A stretch of 64,000 nt of DNA. Origin: Anaerolineae bacterium. GTDB taxonomy: Bacteria > Chloroflexota > Anaerolineae > Aggregatilineales > Phototrophicaceae. The position numbers and the translations under genes are program-made. This document shows positions 1 to 64,000 of this stretch, piece by piece. The first letter of the stretch is position 1; each line of letters opens with the position of its first letter. The stretch spans positions 1-64,000 of the forward strand of contig JAIOHM010000205.1 in the NCBI GenBank assembly GCA_019912965.1, read 5' to 3'. The notes beneath the pieces are model-generated. The model was not told where the DNA came from. It saw only the letters and a program-made list of their open reading frames with translations, and did no database searches.

Positions 1-187
1 CATAAAACAGTCGCCCGCCCTTCTCGATTCGCTTGGCGATACCATCGACCGCCAGCGCGATTTGAGGAAGCGCCTGTGCCACGGCCAGCGCCACTTTCTG
101 ATCTTCGCCGTTAATAATCTGGAGCATTTCCAGCGTCGAACGTTGATCAATCCCCTGTGAACGTGGATTGGGTTGTTCAGTCAGCAT
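1..187 (-). CDS. murQ: N-acetylmuramic acid 6-phosphate etherase, N-terminal part (cut by window edge)
   Basis: This is the first 62 codons of a gene running off the left edge. MurQ cleaves the lactyl ether of MurNAc-6-phosphate to give GlcNAc-6-phosphate and D-lactate in the cytoplasm. The visible protein starts MLTEQPNPRSQGIDQ and continues with STLEMLQIINGED, the N-terminal signature I know from E. coli MurQ (RVSTLEMCRIINDED), then an Ala-rich helix and KGGRLFY leading into the SIS domain, which lies outside the window. Its ATG shares one base with the stop of the serine hydrolase upstream (TAATG overlap), so the two are translationally coupled. The order nagZ, amiE-like, murQ supports muropeptide recycling. 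Only the SIS domain itself cannot be checked here. Confidence 0.88.
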   Translation of the reverse strand, partial: MLTEQPNPRSQGIDQRSTLEMLQIINGEDQKVALAVAQALPQIALAVDGIAKRIEKGGRLFY

Positions 188-1389
188 TATGAAGCCTCTA
201 ATTCTTGAGCCAATAAATCATGCAAATCCCGCCGAAATTCCAGCGTCCCGCCGTGCCAACGCCCCGGATATACGCTGTTGGTCAGGCAGGCCACAATCAG
301 TTCTTTATCGGGGTCAATCCACAACGAAGTTCCCGTAAATCCCGTATGCCCATACGTATTCGGGCTAAAGTAATCCCCCGCTGATGCCCCTACATGTGCC
401 TTCAGTGCGAAGCCCAATCCACGCCGCGCGCCATCTGTTTCGGACTGTTCCTGTTTAGCCAACGCGGCTAATTCTGGATCAATCCCGAACACATGTGGCT
501 CATACAACCACGCCCGTCCCAACAGTGCCACACTCCGCGCTGGAGCAAACAACCCCGCGTGACCAGCCACCCCGCCCACGCCGCAGGCATTTTCATCATG
601 GACTTCACCCCATGCCCGCCGCTTGCGCCAAGTCGGATCGTCTTCTGTAGGGGCAATATTTTCACGCGGGATTCCGCCCTCGCGCACCGGATTAAACAAC
701 ACATTATTCAGTCCCAGTGGTCGCAGAACTCGCGCCAAAATGGCCTCATCCAATGAAGCGCCGTGCAAACGTGCCAGCGCCTCGCCCAGCAGCATCAAAC
801 CAACATCGCTATAGCTAACGTTTTTGCCCGGTTTTCCCGTGAATGGATACCCACACAGCGCCTTAACCGCCCGCGCCCACCGTTCACCCCGCGATATGGG
901 ATCAGGCCGGTCAGGGGGTGTCGGAGCTGAACCCGCCGTAGTATACACGTCCCGCCACGCAGGCAGGCCCGAAGTATGCGTTAGCAAATGCCGGAATGTA
1001 ACCAATGCTGGATCAACCGTCTGCCCTTCAAGATGTGCTGGAGTTGCCAACCGTTCCTTGCTGTGTGGGTCTTGCCCACCTTCAATCCTACGCGGACTTT
1101 CGGCTCCAAATTCGGGTATCACGCTCACCAGTGGGTCATCCAGCCGGACGTTTCCCGCACTCACCAACGAAAGGAAAGCTGTCGCCGTGAACAACTTCGT
1201 GACCGAAGCCAGATCAAACCGCGTATCCACTTGCGTCGGATTGCCTTCAACCTCGCCCCACGCGGCATCCAGCACCGTTTCGCCCTTATAAATCACAGTT
1301 AGCGAACATGCCGGGAACACATTCCCCAGATCGCGCCCCATCAATGCATCCAGCCGTTGATTAGCCCTCGCAGAAAGCTGATTAAGCAT
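187..1389 (-). CDS. Serine beta-lactamase-family hydrolase, likely AmiE-type N-acetylmuramyl-L-alanine amidase
   Basis: A 400-residue protein of the class C beta-lactamase/penicillin-binding fold. The SxxK motif is in DLASVTKLFTA (about residue 63), the second motif is the YSD in NVSYSDVGLMLLGEAL, and a late HTGFTG stretch takes the KTG position. No signal peptide is seen, so a cytoplasmic role is likely. In Bacillus subtilis the beta-lactamase-family amidase AmiE (YbbE) sits between nagZ and murQ genes and removes the stem peptide from MurNAc; the same neighbourhood here makes that role the best guess. The start overlaps the nagZ stop by 8 bases and the stop overlaps murQ by one. A generic esterase or D-aminopeptidase cannot be excluded from motifs alone. 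Confidence 0.75.
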   Translation of the reverse strand: MLNQLSARANQRLDALMGRDLGNVFPACSLTVIYKGETVLDAAWGEVEGNPTQVDTRFDLASVTKLFTATAFLSLVSAGNVRLDDPLVSVIPEFGAESPRRIEGGQDPHSKERLATPAHLEGQTVDPALVTFRHLLTHTSGLPAWRDVYTTAGSAPTPPDRPDPISRGERWARAVKALCGYPFTGKPGKNVSYSDVGLMLLGEALARLHGASLDEAILARVLRPLGLNNVLFNPVREGGIPRENIAPTEDDPTWRKRRAWGEVHDENACGVGGVAGHAGLFAPARSVALLGRAWLYEPHVFGIDPELAALAKQEQSETDGARRGLGFALKAHVGASAGDYFSPNTYGHTGFTGTSLWIDPDKELIVACLTNSVYPGRWHGGTLEFRRDLHDLLAQELEAS

Positions 1390-2932
1390 GGGTCATCACC
1401 GTCACAGGCAGTTTCCCGTTGGGCACAAATTCCCCTGCCAGCACATCTACCGCCGCTTGTAACGAAGGTGGACTGTCGCTGGATGTGCAGATAATTGTTT
1501 TCGCCTCTGCCAAAACCCCAGCATCATATGGGTTACGCAGGCACACCAGCACCGACCGCGAAGCCGCAACCAATAATCCACGCGCCGCCTCTAGCTGCTC
1601 CAGATTCAGGTGTGCGCTCCGGGTAGCGATCACCAGCACATCCACTGTCCGCGCCAGTTCAAGCGCCTCTTCAACTACTTCCCTTGTATTCGCGTCTGGT
1701 TGCAAGGTAATGAGTTTGATCTGTGGAAAACGCTCTATTACCCGCTTGGCGAAACTGGTCTGCTCACCCTTTTCCATCACTTCAGTTTCCATGTAGGAGG
1801 CGAACTCAACTAACCCCACCCGTTCCTGTGGCAGTGGCAGAATACCCTCATTCGCCAGCATTACCGTTCCAGCCCGTGCGGCTTCCTGCGCCACTTCCAG
1901 ATGTGCATTGTCCCGAATCCGTTTTACATCAGGTGTTTGCGCTGGATAAGCCCGCTTCAAATCAGCAATCCGTTCGTTGGCTGCGTCGATAACTTCCATC
2001 GGGACACGTCCCGTCTGCACCGCATTCAATAAAGCCTCATAAGCCGCTTCCTGCCGTGAACGGGTATGCGAGAACAAAATCAGGTCAATCCCCGCCAGCG
2101 CAGCCAGAACCGCCGATTCGCCTGCTCCATAATGATCACTGATGGCTTTCATCTCCATGCAGTCGCTGGCGACCACACCCCGAAAACCCAATTCTTCTCG
2201 GAGCAACCGCTTCACAATCACTGGAGAAAGCGTCGCCGGATGCTGTGTATCCAAAGCCGAGAAAATAGTGTGAGTGGTCATCACGCTGGCTAATCCAGCA
2301 TCCATCGCCGCCCGGAACGGAATCAAATCAAAATGCAGGATATGTTCTACCGAAACATTCAACCGTGCCAATTCCAAATGGGTATCAACCGATGTATCCC
2401 CCAATCCCGGAAAATGCTTGGCACAAGCCGCCACCCCGCCCCGCTGAAAACCTTTCACAGCCGATGCAGCCATCTGACCAACGTGTTCCGCATCCGAACC
2501 AAAAGAGCGTGTGCTGACAGTCGGATTAGCTGTGTTGTAGGTAATATCAACCGCTGGGGCAAAATTCCAGTTAATGCCCATCGCCTGCATTTCCACTGCC
2601 AACATATGATCGACTCGCTCGGTCAGCGCCTCAGCATTCCGTGCAGAAGCCAATGCCATCGCGCCGGGGCTTTCGGTAAATCCCTCCCGTAACCGTGCCA
2701 CCATCCCACCTTCTTGGTCGATGCCGATCAAAACTGGATATTTCGCCGCCTGATGAATCGATTGGGTAAGTCGCGCAAGTTGCTCTGGGCTTTCCACATT
2801 CCGGGCAAACAGAATAATGACACCAACCCGTCCCGCAGCCAGCCAGTCCAGTAAATAATCCGGGGCCGCTAACCCCTGAAACCCTACACCCAGCATTTGT
2901 CCGACTTTTTCTTCTATGCTCAAAGTTGACAT
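1382..2932 (-). CDS. nagZ: Glycoside hydrolase family 3 beta-N-acetylglucosaminidase (NagZ type)
   Basis: A 516-residue GH3 enzyme expected to remove GlcNAc from GlcNAc-MurNAc-(peptide) fragments. The NagZ loop is present as KHFPGLGDTSVDTH (residues 172-185); it keeps the Asp183-His185 pair used as general acid/base in this subfamily. The usual KHFPGHG reads KHFPGLG. The nucleophile is Asp257 in VVASDCMEMKAI. IDQEGGMVARL near residue 71 is the substrate-binding segment. After the TIM barrel there is a C-terminal alpha/beta domain of about 180 residues, as in the two-domain Bacillus enzyme. No clear signal peptide, so probably cytoplasmic. First gene of the recycling operon; a possible promoter lies at about 2977-3005 on the minus strand (TGGAAA, 17 bases, GATAAT). 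Confidence 0.88.
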   Translation of the reverse strand: MSTLSIEEKVGQMLGVGFQGLAAPDYLLDWLAAGRVGVIILFARNVESPEQLARLTQSIHQAAKYPVLIGIDQEGGMVARLREGFTESPGAMALASARNAEALTERVDHMLAVEMQAMGINWNFAPAVDITYNTANPTVSTRSFGSDAEHVGQMAASAVKGFQRGGVAACAKHFPGLGDTSVDTHLELARLNVSVEHILHFDLIPFRAAMDAGLASVMTTHTIFSALDTQHPATLSPVIVKRLLREELGFRGVVASDCMEMKAISDHYGAGESAVLAALAGIDLILFSHTRSRQEAAYEALLNAVQTGRVPMEVIDAANERIADLKRAYPAQTPDVKRIRDNAHLEVAQEAARAGTVMLANEGILPLPQERVGLVEFASYMETEVMEKGEQTSFAKRVIERFPQIKLITLQPDANTREVVEEALELARTVDVLVIATRSAHLNLEQLEAARGLLVAASRSVLVCLRNPYDAGVLAEAKTIICTSSDSPPSLQAAVDVLAGEFVPNGKLPVTVMTHA

Positions 2933-3019
2933 AGCCTATACTTTCTCATAAAAATCCCTTGCAAACATTGCGCGCTATTATCGGATTGAATAGGCGCTAT
3001 TTCCAGTCCACCACCTTGC

Positions 3020-3048
3020 TTGACGCTCTCACAGATACACGGTAGCAT
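3020..3048 (+). promoter_or_regulatory. Candidate promoter for the isomerase gene
   Basis: TTGACG (3020-3025) and TAGCAT (3043-3048) are separated by 17 bases, giving a start about 60 bases ahead of the isomerase ATG at 3118. Seen by eye only. Confidence 0.45.
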
Positions 3049-3117
3049 GAAACCTGCTTTCGTAAAATTTCGTTTGTTGTCACATCGCTCCGAACTTGAT
3101 TGAAAGGAAAATTTAAA

Positions 3118-4575
3118 ATGGTGCTTTCACACCCCCAATCCATACCTGCTGCCTCGCTCAACAACCGTCCGGTTACACTGGGAGTCATCGTCGGCAATCG
3201 TGGTTTCTTTCCAGCACATCTGGCACTCAGCGGACGCCAAACCATTCTGGATCTGCTGGAAAAAACCGGAATTAAAGCCATCATCACCCCTGAGGCCGAT
3301 ACAAAAGTCGGTGCCATTGAATCGCTTCAGGAAGCACGACTGTGTGGTGAACTCTTCAGTCAACATCGGGGGGAGATTGACGGCATATTGGTCACCCTTC
3401 CCAACTTCGGTGATGAACGAGCCATTGCCAACACACTGCGCTTCGCTAATTTGAATGTCCCAGTGCTGATCCACGCCTTTCCTGATGACGCCACTCAGAT
3501 GGGCATCGAACACCGCCGCGACAGCTTTTGCGGGAAAATGAGCGCCTGTAACAACCTGCGTCAATACGGAATCAAATACACCCTCACTAGTGGGCATACG
3601 ATGGATCCCAACTCCGAGGCATTCATGGCAGATTTACAGGCTTTCGCCGCTATGTGCCGTGTTGTGCGTGGAATACGTACCGCCCGTCTAGGCATGATGG
3701 GCGCACGCCCGGAAGCCTTTAAAACCGTTCGATTTAGCGAAAAACTCCTCGACCAAGCGGGCATCAGTGTGGAAACACTCGATCTTTCCGAAGTCTACGG
3801 ACGCATCGAACGCCTGCCTGATAGCCACGAATTAGTAAGCGCGAAGTTACAAGATATTCAGTCTTACGCCCGCACCACTGGCGTTCCAGATGTATCGCTC
3901 ATGCGGATGGCAAAATTCGGCGTCGTGCTAGATGGCTGGATGGAAGATAACGCCCTGGATGCAACCGCCATTCAGTGTTGGACTTCGATGGAAGAATATT
4001 TCGGCGTTGTCCCCTGTACCCTGATGAGCATGAGCAGTAACAAGCTCAATCCCTCTGCCTGCGAAACCGATATTGTTGGCGCATTAGCCATGCTCGCGCT
4101 CCAATTGGCTTCGGGCAGACCATCAGCATTGGTCGACTGGAATAACAATTATGGGGAGGATCCGGATAAAGGGGTTGTCTTCCACTGCTCAAACCTGCCC
4201 AAAGACGTATTTGTGGATGACATCCCGGTGATGGATTATCAGGAAATCATTGCTAAAACCGTTGGTGCAGCCAACACCTATGGCACAATTTATGGTCGGG
4301 TAAAAGCCAATCCGTTCACCTATTTGCGGATTTCAACCGATGATTTCAGTGGAAAAATCATCAGTTACACGGGCGAAGGTGTTTTCACTGACGATCCAAT
4401 CAATACCTTTGGTGGATATGGTGTGGTGCAGGTGCCGCGCTTCCAGGAATTGCTGGCCTACATCTGCGAACAAGGCTTCGAACATCACGTTACCATCAAT
4501 CAGACGAAGGTTGGACGTGTCATCAACGAGGCATTCAACAAATATCTGGGCTGGTCAACCTACTACCATCAATAA
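3118..4575 (+). CDS. L-fucose/L-arabinose isomerase-family protein
   Basis: Using the ATG at 3118 gives 485 residues; it has an AAAGGA ribosome site nine bases upstream, better than an in-frame TTG at 3100. The protein resembles the FucI/AraA-like fold: an N-terminal Rossmann-type region (VTLGVIVGNRGFFP), a central part with GILVTLPNFGDE and IHAFPDD, and a C-terminal fucose-isomerase-like domain. Conserved acidic and His residues in the MEDNALDATAIQCW and FHCSNLP segments probably bind the metal ion, but I could not map them firmly. Enzymes of this family interconvert aldoses and ketoses; the actual sugar is unknown. It is alone on the plus strand between the muropeptide set and the convergent ROK kinase. 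Confidence 0.72.
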   Translation: MVLSHPQSIPAASLNNRPVTLGVIVGNRGFFPAHLALSGRQTILDLLEKTGIKAIITPEADTKVGAIESLQEARLCGELFSQHRGEIDGILVTLPNFGDERAIANTLRFANLNVPVLIHAFPDDATQMGIEHRRDSFCGKMSACNNLRQYGIKYTLTSGHTMDPNSEAFMADLQAFAAMCRVVRGIRTARLGMMGARPEAFKTVRFSEKLLDQAGISVETLDLSEVYGRIERLPDSHELVSAKLQDIQSYARTTGVPDVSLMRMAKFGVVLDGWMEDNALDATAIQCWTSMEEYFGVVPCTLMSMSSNKLNPSACETDIVGALAMLALQLASGRPSALVDWNNNYGEDPDKGVVFHCSNLPKDVFVDDIPVMDYQEIIAKTVGAANTYGTIYGRVKANPFTYLRISTDDFSGKIISYTGEGVFTDDPINTFGGYGVVQVPRFQELLAYICEQGFEHHVTINQTKVGRVINEAFNKYLGWSTYYHQ

Positions 4576-4587
4576 TTATTCGGATAG

Positions 4588-4609
4588 GGGCGTTCGGATT
4601 CGGACGCCC
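4588..4609. repeat. REP-like GGGCGT...ACGCCC hairpin between convergent genes
   Basis: Arms GGGCGTTCG (4588-4596) and CGGACGCCC (4601-4609) with a GATT loop; one wobble pair. It lies between the convergent ends of the isomerase gene (4575) and the ROK kinase gene (4616). The core matches palindromes at 11092, 45280 and 47977. It may act as a weak bidirectional terminator but has no long T-run. Confidence 0.6.
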
Positions 4610-4615
4610 ACTGAC

Positions 4616-5569
4616 CTATTTACCCGCATAATGCCACACCAACGCCGCCGCCCCCACCGCGCTCGACTGCACCTGTGAAGGCACAATCTGTAAATTACGA
4701 TGGGTAATCGGCAGGGTTCGGCGTTTGAATTCGGCTTCCAATGCCGGAATAAGTGTATCCGCCAGCGCCAGTCCCAAACCGCCGCCGAGAACAATCCGTG
4801 CAGGATTCAGCATTCCAATCGATGCGGTAACCACCCATGTCAAGTGCTCAACCGCATCCTGAATAACGCGACTTGCCAACGGGTCTTGTCGTTCGGCGGC
4901 TGTCAGCACATCCTCTGTAGAAACTGGATCAAGCATTGCGAGTGGGCTGTTAGGGTATTCACTCCGTCGTTCTTCCACACCTGCCAGTAACCCCGGCCCA
5001 GAAACATACATCTCGATACAGCCCCGTTGTCCACAGTTACATAGGCGACCATCGGCTGGGTGCAGTGAAATGTGACCAATTTCCATCCCACAAAACCCAC
5101 TGCCAACGATCAACTGCCCATTGACCAGCGCCCCCATGCCCAAACCTGTGCCAATAGCGATGTTGATGAAATCCGGGCACCCCTGCGCTGCCCCAACATA
5201 AAACTCTCCAAGAGTGGCTGCATCCGCGTCTTTATGCAACCAGATCGGCAACTTGCCATTGAGCCGCTGTGCCAGTTCATCGCGCAGCGGGACGTTATGC
5301 CAGTTAAGGTTTACAGCCTGTTGAACGATACCCTGATGGGGATCAATATAACCGGGGCAGCCAATCCCAATCCCGCCTACCGGGCGATCAGCCTGTTCCA
5401 GCAATTCAGTGATTCCCTGAGCGATGCGATCTAAAACCGCAACCTGTCCATCAGAGGACTGTGTAGGAAGACGGCCTTCCGCTAACACTTCCCCTTTGCG
5501 GTCTACCAAAGCGAGTGCGATTTTGGTGCCACCAATATCGACACCAAGAGCCAGATCATCATGAGGCAT
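4616..5569 (-). CDS. ROK-family sugar kinase (glucokinase / N-acetylglucosamine kinase type)
   Basis: A 317-residue ROK kinase. The ATP-binding phosphate-1 motif is DIGGTKIALALVD (residues 10-22), IGTGLGMGALV is the second glycine-rich loop, and the zinc motif is GHISLHPADGRLCNCGQRGC with the following E, giving His plus three Cys ligands. It phosphorylates a hexose such as glucose, GlcNAc or ManNAc at C6. As last gene of the lacI-led operon, ten bases after the SIS-domain deaminase gene, GlcNAc is a reasonable substrate: kinase, NagA and deaminase would together take free GlcNAc to fructose-6-phosphate. Glucose from the neighbouring GH13 enzyme is the alternative. Motifs do not separate these. 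Confidence 0.85.
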   Translation of the reverse strand: MPHDDLALGVDIGGTKIALALVDRKGEVLAEGRLPTQSSDGQVAVLDRIAQGITELLEQADRPVGGIGIGCPGYIDPHQGIVQQAVNLNWHNVPLRDELAQRLNGKLPIWLHKDADAATLGEFYVGAAQGCPDFINIAIGTGLGMGALVNGQLIVGSGFCGMEIGHISLHPADGRLCNCGQRGCIEMYVSGPGLLAGVEERRSEYPNSPLAMLDPVSTEDVLTAAERQDPLASRVIQDAVEHLTWVVTASIGMLNPARIVLGGGLGLALADTLIPALEAEFKRRTLPITHRNLQIVPSQVQSSAVGAAALVWHYAGK

Positions 5570-5579
5570 GGTGGCAACC

Positions 5580-6617
5580 TTACAGTGTAACCGTCACTTT
5601 AGTTAAACCCAGCGGCTTATCGAGAGGATTACCTTTGGCCGCTGCCAACTGCATGGCAAAAATCTGTCCCGGCACAACAGCCGCGATGGGTGTCAGCCAT
5701 TCAGGCATATCATCCGGCAAAGGCATTGCTTTACGTCCCATCTGAAGAGCAGCCTGATCGTTAGAAATCACCAGACTTTCAGCCTGCCGCCCCTGCAAGC
5801 GCTCTAAAAATGATTGAATCGGAGAAAGGGTTTTACCACGAGGAGCCAGTACCATAACCGGAAATCCCGGTTGAATCATGGCAATTGGGCCGTGCAGAAA
5901 GTCCGCCTCACTGTAACCATTGGCTGTGATATAACATAATTCTTGCACCTTCAAACTGATTTCAAAAGCTGTGCAGTAGTTGTATCCACGCCCAATAGCC
6001 ACAAACTGACTGATATAACGATAGCGTTCCACCCAACTGGATATTTGTTCAGAAGCCTTCAGGGTTTCGCTCACAAACGCAGAAATCCGCCCTAACCCAT
6101 CGATGAGTTCGCCATTATCCGTCAAATGAGCAACCAGCATAGCGACCGCTGTAAGTTGGGCAGTGTATGTCTTGGTAGCCGCAACGCTTTTCTCTTCGCC
6201 CGCATGGAGCGAGATATGATGATGTGCGGCCTTCGCCATAGGCGAGTCGGGATAATTTGTAATGCTAACCGTTAGCGCCCCCTGCTTACGTGCATCATCC
6301 AGTACCCGGCAAACATCTGCCGCCTGCCCGGATTGTGAAATCCCAATCACCAGCGCACGTGATAAATTGGGTGCAGATTCATACAGAGTGTGGATAGAAG
6401 GCGTAGCCAGAGCAGTACTTAAACCCGCATGGACACCCAGCAAATATTGTCCATATCGGGCAGCATTATCGGATGTACCTCGCGCTGCGATGCACACAAA
6501 AGTTGGGTTAAATTCGCGGATCGCTTTAACAATGTGTTGAACGGTGGAGACTTCAGCCCGAAGCAGCCGATTCAGCACATCTGGCTGCTCGGCAATTTCC
6601 TGTTCCAGAAAAGACAT
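5580..6617 (-). CDS. SIS-domain glucosamine-6-phosphate deaminase (NagB-II / GlmS-isomerase-like)
   Basis: A 345-residue protein with two tandem SIS domains and no glutaminase domain, which is the form of NagB-II deaminases. First SIS domain: CIAARGTSDNAARYGQYLL near residue 43 and IGISQSGQAADVCRV near residue 93. GEEKSVAATKTYTAQL (about 137) is the linker typical of the family. Second SIS domain: IGRGYNYCTAFEISLKVQE and YSEADFLHGPIAMI, where the Glu and His of the isomerase active site are found. The end, DKPLGLTKVTVTL, matches the closing segment of GlmS-type isomerases. Expected reaction: glucosamine-6-phosphate to fructose-6-phosphate and ammonia. It sits between GH13 and ROK genes in one operon; nagA lies in the divergent unit. 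Confidence 0.85.
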   Translation of the reverse strand: MSFLEQEIAEQPDVLNRLLRAEVSTVQHIVKAIREFNPTFVCIAARGTSDNAARYGQYLLGVHAGLSTALATPSIHTLYESAPNLSRALVIGISQSGQAADVCRVLDDARKQGALTVSITNYPDSPMAKAAHHHISLHAGEEKSVAATKTYTAQLTAVAMLVAHLTDNGELIDGLGRISAFVSETLKASEQISSWVERYRYISQFVAIGRGYNYCTAFEISLKVQELCYITANGYSEADFLHGPIAMIQPGFPVMVLAPRGKTLSPIQSFLERLQGRQAESLVISNDQAALQMGRKAMPLPDDMPEWLTPIAAVVPGQIFAMQLAAAKGNPLDKPLGLTKVTVTL

Positions 6618-6705
6618 GGCGGTAATCGCGCCCCCAAGTGCGGTTGTAGAAAATTTCTCTAAAGGGCACAGTATACCAGACCGCAGAAGTAAGAGCTATC
6701 TAATT

Positions 6706-8289
6706 TTAAGGCGTTGCAGTGAACCAACGATAGCCATAAACATCCAACACGACCGAACCAGAAACTGTTTCGCCCGTAAATACATCATGAAGGATCACAC
6801 TTTCTGGCAATTGAACATGCAGAGGTTCGGCAGCAAGATTATGCAAAGCAAGTACCTGTTGGTTATCCGATTTACGCCAGAAGCACAATGCCTGTTTGGG
6901 GAGATCACCCAGCCATTCTAATGCGCCTGATCCGAGGACGGGCAAACGCTTGCGCGCCATAATAAATTCCCGAACCTGATGAACAAGCGAATTTACGTCA
7001 GCCTGTTGAGCCTGCACCGATACCTGTTGATAACCAAACACAGGATCACTTATCACAGGGGCGTACAAAGTTTTAGCACCCGAAAATCCAGCATTGGCTG
7101 TGTTGTTCCACTGCATGGGAGTGCGAACACCATTCCGATCCGGGAGCGACACATCATCCCCCATCCCAATTTCGTCACCATAATACAAGACTGGCGTACC
7201 GGGCAGCGTAAACAACAGCGAATGCATCAGAGCAATTTTACGTGGGTCATTATTCAGCAAAGGAGCAAGACGACGGCGAATCCCGGTAAAGATACGCTGT
7301 TCGGGCAAAGGCGCATAAATATCCCAAAGATATTCGCGTTCCTCTGGTGTAACTAACCACAGATTGAATTCATCATGATTACGCAAAAAAGTCGCCCACT
7401 GACCACCGGTAGGCAGTGGCGGTGTTTGATCAAGAATATTCACCACACTCGAACGGTCACCTGTTGCCAGCGCCAGATATAAACGGGGCATCACAGGAAA
7501 ATGGAAGCAAAGATGAAATTCATCACCCTGTCCAAAATATGGCAATAGATCATCTGGCGGCATACACGCTTCAGCCAGTAGGACAGCTTCAGGATAATCC
7601 GTGTCGATAACCTTGCGAATCTCCTTGATGAAAGTATGGGTTTCCGGCAGACTCTCGCACAGCGTCCCCTCACGCTCAAACAGATATGGCACAGCATCTA
7701 CCCGGAAACCATCTACGCCCAAATCTAGCCAGAAGCGTACCACGTCCAACATCGCAGCCCGCACTTGGGGATTATCATAATTTAAATCCGGCTGAGAATG
7801 GTAGAAGCGATGCCAGTAATATTCGCCAGTCAGTTCATCATAGGCCCAGTTTGAAGTTTCGACACCGGGAAAAATCAGCGGGACACCTTGATACTTATCT
7901 GGCGTCGAACTCCAGACATAGAAATCGCGGAATGCCGAATCCTTAGAGCGTCTCGCTTCCTGAAACCAAGGGTGCTGGTCAGAAGTATGGTTCAGCACTA
8001 AATCGATAATCACCCGCATCCCACGACGGTGAATTTCCTCAACAGTAATCTGAAAATCTTCCATCAGGCCATAATGTGGATGAATGCCATAATAGCTGGC
8101 AACATCGTAACCATCGTCTTTCAGAGGCGAAGGGTTGATGGGCAGTAGCCAGACACAATCCACACCTAACCACTGAAGATAATCCAGCTTTTGTCGCAGA
8201 CCAGTCAGATCACCATGACCATCTGCATTCGAGTCGGCAAATGCGCGGACGTAGAGTTCGTAGAAAACGGCGTTTATGTACCACGCCAT
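6706..8289 (-). CDS. GH13 maltosyl enzyme, probable trehalose synthase (maltose alpha-D-glucosyltransferase)
   Basis: The ATG at 8289 (527 residues, start MAWYINAVFYELYVRAF) is preceded by a GGGGGA site and is preferred to a TTG at 8304. The TIM barrel holds GH13 regions: DLVLNHTSDQHPWF (I), GVDGFRVDAVPYLF with the nucleophile Asp (II), AVLLAEACMPP with the acid/base Glu (III) and FLRNHDEFNL with the stabilising Asp (IV). The run IRRRLAPLLNNDPRKI, then LPGTPVLYYGDEIGMGD and DRNGVRTPMQW, is the pattern of TreS enzymes, which interconvert maltose and trehalose. TreS from memory is about 550-600 residues, so this is near full length. An alpha-glucosidase of the same GH13 branch is the alternative. 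The start overlaps the preceding gene by 16 bases. Confidence 0.8.
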   Translation of the reverse strand: MAWYINAVFYELYVRAFADSNADGHGDLTGLRQKLDYLQWLGVDCVWLLPINPSPLKDDGYDVASYYGIHPHYGLMEDFQITVEEIHRRGMRVIIDLVLNHTSDQHPWFQEARRSKDSAFRDFYVWSSTPDKYQGVPLIFPGVETSNWAYDELTGEYYWHRFYHSQPDLNYDNPQVRAAMLDVVRFWLDLGVDGFRVDAVPYLFEREGTLCESLPETHTFIKEIRKVIDTDYPEAVLLAEACMPPDDLLPYFGQGDEFHLCFHFPVMPRLYLALATGDRSSVVNILDQTPPLPTGGQWATFLRNHDEFNLWLVTPEEREYLWDIYAPLPEQRIFTGIRRRLAPLLNNDPRKIALMHSLLFTLPGTPVLYYGDEIGMGDDVSLPDRNGVRTPMQWNNTANAGFSGAKTLYAPVISDPVFGYQQVSVQAQQADVNSLVHQVREFIMARKRLPVLGSGALEWLGDLPKQALCFWRKSDNQQVLALHNLAAEPLHVQLPESVILHDVFTGETVSGSVVLDVYGYRWFTATP

Positions 8290-9254
8290 AACTGCATCCC
8301 CCAATCGGGTTCACGACAAAATATCGGTGGGGCTTCACCCGATTGACTACTTGCATCCACCCACACCGATTCCAGCACATTATCTACAAAGCGATTAGCA
8401 TGCAAGTCAACGATTGACGATGCCAGAATACTCACGCCATTCCGTGCATTATCCATCACCAGATTGCCCTGCAATTGAACCCTCGCATGATAATCCACCG
8501 TTACGCCATTACCATAACGTTCCCCCTGAATGGTTGGAGGCAACGTATTCATCAGACGATTCTGGCAGGCAATGACGCGCGACCAGTCAGAGATATACAA
8601 AGCATTTTCGCCGCTGGAATTCACTACATTGTTTGCCACCAACCCATGAGTCATTTCCGTGATAGCAATCCCGGCCCGTCCGCTCCCAATTATAGTATTG
8701 GCGCGAACATTTACTTTCGCCATATTGGTCATGATGCCATGATCGGCACTTCCGATTACAGTGTTATGAATGATATTCGATTCTGGCCATTCCATTCCAT
8801 TGGTGATGTGAATACCTCGGCCATAAGGTGGTTGTGCATCTGTAATCATGTTGTTGATAATTTCGGCGGATGCCTGACGAACTTTGATACCCACCAATCG
8901 GCTTTCGATGATATTACTGTTCTGGATAGTTACATCCCGGCTGCGATATACCAGAATGCCATGTTCACCACCGTGAATAGTCAATCCATCCAGCAGCACC
9001 CCACCTGTGTCCTCAACTATGATGCTTGGGCGATCACTCTGCCCTGAAATAACGACGATACCACGCCCAATGAGAGTTACCGGTTTATGAATAACCAAGG
9101 ACTCAGCATATTCACCCGCTTCAATCTGAATAATCGCCCCCGGCGAAGACGCTTCCAACGCAGCAGTAATCGTCGGATAGGGGTCAGGCACGTGAAGCAC
9201 CTGACCCGATTGTACAGGCATCAACAGAAGCAGGATAAAGCCGACCAGCTTCAT
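8274..9254 (-). CDS. Secreted right-handed parallel beta-helix protein (NosD/CASH-like)
   Basis: Starting at the ATG of 9254 gives 326 residues; this ATG overlaps the permease stop as ATGA, and the protein then begins with a clear signal peptide (MKLVGFILLLLMPVQSGQ). The mature start DPYPTITAALEASSPGAII is the usual entry to pectin-lyase-like helices, followed by short repeats such as NSNIIESRLVGI, NNMITDAQPPYGRGI, NTVIGSADHGIM and NTIIGSGRAGIAI, one per coil. No polysaccharide-lyase catalytic residues were identified. It is embedded between an ABC permease gene and a trehalose-synthase-like gene, so an extracytoplasmic glycan-binding or glycan-modifying role is an inference from context only. 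Confidence 0.78.
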   Translation of the reverse strand: MKLVGFILLLLMPVQSGQVLHVPDPYPTITAALEASSPGAIIQIEAGEYAESLVIHKPVTLIGRGIVVISGQSDRPSIIVEDTGGVLLDGLTIHGGEHGILVYRSRDVTIQNSNIIESRLVGIKVRQASAEIINNMITDAQPPYGRGIHITNGMEWPESNIIHNTVIGSADHGIMTNMAKVNVRANTIIGSGRAGIAITEMTHGLVANNVVNSSGENALYISDWSRVIACQNRLMNTLPPTIQGERYGNGVTVDYHARVQLQGNLVMDNARNGVSILASSIVDLHANRFVDNVLESVWVDASSQSGEAPPIFCREPDWGMQLWRGT

Positions 9255-10135
9255 GACTTCACAGCACCAGCCGTCAAACCTGTTACAAAATAACGTTGAA
9301 GTGCGAAGAAAACGAGCAATGGAACAGACATTGATACAAATGCCGCCGCGCTCATGATATGCCATTCAGTAGCATAAGTACCCAGCATCGCCTGAATACG
9401 CACTGTTACAGGCTGATAATCAGGATTGCCCATAAAAATCAGCGCGACCAGCAGATCATTCCACACCCACATAAACTGGAAAATGGCTAGCGAGGCCAGC
9501 GCAGGTACTGACAGTGGCAGCACAATGCGAATGAAAACGACCAGATCATTCGCACCATCAATCTTGGCCGATTCAAACAATTCCTTGGGCAAGGCGGCAA
9601 AGAAATTTCGCAACAGGTAAATAGCAAACGGCAAACCATATCCGGTATGCGCCAACCAGATACCAACGAACGAACCTGTTAAACCAAATTGATTAAACAG
9701 CCGGAGTACAGGAACGAGGGTGGTTTGAATAGGCACAACCAGCAGTGCCACAATCAACAAAAAGATGGTATCCCGCCCCCGGAAACGTGTGACAGTAAAA
9801 GCATAAGCAGCCAGCGCGCCAATTAATACAGGGAGAATAGTCCCCGGCAGTGTAATGATGAAGCTGTTGACAAAGCTATTGCCCATGCCCTGAGCAGTTA
9901 GCACATATTCGTAATTTTCTACGGTAAAACGGGCAGGTGAGAAAGCCGTCCACCAGCCTGAAGACGAAATGGCATCCAGCGGACGGAACGAGGTAATCAA
10001 CAGACCAATCGATGGCACCAACCAGATCACCGCCAGAATAACCAGCGTGATATGTACCAACCATTTTGCTGATGGACGGAAGTTGCGCCGAACCGATGTT
10101 GGAGCAGCAGAGGCAGGCAAACTGATGGATGTCAT
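9251..10135 (-). CDS. Carbohydrate ABC transporter permease, MalG-type
   Basis: A 294-residue inner-membrane permease of the CUT1 family. Six membrane segments can be traced, starting with WLVHITLVILAVIWLVPSIGLLI; the EAA loop that docks the ATPase is ESAKIDGANDLVVFIRIVLP. The C-terminus carries the typical FFALQRYFVTGLTAGAVK. The start shares bases with the stop of the MalF-type gene at 10135 and the stop overlaps the next start, so translation is coupled through this part of the operon. No ATPase gene is in the operon, so a shared MsmK/MalK-like ATPase encoded elsewhere is expected. Confidence 0.92.
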   Translation of the reverse strand: MTSISLPASAAPTSVRRNFRPSAKWLVHITLVILAVIWLVPSIGLLITSFRPLDAISSSGWWTAFSPARFTVENYEYVLTAQGMGNSFVNSFIITLPGTILPVLIGALAAYAFTVTRFRGRDTIFLLIVALLVVPIQTTLVPVLRLFNQFGLTGSFVGIWLAHTGYGLPFAIYLLRNFFAALPKELFESAKIDGANDLVVFIRIVLPLSVPALASLAIFQFMWVWNDLLVALIFMGNPDYQPVTVRIQAMLGTYATEWHIMSAAAFVSMSVPLLVFFALQRYFVTGLTAGAVKS

Positions 10136-11034
10136 TAGCTCTTCTCCTCTGCACGGAAACGGCGGATATTAAAGACCACAAACGGTATGACCAGAATAAG
10201 CATCACTACCGCCACCGCACTTCCATAACCGGGACGACCATTATTGAAGGTTTCCCAATACATGGTGAATCCGATAATCCGGCTCGCACCGCGCGGATTG
10301 CCCGCCGTCATGATATAGACCAGATCAAACGCTTTCAACACATTGATAATCATGGTCGTGCCAACAACGGTGATGGTCGGCCAGAGCATGGGAAACGTCA
10401 CCAACCGGAAGGTTTGCACATTATTTGCCCCGTCCACCGTTGCCGCTTCAAGCACTTCTTTCGGTAGCCCTTTAAGCGCCGCCGAAATAATGACCATGCA
10501 AAACCCTGTCCATATCCAAATGCCTGCCACAATGACAGCGACATTCACAACATCAGTGCGGCCTAGCCAGGAAATGGCTTCAAAAGAAGGCAGAAATCCA
10601 ACCAAAAGAGCATTCAATATGCCGGTATTGGCATCGGGACTGTAGACAAAGCGCCAGATGATCCCAGCGGCAGTGAACGAAATCGCCATCGGAACAAAAA
10701 TGATAGTCTTCACCAAGACTTCATAGCGCACCGAATTCGCCAGCACAGCCACCAGCAGGCCAAAACCTACTGTGCCCAATGTGAACAGCACCAACCAGAG
10801 AATAGTGACGAACACCGCACCTGAAGGCGGCCAGGTACTGACGTTGAAGAAGAAACGGTCTTTGGTGAACAACGTAACATAATTATCCAGGCCAACGAAT
10901 TCAGTCGGCTGGAAACCCAAACCCGTATCGAAACTGAGGAGAATCGTACTGATGGTCGGGTAAAGCAAGAAAACGACTATAAATGCCAAGGCTGGTAAAG
11001 CAAAAGCCCAACCTAATACAGGATTTGTTTTCAT
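10135..11034 (-). CDS. Carbohydrate ABC transporter permease, MalF-type
   Basis: A 299-residue CUT1 permease without the long periplasmic loop of MalF. Membrane segments include LGWAFALPALAFIVVFLLYPTI at the N-terminus; the EAA motif is LEAATVDGANNVQTFRLVTFP. It pairs with the MalG-type permease directly downstream. A hairpin at 11092-11119 lies between this gene and the binding-protein gene before it. The substrate is not readable from sequence; the operon context (amino-sugar enzymes, mannosidase, GH13) suggests an oligosaccharide. Confidence 0.92.
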   Translation of the reverse strand: MKTNPVLGWAFALPALAFIVVFLLYPTISTILLSFDTGLGFQPTEFVGLDNYVTLFTKDRFFFNVSTWPPSGAVFVTILWLVLFTLGTVGFGLLVAVLANSVRYEVLVKTIIFVPMAISFTAAGIIWRFVYSPDANTGILNALLVGFLPSFEAISWLGRTDVVNVAVIVAGIWIWTGFCMVIISAALKGLPKEVLEAATVDGANNVQTFRLVTFPMLWPTITVVGTTMIINVLKAFDLVYIMTAGNPRGASRIIGFTMYWETFNNGRPGYGSAVAVVMLILVIPFVVFNIRRFRAEEKS

Positions 11035-11091
11035 TAATTCCTCACGCCAAACAATATTTCAAGCCAGAGGAAATTCTCAGAGGATGTGGGT

Positions 11092-11119
11092 GCAGGGGCA
11101 TCCCATAAGACGCCCCTGC
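11092..11119 (-). repeat. REP-like hairpin between binding-protein and permease genes
   Basis: GCAGGGGCATC (11092-11102) pairs with GACGCCCCTGC (11109-11119), with one G-U wobble in the minus-strand RNA and a six-base loop. It sits in the 99-base gap after the binding-protein stop (11134) and before the permease start (11034). The sequence family recurs at 47977-48000 in the same position of the second importer. Confidence 0.7.
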
Positions 11120-11133
11120 CCTGCTAGAGATAT

Positions 11134-12420
11134 TTAGTAAGCGCCTGCGGCCACATCTTCAATCTGCTGCAAAATAGTCATCATGTCATCGGGGTTGTTG
11201 ATGAAGTCCTGCAATCCGATAAACATGGCATCGCCACCCACCACGCTGGGGGCAAGATCCGAACCGTCAAAAACGAAAGTGGAGGCATTAGCAACCTGCT
11301 CAGCATCCAGTGCTGCCAGCGGGCTGTAGACATCCAGACCAACATTCTTGTTCGGAGAAACAATTGCACCTGTGCCTGCCCAGAGCGTGTTACCTTCACT
11401 GCCAGCCATCCAATTGACCAGCTCGGCCACTTCAGGACGGTCAGCAAATGCTGCCAACAGGTCACCACCGCCAACCACTGGCGCACCCCATTCTTCATTG
11501 GCTGCGGGGAACAGGAAGGCATTAAAATCGTCAATCGGCGTCAGATCAGGGAAGTTGCCCGCGATGATGCCGCCCATGAAACCGCCTTCATAGTACATTT
11601 CTGCACCCGCATCGGGTCGGAAGACGATGTTCGCGGCTTCAATGAAACCAGTCGACAGTGTACCTTCCGCGCCACCCGCCAGATTGGTATCAGCAGGCGA
11701 AACAATCATCTTGAAGGCTTCCAGAGTCTGCACCACACTGTCATCCGTCCATGGAATTTCGTGGGTAACAAACAACTGCGTGTATTTCTCTGGCCCATTT
11801 AGACGGACATAAATATTCTCGAACCAATCGGTCAGCGTCCAACCATCTGCGCCACCAATGCTCCAAGGGGTCTTGCCAGCCGCCACATAAGCAGCCTGAA
11901 TCGCTAGCAGTTCATCCCAGGTAGTAGGAACTTCAACATCCAATTCCGCAAAAGAAGCGGGCTTATACCAAATTGTACTCTTGGAGTTGGCTTTGGCGAG
12001 GATGCCATAAACCGCACCGTCCACATTGCCCAAATCAATGATACCCTGAGCATAGTTGTCGGTCAGCACTGCCGGGTCAATCAGACCAGCAGTACCATCA
12101 GCATTCACCAACGCCACCAGATTGCCCGCGCGGGCAAATTCTGCCAGCAAGCCGGGACGCGGAATCAGCGCCACATCCGGCGGGCTGCCTGCTGCCACCC
12201 GGGTACGCAGAACGGCAGTCGAGTCACGGTTGCTTTCTACTGTCACCAGAATGCCCGTTGCCTCAGTAAAAGCATCCAGCGAGACGCGTAGGGCATCCAG
12301 TTCAGAGCCGCCAAAGGTTGTTAAGAATGTGACGATTTTGGTATCCTGAGCACTGGCGGGAGCCAGCATCAGAGCAAAAGTCGCCACCAAAACGAGAAGA
12401 ACTAAAAGACGCTTATTCAT
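11134..12420 (-). CDS. ABC transporter carbohydrate-binding lipoprotein-like solute-binding protein
   Basis: A 428-residue extracytoplasmic binding protein of the CUT1 type. Signal peptide: NKRLLVLLVLVATFALMLAPASAQ, with an AxA-like cleavage site and no lipobox Cys. The mature protein begins TKIVTFLTTFGGSELDALR, and GDGWTLTDWFENIYVRL is a usual family segment. It delivers a sugar to the two permeases downstream. A GAGGAG ribosome site precedes the ATG. It follows the lacI gene after 86 bases and may share its transcript. The ligand is unknown. Confidence 0.9.
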   Translation of the reverse strand: MNKRLLVLLVLVATFALMLAPASAQDTKIVTFLTTFGGSELDALRVSLDAFTEATGILVTVESNRDSTAVLRTRVAAGSPPDVALIPRPGLLAEFARAGNLVALVNADGTAGLIDPAVLTDNYAQGIIDLGNVDGAVYGILAKANSKSTIWYKPASFAELDVEVPTTWDELLAIQAAYVAAGKTPWSIGGADGWTLTDWFENIYVRLNGPEKYTQLFVTHEIPWTDDSVVQTLEAFKMIVSPADTNLAGGAEGTLSTGFIEAANIVFRPDAGAEMYYEGGFMGGIIAGNFPDLTPIDDFNAFLFPAANEEWGAPVVGGGDLLAAFADRPEVAELVNWMAGSEGNTLWAGTGAIVSPNKNVGLDVYSPLAALDAEQVANASTFVFDGSDLAPSVVGGDAMFIGLQDFINNPDDMMTILQQIEDVAAGAY

Positions 12421-12506
12421 TGTGTTTGCTCCTCACTAAAATGTACTTATTCTGGCTGCTGTTGGTTAAAAGTTTTTCTGGCAGCTTTCCCCTCCTCTCC
12501 TTACAA

Positions 12507-13541
12507 TCAGACTGATAAACGCGCCGTCGAGTCACGAACAATTAACTCGGTCGGCAGGAGAACACGCATTTTGACTAAAGGCTGACGACGGATAATTTTC
12601 AAGATCATTTCACCTGCATTGCGCCCCAAATCATAAGCGGGCAAATGTACCGTCGTGAGCGCTGGACGCACATACTTGCTGAGTAAAATGTCATCAAAAC
12701 TGACGACCGACATATCCCGTGGAATACTCAACCCATGGTGATGCAAAGCATCTAACGCGCCAATCGCCACTACATCGCTACCGATAAATACAGCAGTTGG
12801 TAAAACAGGATTATCAATAAGGTGTTGCATAGCGACATAACCACTCTCAGTTGTAAATTCACCTGCAAAAACTAACTGCTCGTCATATGAAATGCCGGAT
12901 TCGTGCAACGCCTGACGATACCCTGCGAGGCGATACACACTAGAAGTGTACGAAAATGGTGCATTGCTAATGTGCCCAATACGACGGTGGCCGAGTTCAA
13001 TAAGGTGACGGACAGCAGTGTATGCGCCTTGGACATTATCAACGTCCACACTGGCAATATCCCGCGCATCAGTCGCCCCATTCAAAACTATGGGAGTACC
13101 TTCATCGTGCAATAACTGAACTTCTGGATCCTCAACCATGGGTGATGCAACCAAAAGACCGTCAACTTTGTGTGTGCGAACTAATTTGCCGTAGGTGCTT
13201 TCCACAGCATCAGGTTCAGCGGCATGGACAAGCAGATGATAATCATCCGCCTCAATAATGCGTGTTGCGCCACGCATAAACTCGCCTAAGAACAGGTCAG
13301 CAGCCATCTGCTCGGAAGTTTGGCGAACAACTAAGGCAATCATCATAGTTCTGCCTGTAGCCAAATTGAGCGCCTGCACATTAGGAGCATAATCCAACTC
13401 GCGGGCAGATTGCAGGATACGCTGACGGGTTGCTTCTGGAATGTTCGCATCTGGCACATTGTTTAACACAAAGGAAACCGTCGTGCGCGAAACCCCAGCA
13501 TGGTTTGCTACATCAGCCATAGTTGCCCGTCGTTTTTTCAT
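12507..13541 (-). CDS. LacI-family transcriptional regulator
   Basis: A 344-residue repressor. The N-terminal helix-turn-helix with hinge is ATMADVANHAGVSRTTVSFVLNN, followed by RILQSARELDYAPNVQA. The rest is a periplasmic-binding-protein-like sensor domain (ALVVRQ, DGLLVASP, NGATDARDIASVDVDN, GHRRIGHISN, ELIVRDS). It heads the minus-strand sugar operon and is divergent from the mannosidase gene; a perfect palindrome at 13563-13580, 22 bases from its start codon, is the likely binding site for it. The inducer is unknown; an amino sugar or oligosaccharide is plausible. Confidence 0.92.
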   Translation of the reverse strand: MKKRRATMADVANHAGVSRTTVSFVLNNVPDANIPEATRQRILQSARELDYAPNVQALNLATGRTMMIALVVRQTSEQMAADLFLGEFMRGATRIIEADDYHLLVHAAEPDAVESTYGKLVRTHKVDGLLVASPMVEDPEVQLLHDEGTPIVLNGATDARDIASVDVDNVQGAYTAVRHLIELGHRRIGHISNAPFSYTSSVYRLAGYRQALHESGISYDEQLVFAGEFTTESGYVAMQHLIDNPVLPTAVFIGSDVVAIGALDALHHHGLSIPRDMSVVSFDDILLSKYVRPALTTVHLPAYDLGRNAGEMILKIIRRQPLVKMRVLLPTELIVRDSTARLSV

Positions 13542-13552
13542 CGTGCTATAAT
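13523..13552 (+). promoter_or_regulatory. Promoter for the mannosidase-nagA unit
   Basis: TTGCCC (13523-13528), an 18-base spacer, and TATAAT (13547-13552) preceded by TGC, which makes an extended -10. The start of transcription would fall around 13559, just before the palindromic operator. The -35 lies inside the first codons of the divergent lacI gene. Confidence 0.6.
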
Positions 13553-13562
13553 CACTCCGGTC

Positions 13563-13580
13563 AACTAACGCGCGTTAGTT
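13563..13580. promoter_or_regulatory. LacI-type operator, perfect 18-bp palindrome
   Basis: AACTAACGCGCGTTAGTT is identical to its reverse complement and has the central CG expected of LacI-family sites. It lies just downstream of the plus-strand promoter and close to the lacI start, so it can repress the mannosidase unit and autoregulate the lacI operon. Confidence 0.75.
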
Positions 13581-13654
13581 ACCTAAAAATATCCACTTGT
13601 GGCAATACATGTCAACCAATTTCGGACAGATTGCACAAATCATGGCGAGGAAAT

Positions 13655-16549
13655 ATGATGACCAACATACCCTATCTCATCACGATTGTTTCGCACACCC
13701 ACTGGGATCGGGAATGGTATAGACCTTTTCAGGAATTTCGTCTGTTGTTGGTGGAAGCAGTTGATCAAGTGCTGGACATGTTGGCAACTCAACCGGGTTA
13801 CCACAGTTTTCTGCTGGATGGGCAAACGCTAGCATTGGAAGATTACCTGGAAATTCGCCCCGAACGCGAAACCGATCTACGTCGCTATGTGCAGGAAGGA
13901 CGTTTATTTATCGGCCCTTGGCACATCCTTCCGGACGAGTTTTTGGTCAGCCCGGAGGCTACCGTCCGTAATCTGATGCTGGGCGCAAAGATTTGTGAAC
14001 GTTTTGGCGGACGAATGTCTGTTGGCTACACACCCGACTCATTCGGGCACATCAGCCAGCTACCACAGATTCTTAAAGGAGTTAGGCTGGATGCAGCGGC
14101 TTTCCAGCGTGGTCTCTCCGAAGAACCTGTAGAACTCTGGTGGGAAGCCCCCGATGGCACACGGGTTTTGACCATCTACTTCCGTGCCGGGTATGGCAAT
14201 CTATCATGGGTGCCGCCTGCAACTTCGGCCTTCATCCGTGTTATCGAACAGCAAATTGAACGTCTCGCACCACATCTGCATACTCAGCATATACTGCTTA
14301 TGAATGGCACAGATCATATGCTGCCACAACCCGAACTACCCAGTTTGATTGAGGCAGCTAACCAACAGATTGGCGAACATATCCGCCTTAAACATGGCAC
14401 ACTGCCTGCCTATGTTGCTCAGGTGAAAGCGGCATTAGGTGATGGGACACAGTTGCCAACTATAAAAGGAGAACTTCGGTCGTCACGCCGTCATCATTTG
14501 TTACCCGGTATTCTCTCAACCCGGATGTGGATTAAGCAACGCAACCATGCCTGTGAAACCGCGCTAGAGCGATATGCCGAACCCTTAAGTGCATTCGCCT
14601 TGCTGTTGAAAAACAATGATCGCAAAAACCAGCTATGGAAGGCATGGCACTATTTGATGGAAAACCATCCGCACGACTCGATTTGCGGATGTTCCATCGA
14701 TCAGGTTCACGAAGAAATGCGTACACGCTTCGACTGGAGCCAGCAAATTGCAGACTCCCTCAGCGAATCAGGACTGCGCGATCTGGCAAGTAGTATAAAC
14801 AGTGAATTGCTCCCCAAACCACCCACCACACTGGATAATAACCCGCCCCAATACAGTGCATACTTCAGCCAACCAGACCGTATGATTACGGTCTTTAATC
14901 CAGCCAGTAGTCCACAAAGCGGATATATCGAACTGGAAGTACCTTGGGCAGGTGTAGGGCAATGCTACCAAGTGTTAGACGACCAAGGGCAGATTGTTCG
15001 CAACGTTCAGCATGGAGTCCACGATATAGTCTCAGAAGACCGAATATTAAATCGCAGCGAATTCCTCGACATAATCGATAAAATCGAGGTTGGGTTTTAC
15101 CAATGGCGGTTAATTCGAGATGCTCGTATATGGATTGACGGCACAATGGCGCGAATCGAAATGGTGATACCTGAATACCATACAGGTGAAATTACCGACT
15201 TTACGGCTTTGGTAGCTGGCGTGCGAAACGATCCTGCGTTGTCCCAAATTGAACTCTGCCATCTCACAATATATATCGCAGGTCACAATCTTATGGAATT
15301 TGTTGCCCAGGATGTACCGGGGGTCGGTTACCGAGCTTATCGTCTACATGCCTATTCTGGCGCAATGGAAGAGTCCGAAAGAGGTCAAAAACGATCTAAC
15401 CAGATAGAAAACGAATACTTTGCTATTGTCGCAGACCCAAACACAGGCACGCTGACGATTGCCGATAAAACCAACGGGGTGGATTACACTGGACTCAACC
15501 AATTCGAAGATGGTGGCGAACGTGGCGACGAATACAATTACTGTCCGCCTGCTCATGATTTTATCGTTAATACGCCGACCAAACCACCAGCAATCACTAG
15601 TAAGAATCAGGATGCGAGTGGTCAAGAACTTCGTATCATTCAAGAATATCGAGTTCCTAAAAGCCTCAGTGAAGACAGAGACTCCCGCTCACCAAAACTG
15701 GCATCGCTTATTTTCATTACAGAAGTGCGTTTGATACCCGGTGTTCAGCGAATCGACATCACCACAATCTTGCAGAACGACATTCAAGACCATCGTCTCC
15801 GCGTTTTGTTCCCAACCGGAATCCAGACGAAACATGCGATTGTCGATGGACATTTTGACCGTATCACCCGAAATGCAGAATTACCTACAGTCACACGGGA
15901 CTGGATTGAGCCGCCACAGCCCACTGCCCCACAGAGAGCTTTTGTGGCAACCCGCGATAGATCACATGGGCTTATGTTAGCGGTACGCGGGTTGCCTGAA
16001 TATGAACTTAAGCTAACCGAATCAGGAGCAGTCATCGCTTTGACACTGCTCCGCTGTGTCGAATGGCTTTCCCGTGAAGACCTGAGCACTCGTAAAGGGC
16101 ACGCAGGGCCAGCCCTTTGGACGCCGGGAGCACAGTGCCCCGGTTATCATCGCTTTGAATACAGTCTGATTCCTTTTGGGGATGATTTGAATACAGCAAC
16201 TCAACAAGCTTATGCCTTTAGTACGCCACTTCGTGCTCTGGCCACCCATCAAGCAAATGGAAACCTGCCACCGAAAGCTAGGCTGATCTCGCTTGAACCC
16301 ATAGATTTGGTATTAACCGCGGTTAAGCCAGGGGAAAATGGAGGTATGGTAATGCGATTTTATAACAGTGGTGAAGAATCAGTGACCGGTCGGATTCGAT
16401 TTGATTTGCCCATTCATCAGGTCACATCTATCAATCTGCTTGAAGAGCCGATAGATACCCCCATAATTCCCGATGAAAATGGGACATTCACAATCGGTGT
16501 CCCCTCAAAGCGGATTATCACACTGTTGTGTACAACAAGGGGCTTATAG
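13655..16549 (+). CDS. Glycoside hydrolase family 38 alpha-mannosidase
   Basis: The ATG at 13655 (or the adjacent ATG at 13658) follows a GAGGAA site and gives 964 residues; the open frame extends upstream into the promoter, which is not credible coding. The N-terminal catalytic domain begins ITIVSHTHWDREWYRPF, with the zinc-binding His-x-His and Asp; GYTPDSFGHISQLPQIL holds the nucleophile Asp; ENHPHDSICGCSIDQVHEEM is the conserved end of the catalytic region. The remaining 500 residues are the beta-rich middle and C-terminal domains. GH38 enzymes cut alpha-mannosides from glycans or 2-O-mannosylglycerate. No signal peptide is seen. It is transcribed with nagA, 46 bases downstream, which favours a mannose- and GlcNAc-containing substrate such as N-glycan pieces. 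Confidence 0.9.
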   Translation: MMTNIPYLITIVSHTHWDREWYRPFQEFRLLLVEAVDQVLDMLATQPGYHSFLLDGQTLALEDYLEIRPERETDLRRYVQEGRLFIGPWHILPDEFLVSPEATVRNLMLGAKICERFGGRMSVGYTPDSFGHISQLPQILKGVRLDAAAFQRGLSEEPVELWWEAPDGTRVLTIYFRAGYGNLSWVPPATSAFIRVIEQQIERLAPHLHTQHILLMNGTDHMLPQPELPSLIEAANQQIGEHIRLKHGTLPAYVAQVKAALGDGTQLPTIKGELRSSRRHHLLPGILSTRMWIKQRNHACETALERYAEPLSAFALLLKNNDRKNQLWKAWHYLMENHPHDSICGCSIDQVHEEMRTRFDWSQQIADSLSESGLRDLASSINSELLPKPPTTLDNNPPQYSAYFSQPDRMITVFNPASSPQSGYIELEVPWAGVGQCYQVLDDQGQIVRNVQHGVHDIVSEDRILNRSEFLDIIDKIEVGFYQWRLIRDARIWIDGTMARIEMVIPEYHTGEITDFTALVAGVRNDPALSQIELCHLTIYIAGHNLMEFVAQDVPGVGYRAYRLHAYSGAMEESERGQKRSNQIENEYFAIVADPNTGTLTIADKTNGVDYTGLNQFEDGGERGDEYNYCPPAHDFIVNTPTKPPAITSKNQDASGQELRIIQEYRVPKSLSEDRDSRSPKLASLIFITEVRLIPGVQRIDITTILQNDIQDHRLRVLFPTGIQTKHAIVDGHFDRITRNAELPTVTRDWIEPPQPTAPQRAFVATRDRSHGLMLAVRGLPEYELKLTESGAVIALTLLRCVEWLSREDLSTRKGHAGPALWTPGAQCPGYHRFEYSLIPFGDDLNTATQQAYAFSTPLRALATHQANGNLPPKARLISLEPIDLVLTAVKPGENGGMVMRFYNSGEESVTGRIRFDLPIHQVTSINLLEEPIDTPIIPDENGTFTIGVPSKRIITLLCTTRGL

Positions 16550-16595
16550 GCTAAATTTACCCTTTTCATCAGCAACACCGTGAGGAACGCTAGGC

Positions 16596-17762
16596 ATGAA
16601 CTCAAATCTGTTGATTGCTAATGCTAGGATTATCACCCCATCGGCGACTTATGAACGTGGTTGGCTACTGACCAACGGCGACAAAATCGCGTTATTGGGA
16701 AGGGGAAAACCTCCTGATTTTATGGATGTTGCCACAATTGATGCACATGGTTTATGTGCCATACCCGGCTTTATTGATGTTCATGCCCATGGTGGCGACG
16801 GTTGTGAAAGCATGGACGCTAGCCCGGAGTCGCTGCGCCAGATCGCACAGTTCTATGCAAAGCATGGTGTTACAGCGTTTCTGGCAACCACCTGGACAGC
16901 CTCACGCGAACGGATTCAGGCTGCACTCTCGGTCATTGCGGCGGCGCAAGGCCCGCAACCCAACGGAGCAACTCTAATCGGCGCACATCTGGAAGGGCCA
17001 TATTTAAACCCGTCCCGCTGTGGTGCGCAGGATACCCAACAAATCCGCAGGGCGATTGAGGAAGAAGCACGCGCATTTCTTGATTTGAATGTTATCCGGT
17101 TGCTGGCAGTTGCTCCAGAGTACCAAGAAAACCTCTGGCTTATCAGCGAATGTGCTCGTCGGGGTATAACAGTTTCCGCCGCACATACTGCCTCTACCTA
17201 CGAAGATATACAACTAGCGGTCGGACTCGGTCTGACACAATCGACCCATACTTTTAATGCCATGACGCCATTGAATCACCGTCAACCAGGGAGTGTAGGG
17301 GCTGTCTTGACAATGCCAGAAATCTACTGTGAACTGATTGCAGACAACATCCATGTCCACCCAGCAGTTATGCAAATTCTGCTGGCCGCTAAAGGTATTG
17401 AACGAGTTATCCTTATCACAGATGCTGTACGCGGTGCAGGTCTGCCAGCAGGCACGAGTTACAATCAAGATGGGCGAATAGTCACACTGCGTGATGGCGG
17501 CGCTTATTTAGCTGACGAAACACTGGCAGGCAGCACCTTGACAATGGACAGAGCATTTTACAACTTTATACAAGCCACGCATAAATCCCTAGATACATTG
17601 TGGCCTACAACCAGTCTAAATGCTGCTCAGGCATTACATATCGCTCACAGTAAAGGCAGTCTGGAAGTTGGCAAAGATGCCGATATTGTCCTTGTGAACA
17701 AAAACATCGAGGTCAATATGACTATCGCGCAAGGCAAAATTGTTTATCGTCAGAATTCATAA
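16596..17762 (+). CDS. nagA: N-acetylglucosamine-6-phosphate deacetylase
   Basis: A 388-residue amidohydrolase, starting at an ATG eight bases after GAGGAA. Metal and active-site motifs: GFIDVHAHGGDG (residue 58 on), GAHLEGPYLNP with the metal-binding Glu (129 region), SAAHTAS, STHTFNAMTPLNHR, ADNIHVHP and LITDAVRGAG with the catalytic Asp. It converts GlcNAc-6-phosphate to GlcN-6-phosphate and acetate, the step before the SIS-domain deaminase encoded in the divergent operon. The gene is the second of the operator-controlled mannosidase unit. Length is that of the family. Confidence 0.93.
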   Translation: MNSNLLIANARIITPSATYERGWLLTNGDKIALLGRGKPPDFMDVATIDAHGLCAIPGFIDVHAHGGDGCESMDASPESLRQIAQFYAKHGVTAFLATTWTASRERIQAALSVIAAAQGPQPNGATLIGAHLEGPYLNPSRCGAQDTQQIRRAIEEEARAFLDLNVIRLLAVAPEYQENLWLISECARRGITVSAAHTASTYEDIQLAVGLGLTQSTHTFNAMTPLNHRQPGSVGAVLTMPEIYCELIADNIHVHPAVMQILLAAKGIERVILITDAVRGAGLPAGTSYNQDGRIVTLRDGGAYLADETLAGSTLTMDRAFYNFIQATHKSLDTLWPTTSLNAAQALHIAHSKGSLEVGKDADIVLVNKNIEVNMTIAQGKIVYRQNS

Positions 17763-17854
17763 TCAGATTTTTCGACAAAGCAACCATAGGCAGCTAAAAT
17801 ACCTCCAATTCTTGGGGGGTGGCGCTAAACTGTAAAGAGTCTTATAGTTTTTAT

Positions 17855-18913
17855 ATGATAAACACTAAAACATGCTTAAAATGTAACCAGGAAAATCAGG
17901 CCGACTCAACACTATGTTCCAATTGTGGTACACCGTTGATGCCTCTCTTGGTCGCTGGCACACCTACTGTACCTGTACCCGAAGAAGCTATCAAACCTGC
18001 TTACCCGGAACACGTTCGGCAGCTAACACACCTTCATACTGATATTTTAGTGTTGCAAGTGCTTGGGTATGAGCAGCCAATTCTGGTCAAAGGTGGCATA
18101 AAGATTATGCTGGGGCGATACAGCCCTGGTGAAACTGCACCATCCATTGACCTAACCCCTTATAATGCAAATCTGCTGGGTGTTTCGAGGCAGCACGCGG
18201 TTATTATCAGGCCTGAAAAAGAATACATGCTTCAGGATTTAGGCAGTACCAATGGCACTTGGCTCAATGAAACTAAGCTGACCCCACAACAAATTTACCC
18301 TATTCGCAATGGTGATCTCATCCGCGTTGGTCAGCTCGCTTTCTATGTATATTTCCGTGCACCTGAAGTTGGAGCCGAAACTGAAGAAAGTATAAGCCTC
18401 AAGCCCAATGAACCTACTTTCAAATTGACACCGCACAATCTGGAAACAACCCTAATGCCTTATATAAGTGCGTTGGCGGGAATTCAACACATTTGCAATC
18501 AGGCTCATGAACAGGCCGAAACCAACATCACAATTAAAGCGATAACCTATGAAAATGCCGTTGTAACGCTTAAACTTGCCGGGGCAAAAGAGGCGCTGAA
18601 ACTGGCAAGGTCACGGTTCACGCAATGGCATCTTGCAAATGGCCCAAAGATCGACTATCTGACGATGAAACCGGGCTGGCAAGCTAACGACGAAAAATCA
18701 ATACCGGGTGCTATAGCACCACCGAGCAATGGCAATACAGACAAACTCGCCAAGGCATTGACTGAAGCTGAAAAACGATTAGCAGATGAAATGGTACTTG
18801 ATCTGATTCCAGATCGTTCGGAAGATGTTCGCAAAGCCTTTGCCGAAAAACTTGTACCCCACCTGCATGTTATGGCGCTAAGCCAATTGAAAATCACCAC
18901 TGACAGTGCATAA
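17855..18913 (+). CDS. Zinc-ribbon and FHA-domain protein
   Basis: Starting at the ATG of 17855 gives 352 residues; a GTG frame start at 17819 would only add an unlikely tail. Residues 5-22 form a zinc ribbon (CLKCNQENQADSTLCSNCG). Residues about 85-165 are an FHA phosphothreonine-binding domain with LGRYSPG, VSRQHAVI and LGSTNGTWLN in order. The C-terminal half is helical, charged and not recognised. No membrane segment. It directly precedes a Ser/Thr kinase gene on the same strand, so it probably reads phospho-Thr marks made by that kinase; a terminator separates the two genes, so they are not obviously one transcript. No strong ribosome site was seen before the ATG. Confidence 0.82.
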   Translation: MINTKTCLKCNQENQADSTLCSNCGTPLMPLLVAGTPTVPVPEEAIKPAYPEHVRQLTHLHTDILVLQVLGYEQPILVKGGIKIMLGRYSPGETAPSIDLTPYNANLLGVSRQHAVIIRPEKEYMLQDLGSTNGTWLNETKLTPQQIYPIRNGDLIRVGQLAFYVYFRAPEVGAETEESISLKPNEPTFKLTPHNLETTLMPYISALAGIQHICNQAHEQAETNITIKAITYENAVVTLKLAGAKEALKLARSRFTQWHLANGPKIDYLTMKPGWQANDEKSIPGAIAPPSNGNTDKLAKALTEAEKRLADEMVLDLIPDRSEDVRKAFAEKLVPHLHVMALSQLKITTDSA

Positions 18914-18938
18914 AATCAGGCTGAATCTAAATATCTTC

Positions 18939-18970
18939 AAACGGCTGGCGAGAGATGTACCAGCCGTTTT
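18939..18970 (+). terminator. Rho-independent terminator after the FHA gene
   Basis: AAACGGCTGG (18939-18948) pairs with CCAGCCGTTT, loop of eleven bases, followed by TTTTGCTTT. Ten-base stem in the 125-base gap between the FHA and kinase genes. Confidence 0.8.
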
Positions 18971-19038
18971 GCTTTAACGCGCACTCTCATACATAATGAA
19001 TCTACCTGTAAAAGATCATCAGGATAGAATATTTTCTC

Positions 19039-22000
19039 GTGAATGACTTAAGTGGACAGATTATTAAAGGCTACGAACTGCGCCAGTTGATTGGTCGTGG
19101 TGGGTTTGGTGCAGTTTATCGGGCTTATCAACCCACAGTTGATCGCGAAGTCGCTATCAAGATCATTTTGCCAGAATATGCTAATCATCCTAACTTCATC
19201 CGACGATTTGAAACCGAGGCACAAATAGTCGCGCGCCTCGAACACATTCACATCGTGCCATTGTATGATTATTGGCGAGAGCCAGACAGTGCATGTCTGG
19301 TTATGCGCTGGCTAAAAGGCGGCAGTCTGCAAGATTCAATTGACCAACGCGGTTATTGGGAACTGCCAGCCATCGCCCGATTGCTTGACCAGATAGCCGG
19401 AGCATTAACGATCGCACACCGAAACGGCATCATTCACCGTGATCTGAAGCCTGCTAATATCCTGCTCGACGATGAAGGCAATGCCTACTTGGCCGACTTC
19501 GGAATCGCCAAAAATCTGGTCACTGCTCCCGAAGCACCAACTGAAGATGATCGCTTTGGTTCTCCGGCCTATATTTCACCTGAACAGGTTACAGGTGGAA
19601 CGGTTTCGCCGCAAACTGACATTTATAGCTTGGGTGTAGTCCTTTATATGCTGCTGACCGGGCGAACCCCATTCTTTGACCCCAGCACAACCACTGTTAT
19701 TCGCCGTCAACTAACTGAGTCTCTACCGCCTTTACAATCGACACGCCCTGAACTGCCGCATGCCCTGAACATCATCATCTGGCGGGCAACATCCAAACGA
19801 CCGGAAAGCCGCTACCCAGATGCATTGAGTCTTGCTGCTGATTTTCGGCAAGTTATTTCCCCAGACGCTACCCCAACCGAACTCACAGCCAGATTAGCCG
19901 TGCCAACCCCGCGAAATATTGGTGTCAGTCCTGGGGGGCAAACGCTAATCATCGAAATACCGCTGGAACCAGAAAACCCGTATAAAGGCCTGCGCGCCTT
20001 TCAAGAAGCTGATTCCCATGACTTCTTTGGACGAAAAATGTTGATTGATCGGTTGATAGCACGGATGGCCGAAACCACACCAAATGCGCGATTTCTGGCG
20101 GTGGTTGGCCCAAGTGGCAGTGGCAAGTCCAGTGCGGTACGGGCTGGGCTTGTTCCAGCCATACGGCGAGGGGCATTATACGAATCGCAGGATTGGTACA
20201 TTGTTCAGATGATCCCTGGTTCAAAACCACTGGCGGAATTGGCAGATGCTATCAACCGGGTCGCCATCAATAGTCTAAGGGATCCAGTCAATGCATTGCG
20301 CGCCAATGAACACGCATTGATCGATATAACAGCCCAGGTGCTTCCAGAACAGGAAAGTGAACTGGTATTGGTTATTGACCAATTCGAGGAAATTTTCACA
20401 CTGGTATCCGACGAAACCGAGCGAACCCACTTCCTCAAGCTAATACTCAATGCCATCAGTAATCCTCAAAGTCGTTTACGAGTTATCATCACTCTGCGTG
20501 CCGATCTCTATGATCGCCCTCTGCTGTATGAGGGTTTTGGTAATCTAATACGTGAACGCACCGAAATTGTGCTTCCATTGAATTCTAGCGAGATGGAACA
20601 GGCGATTGTTGGGCCAGTTGACCGAATTGGAATACGCTTTGAGCCGGGGTTGGTAGCGGATATTATCGCGGAAGTAAATCAACAGCCTGGCGCTCTTCCA
20701 CTGCTGCAATATGCACTGACTGAATTATTTGAACGCCGTGAGGGCTATATTTTGACCCGCACAGCCTACCAGTCCAGCGGTGGTGTGTTGGGAGCCCTAG
20801 CGCGGCGCGCAGATGAACTTTACAACGAACTTGATTCCTTCAGTCAGGCTGCTGCCCAACAAATGTTTTTACGATTGGTGACATTAGGTGAGGGAGTTGA
20901 AGACACACGGCGACGCGCTTCGCGCATGGAACTCAACGCCATAGCCCGCGACAAGCACATTGTTCAGGAAGTGATCGATAAATTCGGCAAGCATCGGTTG
21001 CTCACTCTGGATTATGAACCGGGCACACGCGCACCAACTGTTGAAGTCGCCCATGAGGCACTTATCCGTGTGTGGACACGATTGAGATCTTGGCTAGACA
21101 CAAACCGCGATGAACTGCGTCTTCACAGACGTTTAATCGCTGCGTCTAATGAATGGCTAAATGCTAAACGCGACCCCAGTTTTCTGGCTTCCGGTTCTCG
21201 GTTGGCACAGTTTGAGACATTAGCCATCGCACCAACTATCGCACTCAATGAGGATGAAGCAACCTATTTGTGGGCCAGTGTAGCTGCCAAGCAGCGTGCC
21301 GCAGCGCGATTGCGGTGGTTCATTGCTGGTCTAGCCGCGTTTTCATTGGTTGCTCTTGGGCTGGCAGTCTTCGCTTTTGATCGTCAATCTGCTGCCGTTA
21401 GCGAACAACAACGGGCCGATCAGCAGGCGCAGATTTCACGGTCACGAGAATTGGCTGTAACTGCACTTACAGGTGTGACGCGAACTGACCTAGCGCTGTT
21501 ATTAAGCCTTGAGTCGCTAAATGCGGCGGATACATTCGAAGCGCGTAACAGTCTTTTGACGACATTGCAATCGCGCCCACGTCTGGTCGCCTATTTGAAC
21601 GCCCATACCGATGGGGTACGAAGTATAATCTACAGTCCAGACGGACGGTTACTGGCCTCCGCAGGGCGCGACAATCAGATTATTCTCTGGGATACAGTCA
21701 CAAACCAGCCGATTGAGAATCCACTAATCGGACATACTGATCGGGTAAATAGTATTGCTATCAGTCCAAACAGTCAGTTATTGGCCTCGGCTAGTGATGA
21801 CAGTACAGTACGTTTGTGGGATACAAACACCGGTCAGCAAATTGGAGAAGCATTTGCAGAGCACACAGATTCAGTATGGAGTGTAGCCTTCAGCCCAGAT
21901 GGAAAACAAATTGCCAGTGGAAGTGCTGATGGAGTAATTTTGCTCTGGAACCCAACAGATAGAAGTCTTATAGGTAAACCCCTTTTGGGACACGATGGTC

Positions 22001-23499
22001 TAGTCTATGCACTGGCATTCAGTCAAGAGCGTCAGTTGTTAGCCTCTGGTGGAGAAGATAACACCGTTCGTCTGTGGGACACTCAAACAAATGAAGCCAT
22101 CGGCAACCCACTGACAGGACATACAGACTGGGTATTAAGTATTGCGTTTAACCCCAATGGAACGATTTTAGCTTCAACCGGGGTAGATGAAAGTGTGATC
22201 TTCTGGAATACAGAATCAGGAGAAAGGCTCAGCGTACTGGAAACCGGACATCGAGATTACGTTCGCAGTATCGCATTCAGCCCTGATGGAAAATTCTTCG
22301 CTACCGGTAGTTTCGACCAGACGATCCGCCTATGGGATGCCCAGACAGGTGAACAAGTCGGGACAGCCCTAAGTGCCCATCAAGGGGCAGTGTGGGGCGT
22401 AGCCTTTAGCCCAGACAGTCATCGTCTAGCTTCTGCGTCCGCCGATGGTTCGGTTATCCTATGGAATCCAGAATCAAGTCAAACACTTAGTACTACCCTG
22501 CCTGCACAAACAAATGCAGTACTAAGCGTAGCATACAGTCCGGATGGAACGCGCTTTGCAACCGCAGGTGGGAATATATCTGGCAACAACAGCGATAACA
22601 GTATCTATTTATGGGACGTGAATGGACATCCCTCTGCGACACTGTCTGGACACACCCGATATATCACCAGTCTGGCATTCAATCCTGATGGAACAATCTT
22701 AGCCTCAGCCAGCGCTGACAGCACAATCCAGTTGTGGGATATGGCAACCAATCAGAACATCCGCACACTGCGATTACCAAATCGCAGTGATTTTGTCCCA
22801 ATCGCCTTTAGCCCGGATGGTAAACTATTAGTCTCTGGTGCAACAGATGGCAGCATTCAATTTTGGGATATGGCAACTGGACAACTTATTGGCAACCCGC
22901 TAATCGCTCACGCCGATAGCATTTTGAGTTTGGCCTTTAGTTCCACCGGAGTATTAGCCTCTGGCAGTTTCGATCAGACCATTATTTTGTGGGATACCTC
23001 TACCCAACAACCTGTAGGCGACCCTCTGACCGGACATACGGATGCCGTAAGCAGCTTGGCTTTCAGTCCAAATGGTCAAACCCTGGCATCTGGCAGTCGC
23101 GATACCCGACTTCAATTATGGGACGTCAATGAGCAAAAACCGATTGGGCAACCAATGATTGGGCACAGAGACCGCATTTCTTCAATAGCATTCAGCCCGG
23201 ATGGTCAAATCATAGCGTCTGGCAGTGAAGATAATACAATTATCCTTTGGGAAGTTACTCAGCGTGAACCATTAGGCAGACCCTTTGGTGGGCATTTAGA
23301 TTGGGTACTTTCTCTTGCTTTTGCACCAGATGGAAAGACGCTTGTCTCTGGTGGACTGGATCGACGAATTATCTTATGGGATGTCAGCCTGGATTCATGG
23401 AAAAATCGTGCTTGTCAGATTGCCAATCGCAGCTTTACAACTATTGAATGGGAACGTTACTTCCGCGATTTACCCTATCGTCAGACCTGTTCCAACTGA
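19039..23499 (+). CDS. Ser/Thr protein kinase fused to a STAND-type NTPase and 14 WD40 repeats
   Basis: A 1486-residue protein from a GTG start. Residues 13-275: Hanks-type kinase with GRGGFGAVYRA, VAIKIILPE, HRDLKPANILL and DFGIAK. Residues 313-600: a STAND-like NTPase (conflict-sensor type) starting NPYKGLRAFQEADSHDFFGR, with Walker A GPSGSGKSS near 356 and Walker B LVLVIDQFEEIF near 443. Residues 761-780: one membrane helix (FIAGLAAFSLVALGLAVFAF). Residues 852-1460: fourteen WD40 repeats of the form GHTDxVxSxAFSPDGxxLASGSxDxTIxLWD, enough for two seven-bladed propellers. The helix puts the kinase and NTPase inside and the propellers outside if kinase is cytoplasmic. Such fusions are known in multicellular or filamentous bacteria; the ligand and kinase targets are unknown. 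Confidence 0.92.
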   Translation: MNDLSGQIIKGYELRQLIGRGGFGAVYRAYQPTVDREVAIKIILPEYANHPNFIRRFETEAQIVARLEHIHIVPLYDYWREPDSACLVMRWLKGGSLQDSIDQRGYWELPAIARLLDQIAGALTIAHRNGIIHRDLKPANILLDDEGNAYLADFGIAKNLVTAPEAPTEDDRFGSPAYISPEQVTGGTVSPQTDIYSLGVVLYMLLTGRTPFFDPSTTTVIRRQLTESLPPLQSTRPELPHALNIIIWRATSKRPESRYPDALSLAADFRQVISPDATPTELTARLAVPTPRNIGVSPGGQTLIIEIPLEPENPYKGLRAFQEADSHDFFGRKMLIDRLIARMAETTPNARFLAVVGPSGSGKSSAVRAGLVPAIRRGALYESQDWYIVQMIPGSKPLAELADAINRVAINSLRDPVNALRANEHALIDITAQVLPEQESELVLVIDQFEEIFTLVSDETERTHFLKLILNAISNPQSRLRVIITLRADLYDRPLLYEGFGNLIRERTEIVLPLNSSEMEQAIVGPVDRIGIRFEPGLVADIIAEVNQQPGALPLLQYALTELFERREGYILTRTAYQSSGGVLGALARRADELYNELDSFSQAAAQQMFLRLVTLGEGVEDTRRRASRMELNAIARDKHIVQEVIDKFGKHRLLTLDYEPGTRAPTVEVAHEALIRVWTRLRSWLDTNRDELRLHRRLIAASNEWLNAKRDPSFLASGSRLAQFETLAIAPTIALNEDEATYLWASVAAKQRAAARLRWFIAGLAAFSLVALGLAVFAFDRQSAAVSEQQRADQQAQISRSRELAVTALTGVTRTDLALLLSLESLNAADTFEARNSLLTTLQSRPRLVAYLNAHTDGVRSIIYSPDGRLLASAGRDNQIILWDTVTNQPIENPLIGHTDRVNSIAISPNSQLLASASDDSTVRLWDTNTGQQIGEAFAEHTDSVWSVAFSPDGKQIASGSADGVILLWNPTDRSLIGKPLLGHDGLVYALAFSQERQLLASGGEDNTVRLWDTQTNEAIGNPLTGHTDWVLSIAFNPNGTILASTGVDESVIFWNTESGERLSVLETGHRDYVRSIAFSPDGKFFATGSFDQTIRLWDAQTGEQVGTALSAHQGAVWGVAFSPDSHRLASASADGSVILWNPESSQTLSTTLPAQTNAVLSVAYSPDGTRFATAGGNISGNNSDNSIYLWDVNGHPSATLSGHTRYITSLAFNPDGTILASASADSTIQLWDMATNQNIRTLRLPNRSDFVPIAFSPDGKLLVSGATDGSIQFWDMATGQLIGNPLIAHADSILSLAFSSTGVLASGSFDQTIILWDTSTQQPVGDPLTGHTDAVSSLAFSPNGQTLASGSRDTRLQLWDVNEQKPIGQPMIGHRDRISSIAFSPDGQIIASGSEDNTIILWEVTQREPLGRPFGGHLDWVLSLAFAPDGKTLVSGGLDRRIILWDVSLDSWKNRACQIANRSFTTIEWERYFRDLPYRQTCSN

Positions 23500-23514
23500 A
23501 AACTGCGCATTCGC

Positions 23515-23548
23515 AAAATAAAGAGAGGGCATCACCCTCTCTTTTATT
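23515..23548. terminator. Bidirectional terminator
   Basis: AAGAGAGGG (23521-23529) and CCCTCTCTT (23535-23543) around CATCA, with T-rich sequence on the plus side and A-rich sequence on the other. It separates the convergent kinase gene and SH3b gene. Confidence 0.85.
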
Positions 23549-23559
23549 CGTTCTAGAAA

Positions 23560-24981
23560 TTACTCGCCACTACCTGCATCCGGCGTATTTTCTGGTGGAT
23601 CTGTTGGGGGATTATTCTCCCGTCCTTCATTTCCAGAAGTCTCCGGTGTATCAGACGGCAAAGCCTCTTCTGTTGGGGGTGCCTCTGTCGGTGGCTCAAC
23701 AGTTGGGGGTTCTGCAGTTGGAGGTATATCCGTTGGTGGCTCAAGTGTTGGCACATCCGTTGGGATAGTCGTAGCAGTCGGTTCTGGCGTTGCCGTTGGC
23801 ACATCGGTTGGTGTATTAGTAGCCGTCGGTTCCGGTGTCTCCGTTGGCACATCGGTTGGTGTATTAGTAGCCGTCGGTTCCGGTGTTTCCGTTGGCAACA
23901 ATGTGGGCGACGGCGTCTCAGATGGAGTTAAAGTCGGAAGTGGCGGTGCAATGGTAATCTGTTCCGACAGATTATTAACCGGCAAATTGTTCACCTGATT
24001 CGTCTGATACGACTGGGCCTGACTGGGTGGAGCTGAAGGCTTACCACCACTCAAAGGGACAGTTACACCTGTACCAGCCACAGCCACCTGCTCAACACCA
24101 AGCGCCTCGACCCGCGCCTGTCCTTCTAGGGTATTTACCACCATCTGGTTATCACGACCAGCCGAAATAAAGGCTGTTGAACCTAGATGAATCTTAACTT
24201 CGTTGATCCATAGACGAACTTCAGCCACCCCCTCTGGGGTCTGAATCAAGATGCCGTCATTGGGAGCGGAGTCGCAAGACGATTCATTGCTACCAGTTTC
24301 AAGATAGAAGGCCTGCATAGGGCCATAATCTGCCAGCGATGGCGTGACAACATTCAAGTTGTCAAATGAACTGGTTCCATCCATCAAACGAGCACTAACC
24401 CAACCACGCCCTGTACCTGAAGGCAAATCAACATACAACCAGCGATTATCTTCCGAACGTCCACGCGCCGTTACAACCTGTCCTTTTGCCAGGGTTGTCA
24501 TAACAAAGGCATCATTATCAGGATCACGTCGCACATTGATGTTACCGAGGCCAACAGCGGTAACATCCATCAATGTGGGGGTGGAAACAGCATTTTCAAC
24601 CTCAACGTCCCCGAACAGCAAAAGAGTAACATTCTCTGGTTTCTCTTCAGGAATATCTGCCTGCAAGCGCATCAAAGCTACACCCCAAGTCCCCTCGACC
24701 TCATTCATAGGACTGAGACGCAGCGTGTTCAGTTCGTCTAAATCTATCCTGTCGCCAACTGTATCGAAATCCAGAGATTCAAGGCCAGCCTGAGGAGCAG
24801 CTTCCAGCATGACGTGACCATAACAAGCTTGATTGCGACCAGTAGCTTCGCACACATCATCTGTTGCTTCGAGTGCCGTCCGAACAAGTTCAGTACAGTC
24901 TCCAGCCTGTGTCAATGCAATGATAGGCACAATCATTACGAGTGAAAATGCCGTCCAAACTGTGGGTCGTGTAAATCGCAT
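23560..24981 (-). CDS. Secreted or anchored SH3b-domain protein with Pro/Thr-rich C-terminal repeats
   Basis: A 473-residue protein beginning with a hydrophobic export segment (WTAFSLVMIVPIIALTQAG). Four Cys lie in the first mature 50 residues. Residues about 145-205 form a bacterial SH3 domain: VGLGNINVRRDPDNDAFV, KGQVVTARGRSEDNRWLYV and GRGWVSARLM. A following beta-rich region (GVAEVRLWINEVKIHLGSTA and NTLEGQARVEALG) looks FecR-like. From about 340 the chain is a low-complexity stalk of PTETPEPTATNTPTDVP-type repeats ending in an acidic tail. Such tails are common on exported Chloroflexota proteins. Ligand unknown; SH3b domains bind cell-wall material in other bacteria. Confidence 0.75.
   Translation of the reverse strand: MRFTRPTVWTAFSLVMIVPIIALTQAGDCTELVRTALEATDDVCEATGRNQACYGHVMLEAAPQAGLESLDFDTVGDRIDLDELNTLRLSPMNEVEGTWGVALMRLQADIPEEKPENVTLLLFGDVEVENAVSTPTLMDVTAVGLGNINVRRDPDNDAFVMTTLAKGQVVTARGRSEDNRWLYVDLPSGTGRGWVSARLMDGTSSFDNLNVVTPSLADYGPMQAFYLETGSNESSCDSAPNDGILIQTPEGVAEVRLWINEVKIHLGSTAFISAGRDNQMVVNTLEGQARVEALGVEQVAVAGTGVTVPLSGGKPSAPPSQAQSYQTNQVNNLPVNNLSEQITIAPPLPTLTPSETPSPTLLPTETPEPTATNTPTDVPTETPEPTATNTPTDVPTATPEPTATTIPTDVPTLEPPTDIPPTAEPPTVEPPTEAPPTEEALPSDTPETSGNEGRENNPPTDPPENTPDAGSGE
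23730..23899 (-). repeat. 48-bp tandem repeats encoding the TPTDVPTETPEPTATN stalk
   Basis: Units at 23777-23824 and 23825-23872 differ at a few bases and are followed by a partial unit to 23899; a degenerate unit precedes them. The period of 48 bases equals 16 codons, so copy-number changes keep the frame. Confidence 0.8.
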
Positions 24982-25138
24982 ATGAAGACCCTTGCTTCTA
25001 CTCTAGCTATAACCAATGGAGAAATATATGCTTTAATTTCTTAGTATGGATTATACGCCCAAAAGTACTAGGCTGTCCACCTTTAACACCTCAGTATCAA
25101 TGGAAATATAACCAAAATTTAGGTTTTGAACGGGTTTT

Positions 25139-27025
25139 TTACAATTCGATCGGTTGAGCGGCTTCCATTCCCTGTTGGGCAAACTGGCGGTGGTAAAGCT
25201 GTGCATACAGGCCATCGAGGCGCAGCAGATCTTCATGCCTGCCATCTTCCATAATACGCCCACGCTGCATCACCAGAATTCGGTCAGCTTCGCGCACGGT
25301 GCTAAGACGATGAGCAATAATGAGGCTGGTGCGATTTTTAAGAACCTGACTCAGACCTTGCTGAATCAGTTCCTCAGTTTCGGTATCAATATTACTGGTG
25401 GCCTCGTCCAGCACCAGAATGCTTTTAGGACTATGAATAAGAGCACGTGTCAGTGCCAATAACTGTCGCTGCCCTTGCGAAAGATTCGCACCACCAGGAA
25501 GCAATTGGTAATCATAAGCACCAGGAAGGCGTTCAATAAACGGAGCAGCACAGGCAGCATGTGCCGCTTCAATCATCTGGTCATTAGTGACGGACTCATT
25601 AAACAGGCGTAGATTATCAGCAATTGTACCATTAAAGCAATAAGGATTCTGGGGCACAACATTGACGTAGTGGCGCAGATCCGCGAGCGTCAGGTCGCGT
25701 ACATCCACATTATCAATCAGCACCCGCCCTTGATCTACATCATGAAATCGAGCCAGCAACCCCGCTAGAGAGGTTTTGCCCGCGCCTGTTGCGCCTACCA
25801 CCGCTACCCGTTGACCTGGCTCAATATGCAGTGAGACATCTCTCAATACAGGGTTACCCGCTTCATAACTAAAGGTAACATGATCCAAGGTAATGGACTG
25901 CTGAAAATGATTTATTTTTTTCGGTTCAATGCTATCCAGAATGCCTGGTTCAAGACGCAACATCCGGGCAATTCGTTCGCCTGCCGCTAATGCTGTCTGA
26001 ATTTGGGTGAACTGTTCGGCAAGTTGCATGATCGGCTCAAAACTGCGGCGTGTGTATTGGACAAACGAAATCAACATACCCAATGTCGCCCATCCAGCCA
26101 ACACACCTTGACCACCTCCATACAGCACTAGCGCCAGACCGAGCGTAGTTAGCAATTGCAGGGATGACGAATAAATAGTGTACATATCACGGAGATTCAT
26201 ATGAGAGTCCCGCACCTGCTGATTGATGTGGTCAAACTCATCCCTGCTGATGCTCTGCCGCCCAAACAACTGCACTACCAGCATCCCACTGAATTGTTCA
26301 TTGATAAACGCCAGATATTCGCCAATGATGCGGTGGTATAGGCTGGATTGAGACCGAATCTTGCGCCGGAAATAGATTGTGAGGGCGGTCATGATAGGCA
26401 AGACACACAAACCCACCAAAGCAAGTTGCCAGTTGATAATAAGCATAACCAGTACAATCCCCACCATCGTAACCATATTGCTCACCACGACCACAATACT
26501 GGTGGAAAGTAATTCAGTCAGCGCTTCAATATCATTCGAAAGCCGTGCAACAATCTGACCAACAGGCGTGGTATTAAAAAAGCGCATATCCTGACGCAGG
26601 ATGTGTTCAAAAAGAGCCTGACGCAAATTAACCAGCACATTTTGACCAACCGTTTGCAGCAAATATGTATGCCAAAACCGCAGTGCAAATAATCCTAAAA
26701 CCGCCACGAAATAAACAATCCCATAGGGTATTAGCCCATCCAGATCCCCTGATGTGATCGGGCCATCAACCGCACGCTGGATAAGATAAGGTGGCAGTAA
26801 TGAGAGTACGGTTACACCAATCAACATCAGAAATACCAGCCCAATTTCCCTCCAGAAAGGTGCAAGGAACTTACCCAACATCCAGAATAGATAGCGATCT
26901 GTAACCTGGGTGGTCGCGGGTTGGTCAAGAACACTCTGGCGGGCGGCAGCCGATGCAGCCTGCTGCGATTCCAGTATAGGGATAGTTCTCTTCGCATCAT
27001 GGGGATTACCGTTCGGGCTGGACAT
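25139..27025 (-). CDS. ABC exporter half-transporter, catalytically complete subunit
   Basis: A 628-residue half-transporter: six membrane helices over residues 50-340 (FWREIGLVFLMLIGVTVLSLL first), then an ATPase domain with Walker A GATGAGKTSLAG, Q-loop VPQNPYCF, signature LSQGQRQLLAL, Walker B ILVLDEATSNID with the catalytic Glu, and H-loop IAHRLST. The gene overlaps the upstream half-transporter gene by 20 bases. The pair matches heterodimeric exporters of the BmrC/BmrD or TM287/288 kind, where this subunit provides the Walker B Glu of the working site. The cargo, a drug, lipid or peptide, cannot be told. Confidence 0.93.
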   Translation of the reverse strand: MSSPNGNPHDAKRTIPILESQQAASAAARQSVLDQPATTQVTDRYLFWMLGKFLAPFWREIGLVFLMLIGVTVLSLLPPYLIQRAVDGPITSGDLDGLIPYGIVYFVAVLGLFALRFWHTYLLQTVGQNVLVNLRQALFEHILRQDMRFFNTTPVGQIVARLSNDIEALTELLSTSIVVVVSNMVTMVGIVLVMLIINWQLALVGLCVLPIMTALTIYFRRKIRSQSSLYHRIIGEYLAFINEQFSGMLVVQLFGRQSISRDEFDHINQQVRDSHMNLRDMYTIYSSSLQLLTTLGLALVLYGGGQGVLAGWATLGMLISFVQYTRRSFEPIMQLAEQFTQIQTALAAGERIARMLRLEPGILDSIEPKKINHFQQSITLDHVTFSYEAGNPVLRDVSLHIEPGQRVAVVGATGAGKTSLAGLLARFHDVDQGRVLIDNVDVRDLTLADLRHYVNVVPQNPYCFNGTIADNLRLFNESVTNDQMIEAAHAACAAPFIERLPGAYDYQLLPGGANLSQGQRQLLALTRALIHSPKSILVLDEATSNIDTETEELIQQGLSQVLKNRTSLIIAHRLSTVREADRILVMQRGRIMEDGRHEDLLRLDGLYAQLYHRQFAQQGMEAAQPIEL

Positions 27026-28784
27026 TCAGGCTATCCTCCTCTTTGAGTTCGCGTTCAACCATACGGGCGTACAAACCATCCTGGGCAATCAGGTCGGTAT
27101 GCCCCCCCTGTTCAACCACCTGTCCTTGCGCCATGACAACAATATGATCCGCATCCTTCACGGTCGCAATACGATGGGCGATAATCAGGCTGGTACGTGA
27201 ATGCAGCACCTGCCGCAAATCTGCCAGAATATCACCGGCGGTCTGGGTATCAACACTGGAAAGCGCATCATCCAATACCAGAATGGCCGGATCACGAACG
27301 ATAGCACGAGCAATCGCTACACGCTGCTTTTGCCCGCCAGAAAGCATAACCCCCTTCTCCCCTACTAATGTCTCTAAACCCTGCGGAAGTTGCGGCAAAT
27401 CATTGCTGAAGCGCGAAATAGCAATCGCCTGATCGAGTTCGTCGTCCGAAATATCTAAACGCCCCATACGGACATTAGCATGTACAGGTTGGCTAAATAA
27501 AAACGTGGATTGCGGGACATACGCAATAGCAGCGCGCAGATCATCTAGCGCCAACTTTCGAATATCCACACCGTCGATCAAAACGCGACCTTCTGTTGGA
27601 TCAAGGACACGGGCAAGCAAGCTGACCAATAGGGTTTTGCCACACCCGGTCGGCCCAACAAACGCTACCACTGTTCCGGCGCGTATCGTAAGCGAAATAT
27701 GACGCAACAACCAAGTGCCCTGTACCTGTACCCCTACGTTCTCAAAAGTAATCTCGCCGCGAGGTGCAGTCAATGGATGTGCATCCTCACGATTGCGGAT
27801 TTCGGCAGCTTGTAACAATGGTGTCAAACGGGTCAACGCGCCGCGCGTTTGCTGATAACGCTGATAAATCGTGCCGAGTTGCAGCAACACATTGCTAATC
27901 ATGCTCAGGTAAACCAGAAATTGGACAAAATTACCAAGCGTCAATTGCCCCTGAAGTGCCATCACGCCGCCAAATAGAACAACTACTGCTGCTGTGAGTT
28001 CGCTAATCATGTTGGGCAGCATTCCAACCGGCTCGTTGCGGCGACGAAAATACAACCAGCGGCGGCGATACTCAACATTCTCGTCATGAAATTTGCGCGC
28101 CGCACCAGCTTCCGCACCAAAGGTTTTGACAGTCTGAATACCACTGACAGTATCCTGAACCAATGCAGAAAGCACACCTGCCTGATCCTGTACTTTTTCA
28201 AACACTGGAGCAAGAACACTGCCAGCACGCATTTGCAAACTGGTTGAAATTGCCAAGACTACAAAAACCACCATCGTCAATGGGATATTGATGGTCGCCA
28301 GTAAAATAAAGGTGACAATCACCGTCACAAACGCACTGCCAAACCGGGTAAAGCCAATCGCCAGCAGGCGCCAAATCATGTCAATATCACTATACATGCG
28401 GGAGATCAGGTCACCAGTTGGATAGCTGTTGTAAAATCGCTGATCAAGTGTAAGGAGATTTTCAAACAAGGTTTGGCGAATATCGTAGTTGACGGCATAA
28501 GCAACTGTACCACTCCACAATCGTTGTCCATAAAAAGCTGCAACCGTAATGACTGCCAGCGCAACTAGTGCTACTGCATAACCGGCTAACTCCTGGCCTG
28601 TTACACCATCGCGAATGTTATCTATAATTCGGCCAATCAGGTATGGTTCGGCTGATGCAGTAATCCCCCCAACGGCGCCACTCACTAATGCCCCTACAGC
28701 CGCCCCCCGATAACGACTGACGAACCGCATCAACCAATGTACATCAGCTCTTGGATTTTCAGGTCTAGCCACATCAGCACCCAA
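27006..28784 (-). CDS. ABC exporter half-transporter, degenerate-site subunit
   Basis: The TTG at 28784 is five bases after a perfect AGGAGG (28790-28795) and gives 592 residues; a frame start at 28826 would add 14 residues. Six membrane helices lie in the first 320 residues (GALVSGAVGGITASAEPYLIG first). The ATPase domain has Walker A GPTGCGKTLLVS, Q-loop VPQSTFLF, signature LSGGQKQRVAIA and Walker B ILVLDDALSSVD, where Asp replaces the catalytic Glu. This is the usual mark of the degenerate partner in heterodimeric exporters. It precedes and overlaps the complete subunit. A run of 103 bases separates it from the oxidoreductase gene upstream. Confidence 0.92.
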   Translation of the reverse strand: MGADVARPENPRADVHWLMRFVSRYRGAAVGALVSGAVGGITASAEPYLIGRIIDNIRDGVTGQELAGYAVALVALAVITVAAFYGQRLWSGTVAYAVNYDIRQTLFENLLTLDQRFYNSYPTGDLISRMYSDIDMIWRLLAIGFTRFGSAFVTVIVTFILLATINIPLTMVVFVVLAISTSLQMRAGSVLAPVFEKVQDQAGVLSALVQDTVSGIQTVKTFGAEAGAARKFHDENVEYRRRWLYFRRRNEPVGMLPNMISELTAAVVVLFGGVMALQGQLTLGNFVQFLVYLSMISNVLLQLGTIYQRYQQTRGALTRLTPLLQAAEIRNREDAHPLTAPRGEITFENVGVQVQGTWLLRHISLTIRAGTVVAFVGPTGCGKTLLVSLLARVLDPTEGRVLIDGVDIRKLALDDLRAAIAYVPQSTFLFSQPVHANVRMGRLDISDDELDQAIAISRFSNDLPQLPQGLETLVGEKGVMLSGGQKQRVAIARAIVRDPAILVLDDALSSVDTQTAGDILADLRQVLHSRTSLIIAHRIATVKDADHIVVMAQGQVVEQGGHTDLIAQDGLYARMVERELKEEDSLNVQPER

Positions 28785-28887
28785 AATAACCTCCTGGCGT
28801 TTGTGAAGGGCATGTATTGTACACAAACAAATTTAGGAGACAGGGTTAATGGCCTTAAGTCCAACAGCGGTCAAAAGCTCTTTGGAA

Positions 28888-29913
28888 TCAAATGTGAATT
28901 GGGACAACCCTGCCTGTTTCAGCACTTTCGATAGCCCCGAAAACCATCGCCAGGCTTTTGATGTTATCAGTACAAATTGTTTCAGGAATCGCCCCAGTGT
29001 GAATACATTCAACGAATTCCCGGATAAGGCCATCATGACCGTTTTGTGATTCATCCCCCCAAGCAGGAATATCAACATCATCATGTACTGACAAGAAACC
29101 ACCCGTTTGGGTTACCCGTTGTGCCTTCATCTGCTCATTTCCCGACCATTGTGCACTGCCCTGCTGACCAACGATACGCCAATCGCTTTCCCAAGTAGTC
29201 GGCAGACCTTCAGCACACCAACTTCCGCGGTAGGTATAGACCACACCATTCGTCATTTCGAAAATTGCTACGGCTGATGCGCCGTGGGAATACCATGATC
29301 CCGCCGGATTCCATTCTCTGCAATATACCGAAACAGGATCAGCTTTGCACAGGTAACGTGCAGCATCAAAGGTATGAATTGCCATATCAAGCAGGAGGAC
29401 ATGCTGCATCTGATCGCGAAATCCACCAAAATGCGGGGCAATAAAAAAATCGCTACTGATAGTCGTCACCGAACCGATAGTCTGTGAGTCAATAAAACGA
29501 CGCAAACGGCGGATATTCGGATCATAACGACGATTTTGAATAACAGCATATAATTTGCCTGCTTCTTGAGCAGCTTGTACCATACGGCGGGCATTTTCCA
29601 TTGAGTCGGTCATTGGCTTCTCACCCAAAACATGACAGCCATGTTTAAGGGCGGTTGTCGTTACAGGTGCATGAGCCGCTGGCACTGTGCAATCAAAAAC
29701 AATGTCAGGTGAAAGCTCTTGTAACATAGCCTCAAAATCTGTGCTTACAACTGCATGAGTAACATCGCCGTATTCGTCAGCACGCTGCTGTGCCGCTTCG
29801 CGTTCAAGATCGACAAAACCGACAATTTCAAAATCAGAAATTGTACGAGCTACCCGAACCCATTCCTTGCTCATTTGACCACATCCAACCAGCACCGCCC
29901 TTAAGGTGGTCAT
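28888..29913 (-). CDS. Gfo/Idh/MocA-family NAD(P)-dependent oxidoreductase
   Basis: A 341-residue sugar dehydrogenase-like protein. The N-terminal Rossmann fold starts LRAVLVGCGQMSKEWVRVA, GEKPMTDSMENARRMV carries the family EKP motif (Lys in the active site), and the C-terminal alpha/beta domain includes HVLLLDMAIHTFDAARYL with the conserved Asp and His. It likely oxidises a sugar or cyclitol. It begins four bases after the end of a second enzyme of the same family, so the two form one unit. Confidence 0.88.
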   Translation of the reverse strand: MTTLRAVLVGCGQMSKEWVRVARTISDFEIVGFVDLEREAAQQRADEYGDVTHAVVSTDFEAMLQELSPDIVFDCTVPAAHAPVTTTALKHGCHVLGEKPMTDSMENARRMVQAAQEAGKLYAVIQNRRYDPNIRRLRRFIDSQTIGSVTTISSDFFIAPHFGGFRDQMQHVLLLDMAIHTFDAARYLCKADPVSVYCREWNPAGSWYSHGASAVAIFEMTNGVVYTYRGSWCAEGLPTTWESDWRIVGQQGSAQWSGNEQMKAQRVTQTGGFLSVHDDVDIPAWGDESQNGHDGLIREFVECIHTGAIPETICTDNIKSLAMVFGAIESAETGRVVPIHI

Positions 29914-29916
29914 CTG

Positions 29917-31002
29917 TTATCCCCCATTCAATGTCACTTCATGTCCAGCCGCCGCCGATTCATAAATAGCTTGTAGGATTTTGACAGCTATCAATCCTTG
30001 TTGTCCGGTCGCCGTTGGAAGTGTGCCATTTTTCAGGCTGGCAACAAGATCTTTCACCAATGCTTCATGCCCCTGTGAACCACTAAACCGCACACCGGGA
30101 ATAACTGTCACAGGTTCTCCCTCAATCTCTGTGTACAAGCGCAATGTATCGTCATTTTTATAATTGCGAACGTGCAAAACTGCCGTGCCTTCCGTACCCT
30201 GAAGCTCAACATGGAAATAATCATCATTTGCCTGACTATGCTCTGCCCAACTCACATTAATGACCATATTCGCACCATTGGCGAGGCGAGCAAAGGCAAT
30301 ACCACCATCATCAACATCAAAATCATCAATCCGGTTGGTTGTTGGTGTCCGCCCCCATGTTTTACGTCCGTGTGGGCCAAACAGGGTTCGCACATCTGCA
30401 CTGATGGTCTTCACAGCCGGAAAATCCATCATCCACAAACCGAGATCAATCACATGAACACCCAGATCAATCAGCGCCCCTCCCCCGGATGCGGTTTTGC
30501 TGCCAAACAATCCCCAACCCGGAATCCCTGTTTCACGCCGCCATGAAACATTGGCATGGTAAATTTGACCTAGTCGACCACTTTGCACCAAACGGCGCAC
30601 CCATAATGAATCAGAACGGTAGCGATAGTTGTAGCACACCATTAATTGCCGTCTGCAACGGTCAGCGGTCTCGATCATTCTTTGGGCTTCAGCCACACCC
30701 GTTGCCATAGGCTTTTCACAGATAACATGTATTCCGGCTTCTAACGCAGCAATCGAGGCTTCTGCATGAAGCGCATTAGGCAGACCGATACTCACTACAT
30801 CCAGTTTTGCCTCACTAAACATCTGACGATAGTCCATGTAGCGTCCATCGATGTTCCACTCGTCAGCTTGTTGGTTTAAACGAGCCTCGCTCATATCGCA
30901 TAACGCCACCAGTTCAGCGTCTGGGCTGGCAATATAGCCGCGTGCATGGGCTTTTCCGACCCCAAGCCCAACCACGCCAGCTCGTAATTTTCGATCCATC
31001 AT
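29917..31002 (-). CDS. Gfo/Idh/MocA-family NAD(P)-dependent oxidoreductase
   Basis: The ATG at 31002 follows a GGAG site and gives 361 residues; the frame continues upstream through the promoter but without a good start. Motifs: AGVVGLGVGKAHARGYIAS (nucleotide binding), VICEKPMATGVAEAQRMI (EKP), and GGGALIDLGVHVIDLGLWMM (active-site Asp and His). It forms a pair with the next gene; two enzymes of this family in tandem often act on the same sugar derivative at different carbons. Substrate unknown. A promoter and a small palindrome lie just upstream, divergent from GH20. Confidence 0.88.
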   Translation of the reverse strand: MMDRKLRAGVVGLGVGKAHARGYIASPDAELVALCDMSEARLNQQADEWNIDGRYMDYRQMFSEAKLDVVSIGLPNALHAEASIAALEAGIHVICEKPMATGVAEAQRMIETADRCRRQLMVCYNYRYRSDSLWVRRLVQSGRLGQIYHANVSWRRETGIPGWGLFGSKTASGGGALIDLGVHVIDLGLWMMDFPAVKTISADVRTLFGPHGRKTWGRTPTTNRIDDFDVDDGGIAFARLANGANMVINVSWAEHSQANDDYFHVELQGTEGTAVLHVRNYKNDDTLRLYTEIEGEPVTVIPGVRFSGSQGHEALVKDLVASLKNGTLPTATGQQGLIAVKILQAIYESAAAGHEVTLNGG

Positions 31003-31024
31003 AATTTTCTCCAATTGGATAGAT

Positions 31025-31036
31025 TCTACGCGTAGA
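31025..31036. promoter_or_regulatory. Palindrome at the start of the oxidoreductase transcript
   Basis: TCTACGCGTAGA is a perfect 12-bp palindrome with a central CG, just downstream of the minus-strand -10 (31036-31041). Its position over the expected +1 suits a repressor site of LacI type. Which regulator uses it is not known. Confidence 0.45.
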
Positions 31037-31064
31037 TTATAGCTCAGCGACAACAGGCCATGAA
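31036..31064 (-). promoter_or_regulatory. Candidate promoter of the oxidoreductase pair
   Basis: On the minus strand TATAAT is at 31041-31036, with a weak -35 (TTCATG, 31064-31059) 17 bases upstream. Transcription would start about 30 bases ahead of the ATG at 31002. Confidence 0.45.
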
Positions 31065-31074
31065 GTACCGTCCG

Positions 31075-31103
31075 CTGACAAACATCCCACAAAATGTTAT
31101 CAT
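31075..31103 (+). promoter_or_regulatory. Promoter of the GH20 gene
   Basis: CTGACA (31075-31080) and TATCAT (31098-31103) with a 17-base spacer. The +1 would be close to 31110, directly before the operator. Confidence 0.6.
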
Positions 31104-31111
31104 TTCAAATA

Positions 31112-31125
31112 TGGGAGCGCTCCCA
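31112..31125. promoter_or_regulatory. CebR-like operator
   Basis: TGGGAGCGCTCCCA is a perfect 14-bp palindrome and, from memory, identical to the consensus bound by CebR, the LacI-family cellooligosaccharide regulator of Streptomyces. It lies between the -10 and the GH20 ATG (31149), over the expected start of transcription. Confidence 0.75.
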
Positions 31126-31148
31126 GAATTAGTCAAAGGATTATCAAA

Positions 31149-33026
31149 ATGACAGAAAAAGAATTATTTTTGCTGCCTATCCCGCGCGAAATAACTTTAA
31201 CAGGCGGGGGTTACACCCTGCCCCAACAGGCGCTAATCGCTATCAGCGAACCCCTATTACTTTTTGAAGGGCTAAAAGCTCAATCCATATTGAAACATTA
31301 TGCCAAACTCGATTGGCCGATTGCCGTAGGGAAAACCTACGACTCGATTGGATTAGGACTGTGGCTAGATACTGGTCTGCCTCATCCACAGAGCTATAAA
31401 CTCTCTATCTCAGCACAAGGAATCGAGATTATTGGCAAAGATCCGGCAGGTATGTTTTATGGTATTTGCACCCTGCAACAGTTATTGCAACAGTATGGTT
31501 CATCAATTCCGATGCTGACCATTCATGATTGGCCGGATTTCCCTTCGCGCGGGGTAATGCTGGATGTCAGCCGTGATAAAGTCCCAACAATGGACACCTT
31601 ACAAAACCTCATCGAACGGTTGGCAAGCTGGAAAATTAACCAGATTCAACTTTATATGGAACACACCTTCGCCTATCGCAATCATCCTGAAGTCTGGGCA
31701 GAAGCCTCACCATTTACAGGCGAAGAAATCCTGATATTGGATGCTTTTTGCCGTGAGCGACATGTCGAACTAGTTCCCAATCAGAACAGTTTGGGGCATA
31801 TGGAACGCTGGCTCAAACATCCCCGTTATCTCCCCCTCGCCGAGTCACCAAATGGCTTTGAGCCACCATGGGGTGGGCATAGTCCACCAACGACACTTAA
31901 TCCACTTGACCCCGGCAGCATTCAGCTAATTGCTGGCCTGTACAATGAGTTAATCCCGCATTTTACTAGCCCACAATTTAACGTTGGCGGGGATGAACCG
32001 TGGGAACTAGGGAAAGGAAAAAGCAAGCCGGAATTTGAGAAACGCGGTGGACGTGTATATCTGGAATACTTGCTGAAGCTCTACGATCTGGTAAGGAACC
32101 ACGGGCGTCAAACCCAATTCTGGGCGGACATCATTGTTCATTATCCTGATCTGGTTCCCGAATTACCCAATGACATCATCGCTTTGACATGGGGCTATGA
32201 AGGGGGGGAGGCAGCATTAAAAGAATGGGAACGACAATGCAATATGATCGCAGAAGCAGGCATATCCCTTTATATCTGTCCTGGCACATCAAGTTGGAAT
32301 AGCCTTGCGGGGAGAACCGACAATGCCATTGACAACTGCCGCATTACGGCTGAAATCGGACGCAAATATGGGGCAATTGGTTACCTAATCACGGATTGGG
32401 GCGACAATGGGCACTGGCAACCCCTCCCAATCAGTTACACTGGTTTTGCCTATGGAGCAGCAGTTTCTTGGGGATACGAGGCAAATAAAGATTTAGATAT
32501 GATTCCAGTCCTCAATCATTTCGCATTTGAGGATAGTGCAGGTGTGATGGGCAAATTAGCTTATGAACTAGGGAATATCTATAAAATCATCGGCCCGGAA
32601 CATACAAACGGCCAAGTCTTAGCAACAACCCTCCAAATTTCACCTCAAAACATTCAGCAGGCGATGGATGCGTATCAAAAATGGGGTGGCATTGCACCTG
32701 ATGCCCGACCAGAAACCCTACAAAAAGCACTAGCTGAAATCGACAGCATCATACACCCTATCAATCAAGCGACAATGCAGCGTAATGACCATGAACTTAT
32801 CAAACAGGAATTTCAGCAAGCGGCTAATCTACTGAAACATGCAGCTCGGCGCTTGCTGATGTTCCAAGAAGTGGGCGACGATACCCCTGCAACACTCCAA
32901 GATGAACTCAAAAGTTTGGTAGCTCAACAACAAGCGAACTGGATGGAACGCAATCGGGTTGGTGGATTGGCGGATAGCTTAAAGAAATTTGACCTCATTT
33001 TGAAGGAATATGAGGAAATGGCCTAA
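31149..33026 (+). CDS. Glycoside hydrolase family 20 beta-N-acetylhexosaminidase
   Basis: A 625-residue protein starting at an ATG after AAAGGA. It has an N-terminal GH20b-like domain (to about 125), then a TIM barrel opening with FPSRGVMLDVSRDKVPTMDT. The catalytic Asp-Glu pair is in FNVGGDEPWELG (near residue 282), and MEHTFAYRNHPEVW and LVPNQNSLGHMERWL line the site. GH20 enzymes release terminal GlcNAc or GalNAc using the substrate acetamido group. No signal peptide was found, so it would act on imported oligosaccharides. The C-terminal 150 residues are helical. It stands alone behind its own operator, convergent with the GlcNAc kinase gene. Confidence 0.9.
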   Translation: MTEKELFLLPIPREITLTGGGYTLPQQALIAISEPLLLFEGLKAQSILKHYAKLDWPIAVGKTYDSIGLGLWLDTGLPHPQSYKLSISAQGIEIIGKDPAGMFYGICTLQQLLQQYGSSIPMLTIHDWPDFPSRGVMLDVSRDKVPTMDTLQNLIERLASWKINQIQLYMEHTFAYRNHPEVWAEASPFTGEEILILDAFCRERHVELVPNQNSLGHMERWLKHPRYLPLAESPNGFEPPWGGHSPPTTLNPLDPGSIQLIAGLYNELIPHFTSPQFNVGGDEPWELGKGKSKPEFEKRGGRVYLEYLLKLYDLVRNHGRQTQFWADIIVHYPDLVPELPNDIIALTWGYEGGEAALKEWERQCNMIAEAGISLYICPGTSSWNSLAGRTDNAIDNCRITAEIGRKYGAIGYLITDWGDNGHWQPLPISYTGFAYGAAVSWGYEANKDLDMIPVLNHFAFEDSAGVMGKLAYELGNIYKIIGPEHTNGQVLATTLQISPQNIQQAMDAYQKWGGIAPDARPETLQKALAEIDSIIHPINQATMQRNDHELIKQEFQQAANLLKHAARRLLMFQEVGDDTPATLQDELKSLVAQQQANWMERNRVGGLADSLKKFDLILKEYEEMA

Positions 33027-33038
33027 AGAAATGAGAAG

Positions 33039-33071
33039 TCGGGCTACAAGCTAGACAAACCTGTAGCCCGA
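33039..33071. terminator. Hairpin between convergent GH20 and kinase genes
   Basis: TCGGGCTACA (33039-33048) and TGTAGCCCGA (33062-33071) form a ten-base perfect stem with a 13-base loop. There is no T-run on either side, so termination is inferred from position only. Confidence 0.5.
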
Positions 33072-33078
33072 TAAACCA

Positions 33079-34068
33079 TTAATCAGAGGTAGACCTTATA
33101 AGCAACGCATTTGCACCTTCGATCAATGCTGACCGAACCTCAGGTGTCTTTAGACCAATCTGCTCCATACCCAGTAACACTGCCCCAACTACGGGTGGCG
33201 CATTCAGAGGGACAAATCGCGCACTGGGAGCCACTTCATGAATTGTTTCGCGCATGGTGGACTCAATAAGAGGGCTACCTTTATACAGACTGCCTGTTAA
33301 AACGATCTCAAAATCCAGCGGCTCAAATTTCAATTGGCGAATAACACCGATTGCCAAACTAGCCAGTTCGCGCCCCATCCAACAAATCACATCACGGGCT
33401 ATCTCATCTCCTTGGTCAGCCGCTTCGAATACCAAGCGAGATGCTGACGCCCCTAATGTAAAACGTCCACGCGAAAGGCCTTCAAGAATATCCATCACAT
33501 CTTGCGCGCCGAGGTAATCAAGGAATTTTTGCGTGAGAATAGTTTCAGCCCCACGCATTGACCACGACTTGGAGACAGCTTGCATAGCTCTGACGACCAA
33601 ATCACCACCGCCACCATGCTCACCAGTCCAGTAGCCTGTGCCTGCTACACGACCTTCCCCACCGTTTTTATCTCGCCCTCGGCAATTGTTGCCCGTTCCA
33701 GCTACAACACTGATGCCCCATCCTTCACTCGCCCCGGCAATCAGACCAATCACCGCATCATTGACAAATTCAAACGGCGCGGGAATGCCGAGGGCAACTA
33801 TCACATCATGATGTGGCTGGTGATCCGCAGGCCAATCATAGCCAGCGAGGCCAAGACCATAGCCAGCAATCTGATCTTTGCGAATGCCAGCTTTCGCAAC
33901 TGCCTGATCGGTTATTTGGTGTAAAACTGATGACAAACCTGTGTAACCAATAACTTCATGGTTACCAGTTCCGGCTTGCCCAAAACCAACCACCTGACCG
34001 GATTCATCCGCAATCAAGGCGTGGCTTTTGCTGCCCCCTACATCAATGCCTAGGAAATATCGTAACAT
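33079..34068 (-). CDS. N-acetylglucosamine kinase-like protein (BadF/BadG/BcrA/BcrD ATPase family)
   Basis: A 329-residue ASKHA-fold kinase. YFLGIDVGGSKSHALIADE is the phosphate-1 loop, VVAGTGNNCRGR and GWGISVVAGTGN form the phosphate-2 region, GTGYWTGEHGGGGDLVV follows, and VLTGSLYKGSPLI is the adenosine motif. This family includes mammalian NAGK-type and bacterial GlcNAc/glucosamine kinases. It starts six bases after the ChbG-like deacetylase gene ends. In this operon it would phosphorylate GlcNAc or glucosamine released by GH4 or GH20. A role as hydroxyacyl-CoA dehydratase activator is unlikely because the iron-sulfur Cys residues are missing. Confidence 0.82.
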   Translation of the reverse strand: MLRYFLGIDVGGSKSHALIADESGQVVGFGQAGTGNHEVIGYTGLSSVLHQITDQAVAKAGIRKDQIAGYGLGLAGYDWPADHQPHHDVIVALGIPAPFEFVNDAVIGLIAGASEGWGISVVAGTGNNCRGRDKNGGEGRVAGTGYWTGEHGGGGDLVVRAMQAVSKSWSMRGAETILTQKFLDYLGAQDVMDILEGLSRGRFTLGASASRLVFEAADQGDEIARDVICWMGRELASLAIGVIRQLKFEPLDFEIVLTGSLYKGSPLIESTMRETIHEVAPSARFVPLNAPPVVGAVLLGMEQIGLKTPEVRSALIEGANALLIRSTSD

Positions 34069-34074
34069 AGCTGA

Positions 34075-34965
34075 CTACCGTAAGAGATCACGCAAAATGC
34101 GGTTACCAATGACATGAATATCTTCATTATGGACAAAATCGCGCAGTTCAGAACTCATAAAGGCGTGGTAATCTGCAACTCGACTCGGCCAATCAGGGGC
34201 ATGAGCGCGAAGCTCAGGCGTATCAGAAGTTGGATGCATATAAAAGTGAGTGATGCCTGCCGGGATTTCGCGCAGCAGTTGTTTTGCTTGTTCGACACGC
34301 TCCTCCGGTTTATCGAGCGGCAGACCACATTCATGATCCAGCAGCGGAAATCCTTCTCCCTCCAATGTTTCACAGACCTTCAAAGCCAATTGAAGCATCT
34401 CGCCATCCAGCCCCCTTGCGCGGTAGCTAGTCTCATCACCCCGCAGCAGAATGGATGGAGGAAGCCGAAATTCAAATGCCAATTCCATGTAAATTGGGAT
34501 AAGCCGGGGATGTCCAAGTGTAAACATGTGGCTGTCAATGTGGGTCACATCAATACCAGCATCAAGTGCACGTTGAATCTGAAGGCGGAGTTCAGCGCGT
34601 ACAGCGCCCAAATCCGCTTTTTCCTGTATAGACGGCTGCCGACGCGGGAAGTAACCTTCGTCATCCATAAGGCCAAAGGCTCTGTCGCGCGTCGAAATCG
34701 GCCCCCAGCGGAAAGCATCCCACTCACTGGTCAGCGTCAAATGGACACCCATATCCACTTTGGGATTCTGGCGACAGTACGCTGCCGCTTGGGGAAACCA
34801 TGGACATGGCACCATCACAGCAGCCGATGAGATTAAACCAAATTCCACCAAATCATGATAGGCAGACAGCGTAGACTGAGACATACCAACATCATCGATA
34901 TGGAAAATAACGAGGCGGTCAGTATCTGCAAAGCCGAGTTTACGTAAAACGGGATTAGGATTCAT
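34075..34965 (-). CDS. ChbG/HpnK-family carbohydrate deacetylase (YdjC type)
   Basis: A 296-residue metal-dependent deacetylase. VIFHIDDVGMSQSTLSAY near residue 20 carries the metal and catalytic Asp pair; MGVHLTLTSEWDAFRWGP and THIDSHMFTLGHPRL provide the His ligands. ChbG removes one acetyl group from chitobiose-6-phosphate or chitotriose-6-phosphate in E. coli, making it acceptable to the GH4 enzyme ChbF. A GH4 gene lies directly upstream here (31-base gap), the same functional pairing. Because there is no PTS nearby, the natural substrate may be an unphosphorylated chito-oligosaccharide. Confidence 0.85.
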   Translation of the reverse strand: MNPNPVLRKLGFADTDRLVIFHIDDVGMSQSTLSAYHDLVEFGLISSAAVMVPCPWFPQAAAYCRQNPKVDMGVHLTLTSEWDAFRWGPISTRDRAFGLMDDEGYFPRRQPSIQEKADLGAVRAELRLQIQRALDAGIDVTHIDSHMFTLGHPRLIPIYMELAFEFRLPPSILLRGDETSYRARGLDGEMLQLALKVCETLEGEGFPLLDHECGLPLDKPEERVEQAKQLLREIPAGITHFYMHPTSDTPELRAHAPDWPSRVADYHAFMSSELRDFVHNEDIHVIGNRILRDLLR

Positions 34966-34995
34966 GAGGAGTTTCCTTGATAGTGTCGTTTGATC

Positions 34996-36276
34996 TTAGC
35001 TGAAAAATTGTGGCAGATAGGCTTTATTGGTTTCCAGCAGATCGGTCAAGACAGCCTGAACCTTATCAGCCGATGGGCCAAGCGGATGAGTCAGCAGCGC
35101 CTGATAAGCAGCATTACGATCACCGTGTACAGCAGCCTCTACTGTCAGTAGTTCATAAGCCTTCACCTGTGCCAGCAAACCGAAAGCAGCCAAGGGCAGC
35201 GGATCAGTCGGGAGTGGGTGAATACCCTTACGATCAATACGACATGGCATTTCCAACACCCAATCCGCAGGCCAACCCGGAACAGCACCCCGATGTGGTA
35301 CATTGACTTCATGGACTTCGCCCATATCGTTATAATGGGCATTCAGGAGTTGGGTTGCCAGTGTGGAATAGTAAGCTCCACCCCGTTTCATTAAGCCCTC
35401 TGGTGGAACAGTACGATCCGGTTCAGCGTACTGTTTCAGCAATTCGTCCTCAATCGCCATCACCTGCTCGGCACGCGAAGGCGGCCAATGACTCTGCTCG
35501 GCAAGTTTATCATCGGTGTAATAGAAATATTGCAGATAGTAATTCGGAATCATTCGCAGCGACTCAATTGTGCTGATGTCCCAATCCGGGTCATCCGAAG
35601 TCCGCAGATGAGCAAGATAACCCTCAAACACCTGCGGCCACACATCCTCTCCATCAACTGTAAAACCACGATGCCATGTAAGATGATTCAAGCCGAGGGT
35701 ATCCAACTTAGCGCGGGCGGGAACAGCCTCAATGCCAAGATCATTCAGAATACGCATCTTGGTTGTGATCGGCACATTACATACACCAACCGAAGGAACA
35801 TCCGCCGCATAACGCGATAACGCCTCCGTCACCAATCCCGCTGGATTCGTAAAATTGACCAGCAGCGCGCCGGGAGCCAATTCACGCATGTCGGCTGCAA
35901 TCTTCAGGATAACCGGAATGGTTCGCAAGGCTTTTGCCATACCCCCTACCCCGGTCGTTTCCTGCCCAATCAAGCCATGTCGCAGACCAAGATACTCATC
36001 TTCACGACGGGCAGCCATCCAGCCAACGCGCAATTGGGTAGTAATATAGGCTGCGCCTTTTACAGCCTCTCGCTGGTCAGTCGTCAGATGGACACTGAAG
36101 GGTGAGCCGGCTGCCGCGACCATGCGCTGGGCAAATTTACCAACAACTTCCAAACGTTCTGGCAAAATATCCATTAGCCAGAGTTCGGTGATGGGAAATG
36201 AATCGGTACGCGCTAAAAACCCGTTGACCAATTCAGGGGTATAAGACGAGCCACCACCAATAACTGCAACTTTCAC
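34996..36276 (-). CDS. Glycoside hydrolase family 4 protein (6-phospho-beta-glucosidase / ChbF type)
   Basis: A 426-residue NAD-dependent GH4 enzyme from a GTG start (AGGA nine bases upstream). The N-terminal Rossmann fold is MKVAVIGGGSSYTPELVNGF. Metal-site residues are the Cys in VGVCNVPITTKM and the His in LGLNHLTW; NFTNPAGLVTEAL is the substrate-phosphate and NAD segment. GH4 enzymes cleave by oxidation at C3 and elimination and need a divalent metal and NAD. With the ChbG-type deacetylase next to it, chitobiose-like substrates are likely. It follows the lacI gene by 24 bases. Confidence 0.88.
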   Translation of the reverse strand: MKVAVIGGGSSYTPELVNGFLARTDSFPITELWLMDILPERLEVVGKFAQRMVAAAGSPFSVHLTTDQREAVKGAAYITTQLRVGWMAARREDEYLGLRHGLIGQETTGVGGMAKALRTIPVILKIAADMRELAPGALLVNFTNPAGLVTEALSRYAADVPSVGVCNVPITTKMRILNDLGIEAVPARAKLDTLGLNHLTWHRGFTVDGEDVWPQVFEGYLAHLRTSDDPDWDISTIESLRMIPNYYLQYFYYTDDKLAEQSHWPPSRAEQVMAIEDELLKQYAEPDRTVPPEGLMKRGGAYYSTLATQLLNAHYNDMGEVHEVNVPHRGAVPGWPADWVLEMPCRIDRKGIHPLPTDPLPLAAFGLLAQVKAYELLTVEAAVHGDRNAAYQALLTHPLGPSADKVQAVLTDLLETNKAYLPQFFS

Positions 36277-36300
36277 GATGATTTATCCTATCTCTTGTAC

Positions 36301-37302
36301 CTATCCTGCTGCGCCGCATGAGCGCCGGATGACCAATTCAGTTGGTAGCAATATCAGTTTTTCAGCCTCACTCGTTCGAATCAAGCGGACAAGCTGCTGA
36401 ACTGCTTCGCGGGCTGCCGTTTCAATCGGAGCGCGTACTGTCGTCAACGGTGGATTCAAATGGCGCGCCACAGGGATGTCATCAAAACCAACAAGCGCAA
36501 TATCCTCCGGCACCCGCAAGCCAGATGCTTTCAAAGCGGCTAGCGCCCCGATTGCTGTGTCATCATCCCCACAGAAAATTGCGTCGGGTCTGACACCATC
36601 TTCAAGCAATTCGGTAACCGCCCGAAAACCACCAACACGCATCAAAGCTGGATCAAATGAAATACCGTGCGCTTCTAAGGCGTCCCGATAGCCCATCTCG
36701 CGCCAGTGCGAGTCTTCCGCATCTTCTGGCCCAGCCAGAAAAGCAATCCGGTGATAACCGCGCTCTTCTATCAGATAATCGACGAGTCTTCGCGCGCCCA
36801 ATTTGTTCTCCACCGTAACGCATGGAATGTCTAATCCATCTGGCGACGAACGGTGTAAAAGCACCAATGGAAATTGGGCGTGATGTAGCCGAATAATCTC
36901 AGCCTCGTCCAGACTATCTGTGAAGACCAGCAGGCCATCGGAGTTATGTTCGCTGAGAGGATAATGGGGTGGCAAACCCTGGCCGTGTATACGATGCGTA
37001 CAGTGAATGAGGAGGTCATACCCATGTTCGCGTGTACCCGCTTCGATACCTCGCAACATCGGCTGAAAAAACTCGCCGCCAATTTCGCGCAAAATGAGAC
37101 CAATGGTATTGGTTTTACGACTAGCAAGACCACGCGCAGCAGCATGAGGGGTGAAGTTCAGTTCTTCAATAGCGGTCTGAACACGTGTAGCCGTAACAGA
37201 AGATACTTGCCCGGTTTTGTTCAGAACACGACTGACCGTAGCAATTGAAACCCCAGCCCGTTCAGCAACATCAGCGATGGTCGCACGAGAAAAATCAGTC
37301 AT
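36301..37302 (-). CDS. LacI-family transcriptional regulator
   Basis: A 333-residue repressor. DNA-binding domain: ATIADVAERAGVSIATVSRVLNK, then AIEELNFTPHAAARGLAS with the hinge. Sensor domain: TIGLILREIGGEFFQPML, DGLLVFTDSLDEAEI, RLVDYLIEERGYHRIAFL, DAIFCGDDDTAIGAL, ALVGFDDIPVARHLNPPLTTV. It leads the GH4-deacetylase-kinase operon and is divergent from the inositol genes. Palindromes at 37313-37339 lie next to its start and another lies before iolB, so it may control both directions. Confidence 0.92.
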   Translation of the reverse strand: MTDFSRATIADVAERAGVSIATVSRVLNKTGQVSSVTATRVQTAIEELNFTPHAAARGLASRKTNTIGLILREIGGEFFQPMLRGIEAGTREHGYDLLIHCTHRIHGQGLPPHYPLSEHNSDGLLVFTDSLDEAEIIRLHHAQFPLVLLHRSSPDGLDIPCVTVENKLGARRLVDYLIEERGYHRIAFLAGPEDAEDSHWREMGYRDALEAHGISFDPALMRVGGFRAVTELLEDGVRPDAIFCGDDDTAIGALAALKASGLRVPEDIALVGFDDIPVARHLNPPLTTVRAPIETAAREAVQQLVRLIRTSEAEKLILLPTELVIRRSCGAAG

Positions 37303-37312
37303 TTGAAATCCA

Positions 37313-37339
37313 TGAAAGCGTTTTCTGTAAGCGCTTACA
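37313..37339. promoter_or_regulatory. Two adjoining LacI/cre-type operator boxes
   Basis: TGTAAGCGCTTACA (37326-37339) is a perfect 14-bp palindrome; TGAAAGCGTTTTCT (37313-37326) is an imperfect one sharing its last base with it. They cover the expected start of the lacI transcript. Confidence 0.7.
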
Positions 37340-37342
37340 TTG

Positions 37343-37371
37343 AGGTTACATCATATTCCAATGATCGTCAA
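37343..37371 (-). promoter_or_regulatory. Candidate promoter of the lacI-GH4 operon
   Basis: On the minus strand TTGACG (37371-37366), a 17-base spacer, then TAACCT (37348-37343). The +1 would be near 37336, inside the operator, fitting autoregulation. Confidence 0.45.
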
Positions 37372-37449
37372 GAATGGAGTGATCTACTACCAGCAATCCC
37401 CAAATAACAGACAAAACCAGTCCATCCATTACCGCGAATTTACTGCCCT

Positions 37450-37458
37450 TGCTATAAT
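37450..37458 (+). promoter_or_regulatory. Extended -10 promoter for the inositol genes
   Basis: TGCTATAAT is a full extended -10 element; the -35 region is weak. The same TGCTATAAT is used ahead of the mannosidase gene at 13544-13552. Confidence 0.5.
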
Positions 37459-37483
37459 CTCCAAGTGAATATTGGCTTCACTT

Positions 37484-37499
37484 TGGAAAGCGTTTTTCA
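37484..37499. promoter_or_regulatory. Operator-like box over the iolB ribosome site and start codon
   Basis: TGGAAAGCGTTTTTCA is an imperfect 16-bp palindrome around a central CG, related to the box at 37313. It contains the only Shine-Dalgarno-like stretch (GGAAAG) and ends on the first base of the iolB ATG. Confidence 0.5.
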
Positions 37500-38365
37500 T
37501 GGTATACACAGCCGAAAATATGTTGGTTCGTTCTCGTGATACAGGCGGGACAGGGGTTTTTGCTGAGGTCTTCGCTGCTCAAGCTGGATGGCAATATCTC
37601 AACATGACCGTGCGGCGGATGAACGGAGGCGAAAAATGGGCAGCGAACACAGGCGCTTATGAGTATGGACATGTGATTTTGGGCGGTAAATGCCATATTC
37701 GCAGCAGTGCCGGAGATTTTTTAAATATTGGCGCGCGAACCAACGTGTTCAGTGGCAAGCCGTTTGCGATGTATCTCTCCCGGAATACTGATTTTGAGAT
37801 TGAAGCCCTGACAGATGGTTTCGAGGTGGCGAGCTGCTGGGTTGAAACCGATGAAGATCATCCAGCACAGTTGGTTACGCCAGAAAGCAGTGCGGTTGAG
37901 CTGCGTGGTGGGGGCAATGCATCCCGTCAGATCAACAGCATTTTCCCGCCGGGTTTTGACTGTCATCGGCTGGTGTGTGTGGAGGTTTACACACCAAGCG
38001 GAAATTGGTCGAGCTACCCACCCCACAAGCACGATGTTCACCGCGAGGATGAAAATGGTAATCTGCTAGAAGCTGATCTGGAAGAAATTTACTTTTACAA
38101 GATTGATCGTCCAGAGGGATATGCTTACCAGCGCGTGTACACGGATGATCGGCATATTGATGCTTTAATGATGGCACAGCATCACGATGCCATTCTCGTA
38201 CCAGAGGGGTATCATCCGGTGGTGAGTGCGCCGGGATACAATACCTATTATTTAAATTGGCTGGCAGGTTCGGCGCAATCTTTAGCGAACAGCGACGACC
38301 CAGCCTATGCATGGGTGAAAGACCAGTGGCCTCCAATTGACCCACGTCTGCCGATTGTAAAATAG
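37499..38365 (+). CDS. iolB: 5-deoxy-glucuronate isomerase (KduI/IolB family)
   Basis: The ATG at 37499 gives 288 residues; an upstream in-frame TTG lies in the promoter region and is rejected. The protein is a double cupin like IolB: an N-terminal half with YLNMTVRRMNGGEKW and GHVILGGKCHI, and a C-terminal cupin with NWSSYPPHKHD, whose His pair and the downstream Glu and His bind the metal; EIYFYKIDRPEGYAYQRVY and YHPVVSAPGYNTYYLNWLAG are strong IolB signatures. It turns 5-deoxy-glucuronate into 5-dehydro-2-deoxygluconate, after the IolD step. First gene of the plus-strand inositol cluster. Confidence 0.87.
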   Translation: MVYTAENMLVRSRDTGGTGVFAEVFAAQAGWQYLNMTVRRMNGGEKWAANTGAYEYGHVILGGKCHIRSSAGDFLNIGARTNVFSGKPFAMYLSRNTDFEIEALTDGFEVASCWVETDEDHPAQLVTPESSAVELRGGGNASRQINSIFPPGFDCHRLVCVEVYTPSGNWSSYPPHKHDVHREDENGNLLEADLEEIYFYKIDRPEGYAYQRVYTDDRHIDALMMAQHHDAILVPEGYHPVVSAPGYNTYYLNWLAGSAQSLANSDDPAYAWVKDQWPPIDPRLPIVK

Positions 38366-38393
38366 CTTTCAGCAAAATTAAGGATATGTTATT

Positions 38394-39071
38394 GTGAAGC
38401 TCAAATGGTATGGACACGCTAGTTTTTTGGTGACAGGCAGCGACAGTGTAACGATTATCACTGACCCATACACGCCGGAAATCTCCGGCTATCTGCCAAT
38501 CCCCGACTCACCAGATTTTGTGATGATCTCCTCGGATAATGACAGCTTTCACTGCCGTGCAGACTTAATTCCCGGTCAGCCCACTGTGATTAACGCGCTA
38601 CGACTAGCACAGAATGAGGGGACACTGACCGAAAAAGGAGTTGTATTCCAAGCCATCCAAGCAATGGAAGCGCTCGACCACCAGTTCCATGACCCCGATC
38701 AAAACGGTATGTATCGTTTTACAGTGGATGGAATCAGTGTTGGGCATATGGGCGATATTGGCAACCCGTTGAGCGAGGAACAGATGCAGTTCTTCGCCGG
38801 GGTTGATGTACTGCTGGCGCTGGCGGGTGGACATCCGACGATTGCATTGGATGATTTGTTCGCCGTAATCCAGCGGACACAACCGAAAATTGTTGTGCCG
38901 ATGCACTTCCGCACCCTACGTTATAAGCCGCGCAACACGTTCTGGATTCAATCGTTCCTGAACTATTTCGAGCCAGATGATGTTGATTTTGCCTGCGATA
39001 GTGAGATCAGCATCTCAAAAGAAAATCTACCAGAAAAAACACGGGTGTTGATCCTGACTCACGCCTGCTAA
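38394..39071 (+). CDS. Metallo-beta-lactamase-fold hydrolase (UlaG-like)
   Basis: A 225-residue protein from a GTG start, nine bases after AAGGA. KLKWYGHASFLVTGSDSV, IITDPYTPEISGY, SVGHMGDIG and VPMHFRT are the metal-site segments of the UlaG/YtkL branch of the metallo-beta-lactamase fold; the classical HxHxDH motif is absent, as usual there. Members are L-ascorbate-6-phosphate lactonases or uncharacterised hydrolases. Its place between iolB and iolD, where other inositol operons carry iolE or iolC, suggests a role on a cyclic or lactone intermediate, but that is inference. Confidence 0.75.
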   Translation: MKLKWYGHASFLVTGSDSVTIITDPYTPEISGYLPIPDSPDFVMISSDNDSFHCRADLIPGQPTVINALRLAQNEGTLTEKGVVFQAIQAMEALDHQFHDPDQNGMYRFTVDGISVGHMGDIGNPLSEEQMQFFAGVDVLLALAGGHPTIALDDLFAVIQRTQPKIVVPMHFRTLRYKPRNTFWIQSFLNYFEPDDVDFACDSEISISKENLPEKTRVLILTHAC

Positions 39072-39098
39072 ATTCACTTACCTTATAAAAGGTTTTCT

Positions 39099-40961
39099 AT
39101 GACCACAAAATGTTTAACAATGGCGCAAGCCCTGATCAATTATCTTCAAAATCAATACTCGGCACGGGACGGGCAGGAACAGCCATTTTTTGCCGGATGC
39201 TGGGGCATCTTCGGGCATGGGAATGTGGCGGGCGTTGGGCAGGCGCTTCAACAGTATGCCACCACATTCCGCTATCATCAGGCACGGAATGAACAGGCAA
39301 TGGTTCATACAGCGGCGGCTTATGCCAAGATGAAAAATCGCCTGCAAACTTTCGCCTGCACTTCGTCGATTGGCCCCGGCGCGACCAACATGATTACAGG
39401 CGCGGCGATGGCAACGATCAACCGTTTGCCTGTGCTATTGCTTCCGGGTGATATTTTTGCGGAACGGTTACAAGCACCTGTCCTGCAACAGTTGGAAGCC
39501 AATCATTCACAGGATGTTTCGGTCAATGACTGTTTCAAGCCAGTTTCACGGTATTGGGATCGCATCAACCGGCCAGAACAACTGATTACTGCCCTGCCGG
39601 AAGTGATGCGGGTGCTGACTTCTCCAGTTGAAACGGGCGCGGTCACGCTGGCACTGCCCCAAGATATACAAACGATGGCTTATGAATATCCAGCCGAAAT
39701 GTTTGAAAAACGGGTGTGGCATATTCCGCGCAACCGCCCCGACCTCAGCAGCCTTGAAACAGCCTTTCAATGGATCAAATCCAGCAAGCAACCGATCATC
39801 GTGGCAGGTGGCGGTGTACTTTACAGCGAGGCCAGCGAAACCCTGCGGACATTTATGGAAGCGACTGGAATTCCGGTCGGTGAAACAATGGCCGGGAAAG
39901 GCTCCCTGCCCTACAACCATCCGCTTAATCTGGGGGCAATTGGCGTAACCGGGACGCACGGCGCGAACATTCTGGCGCGTGAAGCTGATCTGGTGATTGG
40001 CATTGGAACACGATACAGCGACTTTACGACCGCTTCGAAAACAGCTTTCCAAAATCCAAATGTGCGATTCGTCAATATTAACGTGGCGGACTTCGATGCC
40101 TATAAGCACAATGCCCTCCCCCTCGTTGGGGATGCGCGGGCAACACTGGATGAACTAGCATCCGGGCTGGCGGGGTGGCAAACCGATCAGGCTTATCAAA
40201 ATCGGGCGAAGCAGTTCAACGCGGAATGGGATGCAGAAGTTTCGCGCATTTACAATCTGGAACATGGGCCACTCATCAGTCAGGGTGAAGTGATCGGTGT
40301 GGTCAATACCATTTCGCGCCCTGAAGATGTGGTGCTGTGCGCGGCGGGCAGTTTGCCGGGTGATCTGCATAAACTGTGGCGGACGCGCGACCCGAAGGGC
40401 TATCACCTCGAATATGGTTACTCGACGATGGGTTATGAAATCGCAGGCGGCTTGGGCGTGAAGATGGCCGCACCAGAACGCGATGTTTACGTGATGATCG
40501 GTGATGGTTCGTACCTGATGATGAACACTGAGATCGTGACCGCTGTTCAGGAAGGGGTCAAGCTCATCATTGTACTCCTCGATAATCATGGTTATGCCAG
40601 CATCGGCGGGTTGTCAAAATCGGTGGGCAGCGATGGCTTTGGGACAAAATATCGGTATCGTACCGAGTCCGGTCAACTAGATGGTGAAGTATTGCCTGTA
40701 GATTATGGGGCGAACGCAGCCAGCTTGGGCGCACACCTGATCCGGGCAAACAACCGGGATGAATTGGCAGATGCGATTCAAACCGCGCAGGGCATGGATA
40801 CAACGGTGTGCATCGTGATCGAAACCGACCGACGCCAGCGCGTAGGTGGATACGAATCATGGTGGGATGTGGCTATCGCAGAAGTTTCTGAAAATCCGGC
40901 GGTGCAGGAAGCCCGCGAAGGGTACGAATCCGCTAAGGAAAGAGAACGGCATTTTATCTAG
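39099..40961 (+). CDS. iolD: 3D-(3,5/4)-trihydroxycyclohexane-1,2-dione acylhydrolase (ring-opening)
   Basis: A 620-residue thiamine-diphosphate enzyme. N-terminal domain: GCWGIFGHGNVAGVGQALQ and NEQAMVHTAAAYAKMKNRL with the active-site Glu-like region; ACTSSIGPGATNMITGAA follows. The middle domain (QPIIVAGGGVLYSEA, GTHGANILAREADLVIGIGTRYSDF) is Rossmann-like. The cofactor domain has the GDG motif in VMIGDGSYLMMNTEI through LDNHGYASIGGLSKS. This is the IolD pattern and length. It opens the trione ring to 5-deoxy-glucuronate, the substrate of IolB. It starts 27 bases after the hydrolase gene with AAAAGG upstream. Confidence 0.92.
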   Translation: MTTKCLTMAQALINYLQNQYSARDGQEQPFFAGCWGIFGHGNVAGVGQALQQYATTFRYHQARNEQAMVHTAAAYAKMKNRLQTFACTSSIGPGATNMITGAAMATINRLPVLLLPGDIFAERLQAPVLQQLEANHSQDVSVNDCFKPVSRYWDRINRPEQLITALPEVMRVLTSPVETGAVTLALPQDIQTMAYEYPAEMFEKRVWHIPRNRPDLSSLETAFQWIKSSKQPIIVAGGGVLYSEASETLRTFMEATGIPVGETMAGKGSLPYNHPLNLGAIGVTGTHGANILAREADLVIGIGTRYSDFTTASKTAFQNPNVRFVNINVADFDAYKHNALPLVGDARATLDELASGLAGWQTDQAYQNRAKQFNAEWDAEVSRIYNLEHGPLISQGEVIGVVNTISRPEDVVLCAAGSLPGDLHKLWRTRDPKGYHLEYGYSTMGYEIAGGLGVKMAAPERDVYVMIGDGSYLMMNTEIVTAVQEGVKLIIVLLDNHGYASIGGLSKSVGSDGFGTKYRYRTESGQLDGEVLPVDYGANAASLGAHLIRANNRDELADAIQTAQGMDTTVCIVIETDRRQRVGGYESWWDVAIAEVSENPAVQEAREGYESAKERERHFI

Positions 40962-40970
40962 TGCAAGTTC

Positions 40971-41010
40971 CGAGTAACGAGTGACGAGTGACGAGTACAA
41001 AGTCCTGAGT
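40971..41010. repeat. Short CGAGTAA/CGAGTGA direct repeats
   Basis: The run CGAGTAACGAGTGACGAGTG continues with further GACGAGT units and an altered copy CCTGAGT. It marks the junction between iolD and the broken glyoxalase gene. Degenerate arrays of this style are frequent in intergenic DNA of filamentous bacteria. Confidence 0.7.
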
Positions 41011-41040
41011 AAGCGGTTAGGCTAGTTTCTTCTTCGTTGA

Positions 41041-41315
<275 letters not shown>

Positions 41316-41320
41316 TCAAT

Positions 41321-41338
41321 GGGCATTTGCCCGTTTTT
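41321..41338 (+). terminator. Small hairpin with T-run before iolG
   Basis: GGGC-ATTT-GCCC followed by GTTTTT. The stem is only four to five base pairs, so termination would be weak; it lies between the VOC remnant and the iolG ribosome site. Confidence 0.35.
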
Positions 41339-41351
41339 AAGAGGGAAAAAT

Positions 41352-42362
41352 ATGACACTGAATATTGGGGTGATCGGCGCAGGGCGCATCGGCAAAGTTC
41401 ATGCCGAAAATCTGGTCACCCGCATCAACGATGTGAATCTGGCGGCGATTGCAGATGTGGTGCCAGAAAGCGCGCAAGAACTGGCGCGGCGGTTGCGCGT
41501 CCCCAAAGCGACGGCTCATTATCAGGATATTCTGAACGATCCAAACATCCACGCGGTGGCGATTTGCTCGGCCACAGATACCCATTCGCAGATTATCACC
41601 GAGGCGGCACAGGCGGGAAAACACATTTTCTGCGAGAAGCCTATCGACTTCGATCTGGAACGGATTGATAACGTGCTGGCGACGGTTGAGGAAGCCGGGG
41701 TTAAACTGCAAATCGGGTTTAACCGACGCTTCGACCCGAATTATGCACGGGTGAAACAGGCTATCGTCAGTGGGGAAATCGGTGATTTGCATCTCCTCCA
41801 CATCATCAGCCGCGACCCCAGCCCGCCCCCCATCAGCTATATCAAAGTATCGGGCGGGATGTTCCTCGATATGAGCATTCACGATTTTGATATGGCACGC
41901 TTTCTGGTGAACAGCGAGGCGACCGAGGTTTATACGGTTGCCAGCGTGATGGTTGACCCGGCGATTGGTGAAGCGGGCGACGTAGACACAGCACTGATTG
42001 TGCTGAAGTTCGCTAACGGTGTGACAGCCACGATTGATAACAGCCGTCAAGCGGTTTACGGGTATGACCAGCGGGTGGAAGCCTTCGGCAGTGGGGGCGC
42101 GATCAGCACCGATAATGTGTACCCGAATATGGCGACGATCAGCACGGCGCAAAATATCCGGCGGGATTTGCCCCTGAATTTCTTCATGCAGCGGTATGTT
42201 GAGTCCTATCTGAACGAGATGCAGGTTTTTGTGGACGCGGTACTCAATAACAAGCCTGTACCGGTGACGGGGTATGATGGACGCGTTCCGGTGTTGATGG
42301 GGTTGGCAGCAAAGCAGTCACAGCTTGAAAATCGGCCGGTGCTGATCGAGGAAATCGGGTGA
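41352..42362 (+). CDS. iolG: Inositol 2-dehydrogenase (Gfo/Idh/MocA family)
   Basis: The ATG at 41352 is six bases after GAGGG and gives 336 residues; an ATG at 41319 lies in the hairpin and is rejected. TLNIGVIGAGRIGKVHAENL is the NAD-binding loop, IFCEKPIDFDLERID holds the catalytic Lys, and GGMFLDMSIHDFDMARFLV the conserved Asp-His pair used by inositol dehydrogenases (DMxIHDxD). It oxidises myo-inositol to scyllo-inosose, the first step of the pathway whose later steps are encoded by iolD and iolB upstream. The last 30 residues are ordinary for the family. Confidence 0.88.
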   Translation: MTLNIGVIGAGRIGKVHAENLVTRINDVNLAAIADVVPESAQELARRLRVPKATAHYQDILNDPNIHAVAICSATDTHSQIITEAAQAGKHIFCEKPIDFDLERIDNVLATVEEAGVKLQIGFNRRFDPNYARVKQAIVSGEIGDLHLLHIISRDPSPPPISYIKVSGGMFLDMSIHDFDMARFLVNSEATEVYTVASVMVDPAIGEAGDVDTALIVLKFANGVTATIDNSRQAVYGYDQRVEAFGSGGAISTDNVYPNMATISTAQNIRRDLPLNFFMQRYVESYLNEMQVFVDAVLNNKPVPVTGYDGRVPVLMGLAAKQSQLENRPVLIEEIG

Positions 42363-43144
42363 TTGGCGGCGGCGGCGGCGATGGCGGCGTGGCGAAAAAG
42401 GGTTTCGCCGCCATCAGAGTTGCCAGTTTCCAGAAAACGGTCATTGCCGCTGCTGCTGGGGATAGCAAGTTGGCTGCTGCCATTCAAGTTTTCGGTTATT
42501 AGTTGATTCGCAACATGCGAAAGATTCTGCAAATTCGTCAATTTCGTCACAGGATTTTTGTGCATTTTGTGAATCTAGATGGTCATTGGTTTTTAGTTGT
42601 TGGTTATTGGTTTCCAGCAAAATACGGAATACACGGCGGGTTATCGGACGGGGCGAGGTGTTTTTTAAAACGCCGCGTGGGTAGTGGATTCAGGCGTCGG
42701 AACGGTTTTGCAGTATTGCGGCGATTCGGGATGTGCTTGCCGCTGCAATACTTGCTGGGTAGTTGCCAGTTACGAGTTTCCAGTTTCCAGAAAAAGCAGG
42801 GACGATTCGCAAATTTCGCAAGATTCGTACATCAGGTTTTGTGAATCTTGCGAATCTGTGGTGGCGATATGGAAAACAGCTTTCAGCAAATGCAAGAACG
42901 CAAATCCATAAGGACAGTGTAGCAGGTTTTGAGGGGAAAAGGGTGACCAAATGGTACGTTTTTCGGGACGAATTTACCAACCCTTTTGAGGGATAGAGAT
43001 TGTTAAAACGGTTTGGGGATAGTTGGTGCCAGGTTCGAGGTGCTAAGTGCGAGGTAAAGCCAAAGCTGCAACAACGTAATGGATATTGGTGTTGCAGCGT
43101 GGAGTAGGATTTGAGCAAATTATCTCTTTTTGAATGATAAGCAC
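42363..43144. repeat. Non-coding repeat-rich region
   Basis: No credible gene in 780 bases. It opens with a GGC-rich run (42365-42395), then holds recurring degenerate phrases: GTTGCCAGTTTCCAGAAAA (42418 region, and again near 42762-42795 with an extra GAGTTTCCAG), and ATTCGTCAATTTCGTC / TTTTGTGAATCTTGCGAATC blocks near 42530-42575 and 42805-42865, plus TTTTTAGTTGTTGGTTATTGG near 42590. These look like decayed short tandem arrays. Confidence 0.65.
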
Positions 43145-43504
43145 ATGAAATCAATAGATTGGTTTGGCATTCTGTTTGGCATATTGGGGCTGATAAATAT
43201 ATTAAGTGGTTGCTACGAGTGGAAAAGGTGGTGGAAACTTGCCAGAGGTGGGTATTTCCCCGACCAAATTGGTTTGAAAAACACAAAGTTGCTGTATATC
43301 GTTGGAGGGATAGGTATGTTAGGGGTGGGCATAGCTTTAATCCTCCAGTCTATATTCTCTATAGAGTCCTTGTGGTTTTTTCTCTTGGGAATCATTTTAT
43401 CTACAGTTCTTGCTGTGTCTCTGTACCATTTACGAGGCAATCAATCTATCTTAGAGCTTGTCCCTCAAATATTTAAACCTGACTCTAAAAAGAAAAATGA
43501 CTGA
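43145..43504 (+). CDS. Small membrane protein of unknown function
   Basis: From the ATG at 43145 the protein has 119 residues (a TTG at 43130 would add five). Three hydrophobic helices are visible: WFGILFGILGLINILSGCY, LLYIVGGIGMLGVGIALIL and ESLWFFLLGIILSTVLAVSL, with a basic KRWWKLARGG loop between the first two and a Lys-rich tail. I do not recognise the family. It is isolated between repeat-rich DNA and the convergent GH13 gene, and no strong ribosome site was seen, so its reality is less sure than that of other genes. Confidence 0.5.
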   Translation: MKSIDWFGILFGILGLINILSGCYEWKRWWKLARGGYFPDQIGLKNTKLLYIVGGIGMLGVGIALILQSIFSIESLWFFLLGIILSTVLAVSLYHLRGNQSILELVPQIFKPDSKKKND

Positions 43505-43575
43505 GTTTAAAACCAAGTAACGACAATAACACGATATACCCAGCCTTGAAAACATCAATAAAGAGCCAGCAAGTT

Positions 43576-43620
43576 TTTCGAGGTGAAACCGCCGATGGAA
43601 TTGAGGGAGTCACCTCGAAA
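43576..43620 (-). terminator. Hairpin downstream of the GH13 gene
   Basis: TTTCGAGGTGA (43576-43586) pairs perfectly with TCACCTCGAAA (43610-43620), loop of 23 bases. It lies just after the GH13 stop at 43634 on the minus strand. No clear T-run follows. Confidence 0.5.
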
Positions 43621-43633
43621 TGAAGTCAGCAAT

Positions 43634-45253
43634 TTAGCGAGTGGTGCGGGTGCGGATTAGGTCTTTGTAAAAGGCGAGCAGGTCTTTATCTTGTTCGTCG
43701 CCCCATTTCATGGGCACACGGTTGACATGCAGGCCAAATCCGGCGCGGCTGTCTACCAATTGGGTGAGGCCGATTTCTGTGCCGTAGTAGATGACGGGGG
43801 GATTGGGCATTTGCATCTGCGCAGCGGCGGCACGGCGAACGGATTCTTTATCGCCTCCCGCGATGAACAAAAACCGATCCAAGTCGTGGTTATCGATGAA
43901 AACGGGCATGAGAAAATCCGGCGGGAAAGCCTGCTGATGACGGACGCGAAACCGTTTGAATTCGGCTTCTGACCATTGGCCTAAAGCAAAGGTACGACGG
44001 AAAGCATCGCAGGTGTGGAAATCCAGCACCCCATCTAACCGTCCGATGTATTCCTGCTGAACATTTGGCGCATCAACAACCTCACCAAAGCAGAAACAAC
44101 CGGGCTTAAAGGCTTTGCAGGCCGTCCAAAAATCCGTCCAGAAATCCGGGCCGGGGCCATCCGCCACATCGAGACGGAAACCATCCACATCAAATTCGCG
44201 CAACCAGAACAACCCAACATCAATCAACCATTGACGCGCCCCCGGATTCGTCACATTGACCTGCGGCATGGATGGGACACCAAAAAAGGCACGGTAGCCA
44301 AGATCAGAGTCATCAAAAGTAAACCAGTCGCGGTATGGGCTGTTAGCGTCGGCTTTGGCAGAGACAAAAAGCGGGTGTTCATTAGACAGGTGATTGAGGG
44401 CAATATCCAGCAGAACGCGGATGCCGCGCGCATGAGCCGCTTTGACGACTTCGCGCAAGGCTTCATCACCCCCCAAACGGGGTTCGACATGGTTATAATC
44501 GGTCACATCGTAACCATGATGGGTGGCGCTGACAAACACCGGACTGAGCCAGATACAGTTCGCGCCCAAGTCCGCGATGTAATCCAGTTTTTCCGCCACG
44601 CCCCAGAGCGTCCCGCCGCAAAAGCCATTCAGATCGTCAGTTTGCGTCCACCCGCGCCCCTGCCCCGGAAAGAATCGGTCTACAAAAATGTGATAAATCA
44701 CGGCTTCATGCGCCCAATCCGGCGGTTTCAGGCGGTCTACAGCGAGGCCGAAAGTGTAAGGCTGATTCGGGTCGCCAATCGCAAGGGTTTCCTGAACAGG
44801 TTCGCCCCGGAAAAAAGCACCTGCGGCATGTTCAGAGGTGGCTTTTACGACAGGCCAATCGGCAAAGGTTTCAGCGGAATCGGCATTCCATGCGCCAATC
44901 TGATAACGGATTATGGTATTTTCTGGCTGCGGGGGCAGCACCGCCGTCCAACGGGCAATATATCCCCAGACGAGGGTGTCCCATTCGACGCCCTGCTGCT
45001 CGAAGAAAATGACTCCTCCATTGGATGCCCTACCCTTTCCGCCTGCGGGCTGTGTGCCGTCAGCCGTGTAGTAGCAGGCAACAAAATCGGCATCCAGATT
45101 TGGGCCGACGGTCACGGTCAGGGTGATCGGTTGACCGGGTTCGGGGTCGCGCGGGGTGATCTGGTGCTGGTGGTGGATGCCACGATTCCCCGCCCGATGA
45201 TTCATCAATTTAAGCTGGTCGGTCGCCAGCGTGCCGAAAATAAATTCTTCCAT
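43634..45253 (-). CDS. GH13 alpha-amylase-family enzyme (neopullulanase/cyclomaltodextrinase-like), short C-terminus
   Basis: The ATG at 45253 gives 539 residues; earlier in-frame starts would run into the hairpin before the gene. An N-terminal beta domain (about residues 25-155; PITLTVTVGP and IRYQIGAWN) resembles CBM34-type modules. The barrel has VIYHIFVDRFFPGQG, LDIALNHLSNEHP (region I), DGFRLDVADG with the nucleophile (II), CFCFGEVVDAP with the acid/base Glu (III) and VFIDNHDLDRFL (IV). The protein stops at LLAFYKDLIRTRTTR, where the usual 80-90-residue C-terminal beta domain would begin. It should cut maltodextrins delivered by the ABC system encoded just upstream. No signal peptide. 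Confidence 0.85.
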   Translation of the reverse strand: MEEFIFGTLATDQLKLMNHRAGNRGIHHQHQITPRDPEPGQPITLTVTVGPNLDADFVACYYTADGTQPAGGKGRASNGGVIFFEQQGVEWDTLVWGYIARWTAVLPPQPENTIIRYQIGAWNADSAETFADWPVVKATSEHAAGAFFRGEPVQETLAIGDPNQPYTFGLAVDRLKPPDWAHEAVIYHIFVDRFFPGQGRGWTQTDDLNGFCGGTLWGVAEKLDYIADLGANCIWLSPVFVSATHHGYDVTDYNHVEPRLGGDEALREVVKAAHARGIRVLLDIALNHLSNEHPLFVSAKADANSPYRDWFTFDDSDLGYRAFFGVPSMPQVNVTNPGARQWLIDVGLFWLREFDVDGFRLDVADGPGPDFWTDFWTACKAFKPGCFCFGEVVDAPNVQQEYIGRLDGVLDFHTCDAFRRTFALGQWSEAEFKRFRVRHQQAFPPDFLMPVFIDNHDLDRFLFIAGGDKESVRRAAAAQMQMPNPPVIYYGTEIGLTQLVDSRAGFGLHVNRVPMKWGDEQDKDLLAFYKDLIRTRTTR

Positions 45254-45279
45254 GAAATTGAACAGCCCTCGAAAATAAA

Positions 45280-45300
45280 GGGCGTCCCGGCGGGACGCCC
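45280..45300 (-). terminator. REP-like hairpin between MalG and GH13 genes
   Basis: GGGCGTCCC and GGGACGCCC around GGC form a nine-base GC stem. On the minus strand it is followed by TTTATTTTC, so it may end or attenuate the transporter transcript before GH13. The flanks (GTAGGGGCGT) match the other palindromes of this family. Confidence 0.65.
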
Positions 45301-45324
45301 CTACCACAAATTACAGATTTAAAA

Positions 45325-46257
45325 TTAGCCTTTGACCGCGCCTTGTGTTAGGCCGCCGACGATGTATTTTTGCAAGGACAGATACAGGATGACGACCGGG
45401 GTGGCAGCAATCAGTGAACCAGCGGCAAAGATGCCCCAATCGTCGGTGAATTTGGCTGAGACGAAGTTGAACAGGCCAACCATGAGCGTCCACTGCTCGC
45501 GGTCGGTAAGCAGGATACGCGCCAAGACAAATTCGTTGAATGTACCAACGAAAGCCAGCAACCCAACGACCGCCAAAATGGGACGCACCAGTGGGAAGAT
45601 CAGATACCAGAAGGTTTGCCAGTGAGTCGCGCCATCGACTAATGCGGATTCGTCAATCTCGCGTGGGATGGTGTCGAAGAAGCCTTTCATCAGCCACGTA
45701 TTGACGCCCATCGCGCCGCCGAGGTAGACCAAAATCAGGCCGCCATGCTGGTTCAAGCCCAAGAACGGAATGTATGGGCCGATTTGCAGCAGGAGCAAAT
45801 AGAGCGCAACCATCGAGAGAATGTTGGGGAATACCTGCACCAGCAGAATGGTGAGCAGAAGGCTGCGCCGTCCCCGAAAGCGAAAACGCGAGAATGAATA
45901 TGCCCCTAAAGCACAGATCGCAAGGGAAAGCACTGTGCTGATACTGGCGACTAACAGGGAATTGCCAATCCAGCGCCAAAACGGTACCTGCGGGTTATCT
46001 AACAACCCCCGAAAGTTGACGAGCAAATCGTCCAAACTTTTGACATTAGTGGGAATCAAGGTTTGGGTTGCCATCGAACCGGTCGGGTTGAAGGAAGCTG
46101 AAATCACCCAAATAACCGGGAACAGGGTGAAAACAATCACAATCAGGATAAACACCACGCGCAGCACCAATAAGGCATTGCGAACGTAATTGGGTGAACG
46201 GCGCGTCGTGCCTACGAAATCCGCATCTTTGGATTGTGTGGTCGCGATGCTAGACAT
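45325..46257 (-). CDS. Maltodextrin ABC transporter permease, MalG-type
   Basis: The ATG at 46257, behind AGGAGG, gives 310 residues; a TTG at 46266 is a weaker start. Six membrane helices (VLRVVFILIVIVFTLFPVIWVI first) and the EAA loop ESALVDGATHWQTFWYLIFP are present; the end is LQKYIVGGLTQGAVKG, as in MalG. The start overlaps the MalF stop by eight bases. It forms the channel with MalF for sugar delivered by the binding protein encoded upstream. Confidence 0.92.
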   Translation of the reverse strand: MSSIATTQSKDADFVGTTRRSPNYVRNALLVLRVVFILIVIVFTLFPVIWVISASFNPTGSMATQTLIPTNVKSLDDLLVNFRGLLDNPQVPFWRWIGNSLLVASISTVLSLAICALGAYSFSRFRFRGRRSLLLTILLVQVFPNILSMVALYLLLLQIGPYIPFLGLNQHGGLILVYLGGAMGVNTWLMKGFFDTIPREIDESALVDGATHWQTFWYLIFPLVRPILAVVGLLAFVGTFNEFVLARILLTDREQWTLMVGLFNFVSAKFTDDWGIFAAGSLIAATPVVILYLSLQKYIVGGLTQGAVKG

Positions 46258-47866
46258 TATCCCCAACCTCCTCCCAGCGTTTGGTCAGCCGGAACTGTAA
46301 CAAGGTGAGCGCCCCAACCATAAAGAAGATGATGATGGCAATGGCAGAGGCAAAGCCAAAATCGCGCGTTCCACCTGCCCCGAAGGCGAAGCGGAAGGTA
46401 TAGCTGATGAGGTTATCGGTATGCCCAACTGGGGGCGCATTCGTCCCGACCATTGTTGGGCCGCCTTGAAATAAGGCTTCGATCAACAGGTAGTTGTTGA
46501 AGTTAAAGACGAAAGACGCAATCAGCAGCGGGCCGACAGCGACCAACAACAACGGCAGGGTTAGACTCCAGAACTTTTGCCAGCCGTTTGCGCCGTCTAC
46601 ATCGGCAGCCTCGTAGATTGAGGTCGATATAGATTGCAATGCACCACTGCAAATCAGCATGAAGTATGGGAAGGAAAGCCACAGGTTAACCATCAGAATA
46701 GCAAGCTTCGCCCAACCGGGATCACTTTGCCACGGCGGGGTGAAGCCGAACCAATTCTGGATGGTGGTGGTGATGACGCCGCCATTGGGGTTGAGCATCC
46801 CACGCCAGACGAGGATGCTAATCATGCCGGGCATGGCGTAGGGGATAATCAGCAGCGATTTGACAACCTTGATGCCGGGGAAACTCACATTCAGCGTCAA
46901 CGCGACCAGCAGACCCAGTGCAAAAGAGGTCACTACCGAGAAGAAAGCAAAAGCAATCGTCCAGATAAACACACGGATGAGGGGGTCACTGACGGAAACG
47001 GTTGTAAAAATCCGGGTGAAATTCTGTAAGCCAATCGGCACCCAATACCCTAACGGCGCTTTGGTGCCATCAGCGGCGACAAAATCACCGGTTGAGTCAT
47101 TGGCGATATAAGGTAAGCCGGTTTCCTGATCGATCAAGGCGTTGCGTTCGGCATCGAATACCCATTTGGATTCAAACGCGCCCGCTTCGTTACGGGATTT
47201 GATGCCGATGGGCTGATCTTCTGTGCCAAATTGGGCGTTCTGAATATCGTTCAGGGCTTGGAACCGTTCACCGCCTTCGAGCAATCTATAACCGTTTAAG
47301 ACGGCTGGAACACCATCATCAGCGTAAGGCCCTTCGCCGCTTTCATTGGGTGTCACAGGCTGAAGCGGTTGACCGGGAACGGCGAAAAAGGTTGATTCAT
47401 CAGCGGCGGTCAGCCATAGGGCGTAATTGCCCGCGTCATCCTTAAAGACCTGCCATTGATAGCTGGTGCCACCTTCCGGCAAATATTTGGTCTTACCCAT
47501 GAGGGCAACGGCGGCTTCTTTGGTGTAGCGATGCCCATCGCTGAAGTTGGTGAAGGCAATATAGACGGTATAAAGCATGGGGTAAATCACCAACAAGGTC
47601 AGCAACGCCATGCCGGGTGCCAGCCAGCGCAAAGGCCATAACCCCGGCACAAGATTGATGGCCGATACGGCGAGCGCAATGACCACCAGTGTCACCGCCA
47701 AGAACAAATTGCCATCGCGGGCAACATTGAAAGCCAACCAGAAAGCGATCACATTGACAATCGCTATCGCTATCAGCCGAATGATAAAGCCAAGTGTTGA
47801 GGATTGAGTAACTGAGGGGGTTTCCTGCGGGGGTATGTTGGTAGCTCGCGCCTGTACCGCAGCCAT
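46250..47866 (-). CDS. Maltodextrin ABC transporter permease, MalF-type with large periplasmic loop
   Basis: A 538-residue permease starting six bases after AGGAGG. Three membrane helices in the first 100 residues are followed by about 180 soluble residues (from THE YTVYIAFTNFSDG segment to LGYWVPIGLQNF), equivalent to the P2 loop of E. coli MalF that touches the binding protein. Then the transport core with EAA loop IYEAADVDGANGWQKFWSLTLP and helices to the end. The extended loop and the neighbours argue for maltose/maltodextrin. No ATPase gene is in the operon. Confidence 0.92.
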   Translation of the reverse strand: MAAVQARATNIPPQETPSVTQSSTLGFIIRLIAIAIVNVIAFWLAFNVARDGNLFLAVTLVVIALAVSAINLVPGLWPLRWLAPGMALLTLLVIYPMLYTVYIAFTNFSDGHRYTKEAAVALMGKTKYLPEGGTSYQWQVFKDDAGNYALWLTAADESTFFAVPGQPLQPVTPNESGEGPYADDGVPAVLNGYRLLEGGERFQALNDIQNAQFGTEDQPIGIKSRNEAGAFESKWVFDAERNALIDQETGLPYIANDSTGDFVAADGTKAPLGYWVPIGLQNFTRIFTTVSVSDPLIRVFIWTIAFAFFSVVTSFALGLLVALTLNVSFPGIKVVKSLLIIPYAMPGMISILVWRGMLNPNGGVITTTIQNWFGFTPPWQSDPGWAKLAILMVNLWLSFPYFMLICSGALQSISTSIYEAADVDGANGWQKFWSLTLPLLLVAVGPLLIASFVFNFNNYLLIEALFQGGPTMVGTNAPPVGHTDNLISYTFRFAFGAGGTRDFGFASAIAIIIFFMVGALTLLQFRLTKRWEEVGDNV

Positions 47867-47886
47867 CGGTTCCTCCTGAGAGAGTT

Positions 47887-47925
47887 TTTAGCTATTAGCA
47901 GTTCGCTTTTAGCTGCGAAAGAAAA
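47887..47925. repeat. Short TTTTAGCTATTAGC-type degenerate repeats
   Basis: TTTTTAGCTATTAGCAGTTC is followed by GCTTTTAGCTGCG, an array of near-heptamers like those in intergenic DNA at 40971 and 42363. Confidence 0.5.
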
Positions 47926-47976
47926 ATCTTTACGAACAAGGTTTATAAAGAACCCATCCAAAAATCCATATTGTGC

Positions 47977-48000
47977 AGGGGCGTAACATGTTACGCCCCT
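47977..48000. repeat. REP-like 24-bp perfect palindrome after the binding-protein gene
   Basis: AGGGGCGTAACA followed immediately by its reverse complement TGTTACGCCCCT. It sits 14 bases after the binding-protein stop codon (48014) and before MalF (47866), the same place as the hairpin at 11092-11119. Confidence 0.8.
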
Positions 48001-48013
48001 ACATGAAAATTGT

Positions 48014-49879
48014 TTAGCTACCGTTGCTGATCGTCAGCACGTTGGTGGCTGAGTCAAACGAGAATGTCACTTCCGTACCATCAGCAGGCACGTTGAACGT
48101 CAGGTTCGGGCCATCCTGTGCGCCATCTGCACCGTAGTTCAAGTCCCAAGTCAGATTGAGAGCGACTTTGGCTTCGTAATCACCCGCTGGAATAGCCGTA
48201 GTAACGAAGGTATAGATGCCGTCGCCATCCACATCTTGCAGCCATGAACGCAGGCAATCCGGTGCCCAGTCGCCGGAACAACCGATGGCTGCTTGATAAC
48301 TGCCGGGAACAGATGCGATCAGCTTGTTCACGCTATCGGCAACCCAGTGGGTCTTGTTATCGTAGACGAAAGTGACGCTGGTATCTTCTGCCAGCGAGAG
48401 CACGACATTCGCGCCGTCACGATCCGCCGCGCCGCCGTAGTTCTCGTCCCAAGCATTGTTGAGGGCGACTTTATATTCATATTCGCCTGCTGGAATGGCG
48501 AAAGTGCCCAACCAGACATCACTGTTGGCGTTGTAGGCCAGTTGGGTCACTTCGCAATCCGGTGCCCAATCGGCAGAGCAACCTGCGGCAGCTTGCAGCG
48601 AACCGGGGATGGAAACCGCCTGCGGGCCATCTTCCGGCGGGGTATCACCCACGACAGTAACCGGGGCGCTGACTTCCGGGCCGCCCGCGATCAACTGACG
48701 AATCTGTTCAGCAGCCGTTGTGAAAGCATCTGTTGGGGCTTGTTCACCACTGATGATGAAGCCAACCGCACTACCCCATGAACCCCAAACAGTCGTCATC
48801 TGGGGGATAGAAGGCTGCGGCACACCGACTGCACCCGCATGATCGAAAGCGACCAGATCAACGTCTTCCAAGGTTTCGCGCAAAGGCAGATACGCGGGCG
48901 GACGCGGGTCAGCATCGTACAGGGCTTGCATTGGATCAACCGCCGCCATGAAGTCCAGCAGGAAGGCTTCGGCCAGCAGGGTATTTTCACTGAAGGCGCT
49001 AATCATGAAACCCTGACCGCCAATAAAGGGGCGACCGGGGCCAGCCGGGCCAGCCGGAATATCACTGATGACATAGGGCACACCGGATTCTTTAATACGG
49101 TTCAGCGCCCAAGGGCCAGTGATGACCATCGCTGCCTGTCCGGTTTCGAAGTTGGTTAGCATGGTGTCGTAGTCCAGCGCCTGCGGAATTAATCCAGCCT
49201 TGACCATACTTTCCAGCCAATCACCGGAAGCAATTGCACCTTCGCTGTCGATACCCACATCATCCGGATTGGGGTTGCCCTGATCATCCGCGCCGAAAAC
49301 ATAACCACCAAAGGCACTCATAATTGGGAAGAAGTGGTATGGGTCGCCACCCTGCGGCAGGAAGCCATAGGGGGCAATGCCATCCGCCGCTAGTTGTTCG
49401 CTGATGGCTTTTACATCATCCCATGTCGCGGGAGCATCCGGCACCAAATCGGGATTACGGAAGAAAGCCACATTTTCTACAGCGTATGGCATCCCATAAA
49501 GTTGACCGTTATAGGTAAACAGCTTGAGGGCTGCTTCGGAGAATTCGGCTGCTTTATCGCCCAAGTCCAACGGCACAACCGAGCCATTCAGCACGAGTTC
49601 GCCAATCCAGTCATGGGCGGCAATGAGAATATCCGGACCTTCGCCAGCAGGGCCAGCAACCGGGAGGTTGGAACGAATATCGCCCAAACCAATTTCTTGC
49701 ACTGCTGCGGTAACGCCGAAGTCCGCCGAGAATTGTTCGACCAATGGTTGCAGCGCCGGTGCGCGGGTGTTATCCGCCCAGATGAGCAGATCGGGACGAT
49801 CCTGCGCTGAGGCTGTTACTGTAATGCCCAGTGTGAGGGCAAGCAAAACCAGAACCCAAACTAAACTTCTAGCACGCAT
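48014..49879 (-). CDS. Maltodextrin-binding protein with two C-terminal X25/CBM-like modules
   Basis: The ATG at 49879, behind AAGGAG, gives 621 residues. Signal peptide: ARSLVWVLVLLALTLGITVTASAQ. Residues 30-405 are a MalE-like binding protein (DLLIWADNTRAPALQPLVEQ, GPDILIAAHDWIGELV, NGQLYGMPYAVENVAFFRN, GPWALNRIKESGV, FIGGQGFMISAFS). From about 421 two similar modules of 100 residues follow, each with PGS-Q-A-GCS-DWAPDC, then PAG-YE-KVALN and W-NYG: this is the X25 module known from pullulanases. Typical MalE proteins end near 400 residues, so the fusion is unusual; it could hold the protein on starch. First gene of the import operon. Confidence 0.88.
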   Translation of the reverse strand: MRARSLVWVLVLLALTLGITVTASAQDRPDLLIWADNTRAPALQPLVEQFSADFGVTAAVQEIGLGDIRSNLPVAGPAGEGPDILIAAHDWIGELVLNGSVVPLDLGDKAAEFSEAALKLFTYNGQLYGMPYAVENVAFFRNPDLVPDAPATWDDVKAISEQLAADGIAPYGFLPQGGDPYHFFPIMSAFGGYVFGADDQGNPNPDDVGIDSEGAIASGDWLESMVKAGLIPQALDYDTMLTNFETGQAAMVITGPWALNRIKESGVPYVISDIPAGPAGPGRPFIGGQGFMISAFSENTLLAEAFLLDFMAAVDPMQALYDADPRPPAYLPLRETLEDVDLVAFDHAGAVGVPQPSIPQMTTVWGSWGSAVGFIISGEQAPTDAFTTAAEQIRQLIAGGPEVSAPVTVVGDTPPEDGPQAVSIPGSLQAAAGCSADWAPDCEVTQLAYNANSDVWLGTFAIPAGEYEYKVALNNAWDENYGGAADRDGANVVLSLAEDTSVTFVYDNKTHWVADSVNKLIASVPGSYQAAIGCSGDWAPDCLRSWLQDVDGDGIYTFVTTAIPAGDYEAKVALNLTWDLNYGADGAQDGPNLTFNVPADGTEVTFSFDSATNVLTISNGS

Positions 49880-49968
49880 TCTTAACTCCTTAAACACTAA
49901 CTTTTATGGAATGCCTGCGCCCTAAACAAGGCGAGTGTAGCGAAAATTTGGACATTTCGCCATTCCAC

Positions 49969-50436
49969 TCATCTTTTGTTCAAGTCTGTTCGCAGGGTTG
50001 TCAACATTTTGTCCAGCATTATTCGCAGCATATTTTGTTCCTCCGGCATCAACGTCTCTAGCCGCTGTTCCAGCGAACGCTCATGCACAGCTATCACCCG
50101 TTCACGCAAATCGATACCAATGGGTGTCAAGGCAACCCATTGGGCGCGTCGGTCATCGGCATCGTCGCGGCGATGTACAAGTCCCCGGCTTTCCAGGTTG
50201 TCAATCAATCGGGTGATGGTGCTGCGGGCGCAAAGGAGCATATCGCTCAGATCAGTGAGGCGTTTACCAGACTGGTCATCCAGCAGAGTGAGAACACGGT
50301 ATTGTGAGGAAGTGAGATCATATTGCGAGAGAACCAACCGATCACCAGCATCAAGTACCACATAAATATCGTGTACAAGACGGTAACTCTGGTGGGATAG
50401 CGAGGTCGATTCATCCAAAGCAAACGAGTCTGACAT
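49969..50436 (-). CDS. MarR-family transcriptional regulator
   Basis: The ATG at 50436, five to six bases after GGAGG, gives 155 residues. The winged helix is visible: LTSSQYRVLTLL, DLSDMLLCARSTITRLIDNLESRGLVHRR (recognition helix) and DDADDRRAQWVALTPIGIDL (wing). The C-terminal helices form the dimer. It is divergent from a large RND permease gene and inverted repeats lie between them, the usual layout of a MarR repressor controlling an efflux gene. The open frame extends upstream through the operator, which is rejected as coding. Confidence 0.9.
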   Translation of the reverse strand: MSDSFALDESTSLSHQSYRLVHDIYVVLDAGDRLVLSQYDLTSSQYRVLTLLDDQSGKRLTDLSDMLLCARSTITRLIDNLESRGLVHRRDDADDRRAQWVALTPIGIDLRERVIAVHERSLEQRLETLMPEEQNMLRIMLDKMLTTLRTDLNKR

Positions 50437-50461
50437 TACTGCCTCCGCGAATGTTGCGCGG

Positions 50462-50487
50462 ACAACTGTTGCGTCAGCAACAATTGT
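50462..50487. promoter_or_regulatory. MarR-type inverted repeat
   Basis: ACAACTGTTGC (50462-50472) and GCAACAATTGT (50477-50487) are near-perfect inverted arms around GTCA. A further half-site ACAGTTGTC is at 50500-50508. The element begins 26 bases upstream of the marR ATG. Confidence 0.6.
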
Positions 50488-50568
50488 AGCGCGATCACGA
50501 CAGTTGTCAAGCAATCGAAACTGCCTGAATCACCGAAATATGCTACACCGTGACAATAAGTAGACTAC

Positions 50569-50597
50569 TTGTTTTAGGTTGAAACACGCGCTATAAT
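50569..50597 (+). promoter_or_regulatory. Promoter of the RND permease gene
   Basis: TTGTTT (50569-50574), a 17-base spacer and TATAAT (50592-50597). The +1 near 50604 leaves a leader of about 100 bases. Confidence 0.6.
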
Positions 50598-50638
50598 GAT
50601 GTACATTCGTGAAAAATAGAACATTCCACATGGCACAA

Positions 50639-50661
50639 CCTGATGCCCCAAAAGCATCAGG
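50639..50661 (+). terminator. Hairpin in the leader of the RND gene
   Basis: CCTGATGC and GCATCAGG around CCCAAAA, followed by TTATTCT. It lies between the promoter and the start codon (50704), so it could attenuate transcription; the T-run is imperfect. Confidence 0.45.
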
Positions 50662-50703
50662 TTATTCTATGATTGGTAGAATTCTGCTATCTGAGGAGCA
50701 TAT

Positions 50704-53700
50704 ATGAAGTCTTTCTTCACTTTGTTGACCCGGTTGTCGCTGCGCTTTCGCGCCGTGACACTGGCGTTGATGGTTGTCGTCTCGGTGCTCGGCCTTATCG
50801 CTGTCACCCAGCTCAAGCAAGAACTACTGCCTTCCATCGAATTTCCACAAACCGTCATCCTAACCCAGGTTTCCGGCATGAGCAGCGACCAAGTGCTCAA
50901 TGTGCTGACCAAACGGCTAGAAACCGCACTGGAAGGCGTTGAGCAAATCGTCAACACCGAGTCCACCACAACGGGCGCATTCGGCAGCGTGTTGATTGCC
51001 CGCAACAATTTCGGGGAAAATCAGGTACGGCTGACGAACGAAATCCGTCAAGCGTTGGACGCTGTATGGCTGCCTTTGCGCCGGATTGAGCCACCTGCTG
51101 ACGCAAATGCACAGGAATTCGCCCAATCACTGCTGGCGGATTTGACCCCGGAAATGCTGATTTATGTCGAATCAAAAGATGCAAACTTCCTGTTTCAGTT
51201 GACACCAGAAGTCTGGGCTTCGCTTTCGGATGATACCGTAAAGGGTGTGCTGGCTTATCTGGCAGCACAGACTGAAGAAACCGTCAGCGACAAAGGCGCA
51301 CTGCGACAGTTGATTGACCAGGAAATTGTGCCGCAGTTGGAAACGCTGGATGTGGTTGCCAACATTCAGGTCAGCGGCGGGCAAGCACTTCCCGGTGAAG
51401 AAACGGTGAGTGTCCCGGTCAGCGAAAGCAGCACAGCCGAATCCACCAGCCTTCTGCTGCAACTCTCGCCGGATGTCTGGGCAATTGCTTCTGCCAAAGC
51501 GGGTTATGAAGGCGCGCTGGATGGGGCAGCAGTTGAAGCCCTGAAGGCCAATGCCGTCGAAGCACCCGCTGCACCACCTACCCTGCCAGATAGCTGGATA
51601 CGCGATCACTTCAACGACACCAGCGACCTGCTGGAAATGAAGACTCTGACGCAGACAGTTGCGGCTGTTTTTAACAACTTTTATGAAGATGGGCAGATTG
51701 TGGGCGCGTTGGGTCAAACCGACGATCTGACTGCCGAAGACATCACCCAGATGCTGGCAATTGAGCCGACGCTGGTACAGTATTTCAAAGCGGAACATCT
51801 GGCGGCGCTTTCGCCAGAAGCCTTCGCCGCACTGCCCACCGATTTCATTGCAGGGTTGGATGGCTTCACCCGTGATGAACTGGCTGCCGCCCAACTGGCG
51901 CAGAGCATCACCGGACAGGAAGCGCAACCCGAACCCGTTGATCTGCCATCGGCATGGCGGATTTCGCCACCCCAGCTCATCAGTTTCAGCTTTGATGATC
52001 TGCCACTGGCGAGCTTCAGCATCTACAGCACAGGGGAAACCGTAAGCGAAGCTGCCACATCAACTGAAACTACCGAAACCGAACCTGTCGCAGAAATCAC
52101 AGCGACTCCAGAACCAGCAGCAGAAGCCGCCGCCGTCCGCGAGATTCCAGAAGGCCCAGCGCTGCCGCCGTTCTTCCGTTTGTTGGGTACACAGTTCGGC
52201 ATTGATGCGGATACGGCTGACGATTTGATCGACATCCAACTGCCCGATGATGTTGCTGAACAATTTGGCGGTTCGACCCTGCGGGCAGCGGATTTGCTGA
52301 ACTTCATTGTGCTGTTGAGCAATCCTGAAAATCTGCCCCCCGGTACTCCATCATCCCCAATTCCGATTGACCCTAACGTCATCATTGGGGCGTTGGGCGC
52401 GGATGTGGTTGCATTCCTAGTGGAAAACGATCCGTCGTTCCTGCCGAATCTGCAACCGGGCACATTTGATTATTTCAATGATGATGTGCTGGCGCTGCCA
52501 CAGATTGCGCCGCCGCTGGCCGATGCCTGGAACACGCTGGCAGGCCGCCCGCAGTTCACGGAAAGCCCGTTGAACACGGCAGCCGATGTGCTGGCATTGG
52601 GTGATGGTAAAGCATCCAGCGTGTTGAACGCCATCAATGCAACTGTACCCGCCGATTTCGCAGGTTATGAAGTCCGTCTGTTCGACAGCCTAAGCGTTGG
52701 CACGATGCGTTACTTCGCACTGCAAGAAACCGGTTTCTACGGCAGTCTGGATGCGGATGTATTGAAGAAACTTTCGCCCACCGTTCTGGCGCTACTGCCT
52801 GACGATGTGCTGGACGGGCTAGATGAAACTGATGCGGATACACTGCGCGCGATTGCGGATGGCACACAGGAATCCGCTGCACAAGAGTTGGCTGCACTTT
52901 ACAGTACCGATACACCGGAAGCCGATCCCGATGCGCCAGCACTTAACCCGGAATGGGCAACCATCGGCAACTTCCTCGGTGTTGAACTGAATACGGCAGA
53001 TGATTTCTTCCGCTTCCTTCAACAGCCACCCGCCGACTTCATCAACAGTCTGCTTGACAGTCCGCAGGGTGCAGCCTTTGCCCCCGGTTTGCTGGGTAAT
53101 ATCTCCGCTGAGGCCATGAGCTATCTGGCCGAAAATGATGCCAATTTCCTGACTGATCTGCGGCCTGAAGCTCTGCAACTACTCTCCGCAGATGTATTGG
53201 GCACACTACCACAGGATACTCAGGATCGGGCGCTATCCGGCGGTGAAGCCTTCAAGCCAACGGCCAGCGTAACGCGCACCAATGGCAACAATAGCTTGCT
53301 GGTCACGATCTACAAAACCGACGGCGCAAATACAGTAGAAGCTTTCCACCGGGTCGAAGAAGCCTTGAACGAAATCGACGAACGCGATGAAAGCATCGGC
53401 ACTTCAGTCGGCTTCGAGCAGGCCAGTTTCATTCAAGAGTCGATTGATGGCGTGGCACGCGAAGGTGGTTTGGGCGGTGTCTTCGCCATTATCATCATTT
53501 TGATTTTCCTGAGCGCGGGCGTCTGGGCGCGTTCCGGTCGGCGCACAACTGGCCTGATTCTGTTCGTGCTGTTCCTCGCACTACTGGTGGCGGTGATCGC
53601 CTCTGGGTTAGGCGCTGCTGGTGGCGATGTTGGACTGGCGTTCGCGCAGGCCGATGTGATTGTCCGCATTCTGCTCATCCTGGGTGCAATCTTTGGGTTG

Positions 53701-55599
53701 GTTATCTGGCTGTGGCCGGGTGAATTGCCCTACCCCGCCTGGCGTAGTACGCTGGTGGTCGGCGTCAGCATTCCGCTGTCACTGTTGATGGCAATGGCGC
53801 TGATGCGTTGGCTGCCGCCTACAGTCAATCAGGCGTTAGCTCCGGCGGCGGAAAACTCTGACCTGCTGGGCTTCATCCTGCGGTTGTTCCCGGCCAGCCT
53901 GACGATCAATATCATGACGCTTTCCGGTTTCACCGTCGCCATTGGCCGCGTGGTCGATGACTCGATTGTGGTACTGGAAAATATCTTCCGCCAGATTCAG
54001 GAAGGTGGCGATAAGAAAACCGCCATCATCACCGGAACACGGGATGTATCGGTCGCTATCTTTGCGGCGACAGTTATCACGGTTGTGGTGTTCCTGCCGC
54101 TGGGCCTGACGGGCGGCATCATCAGCGAATTCTTCCTGCCGTTCGGTCTGGCGGTGACTTACGCGCTGCTGTCATCGTTCCTTGTGGCGATTACGGTTGT
54201 ACCCGTTATGGCGTATCTGTTCATCGGCACGGAAGAAGCTGTAGAAGAAGCTCATGAAGGTGCTCTGGAACGGCTGTATGTGCCGACCCTGAAATGGGCA
54301 TTGAGCGGCCCATTGAGCAAAGGGGCAGTCCTGCTACTGGCGTTCATCAGTTTCGTCATTGGTATGGCTTTGTTCGCCAGCCGCCCAACCACGTTCCTGC
54401 CCGGATTGGGTGAGCCGCAGATTTCGGTCAGCGTCAACCTGCCCGGCAGCACCAAGATCGTAGAAACCAACACGAAGGTGCTTGAACTGGAAAGCTGGGT
54501 ACGCGAAAACAATAGTGATGGTGACCTCGGCACCGTACAAACCACCATCGGCAGCGGGGGCGCCAGTCTGGAAAGTCTGATCGGTGCGGGCAGCGGTGTT
54601 TCCGAAAATATTGCGTCCATCACCATCGGCGTCGAGTCGCAGAACGAACTGGATAGTTGGGCCGGACGCATCCGTACCGAAGCCGAACGCATCTTTGGGG
54701 CAGATAATGTCACTGTCTCGGCGGCATCGCTCAGCGATCAAGGGTTCGGCGGCTTTGAGCTGGTACTTTCCGGGCCGGAAGCTGACCTGCAAACGGCAAA
54801 TCAGATGGTGATCGATACGCTCAACAGCATACCGGGCATCACCAATGCAACCAGCGATCTGGCAGCAGTGGGCGCAGGCAGCGAAGGTGCGCCACAGACT
54901 TACATCCGCATTGATGGACAGTCGGCGGTCAGCTTTGCGGCTGAGTTGGAAACTGAAAATACGCTGGGCGTAACGGCGCAGGCCATCGAAAAAATCAAGG
55001 CACTGCCTGATCTGCCGGATACCATCAGCATCAGTCAGGGTTTCAACAGCGATCTGCAAACCCAGGGCTTCCAAAGTTTGTTCACAGCAATGGGCATCGC
55101 TATCGTGATCGTGATCATCATTCTTATGGTTACCTTCGGCTCGGTCGTCCACTGGTTCGATATCATCCTGAGCATCATGGTTGCCCCGGTGGGCGCGGCG
55201 GTGTTCCTAACGATCACTGACCGGGTGCTGGGCATCTCCGCCATGATCGGTCTGCTAATGTTGATCGGCATTGTGGTGACGAACGCCGTGGTGCTGATCG
55301 ACCGGGTGCAGGCGAATTTGCGCGAACGCAAGATGAGCACCTACGACGCGCTGGTCGAAGCAGGCGGACGGCGTTTACGTCCAATCCTGATGACGGCGCT
55401 GGCTACGGTGTTTGCGCTGGTGCCGCTGGCAATCGGTCTGTCCAAAGGCGCGATCATTGCGGCAGAACTCGGCACGGTGGTGATCGGCGGGCTGGTGAGC
55501 AGCACATTGCTGACGCTAATCGTTGTGCCAGTCATGTATAGCCTGTTAGCGCCGCTGCACAAGCGGATTGCCGGGTTGTTCGGACGCAGCGGGCAGTAA
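50704..55599 (+). CDS. RND-family efflux permease with very large inserted domain
   Basis: A 1631-residue protein, about 600 longer than AcrB-type pumps; GAGGAG lies five bases before the ATG. Residue 14-36: first membrane helix. Residues 40-140: normal start of the porter domain (QELLPSIEFPQTVILTQVSG). Residues about 140-845: an insertion with at least four related units of the type LxPExxxYLxExDxxFLxxL followed by LSxDVLxxLP, with an acidic Pro-rich linker near 440-490. Porter sequence resumes at VTRTNGNNSLLVTIYKTDG. Helices then follow, with two extra ones (948-1005) before IPLSLL; GRVVDDSIVVLENIFRQ near 1082 has the proton-relay Asp pair. The C-terminal half (1176-1631) is ordinary. No adaptor or outer-membrane gene is adjacent. 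MarR regulator divergent. Confidence 0.85.
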   Translation: MKSFFTLLTRLSLRFRAVTLALMVVVSVLGLIAVTQLKQELLPSIEFPQTVILTQVSGMSSDQVLNVLTKRLETALEGVEQIVNTESTTTGAFGSVLIARNNFGENQVRLTNEIRQALDAVWLPLRRIEPPADANAQEFAQSLLADLTPEMLIYVESKDANFLFQLTPEVWASLSDDTVKGVLAYLAAQTEETVSDKGALRQLIDQEIVPQLETLDVVANIQVSGGQALPGEETVSVPVSESSTAESTSLLLQLSPDVWAIASAKAGYEGALDGAAVEALKANAVEAPAAPPTLPDSWIRDHFNDTSDLLEMKTLTQTVAAVFNNFYEDGQIVGALGQTDDLTAEDITQMLAIEPTLVQYFKAEHLAALSPEAFAALPTDFIAGLDGFTRDELAAAQLAQSITGQEAQPEPVDLPSAWRISPPQLISFSFDDLPLASFSIYSTGETVSEAATSTETTETEPVAEITATPEPAAEAAAVREIPEGPALPPFFRLLGTQFGIDADTADDLIDIQLPDDVAEQFGGSTLRAADLLNFIVLLSNPENLPPGTPSSPIPIDPNVIIGALGADVVAFLVENDPSFLPNLQPGTFDYFNDDVLALPQIAPPLADAWNTLAGRPQFTESPLNTAADVLALGDGKASSVLNAINATVPADFAGYEVRLFDSLSVGTMRYFALQETGFYGSLDADVLKKLSPTVLALLPDDVLDGLDETDADTLRAIADGTQESAAQELAALYSTDTPEADPDAPALNPEWATIGNFLGVELNTADDFFRFLQQPPADFINSLLDSPQGAAFAPGLLGNISAEAMSYLAENDANFLTDLRPEALQLLSADVLGTLPQDTQDRALSGGEAFKPTASVTRTNGNNSLLVTIYKTDGANTVEAFHRVEEALNEIDERDESIGTSVGFEQASFIQESIDGVAREGGLGGVFAIIIILIFLSAGVWARSGRRTTGLILFVLFLALLVAVIASGLGAAGGDVGLAFAQADVIVRILLILGAIFGLVIWLWPGELPYPAWRSTLVVGVSIPLSLLMAMALMRWLPPTVNQALAPAAENSDLLGFILRLFPASLTINIMTLSGFTVAIGRVVDDSIVVLENIFRQIQEGGDKKTAIITGTRDVSVAIFAATVITVVVFLPLGLTGGIISEFFLPFGLAVTYALLSSFLVAITVVPVMAYLFIGTEEAVEEAHEGALERLYVPTLKWALSGPLSKGAVLLLAFISFVIGMALFASRPTTFLPGLGEPQISVSVNLPGSTKIVETNTKVLELESWVRENNSDGDLGTVQTTIGSGGASLESLIGAGSGVSENIASITIGVESQNELDSWAGRIRTEAERIFGADNVTVSAASLSDQGFGGFELVLSGPEADLQTANQMVIDTLNSIPGITNATSDLAAVGAGSEGAPQTYIRIDGQSAVSFAAELETENTLGVTAQAIEKIKALPDLPDTISISQGFNSDLQTQGFQSLFTAMGIAIVIVIIILMVTFGSVVHWFDIILSIMVAPVGAAVFLTITDRVLGISAMIGLLMLIGIVVTNAVVLIDRVQANLRERKMSTYDALVEAGGRRLRPILMTALATVFALVPLAIGLSKGAIIAAELGTVVIGGLVSSTLLTLIVVPVMYSLLAPLHKRIAGLFGRSGQ

Positions 55600-55607
55600 A
55601 CAATAAA

Positions 55608-55636
55608 AAAGGCGGGTGTGATGCCCGCCTTCATTA
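55608..55636. terminator. Bidirectional terminator after the RND gene
   Basis: AAGGCGGG (55609-55616) and CCCGCCTT (55624-55631) with A-run before and T-rich sequence after. It separates the convergent RND and oxoamine synthase genes. Confidence 0.85.
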
Positions 55637-55688
55637 TTGTTGAATGTTTTGTTGGGGAGGGTCTAAGGCTCTCCCCATTTGATTCAGA

Positions 55689-56912
55689 TTACTTACCAGC
55701 AGCCGAGAGTTCCGGCTTAGTCGGAATCAGATCAAGCCGTTCGCCAACCGTTTTGAAGGCACGCAGCGCACGATCCAGATGTTCCTTGGTGTGGGTAGCG
55801 GTATAGCTGGTACGCAGCATACCCCCATTGGGCGGTGTAGCAGGCGGCACAACCGGGTTGGTGTAGACACCTTCTTCGATTAACGCAGCCCACGAAAGAG
55901 CCACACGGAAATCACCGCCCAGAATGACCGGGATGATCGGTGTATTGCTGGTGCCTGTATCGTAACCCAGATCGGAAAGCCCCTTCCGCATATACTCGGC
56001 GTTATCCCACAGGTTTTCGACGTGCTGGGGTTCGCTTTCGATGATGTCCAGCGCGGCCAATACGGCAGCAGCATTCGGCGCAGGCAGTGCTGCCGAGAAG
56101 ATCAATGAACGGGCTTTGTGCTGAATGTAGTAAATCACGTCAGCATCGCCCGCGATGAACCCGCCAATTGAGGCGAAACTCTTGCTGAACGTGCCCATAA
56201 TCAGATCAACATCGTCAGTCATACCGAAGTGAGCAGCAGTACCGTGACCATTACCCGTCACACCAATGCCATGCGCATCGTCTACCATAATACGCGCGCC
56301 GTATTTTTTGCAGACCTCGACAATCTCTTTTAGGGGAGCAATATCGCCGCCCATGCTGTATACACCATCGACGACTACCAGCTTCCCTGCGTCAGCGGGC
56401 AGCTTACTCAAAACACTTTCCAGGCTGTCGATGCTGTTGTGACGGAAGCGCTTCATCTCGCCCTGCGACATGGTGCAACCATCGACAATACTGGCATGGT
56501 CATCCTTGTCGATAATAACGTAATCGCCCTTCTGGACAATGGCGGAAATCGTCCCGACGTTGCTCTGATAGCCGGTTGAAAAGACAAGGGCTGCCTCTTT
56601 GCCAACAAACTTCGCCAACCGCTTTTCCAATTCCAGATGCAGTTCCAGCGTCCCGTTTAAAAAGCGTGAACCCGTTACGCTTGGGCCAAACTTATTGAGG
56701 GCATCAATGGCCGCCTGCCGAACACGTGGGTCAGTTGTCAAACCCAGATAATTATTAGAGCCAAGCATGACGACATCTTTGCCCTCGAAGGTGGCTGTTA
56801 CCCCTTCGGAGTGGCTCAGCGCGCGGAAATACGGGTATAGACCCGCTGATTTCGCCTCCTGTGCGCGCATTATCGACTCGTCATGATGAATTTTTTCGAA
56901 TAGATCAGCCAT
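55689..56912 (-). CDS. Alpha-oxoamine synthase (KBL/BioF/serine palmitoyltransferase family)
   Basis: A 407-residue PLP enzyme that condenses an amino acid with an acyl-CoA and releases CO2. GSNNYLGLTTDPRVRQA and TGSRFLNGTLELHLELEKRL open the fold, DHASIVDGC stacks His on the cofactor, MVDDAHGIGV holds the Asp, and GTFSKSFASIGGFIAGD contains the PLP Lys. From memory the N-terminal third is closest to bacterial serine palmitoyltransferases (GSNNYLGLTTDPRV..., SRFLNGTLDLH), more than to BioF. Glycine C-acetyltransferase remains possible. No biotin, threonine or lipid gene is next to it to decide. A GGGG-containing site precedes the ATG. Confidence 0.82.
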   Translation of the reverse strand: MADLFEKIHHDESIMRAQEAKSAGLYPYFRALSHSEGVTATFEGKDVVMLGSNNYLGLTTDPRVRQAAIDALNKFGPSVTGSRFLNGTLELHLELEKRLAKFVGKEAALVFSTGYQSNVGTISAIVQKGDYVIIDKDDHASIVDGCTMSQGEMKRFRHNSIDSLESVLSKLPADAGKLVVVDGVYSMGGDIAPLKEIVEVCKKYGARIMVDDAHGIGVTGNGHGTAAHFGMTDDVDLIMGTFSKSFASIGGFIAGDADVIYYIQHKARSLIFSAALPAPNAAAVLAALDIIESEPQHVENLWDNAEYMRKGLSDLGYDTGTSNTPIIPVILGGDFRVALSWAALIEEGVYTNPVVPPATPPNGGMLRTSYTATHTKEHLDRALRAFKTVGERLDLIPTKPELSAAGK

Positions 56913-57071
56913 ATGCTGGCCCCCTTTTTGCCTTACTGAACACGCAAGCTACTCCGTGTACTCAATCTAATAACACCAATAATAAAACCAAGATTTGATT
57001 TTCCCAAAGATTTCGGAACTTTAACAATGTTTTGAAAGTTTCGCAAACAGAGTTACCTCTGATGAGAGGGC

Positions 57072-57101
57072 TTGCACTTCAGGGCATCATCGCGTTACAA
57101 T
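57072..57101 (+). promoter_or_regulatory. Candidate promoter for the small membrane protein
   Basis: TTGCAC (57072-57077), 18 bases, TACAAT (57096-57101), about 40 bases upstream of the ATG at 57141. Confidence 0.5.
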
Positions 57102-57140
57102 TTCCGACGTTGAAAGAATCGACGTTTTTGGAGACAACGC

Positions 57141-57374
57141 ATGTCGTCACTGACTGTTCGCCGCCTGCTGGTTTGGGCGCTTTCCTTCGCACTTGGTTTT
57201 GTGGTCACATACTTGATTATCGTAGTTGGCTTCCCAATTGTGAAGCCGGAATCGGCTGGCATTACGCTGGAGCAGTACGGCTTCGGCTACTTCATCGTTA
57301 GCTATATTCCGATTGCGCTGATCTTCGTGGTGTGGCTGGACGCCTTCATGGGGACAGGCATTCTGCCAGACTAG
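57141..57374 (+). CDS. Small two-helix membrane protein, unknown function
   Basis: A 77-residue protein after GGAGA, start MSSLTVRRLLVWALSFALGF. Two membrane helices, VWALSFALGFVVTYLIIVVG and GYFIVSYIPIALIFVVWLDAF, are joined by PIVKPESAGITLEQYGF. It has its own promoter and a terminator, so it is probably a real single-gene unit. The N-terminal RR before the helix is consistent with an inside N-terminus. I do not recognise a family. Confidence 0.68.
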   Translation: MSSLTVRRLLVWALSFALGFVVTYLIIVVGFPIVKPESAGITLEQYGFGYFIVSYIPIALIFVVWLDAFMGTGILPD

Positions 57375-57395
57375 CCCCTGCACATACTGAATGAA

Positions 57396-57425
57396 GCCCG
57401 CTGGCCTGTTCCGGCGGGTTTTTGT
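57396..57425 (+). terminator. Rho-independent terminator
   Basis: CCCGCTGG and CCGGCGGG (57397-57404 and 57411-57418, one wobble) followed by TTTTTG. Between the small membrane protein and the convergent deacetylase gene. Confidence 0.8.
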
Positions 57426-57430
57426 TTCCT

Positions 57431-58225
57431 TCAGCCATTCAACAGAATATATTCCAAGCCTGACACACTCATATTCCCGGTGACGCGCTGGCGCGGCAGT
57501 TCAAGATGGTTATCGGTGGTGTGCAGCAGTCCCGGCTGCGTCGTCACGGCGCGCCACACCGGAAGCTGTTCCAAAACAGATAAAGTCGCATCATCATAAC
57601 GTCCTACCGGATAGGCAAACATATGGGATTTATGCCCGTTTAAGGCTGCCAAACTTTCCAGGCTACCCAATAATTCATATACGAGAAATTCATAGTCCCG
57701 GTCGCGCAAATCGGCGTGGGTTTTGGTATGGGATTCCATACTCATCCCGGCTGCGGCCATCGTCTGAATCTGCTCCCATGTCATGTAACCCTGCGCTTTT
57801 TCATCCGCTAGTCCGGTGATAATGAAAAATGTTCCGGTAAAACCGTATTCCTGCAAGGCGGGAAAGACGTGGATATAGTGGTCGATATAGCCATCGTCGA
57901 ATGTCAGGATAACGGGTTTTGGGGGTAACGGTATTCCACGCAGCAAGGCATTATCCAGATCATAGAGCGAGATGGTGGTATAGCCCTGTTCTTTCAAATA
58001 AGCCAAATGAGCACGGAACAGCGGAGGGGTAACTGTCAGACCGATGCGAATATCATCAGCTTGGGCGGGCAGTTCACTGACATAGTGGTACATCAAAATC
58101 GGCACACGAATCCGGCGGAGCGTTCCATCCCATTGGGGGGCAAGCGATTCTGACGATGGGGTTTGAGCATTCACCGACGAACCCAAAACAGTGACAAGAA
58201 TAAAAAGCGGCAAGAGATAGCGCAT
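57431..58225 (-). CDS. Secreted polysaccharide deacetylase (NodB domain)
   Basis: The ATG at 58225 is five bases after AGGA and gives 264 residues; an ATG six bases earlier overlaps that site. Signal peptide: MRYLLPLFILVTVLGSSVNAQ. The NodB domain carries VILTFDDGYIDHY with the catalytic and metal Asp, ESHTKTHADL with the two metal His, and FAYPVGRYDDATLSVL. An N-terminal IRVPILMYHYVSEL is the usual entry. Such enzymes remove acetyl groups from chitin-like or peptidoglycan chains outside the cell. It is divergent from the DDAH gene and is not part of an evident operon. Confidence 0.88.
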   Translation of the reverse strand: MRYLLPLFILVTVLGSSVNAQTPSSESLAPQWDGTLRRIRVPILMYHYVSELPAQADDIRIGLTVTPPLFRAHLAYLKEQGYTTISLYDLDNALLRGIPLPPKPVILTFDDGYIDHYIHVFPALQEYGFTGTFFIITGLADEKAQGYMTWEQIQTMAAAGMSMESHTKTHADLRDRDYEFLVYELLGSLESLAALNGHKSHMFAYPVGRYDDATLSVLEQLPVWRAVTTQPGLLHTTDNHLELPRQRVTGNMSVSGLEYILLNG

Positions 58226-58325
58226 TGTCATCCTGAAAACATTACATCCATAATCGCCAGCTTACCGCCCTATCGCCTGCCCCGTCAAGCCGATGTATCA
58301 TCATGCTTTGAGGAAAGGAAATGAC

Positions 58326-59105
58326 ATGACCCACAACACATTTACCCACGCCCTTGCTCGTTATCCGGCAACCAATATGGGCGATGGGCTAACTACCCAA
58401 ACGTTCGGCGCGCCGGATTGGAAACTGGCAATCCAACAGTATGAAAATTATCTTGATGCGCTGCGCGTTTGCGGTTTGAGCGTTACGGCACTCCCAGCGG
58501 ATTCCGCTTACCCGGATGGACATTTTGTGGAAGACGCGGCGGTGATTTATGGCGATCTGACCGTCATTACCCAGCCGGGTACAGCCATCCGCAGTACCGA
58601 AGTTGAATCAGTTGCGCGGGCATTGTCACATCGTCAACTGGTGTACATCACAGGTGAAGGTCATCTCGAAGGTGGGGATGTGTTGTTCTGTAGTGACCGG
58701 ATACTCATCGGTCTTTCGGAACGCACCAATTTGGAAGGCGCAAAACAGTTACGGGCAGCGCTGCAAAGTTATGATGTCAGTCTAAAAGTCGATTTTGTGC
58801 CAGTACATGGTGTGCTGCACCTTAAAACAGGCATCACTGAGCTTACGCCGGGGGTGCTGCTGCGTTCACCGCGCATGACCACCGATTACACCTTCGACTT
58901 TGCCGAAATGCATGTGCTGCCCATTGAGGAAGGGCATGGGGCAAATGTGCTGCCAATCAATGATGGGATATTGGTGATGAAGGGGTATCCGACGGTGCTT
59001 GATCTGGCGCAACGTCACTATACTCATATCCTCGAAATGCCGATGAGCGAGTTCCACAAAATGGATGGCAGCCTGACTTGCTTATCGCTGCGGTATACAG
59101 AGTAA
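58326..59105 (+). CDS. Dimethylargininase-like amidinotransferase-fold hydrolase (DDAH)
   Basis: The ATG at 58326 follows GAGGAAAGG and gives 259 residues. PDGHFVEDAAVIYGDLTVITQPG near residue 62 has the FVED motif, GHLEGGDVLFCSD the substrate loop, VLHLKTGITEL the catalytic His, and MDGSLTCLSLRY the nucleophilic Cys close to the C-terminus. DDAH enzymes hydrolyse N-methylated arginines to citrulline; relatives act on other guanidino compounds. The gene is monocistronic. A related role in arginine or creatinine metabolism cannot be excluded. Confidence 0.83.
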   Translation: MTHNTFTHALARYPATNMGDGLTTQTFGAPDWKLAIQQYENYLDALRVCGLSVTALPADSAYPDGHFVEDAAVIYGDLTVITQPGTAIRSTEVESVARALSHRQLVYITGEGHLEGGDVLFCSDRILIGLSERTNLEGAKQLRAALQSYDVSLKVDFVPVHGVLHLKTGITELTPGVLLRSPRMTTDYTFDFAEMHVLPIEEGHGANVLPINDGILVMKGYPTVLDLAQRHYTHILEMPMSEFHKMDGSLTCLSLRYTE

Positions 59106-59204
59106 GAATCTTTCATTGCTCAATCTGAATGGCAAATGAGATTATCCATCAAATCCTATCTCGTTTGTGCCGAATTTCACCATTCTGATAGTTTTTGAAA
59201 GTTT

Positions 59205-59224
59205 CCCGCCCCTATACTGGCGGG
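59205..59224 (+). promoter_or_regulatory. Inverted repeat around a -10 box before HMG-CoA reductase
   Basis: CCCGCC (59205-59210) and GGCGGG (59219-59224) flank CCTATACT. TATACT (59213-59218) is a good -10 with its start expected at or next to the ATG (59226), suggesting a leaderless mRNA and an operator over the promoter. The -35 is poor. Confidence 0.4.
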
Positions 59225-59225
59225 C

Positions 59226-60515
59226 ATGAGCAATCAAAAATCTTCCCGTATCTCCGGTTTTTATAGACGTTCGCTGGCGGAACGCGCTGCCGTTGTTGCC
59301 CAATGGGCCAATTTATCGACGCAGGAACAAGCTGTCCTGCTGGGCATGAATGGACTGAACGCCTCGCAAGCGGACAATATGATCGAAAACGCCATCGGCA
59401 TTTATGCGCTGCCATTGGGTGTTGCAACCAATTTCCTGATTAACGATCAAGATTATCTCGTCCCGATGGTGATTGAAGAACCATCGGTGGTGGCGGCGGT
59501 CAGCAACGCGGCGCGGTTATTCCGCGAAGGTGGTGGCTTCACCACATCCAGCGACGAACCGATCATGATTGGACAGATTCAGGTGCTTGATCTGCCCGAT
59601 ATTTATGTCGCGGCAGGCGCTATCCGCAGCAACAAAGACCGGCTGCTGGCAGAAGCCAATGAGATTGGCGGGAGCATCGTCAAACATGGCGGCGGCGCGC
59701 GTGATATTCAGGTGCGCCCGATTCTGGAAACGCCGATTGGCCCAATGCTGATCGTCCACCTGCTCTACGATACCCGCGACGCGATGGGTGCGAACGCCAT
59801 CAATACGGCAGTTGAGCATCTTGCACCGCGCATTGAAGAACTGACAGGCGGGCGAGTCAACTTGCGTATTTTGAGCAATCTGACCGACCAGCGCAAAGCC
59901 AGAGCCGAGGGCATGATTCCGGCGAAAGAACTGGCAAGCCAGAGCATCAGCGGGCAGGAAGCGGTGAAAGCGATTGTCGAGGCAGGCATCTTCGCAGAAG
60001 TTGACCCCTACCGCGCCACCACCCACAACAAAGGCATCATGAACGGAATCGACGCGGTGGTCATCGCCACAGGCAACGATTGGCGCGCGGTCGAATCCGG
60101 CGCACATGCCTATGCTGCCCGCGATGGACAATACCGCAGCCTGACAAAATGGTGGCAGGACGAAAACGGCAATCTGCGCGGCTCGATTGAACTGCCGCTG
60201 GCATTAGGTATCGTCGGTGGTGCAACGCGTGTGCATCCGGCGGCGGGTTTGGCACTAAAAATCCTCGGCATCCAATCCGCACGGCAGCTTTCGGAAATCG
60301 CGGCGGCGGTTGGCCTCGCACAAAATCTGGCAGCTATCCGCGCACTGGCAACCGAAGGCATCCAGAACGGGCATATGCGGATGCACGCACGGCAGTTGGC
60401 GGTAGCGGCGGGCGCATCCGGCGAACAGGTAGCACGTGTCGTGCAGACCATGATCGAAGAAGGCAGCATTCGTCTCGAACGGGCGAAGGCTTTGGTTCAA
60501 GAAATGACCTCATAA
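59226..60515 (+). CDS. mvaA: Hydroxymethylglutaryl-CoA reductase, class II
   Basis: A 429-residue enzyme of the class II (Pseudomonas mevalonii) type. MIENAIGIYALPLGVATNF is the substrate-entry segment, VIEEPSVVAAVSNAAR has the catalytic Glu, THNKGIMNGIDAVVIATGND has the catalytic Lys and Asp, and MRMHARQLAVAAGA the C-terminal His. Class II enzymes can run either way; with HMG-CoA synthase directly downstream the direction is more likely synthesis of mevalonate for isoprenoids. No membrane helix. Twelve bases separate it from the synthase gene. Confidence 0.9.
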   Translation: MSNQKSSRISGFYRRSLAERAAVVAQWANLSTQEQAVLLGMNGLNASQADNMIENAIGIYALPLGVATNFLINDQDYLVPMVIEEPSVVAAVSNAARLFREGGGFTTSSDEPIMIGQIQVLDLPDIYVAAGAIRSNKDRLLAEANEIGGSIVKHGGGARDIQVRPILETPIGPMLIVHLLYDTRDAMGANAINTAVEHLAPRIEELTGGRVNLRILSNLTDQRKARAEGMIPAKELASQSISGQEAVKAIVEAGIFAEVDPYRATTHNKGIMNGIDAVVIATGNDWRAVESGAHAYAARDGQYRSLTKWWQDENGNLRGSIELPLALGIVGGATRVHPAAGLALKILGIQSARQLSEIAAAVGLAQNLAAIRALATEGIQNGHMRMHARQLAVAAGASGEQVARVVQTMIEEGSIRLERAKALVQEMTS

Positions 60516-60527
60516 AGGAATAAACGA

Positions 60528-61613
60528 ATGGCATTGAATGGAACACATCCCAGTCAATCGAATTTTCTCATGAATCCTGACCGCCAAGTTGGTATCGTCG
60601 GTTATGGTGCATATGTCCCGCGATATCGTCTGCCGGGAGCAGAAGTTGCCCGCGTGTGGACGAACGGTTTAGGCGGCAGTCCGATCATTGAAAAGGCGGT
60701 CGCAGGGTTGGACGAAGACGTGACAACCATGTCGATTGAGGCGGCGCGTAACGCGATTGCCCGCGCCAATATTGATCCCCAACTCATCCGCGCGGTGTGG
60801 GTGGGCAGTGAAAGCCATCCCTACGCGGTCAAGCCAACCAGCACCATCGTCGCGGAAAGCATCGGTGCGTCGGCTAATATTCAGGCAGCCGATTGGGAAT
60901 TCGCCTGCAAAGCCGGAACGGAAGCGGTACAGGCTTCTATTGGTATGGTGGGCAGCGGCATGGTGGCTTATACCTTGAGCATCGGTATGGATACCGCGCA
61001 GGGACGCCCCGGTGATGCACTGGAATACACGGCGGCATCCGGCGGCGCGGCCTTTTTGATCGGCGCAGCGGCAGAATCGTGCGCGGTATATCAAGGCAGC
61101 TACAGTTACGTCACCGATACGCCGGATTTCTGGCGGCGTTCCGGCGAAACCTATCCGAGTCATGGCGACCGATTCACGGGCGAACCCGCCTATTTCAGCC
61201 ATGTGACATCAGCGGCGCAGGCACTCATGGATATGATGGGCACGAAGGCTAGTGATTACACGTATGCGGTTTTCCACCAGCCAAACGTCAAATTCCCCAG
61301 CCGCGCGGGAGAAATGTTGGGCTTTACTGAGGAACAAATCAAACACGGTCTACTGGCAGGGGTAGTTGGGAATGTGTATTCCGGCTCCTGTATGCTCGGC
61401 CTGACGGCGATATTGGATGTTGCAAAACCCGGCGACCGGATTTTGATGGTCAGCTATGGCAGCGGTGCGGGTTCGGATGCTTTCGACATCCGCGTAACGG
61501 AAAATATTGAAGCAGCACGCAACCGTGCCCCCAGCACCCGCGATTACATCAACCGCCGTACCCAGATTGATTATGCAACTTACTGCCGCTTCCGCGGCAA
61601 GCTAAAGGAATAA
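60528..61613 (+). CDS. Hydroxymethylglutaryl-CoA synthase (archaeal type)
   Basis: A 361-residue enzyme after AAAGGA; a second possible start is Met15. [20 protein letters not shown] opens the fold; [17 protein letters not shown] carries the general-base Glu near 64-71; [18 protein letters not shown] carries the nucleophile Cys127; [19 protein letters not shown] the catalytic His. These are all present, so it should be active in joining acetyl-CoA and acetoacetyl-CoA. In archaea this protein forms a complex with thiolase and a DUF35 protein, and both kinds of gene follow here. Confidence 0.9.
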
Positions 61614-61618
61614 CACCC

Positions 61619-62770
61619 ATGCGCGATGCAGCTATTGTTGGAATTGGGCAAATCCCGGTTGGTGAACATTGGGACAGCAGTTTGCGGATGTTGGCGGCTG
61701 ATGCCATTAATGCTGCGCTGGAAGATGCTGGACTGAAGCAGGTTGACGCCGTTTATGTGGGTAATGCCTATGGCGGCACATTGAGCAGCCAGACACAATT
61801 AGGCGCATTAGTGGCGGATTATGCGGGTCTGCGCGGTGTAGAAGCCTACACGATTGAAGCCGGAGATGCTTCCGGCGCGGCGGCTCTTCGCACAGGTTAT
61901 CTGGCGGTGGCTTCTGGTGCGGTGGAAACGGCGCTGATTATCGGCGTGGAAAAATGCACCGATATGATCGCAAGCGCACGGGTGCAAGCGCGGGGAGCAA
62001 GTCTGGATGCGGATTATGAAGCTACACACGGCGCTACATTGACCGCACTGGCTGCCCTGCTCATGCGGCGGTATATGCATGAATATGGTCTGGATTTGAA
62101 TGCGTTTGAGGGTTTCAGCATCAACGCCCATGCCAACGGTGCAAAAAGCGAATTCGCTATGTACCGCAACCTCATCAAGCCCGGACGATTTGCGAAAGCG
62201 CCAATGGTCGCCGAACCGGTCAGCCTGTTTGATACCGCCCCGGATGCGGATGGTGCAGCAGCAGTCATCATTACCAGTCGAGAACGCGCGGCGGATTTAG
62301 TGCCACAGCCGATTCGCATTACGGGCAGCGGCGCAGCAACCGACACTTTGACACTTCACGACCGGGCAGATTTGTTGTGGTTGAATGCCGTCGAACATTC
62401 AACGCGAAAAGCACTCACTCAAGCAGGAATTACAACCCATAACGTGAATCTATTTGAACTGCACGATGGCTTCACGGTTTTGAGCGCAATGGCTTTGGAA
62501 GGGGCGGGCTTTGCCGCACGGGGCGAAGGTTGGAAGCTGGCACAAAGTGGCGCAATTACACTAACAGGTTCACTGCCGATCAGCACGTTTGGCGGGTTGA
62601 AAGCGCGTGGTAATCCGGCGGGCGCAACGGGCATTTATCAAGCTGTTGAAGCCTGTTTGCAATTGCGCGGCACAGCAGGCGCAAACCAGATCGCCGACAC
62701 CCGAACCGCACTCATTCAAAATCTGGGTGGATTGGGCAGTACCGCCATCACCCATGTGTTGCAGGTGTAG
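61619..62770 (+). CDS. Thiolase-like protein (SCP2/archaeal ACAT family) lacking catalytic Cys and His
   Basis: A 383-residue protein after AAAGGA, six bases past the HMG-CoA synthase gene. It has the full thiolase fold: RDAAIVGIGQIPVGEHW, DAVYVGNAYGGTLSSQ, EDAGLKQVD and the C-terminal NLGGLGSTAITHVLQV. Where active thiolases have CxSG the chain reads EAGDASGAAAL, so position 83 is Asp, not Cys (codon GAT). The GHPxGATG motif reads GNPAGATG, so the second His is Asn332. Only the third site, His282 in FELHDGF, is normal. It therefore probably cannot form an acyl-Cys intermediate and may be a structural or substrate-channelling partner. The annotation as acetyl-CoA acetyltransferase by homology would be doubtful. 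Confidence 0.85.
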   Translation: MRDAAIVGIGQIPVGEHWDSSLRMLAADAINAALEDAGLKQVDAVYVGNAYGGTLSSQTQLGALVADYAGLRGVEAYTIEAGDASGAAALRTGYLAVASGAVETALIIGVEKCTDMIASARVQARGASLDADYEATHGATLTALAALLMRRYMHEYGLDLNAFEGFSINAHANGAKSEFAMYRNLIKPGRFAKAPMVAEPVSLFDTAPDADGAAAVIITSRERAADLVPQPIRITGSGAATDTLTLHDRADLLWLNAVEHSTRKALTQAGITTHNVNLFELHDGFTVLSAMALEGAGFAARGEGWKLAQSGAITLTGSLPISTFGGLKARGNPAGATGIYQAVEACLQLRGTAGANQIADTRTALIQNLGGLGSTAITHVLQV

Positions 62771-62915
62771 CCACCTTCGGCTAAAGATCGTGAAAATGAG
62801 AGCAAATGATAGCTCTCATCGCGCGGCTGATAGGTTTTGATAGCCTTCTGGAACTATGATGCAGATCAATTCGTGCAGAAATGCACAAATTATGATCGGA
62901 TAAGGAGTAATGACA

Positions 62916-63095
62916 ATGCAGATTTCAAGACACTGGCGTTTGAATTCCCAACGGTATCGTTTACAGGGTGTGCGCTACGAAACTGGCGAAGTTAGCCTTC
63001 AGGCGCGACCGAACCCCCTGAATACTGAAGAACTCCGCGCCACAGTCGTGCGCGATGAAAAGAAAGTCAAAGCCGAATTGAAGGCGGCTAGCTAA
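62916..63095 (+). CDS. DUF35 N-terminal segment as a separate small protein, no zinc-ribbon Cys
   Basis: The ATG at 62916 is eight bases after GGAG (an ATG at 62910 is too close) and gives 59 residues. SRHWRLNSQRYRLQGVRYE is the helix and opening of the DUF35 N-terminal region as I know it from full-length proteins (ISRHWR...QRYxLxG). In those, a CxxCG...CxxCG rubredoxin-like ribbon follows; here there is no Cys at all, only TGEVSLQARPNP. The gene ends TAA, and the OB-fold part begins two bases later in another frame. Probably made as a two-piece protein for the HMG-CoA synthase complex, or an early decay state. Confidence 0.7.
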   Translation: MQISRHWRLNSQRYRLQGVRYETGEVSLQARPNPLNTEELRATVVRDEKKVKAELKAAS

Positions 63096-63097
63096 TC

Positions 63098-63406
63098 ATG
63101 GCGGAAATCCGCAAACAGGTCGAAGTTCAACGCGAACAATTCACTTTCGCTGGAACGGGTGAAGTTTACAGTTTCACCACCGTACAGGAAACACCAGAAG
63201 GCTTCGACGACCAAGCCCCATACATGCTGGCACTGATTAAGCTGGACGAAGGGCCGCTGATTACGGCACAGCTTACCGATGTGGATGGTGAGGTGACGAT
63301 TGGCGACCGGGTGGAAATGGTCACTCGCAAGCTAACCGCCGAGGGCGCACGCGGCATGATTGTCTACGGCTACAAATTCCGTAAAGTGCTTCTCCGCGCA
63401 AACTAA
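63098..63406 (+). CDS. DUF35 OB-fold protein (HMG-CoA synthase partner)
   Basis: A 102-residue protein. FTFAGTGEVYSFTTVQETP, PYMLALIKLDEGPLITAQL and TDVDGEVTIGDRVEMVTRKL are the OB-fold strands of DUF35 (acyl-CoA-associated, DUF35_C); GARGMIVYGYKFRKVLL ends it. In archaea DUF35 bridges thiolase and HMG-CoA synthase and passes intermediates; in PhlB it forms part of an acyltransferase. A normal DUF35 has zinc ribbon and OB domain in one chain; here the ribbon part is a separate gene just upstream. Confidence 0.85.
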   Translation: MAEIRKQVEVQREQFTFAGTGEVYSFTTVQETPEGFDDQAPYMLALIKLDEGPLITAQLTDVDGEVTIGDRVEMVTRKLTAEGARGMIVYGYKFRKVLLRAN

Positions 63407-63420
63407 ATACAGTCAATTTT

Positions 63421-63455
63421 GCAGGGCAGACACATTGATCTGCCCTGTTTGTTTT
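63421..63455 (+). terminator. Rho-independent terminator of the mevalonate operon
   Basis: CAGGGCAGA (63422-63430) and TCTGCCCTG (63439-63447), loop of eight, then TTTGTTTT. It ends the mvaA-to-DUF35 unit. Confidence 0.85.
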
Positions 63456-63457
63456 CA

Positions 63458-64000
63458 CTACCCGGCGAAGGCTGCCGACTTCATACTGCCTAAAAACGAC
63501 CGAATCTGTTCATTCACAAAATCCGGTTCTTCCATGCTGGATGAATGCCCCGCACCGGGAATCGTCACCAGTTTAGAACCACGTATCTTGTCATGAATGC
63601 GTTTGGACTTTTCCGGCACTGTCGCAACATCCTGATCGCCAACCATAATCAGCGTTGGCACAACAATGTTGCTGATCTCCTCGTAAATACCCCGACGGTT
63701 AACAACGCCTGTTACAGCACGAGTCGCGCCAATCCGGTTAGCGGCTGACCACTGCCGCTTGATCTCATCACGATTTTTGGCACGATGAGGGTCGTTCAGG
63801 AATTTCTGTCCGAACATGATCGGCATAATCCGGTCAGCCACGATGCCTGTGCCGAAGAACCGTGCGATGTAGGTCAGCATTTTGTACTTCGGCACGTTTT
63901 CTTCTGGTTCCATGTCGGCTGTGGTTTCCAGCAAAATCAGGGATTTAATGAGTTCCGGGCGACGTGCCGCAAGGCGCATCCCCACAAAGCCGCCCATCGA
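63458..64000 (-). CDS. Alpha/beta hydrolase, C-terminal part (cut by window edge)
   Basis: The last 180 codons of a gene entering from the right edge. The first visible codon gives the Ser of SMGGFVGMRLAARRPELI, the nucleophile elbow (GxSMGG). LIMVGDQDVATVPEKS has the catalytic Asp and IPGAGHSSSMEEPDFV the catalytic His, followed by VNEQIRSFLGS. The order and spacing are those of carboxylesterases and meta-cleavage-type hydrolases; substrate unknown. Convergent with the mevalonate operon. Confidence 0.85.
   Translation of the reverse strand, partial: SMGGFVGMRLAARRPELIKSLILLETTADMEPEENVPKYKMLTYIARFFGTGIVADRIMPIMFGQKFLNDPHRAKNRDEIKRQWSAANRIGATRAVTGVVNRRGIYEEISNIVVPTLIMVGDQDVATVPEKSKRIHDKIRGSKLVTIPGAGHSSSMEEPDFVNEQIRSFLGSMKSAAFAG

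Follow-up and report, generated by a model that had tools for sequence, protein, structure and literature searches.

Why would a cell keep, among its mevalonate genes, a thiolase-fold protein that lacks the residues by which thiolases act? The question is raised by a gene at positions 61619..62770 (+) of the window, the whole 64,000-nucleotide stretch of Anaerolineae DNA that was analyzed. Its 383-aa product is a thiolase-fold protein and probable pseudoenzyme, a Cys-less relative of the archaeal acetoacetyl-CoA thiolase. An earlier sequence-only reading offered three options for this protein: a scaffold, another chemistry, or dependence on a separate active thiolase. A scaffold combined with a separate thiolase is favored here. 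Another chemistry is less probable, since what occupies the old catalytic positions varies from lineage to lineage within the Cys-less clade. The protein is likely an ancient pseudoenzyme subunit, a structural and CoA-site partner of HMG-CoA synthase (HMGCS), with acetoacetyl-CoA coming from other thiolases.

The mevalonate gene cluster

The first pathway gene of the cluster encodes an HMG-CoA reductase of the TIGR00532 type (59226..60515, +). An arginine deiminase/DDAH-like gene (58293-59105) lies immediately upstream of it on the same strand. The archaeal-type HMGCS is encoded at 60528..61613 (+) and passes TIGR00748 with 535.2 bits (cut-off, 353.35). Its catalytic Glu95, Cys127 and His250 are all intact, as the sequence-only reading had held, and the catalytic Glu, Cys and His are present in 100/100 full-length HMGCS partners. 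The thiolase-fold gene adjoins this HMGCS, the gene neighbor that the archaeal complex would have. Further along are a 59-aa stub (62916..63095, +) and an OB-fold-only DUF35 half (63098..63406, +; PF01796 OB_ChsH2_C). The stub, which begins MQISRHWRLNSQRYRLQG..., is the N-terminal part of a DUF35 protein, contains no Cys and is separate from the OB domain; its start was picked by homology, and an in-frame ATG is also found at 62910.

No match to Dxr was found in the window's genome, and the mevalonate pathway thus appears to be the isoprenoid route of this cell. In the same phylum, the final enzymes of an alternative mevalonate pathway were biochemically demonstrated in Roseiflexus castenholzii, according to passages of PMC3857490.

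A thiolase fold without the thiolase residues

Thiolases possess a nucleophilic Cys in a CxS motif, a GHP His, and an HD-motif His. The first two are absent from the window's protein, as had been claimed from the sequence. Codon 83 (61865..61867, +) is GAT, placing Asp83 at the Cys position within AGDASGAAAL, and codon 332 (62612..62614, +) is AAT, placing Asn332 at the GHP His position within ARGNPAGATGIY. The GAT codon is two base changes away from TGT and three from TGC. The claim that the ELHDGF motif is kept also stands: residues 280-285 are retained with His282 (62462..62464, +) and Asp283.

The fold is predicted to be intact over the full length of the protein. Thiolase family matches span its whole length, the single-chain AlphaFold model is confident (pLDDT 92.5), and superposition on the thiolase chains 6et9/6esq of the archaeal complex gives a TM of 0.96/0.97 with an rmsd of 1.4. 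The closest solved proteins are the archaeal thiolases 7yvy and 6esq. The two best NCBIfam models, NF004720 (401.2 bits vs 420) and NF053570 (321.6 bits vs 600), do not reach their curated cut-offs. Judging from these models, automatic annotation is likely to call the protein a thiolase or acetyl-CoA acetyltransferase.

Two trivial explanations were rejected. A read error at codon 83 is excluded because the Cys is missing from 41/41 operon copies taken from separate assemblies. A pseudogene is rejected because no internal stop occurs in any listed genus match and dN/dS is ~0.11. Within the window's genus, the thiolase-fold gene has a median dN/dS of 0.114 (29/120 pairs with dS < 2) and HMGCS a median of 0.075 (45/120 pairs), values that are read with synonymous sites near saturation.

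Distribution in Chloroflexota

To place the window's protein, 301 evenly drawn Chloroflexota genomes were surveyed. Thiolase matches were found in 105/301 (E <= 1e-40) and archaeal-type HMGCS matches in 64/301 (E <= 1e-60). A thiolase-fold gene lies on the HMGCS strand within 2.3 kb in 63/64 of the HMGCS genomes; in the 64th (G305), the HMGCS match stops at the end of its contig, and the thiolase sits on a different one. The operon copy lacks the Cys in 53/64 genomes, G305 included, and keeps the Cys, GHP His and HD His in the other 11/64. The absence of the Cys, which the sequence-only reading proposed to check across the phylum along with residue 332, is therefore not a local oddity. A 3.2-kb contig of another genome (G354), with a sub-threshold HMGCS, also carries the Cys-less form and is outside this count. 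In six genomes (G094, G103, G138, G162, G170, G340) one in-frame TGA is flagged in the HMGCS match, possibly through N-terminal overextension of the alignment.

Among the 41 operon copies that passed length filters (the window's own and 40 from relatives), residue 83 is Asp in 30, Glu in 10 and Gly in one, and residue 332 is Asn in 38, His in two and Asp in one. Further D/N copies occur at L060 and L061, and Cys-less copies at L137 and L146; no HMGCS was seen in the fetched flanks of these four loci. At L068 and L069, from one relative (G047), the operon genes and a second copy are spread over several frames, which is possibly an assembly error.

A pattern scan of contigs, in which one of two patterns was [AG][DE]ASG[GA], yielded at least 80 loci (L075-L154) and is biased to the mutated state. 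These loci were excluded from the 64-genome count, the trees, and the 41-row and 90-row counts; L095 is included among the 44 Cys-type rows described below, and L098, L100 and L149 are included among seven rows that keep the His. One mevalonate cluster with a Cys-less copy has a Cys-type (CASG/GHP) copy as well, located a few kb upstream at L095:711-1892. Two non-operon relatives, L231 and L232, have Thr in place of Cys (TATG) and keep GHP; the operon copy of their genomes is Cys-type.

An old clade that probably lost the Cys first

The Cys-less operon proteins form a single clade of 51 rows with an SH-aLRT support of 98 in a tree of 109 rows; for two of the 51 (L060, L234), no HMGCS was found in the fetched stretch. 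Removal of the four motif regions leaves the clade in place with a support of 94, and the idea that the grouping arises from the mutated motifs alone is rejected. A more careful tree of 66 rows, which excludes distant rows, L210, L231, L232 and 18 near rows, recovers the clade at 90/94 with the motif columns removed, and one origin is found in 94% of 200 bootstrap trees. A recent local loss is likewise rejected, since the Cys-less proteins form an old clade. The HMGCS tree needs three changes, not one, between Cys-type and Cys-less partners, and long branches meet in it, so that simple vertical descent cannot be claimed for the operon as a whole.

The order of losses may be read from the operon rows that lack the Cys and keep the GHP His. 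Seven rows are of this kind (L031, L064, L098, L100, L149, L191, L252); three stem from the biased scan, and since the contigs of L100 and L031 are equally long, six of the seven are likely different. Because these rows still have the His, the sequences suggest that the Cys was lost before the GHP His.

The 44 Cys-type rows and 90 Cys-less rows share 55 positions that are at least 95% conserved in both. In the 90 Cys-less rows, which are 89 different ones as L155 is counted twice, Cys83 is kept in none and His332 in four. Gly occupies position 83 in 44/90, mostly outside the window's clade.

Different lineages carry different residues at the lost sites. The window's clade has D/E with N, a second lineage has mostly G with F, and a third has mostly G with D, in addition to H285 and W145. 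The HD-motif His is mostly lost in the third lineage. Rows were assigned to lineages by locus number, which enters L155 twice, in the first and in the second group, and misplaces L201 and L252 in the third.

A new catalytic activity on CoA thioesters, in which the carboxylate of D/E83 works with N332 and H282 in the window's clade, would account for the constancy of these residues there (D/E83 in 40/41, N332 in 39/41 and H282 in 40/41, with L155 included). The aldolases Ltp2 and Sal arose on the same fold, and passages of PMC12329534 describe such repurposed thiolase-fold partners of DUF35 proteins, including Sal, with Gly in place of the Cys. A single new reaction common to the Chloroflexota proteins is difficult to reconcile with the variation of the old catalytic positions from lineage to lineage: the other two have mostly G83 with F332 or D332, and one is mostly without H282. 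Moreover, the motif Tyr of Ltp2/Sal is absent at that position of the window's protein. We regard a new activity as unlikely.

Probable sources of acetoacetyl-CoA

The sequence-only reading suggested a genome search for other thiolases. Four classical thiolases, each with every motif, are present in the window's genome, and a classical thiolase is found in 52/52 of the Cys-less-operon genomes tested, which favors the option of a separate active thiolase. Across the other HMGCS genomes, 60/63 have a classical thiolase match (E <= 1e-20), and the motifs were complete in 30/30 when one locus was taken from each of 30 of these 60 genomes. The three genomes without a match (G097, G196, G292) all have a Cys-type operon. 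This association gives a Fisher p of 0.004, a value that ignores kinship.

These counts also bear on a residual or substrate-assisted thiolase activity that would run without the Cys, the acyl acceptor being Asp/Glu or an HMGCS residue. Carboxylate acyl acceptors occur in CoA transferases, and a carboxylate at position 83 would have that precedent. In archaea, the gene at this place in the operon encodes the enzyme that forms acetoacetyl-CoA, as passages of PMC6392133 describe. Against this, 44/90 Cys-less rows have Gly83, though mostly outside the window's clade, and the Cys is retained in the only three of 63 genomes that lack a classical thiolase match, a pattern expected of a Cys-less form unable to provide acetoacetyl-CoA. 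Residual activity is very unlikely on these grounds. The thiolase reaction should not be run by the pseudo-thiolase, judging from its residues, because the nucleophilic Cys, and mostly the GHP His too, is lost.

Cys-containing SCP2-type paralogues are a further possible source. In families f9 and f12, a Cys/His/His copy is found elsewhere in 22/22 Cys-less-operon genomes. A second copy, 48-50% identical, is present in 15/16 siblings of the window's genus, and the Cys/His/His was confirmed in the nine genomes fetched. No Cys-type SCP2 thiolase paralogue was found in the window's genome, nor a second copy in the sibling G011; the absence from the window's genome may be a real loss or an assembly gap. 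A second copy was not seen in many Cys-less-operon genomes (E <= 1e-40, among at most six scored candidates per genome), and a general pairing of the Cys-less protein with a Cys paralogue as a heteromer is not supported.

A split DUF35 scaffold

In DUF35 proteins of this kind a zinc ribbon precedes an OB fold, and passages of PMC6996347 state that, as of 2019, every DUF35 protein of known structure binds zinc. In the window, the OB half is present, the zinc cysteines are absent, and the gene is split. The stub retains the RHWRL..QRYRL.G segment seen in relatives and has no cysteines. Within the genus, each piece is constrained by purifying selection, with a median dN/dS of 0.192 for the stub (32/120 pairs) and 0.077 for the OB piece (38/120 pairs), again with synonymous sites near saturation. 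The stub may serve for docking, by analogy with the PhlABC subunit PhlB, a DUF35 protein whose N-terminal tails tightly contact both partners (passages of PMC6392133).

DUF35 matches without the zinc-ribbon pattern are found in 26/26 operon rows at loci L005-L030. In the survey, all 11/11 Cys-type operons have a zinc-ribbon DUF35 by pattern match within 4 kb. For the 53 Cys-less cases, a DUF35 within the same distance has the zinc pattern in 10 and lacks it in 29. The remaining 14/53 showed no DUF35 within 4 kb, and some Cys-less operons may thus have an incomplete scaffold. At three loci (L105:7310-7930, L125:7314-7976, L149:7237-7887), tandem DUF35 genes encode a zinc-ribbon-only stub and then a full zinc-ribbon/OB protein; this is possibly the ancestral layout of the window's split gene.

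A proposed pseudoenzyme partner of HMG-CoA synthase

The catalytic residues are lost, the gene is retained under selection beside an intact HMGCS, and other thiolases are present. The dead thiolase is probably kept as a structural partner of HMGCS in most of the mevalonate-using Chloroflexota sampled. Purifying selection in the genus and adjacency to HMGCS in 63/64 genomes favor the scaffold option, in which the role itself would be structural. In the proposed history, the protein would go back to an archaeal-type acetoacetyl-CoA thiolase/HMGCS/DUF35 complex, in which it was the thiolase subunit. An ancestor shared by most mevalonate-using Chloroflexota would have lost the nucleophilic Cys, and the GHP His would also have gone in the majority of lineages. 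The gene would be retained because HMGCS physically needs its product, which may dimerize, bind HMGCS and the OB domain of DUF35, and complete a shared CoA-binding cleft at the subunit interface. DUF35 has decayed alongside it in the window's family, with loss of the zinc cysteines and splitting of the gene.

We infer the physical complex and the CoA-site contribution by analogy with archaea. Passages of PMC6392133 describe an archaeal complex in which CoA is bound at an interface made by all three proteins, and a shared CoA site is likewise described in passages of PMC12329534. A dead thiolase would have a reason to be kept because this interface uses all three proteins. Acetoacetyl-CoA would be supplied by separate thiolases, either classical or a Cys-containing SCP2-type paralogue, and would reach HMGCS free, channeling having presumably been lost.

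A point against free drift is that each lineage largely fixed its own dead-site residues. Some ligand-binding role of the dead site may persist, because these residues are more ordered than free drift would leave them. A regulatory subunit, which would tune HMGCS through acetyl-CoA, CoA or acetoacetyl-CoA bound at its dead site, would draw on the lineage-specific residues conserved at the former active site and on the CoA interface that is built from all three proteins in the homologous complex (passages of PMC6392133). However, the pockets differ between the three lineages, and the cavity should be filled by F332 where it occurs, which makes such regulation distinctly unlikely. A bolder version is comparably doubtful: HMGCS would be bound obligately to a dead thiolase that contributes part of the CoA site, and the pocket, rebuilt in three ways after the loss of the Cys (D/E-N, G-F, and G-D with H285 and W145), would have turned a channeling enzyme into a ligand-sensing or gating subunit that controls the entry of free acetoacetyl-CoA across most mevalonate-using Chloroflexota.

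The structural and CoA-site partnership, which we prefer, would make this protein a widespread pseudoenzyme in what appears to be the isoprenoid pathway of the cell. Cys-type and Cys-less operons offer a natural test of whether the thiolase subunit serves catalysis and channeling or only the structure of HMGCS. Archaeal-type mevalonate operons transferred to other hosts may also be without the activity of the first enzyme.

Comparison with known systems

The cluster is a new, dead-thiolase variant of a known complex and not a new kind of system. In the titles, abstract beginnings and passages of open-access literature surveyed, no Cys-less thiolase of this complex was described. The Methanothermococcus thermolithotrophicus thiolase/HMGCS/DUF35 complex (6esq/6et9) has the three protein kinds in common with the window. 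Its thiolase shares the full-length fold with the window's protein (TM 0.96-0.97, rmsd 1.4, 36% identity) and keeps a GH motif and, according to passages of PMC6392133, Cys85, whereas the window's protein has neither the Cys nor the His. The DUF35 of the window, unlike that of this complex, is split and without zinc cysteines. The closest solved sequence is the Pyrococcus furiosus thiolase PFC_04095 (7yvy; E 1.6e-106, whole length), which is a tree neighbor of the Chloroflexota proteins and, unlike the window's protein, keeps EAACASGG and ARGHPVGATG.

Thiolase-like proteins with other catalytic residues are also known. The Ltp2-ChsH2(DUF35) and Sal-Shy(DUF35) aldolases combine an SCP2-thiolase fold, non-thiolase catalytic residues and a DUF35 partner, and have YDHF/YDCY motifs where the window's protein, aligned by eye, has ELHDGF at 280-285 (passages of PMC12329534). 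These aldolases are described as acting on steroid side chains, whereas the window's protein adjoins HMGCS. The Sulfolobus tokodaii thiolase-like protein ST0096 (4yzo), aligned from residue 39, has a residue other than Cys opposite position 83 and, unlike the window's protein, keeps GHP.

The multicomponent acyltransferase PhlABC (PpATase) shares the three-part architecture of the window's cluster, as passages of PMC6392133 describe. Its HMGCS-like PhlA is without the Cys and Glu, and activity still needs all three subunits. In PhlABC a dead PhlA accompanies a working thiolase-like PhlC; in the window's cluster, these roles are reversed.
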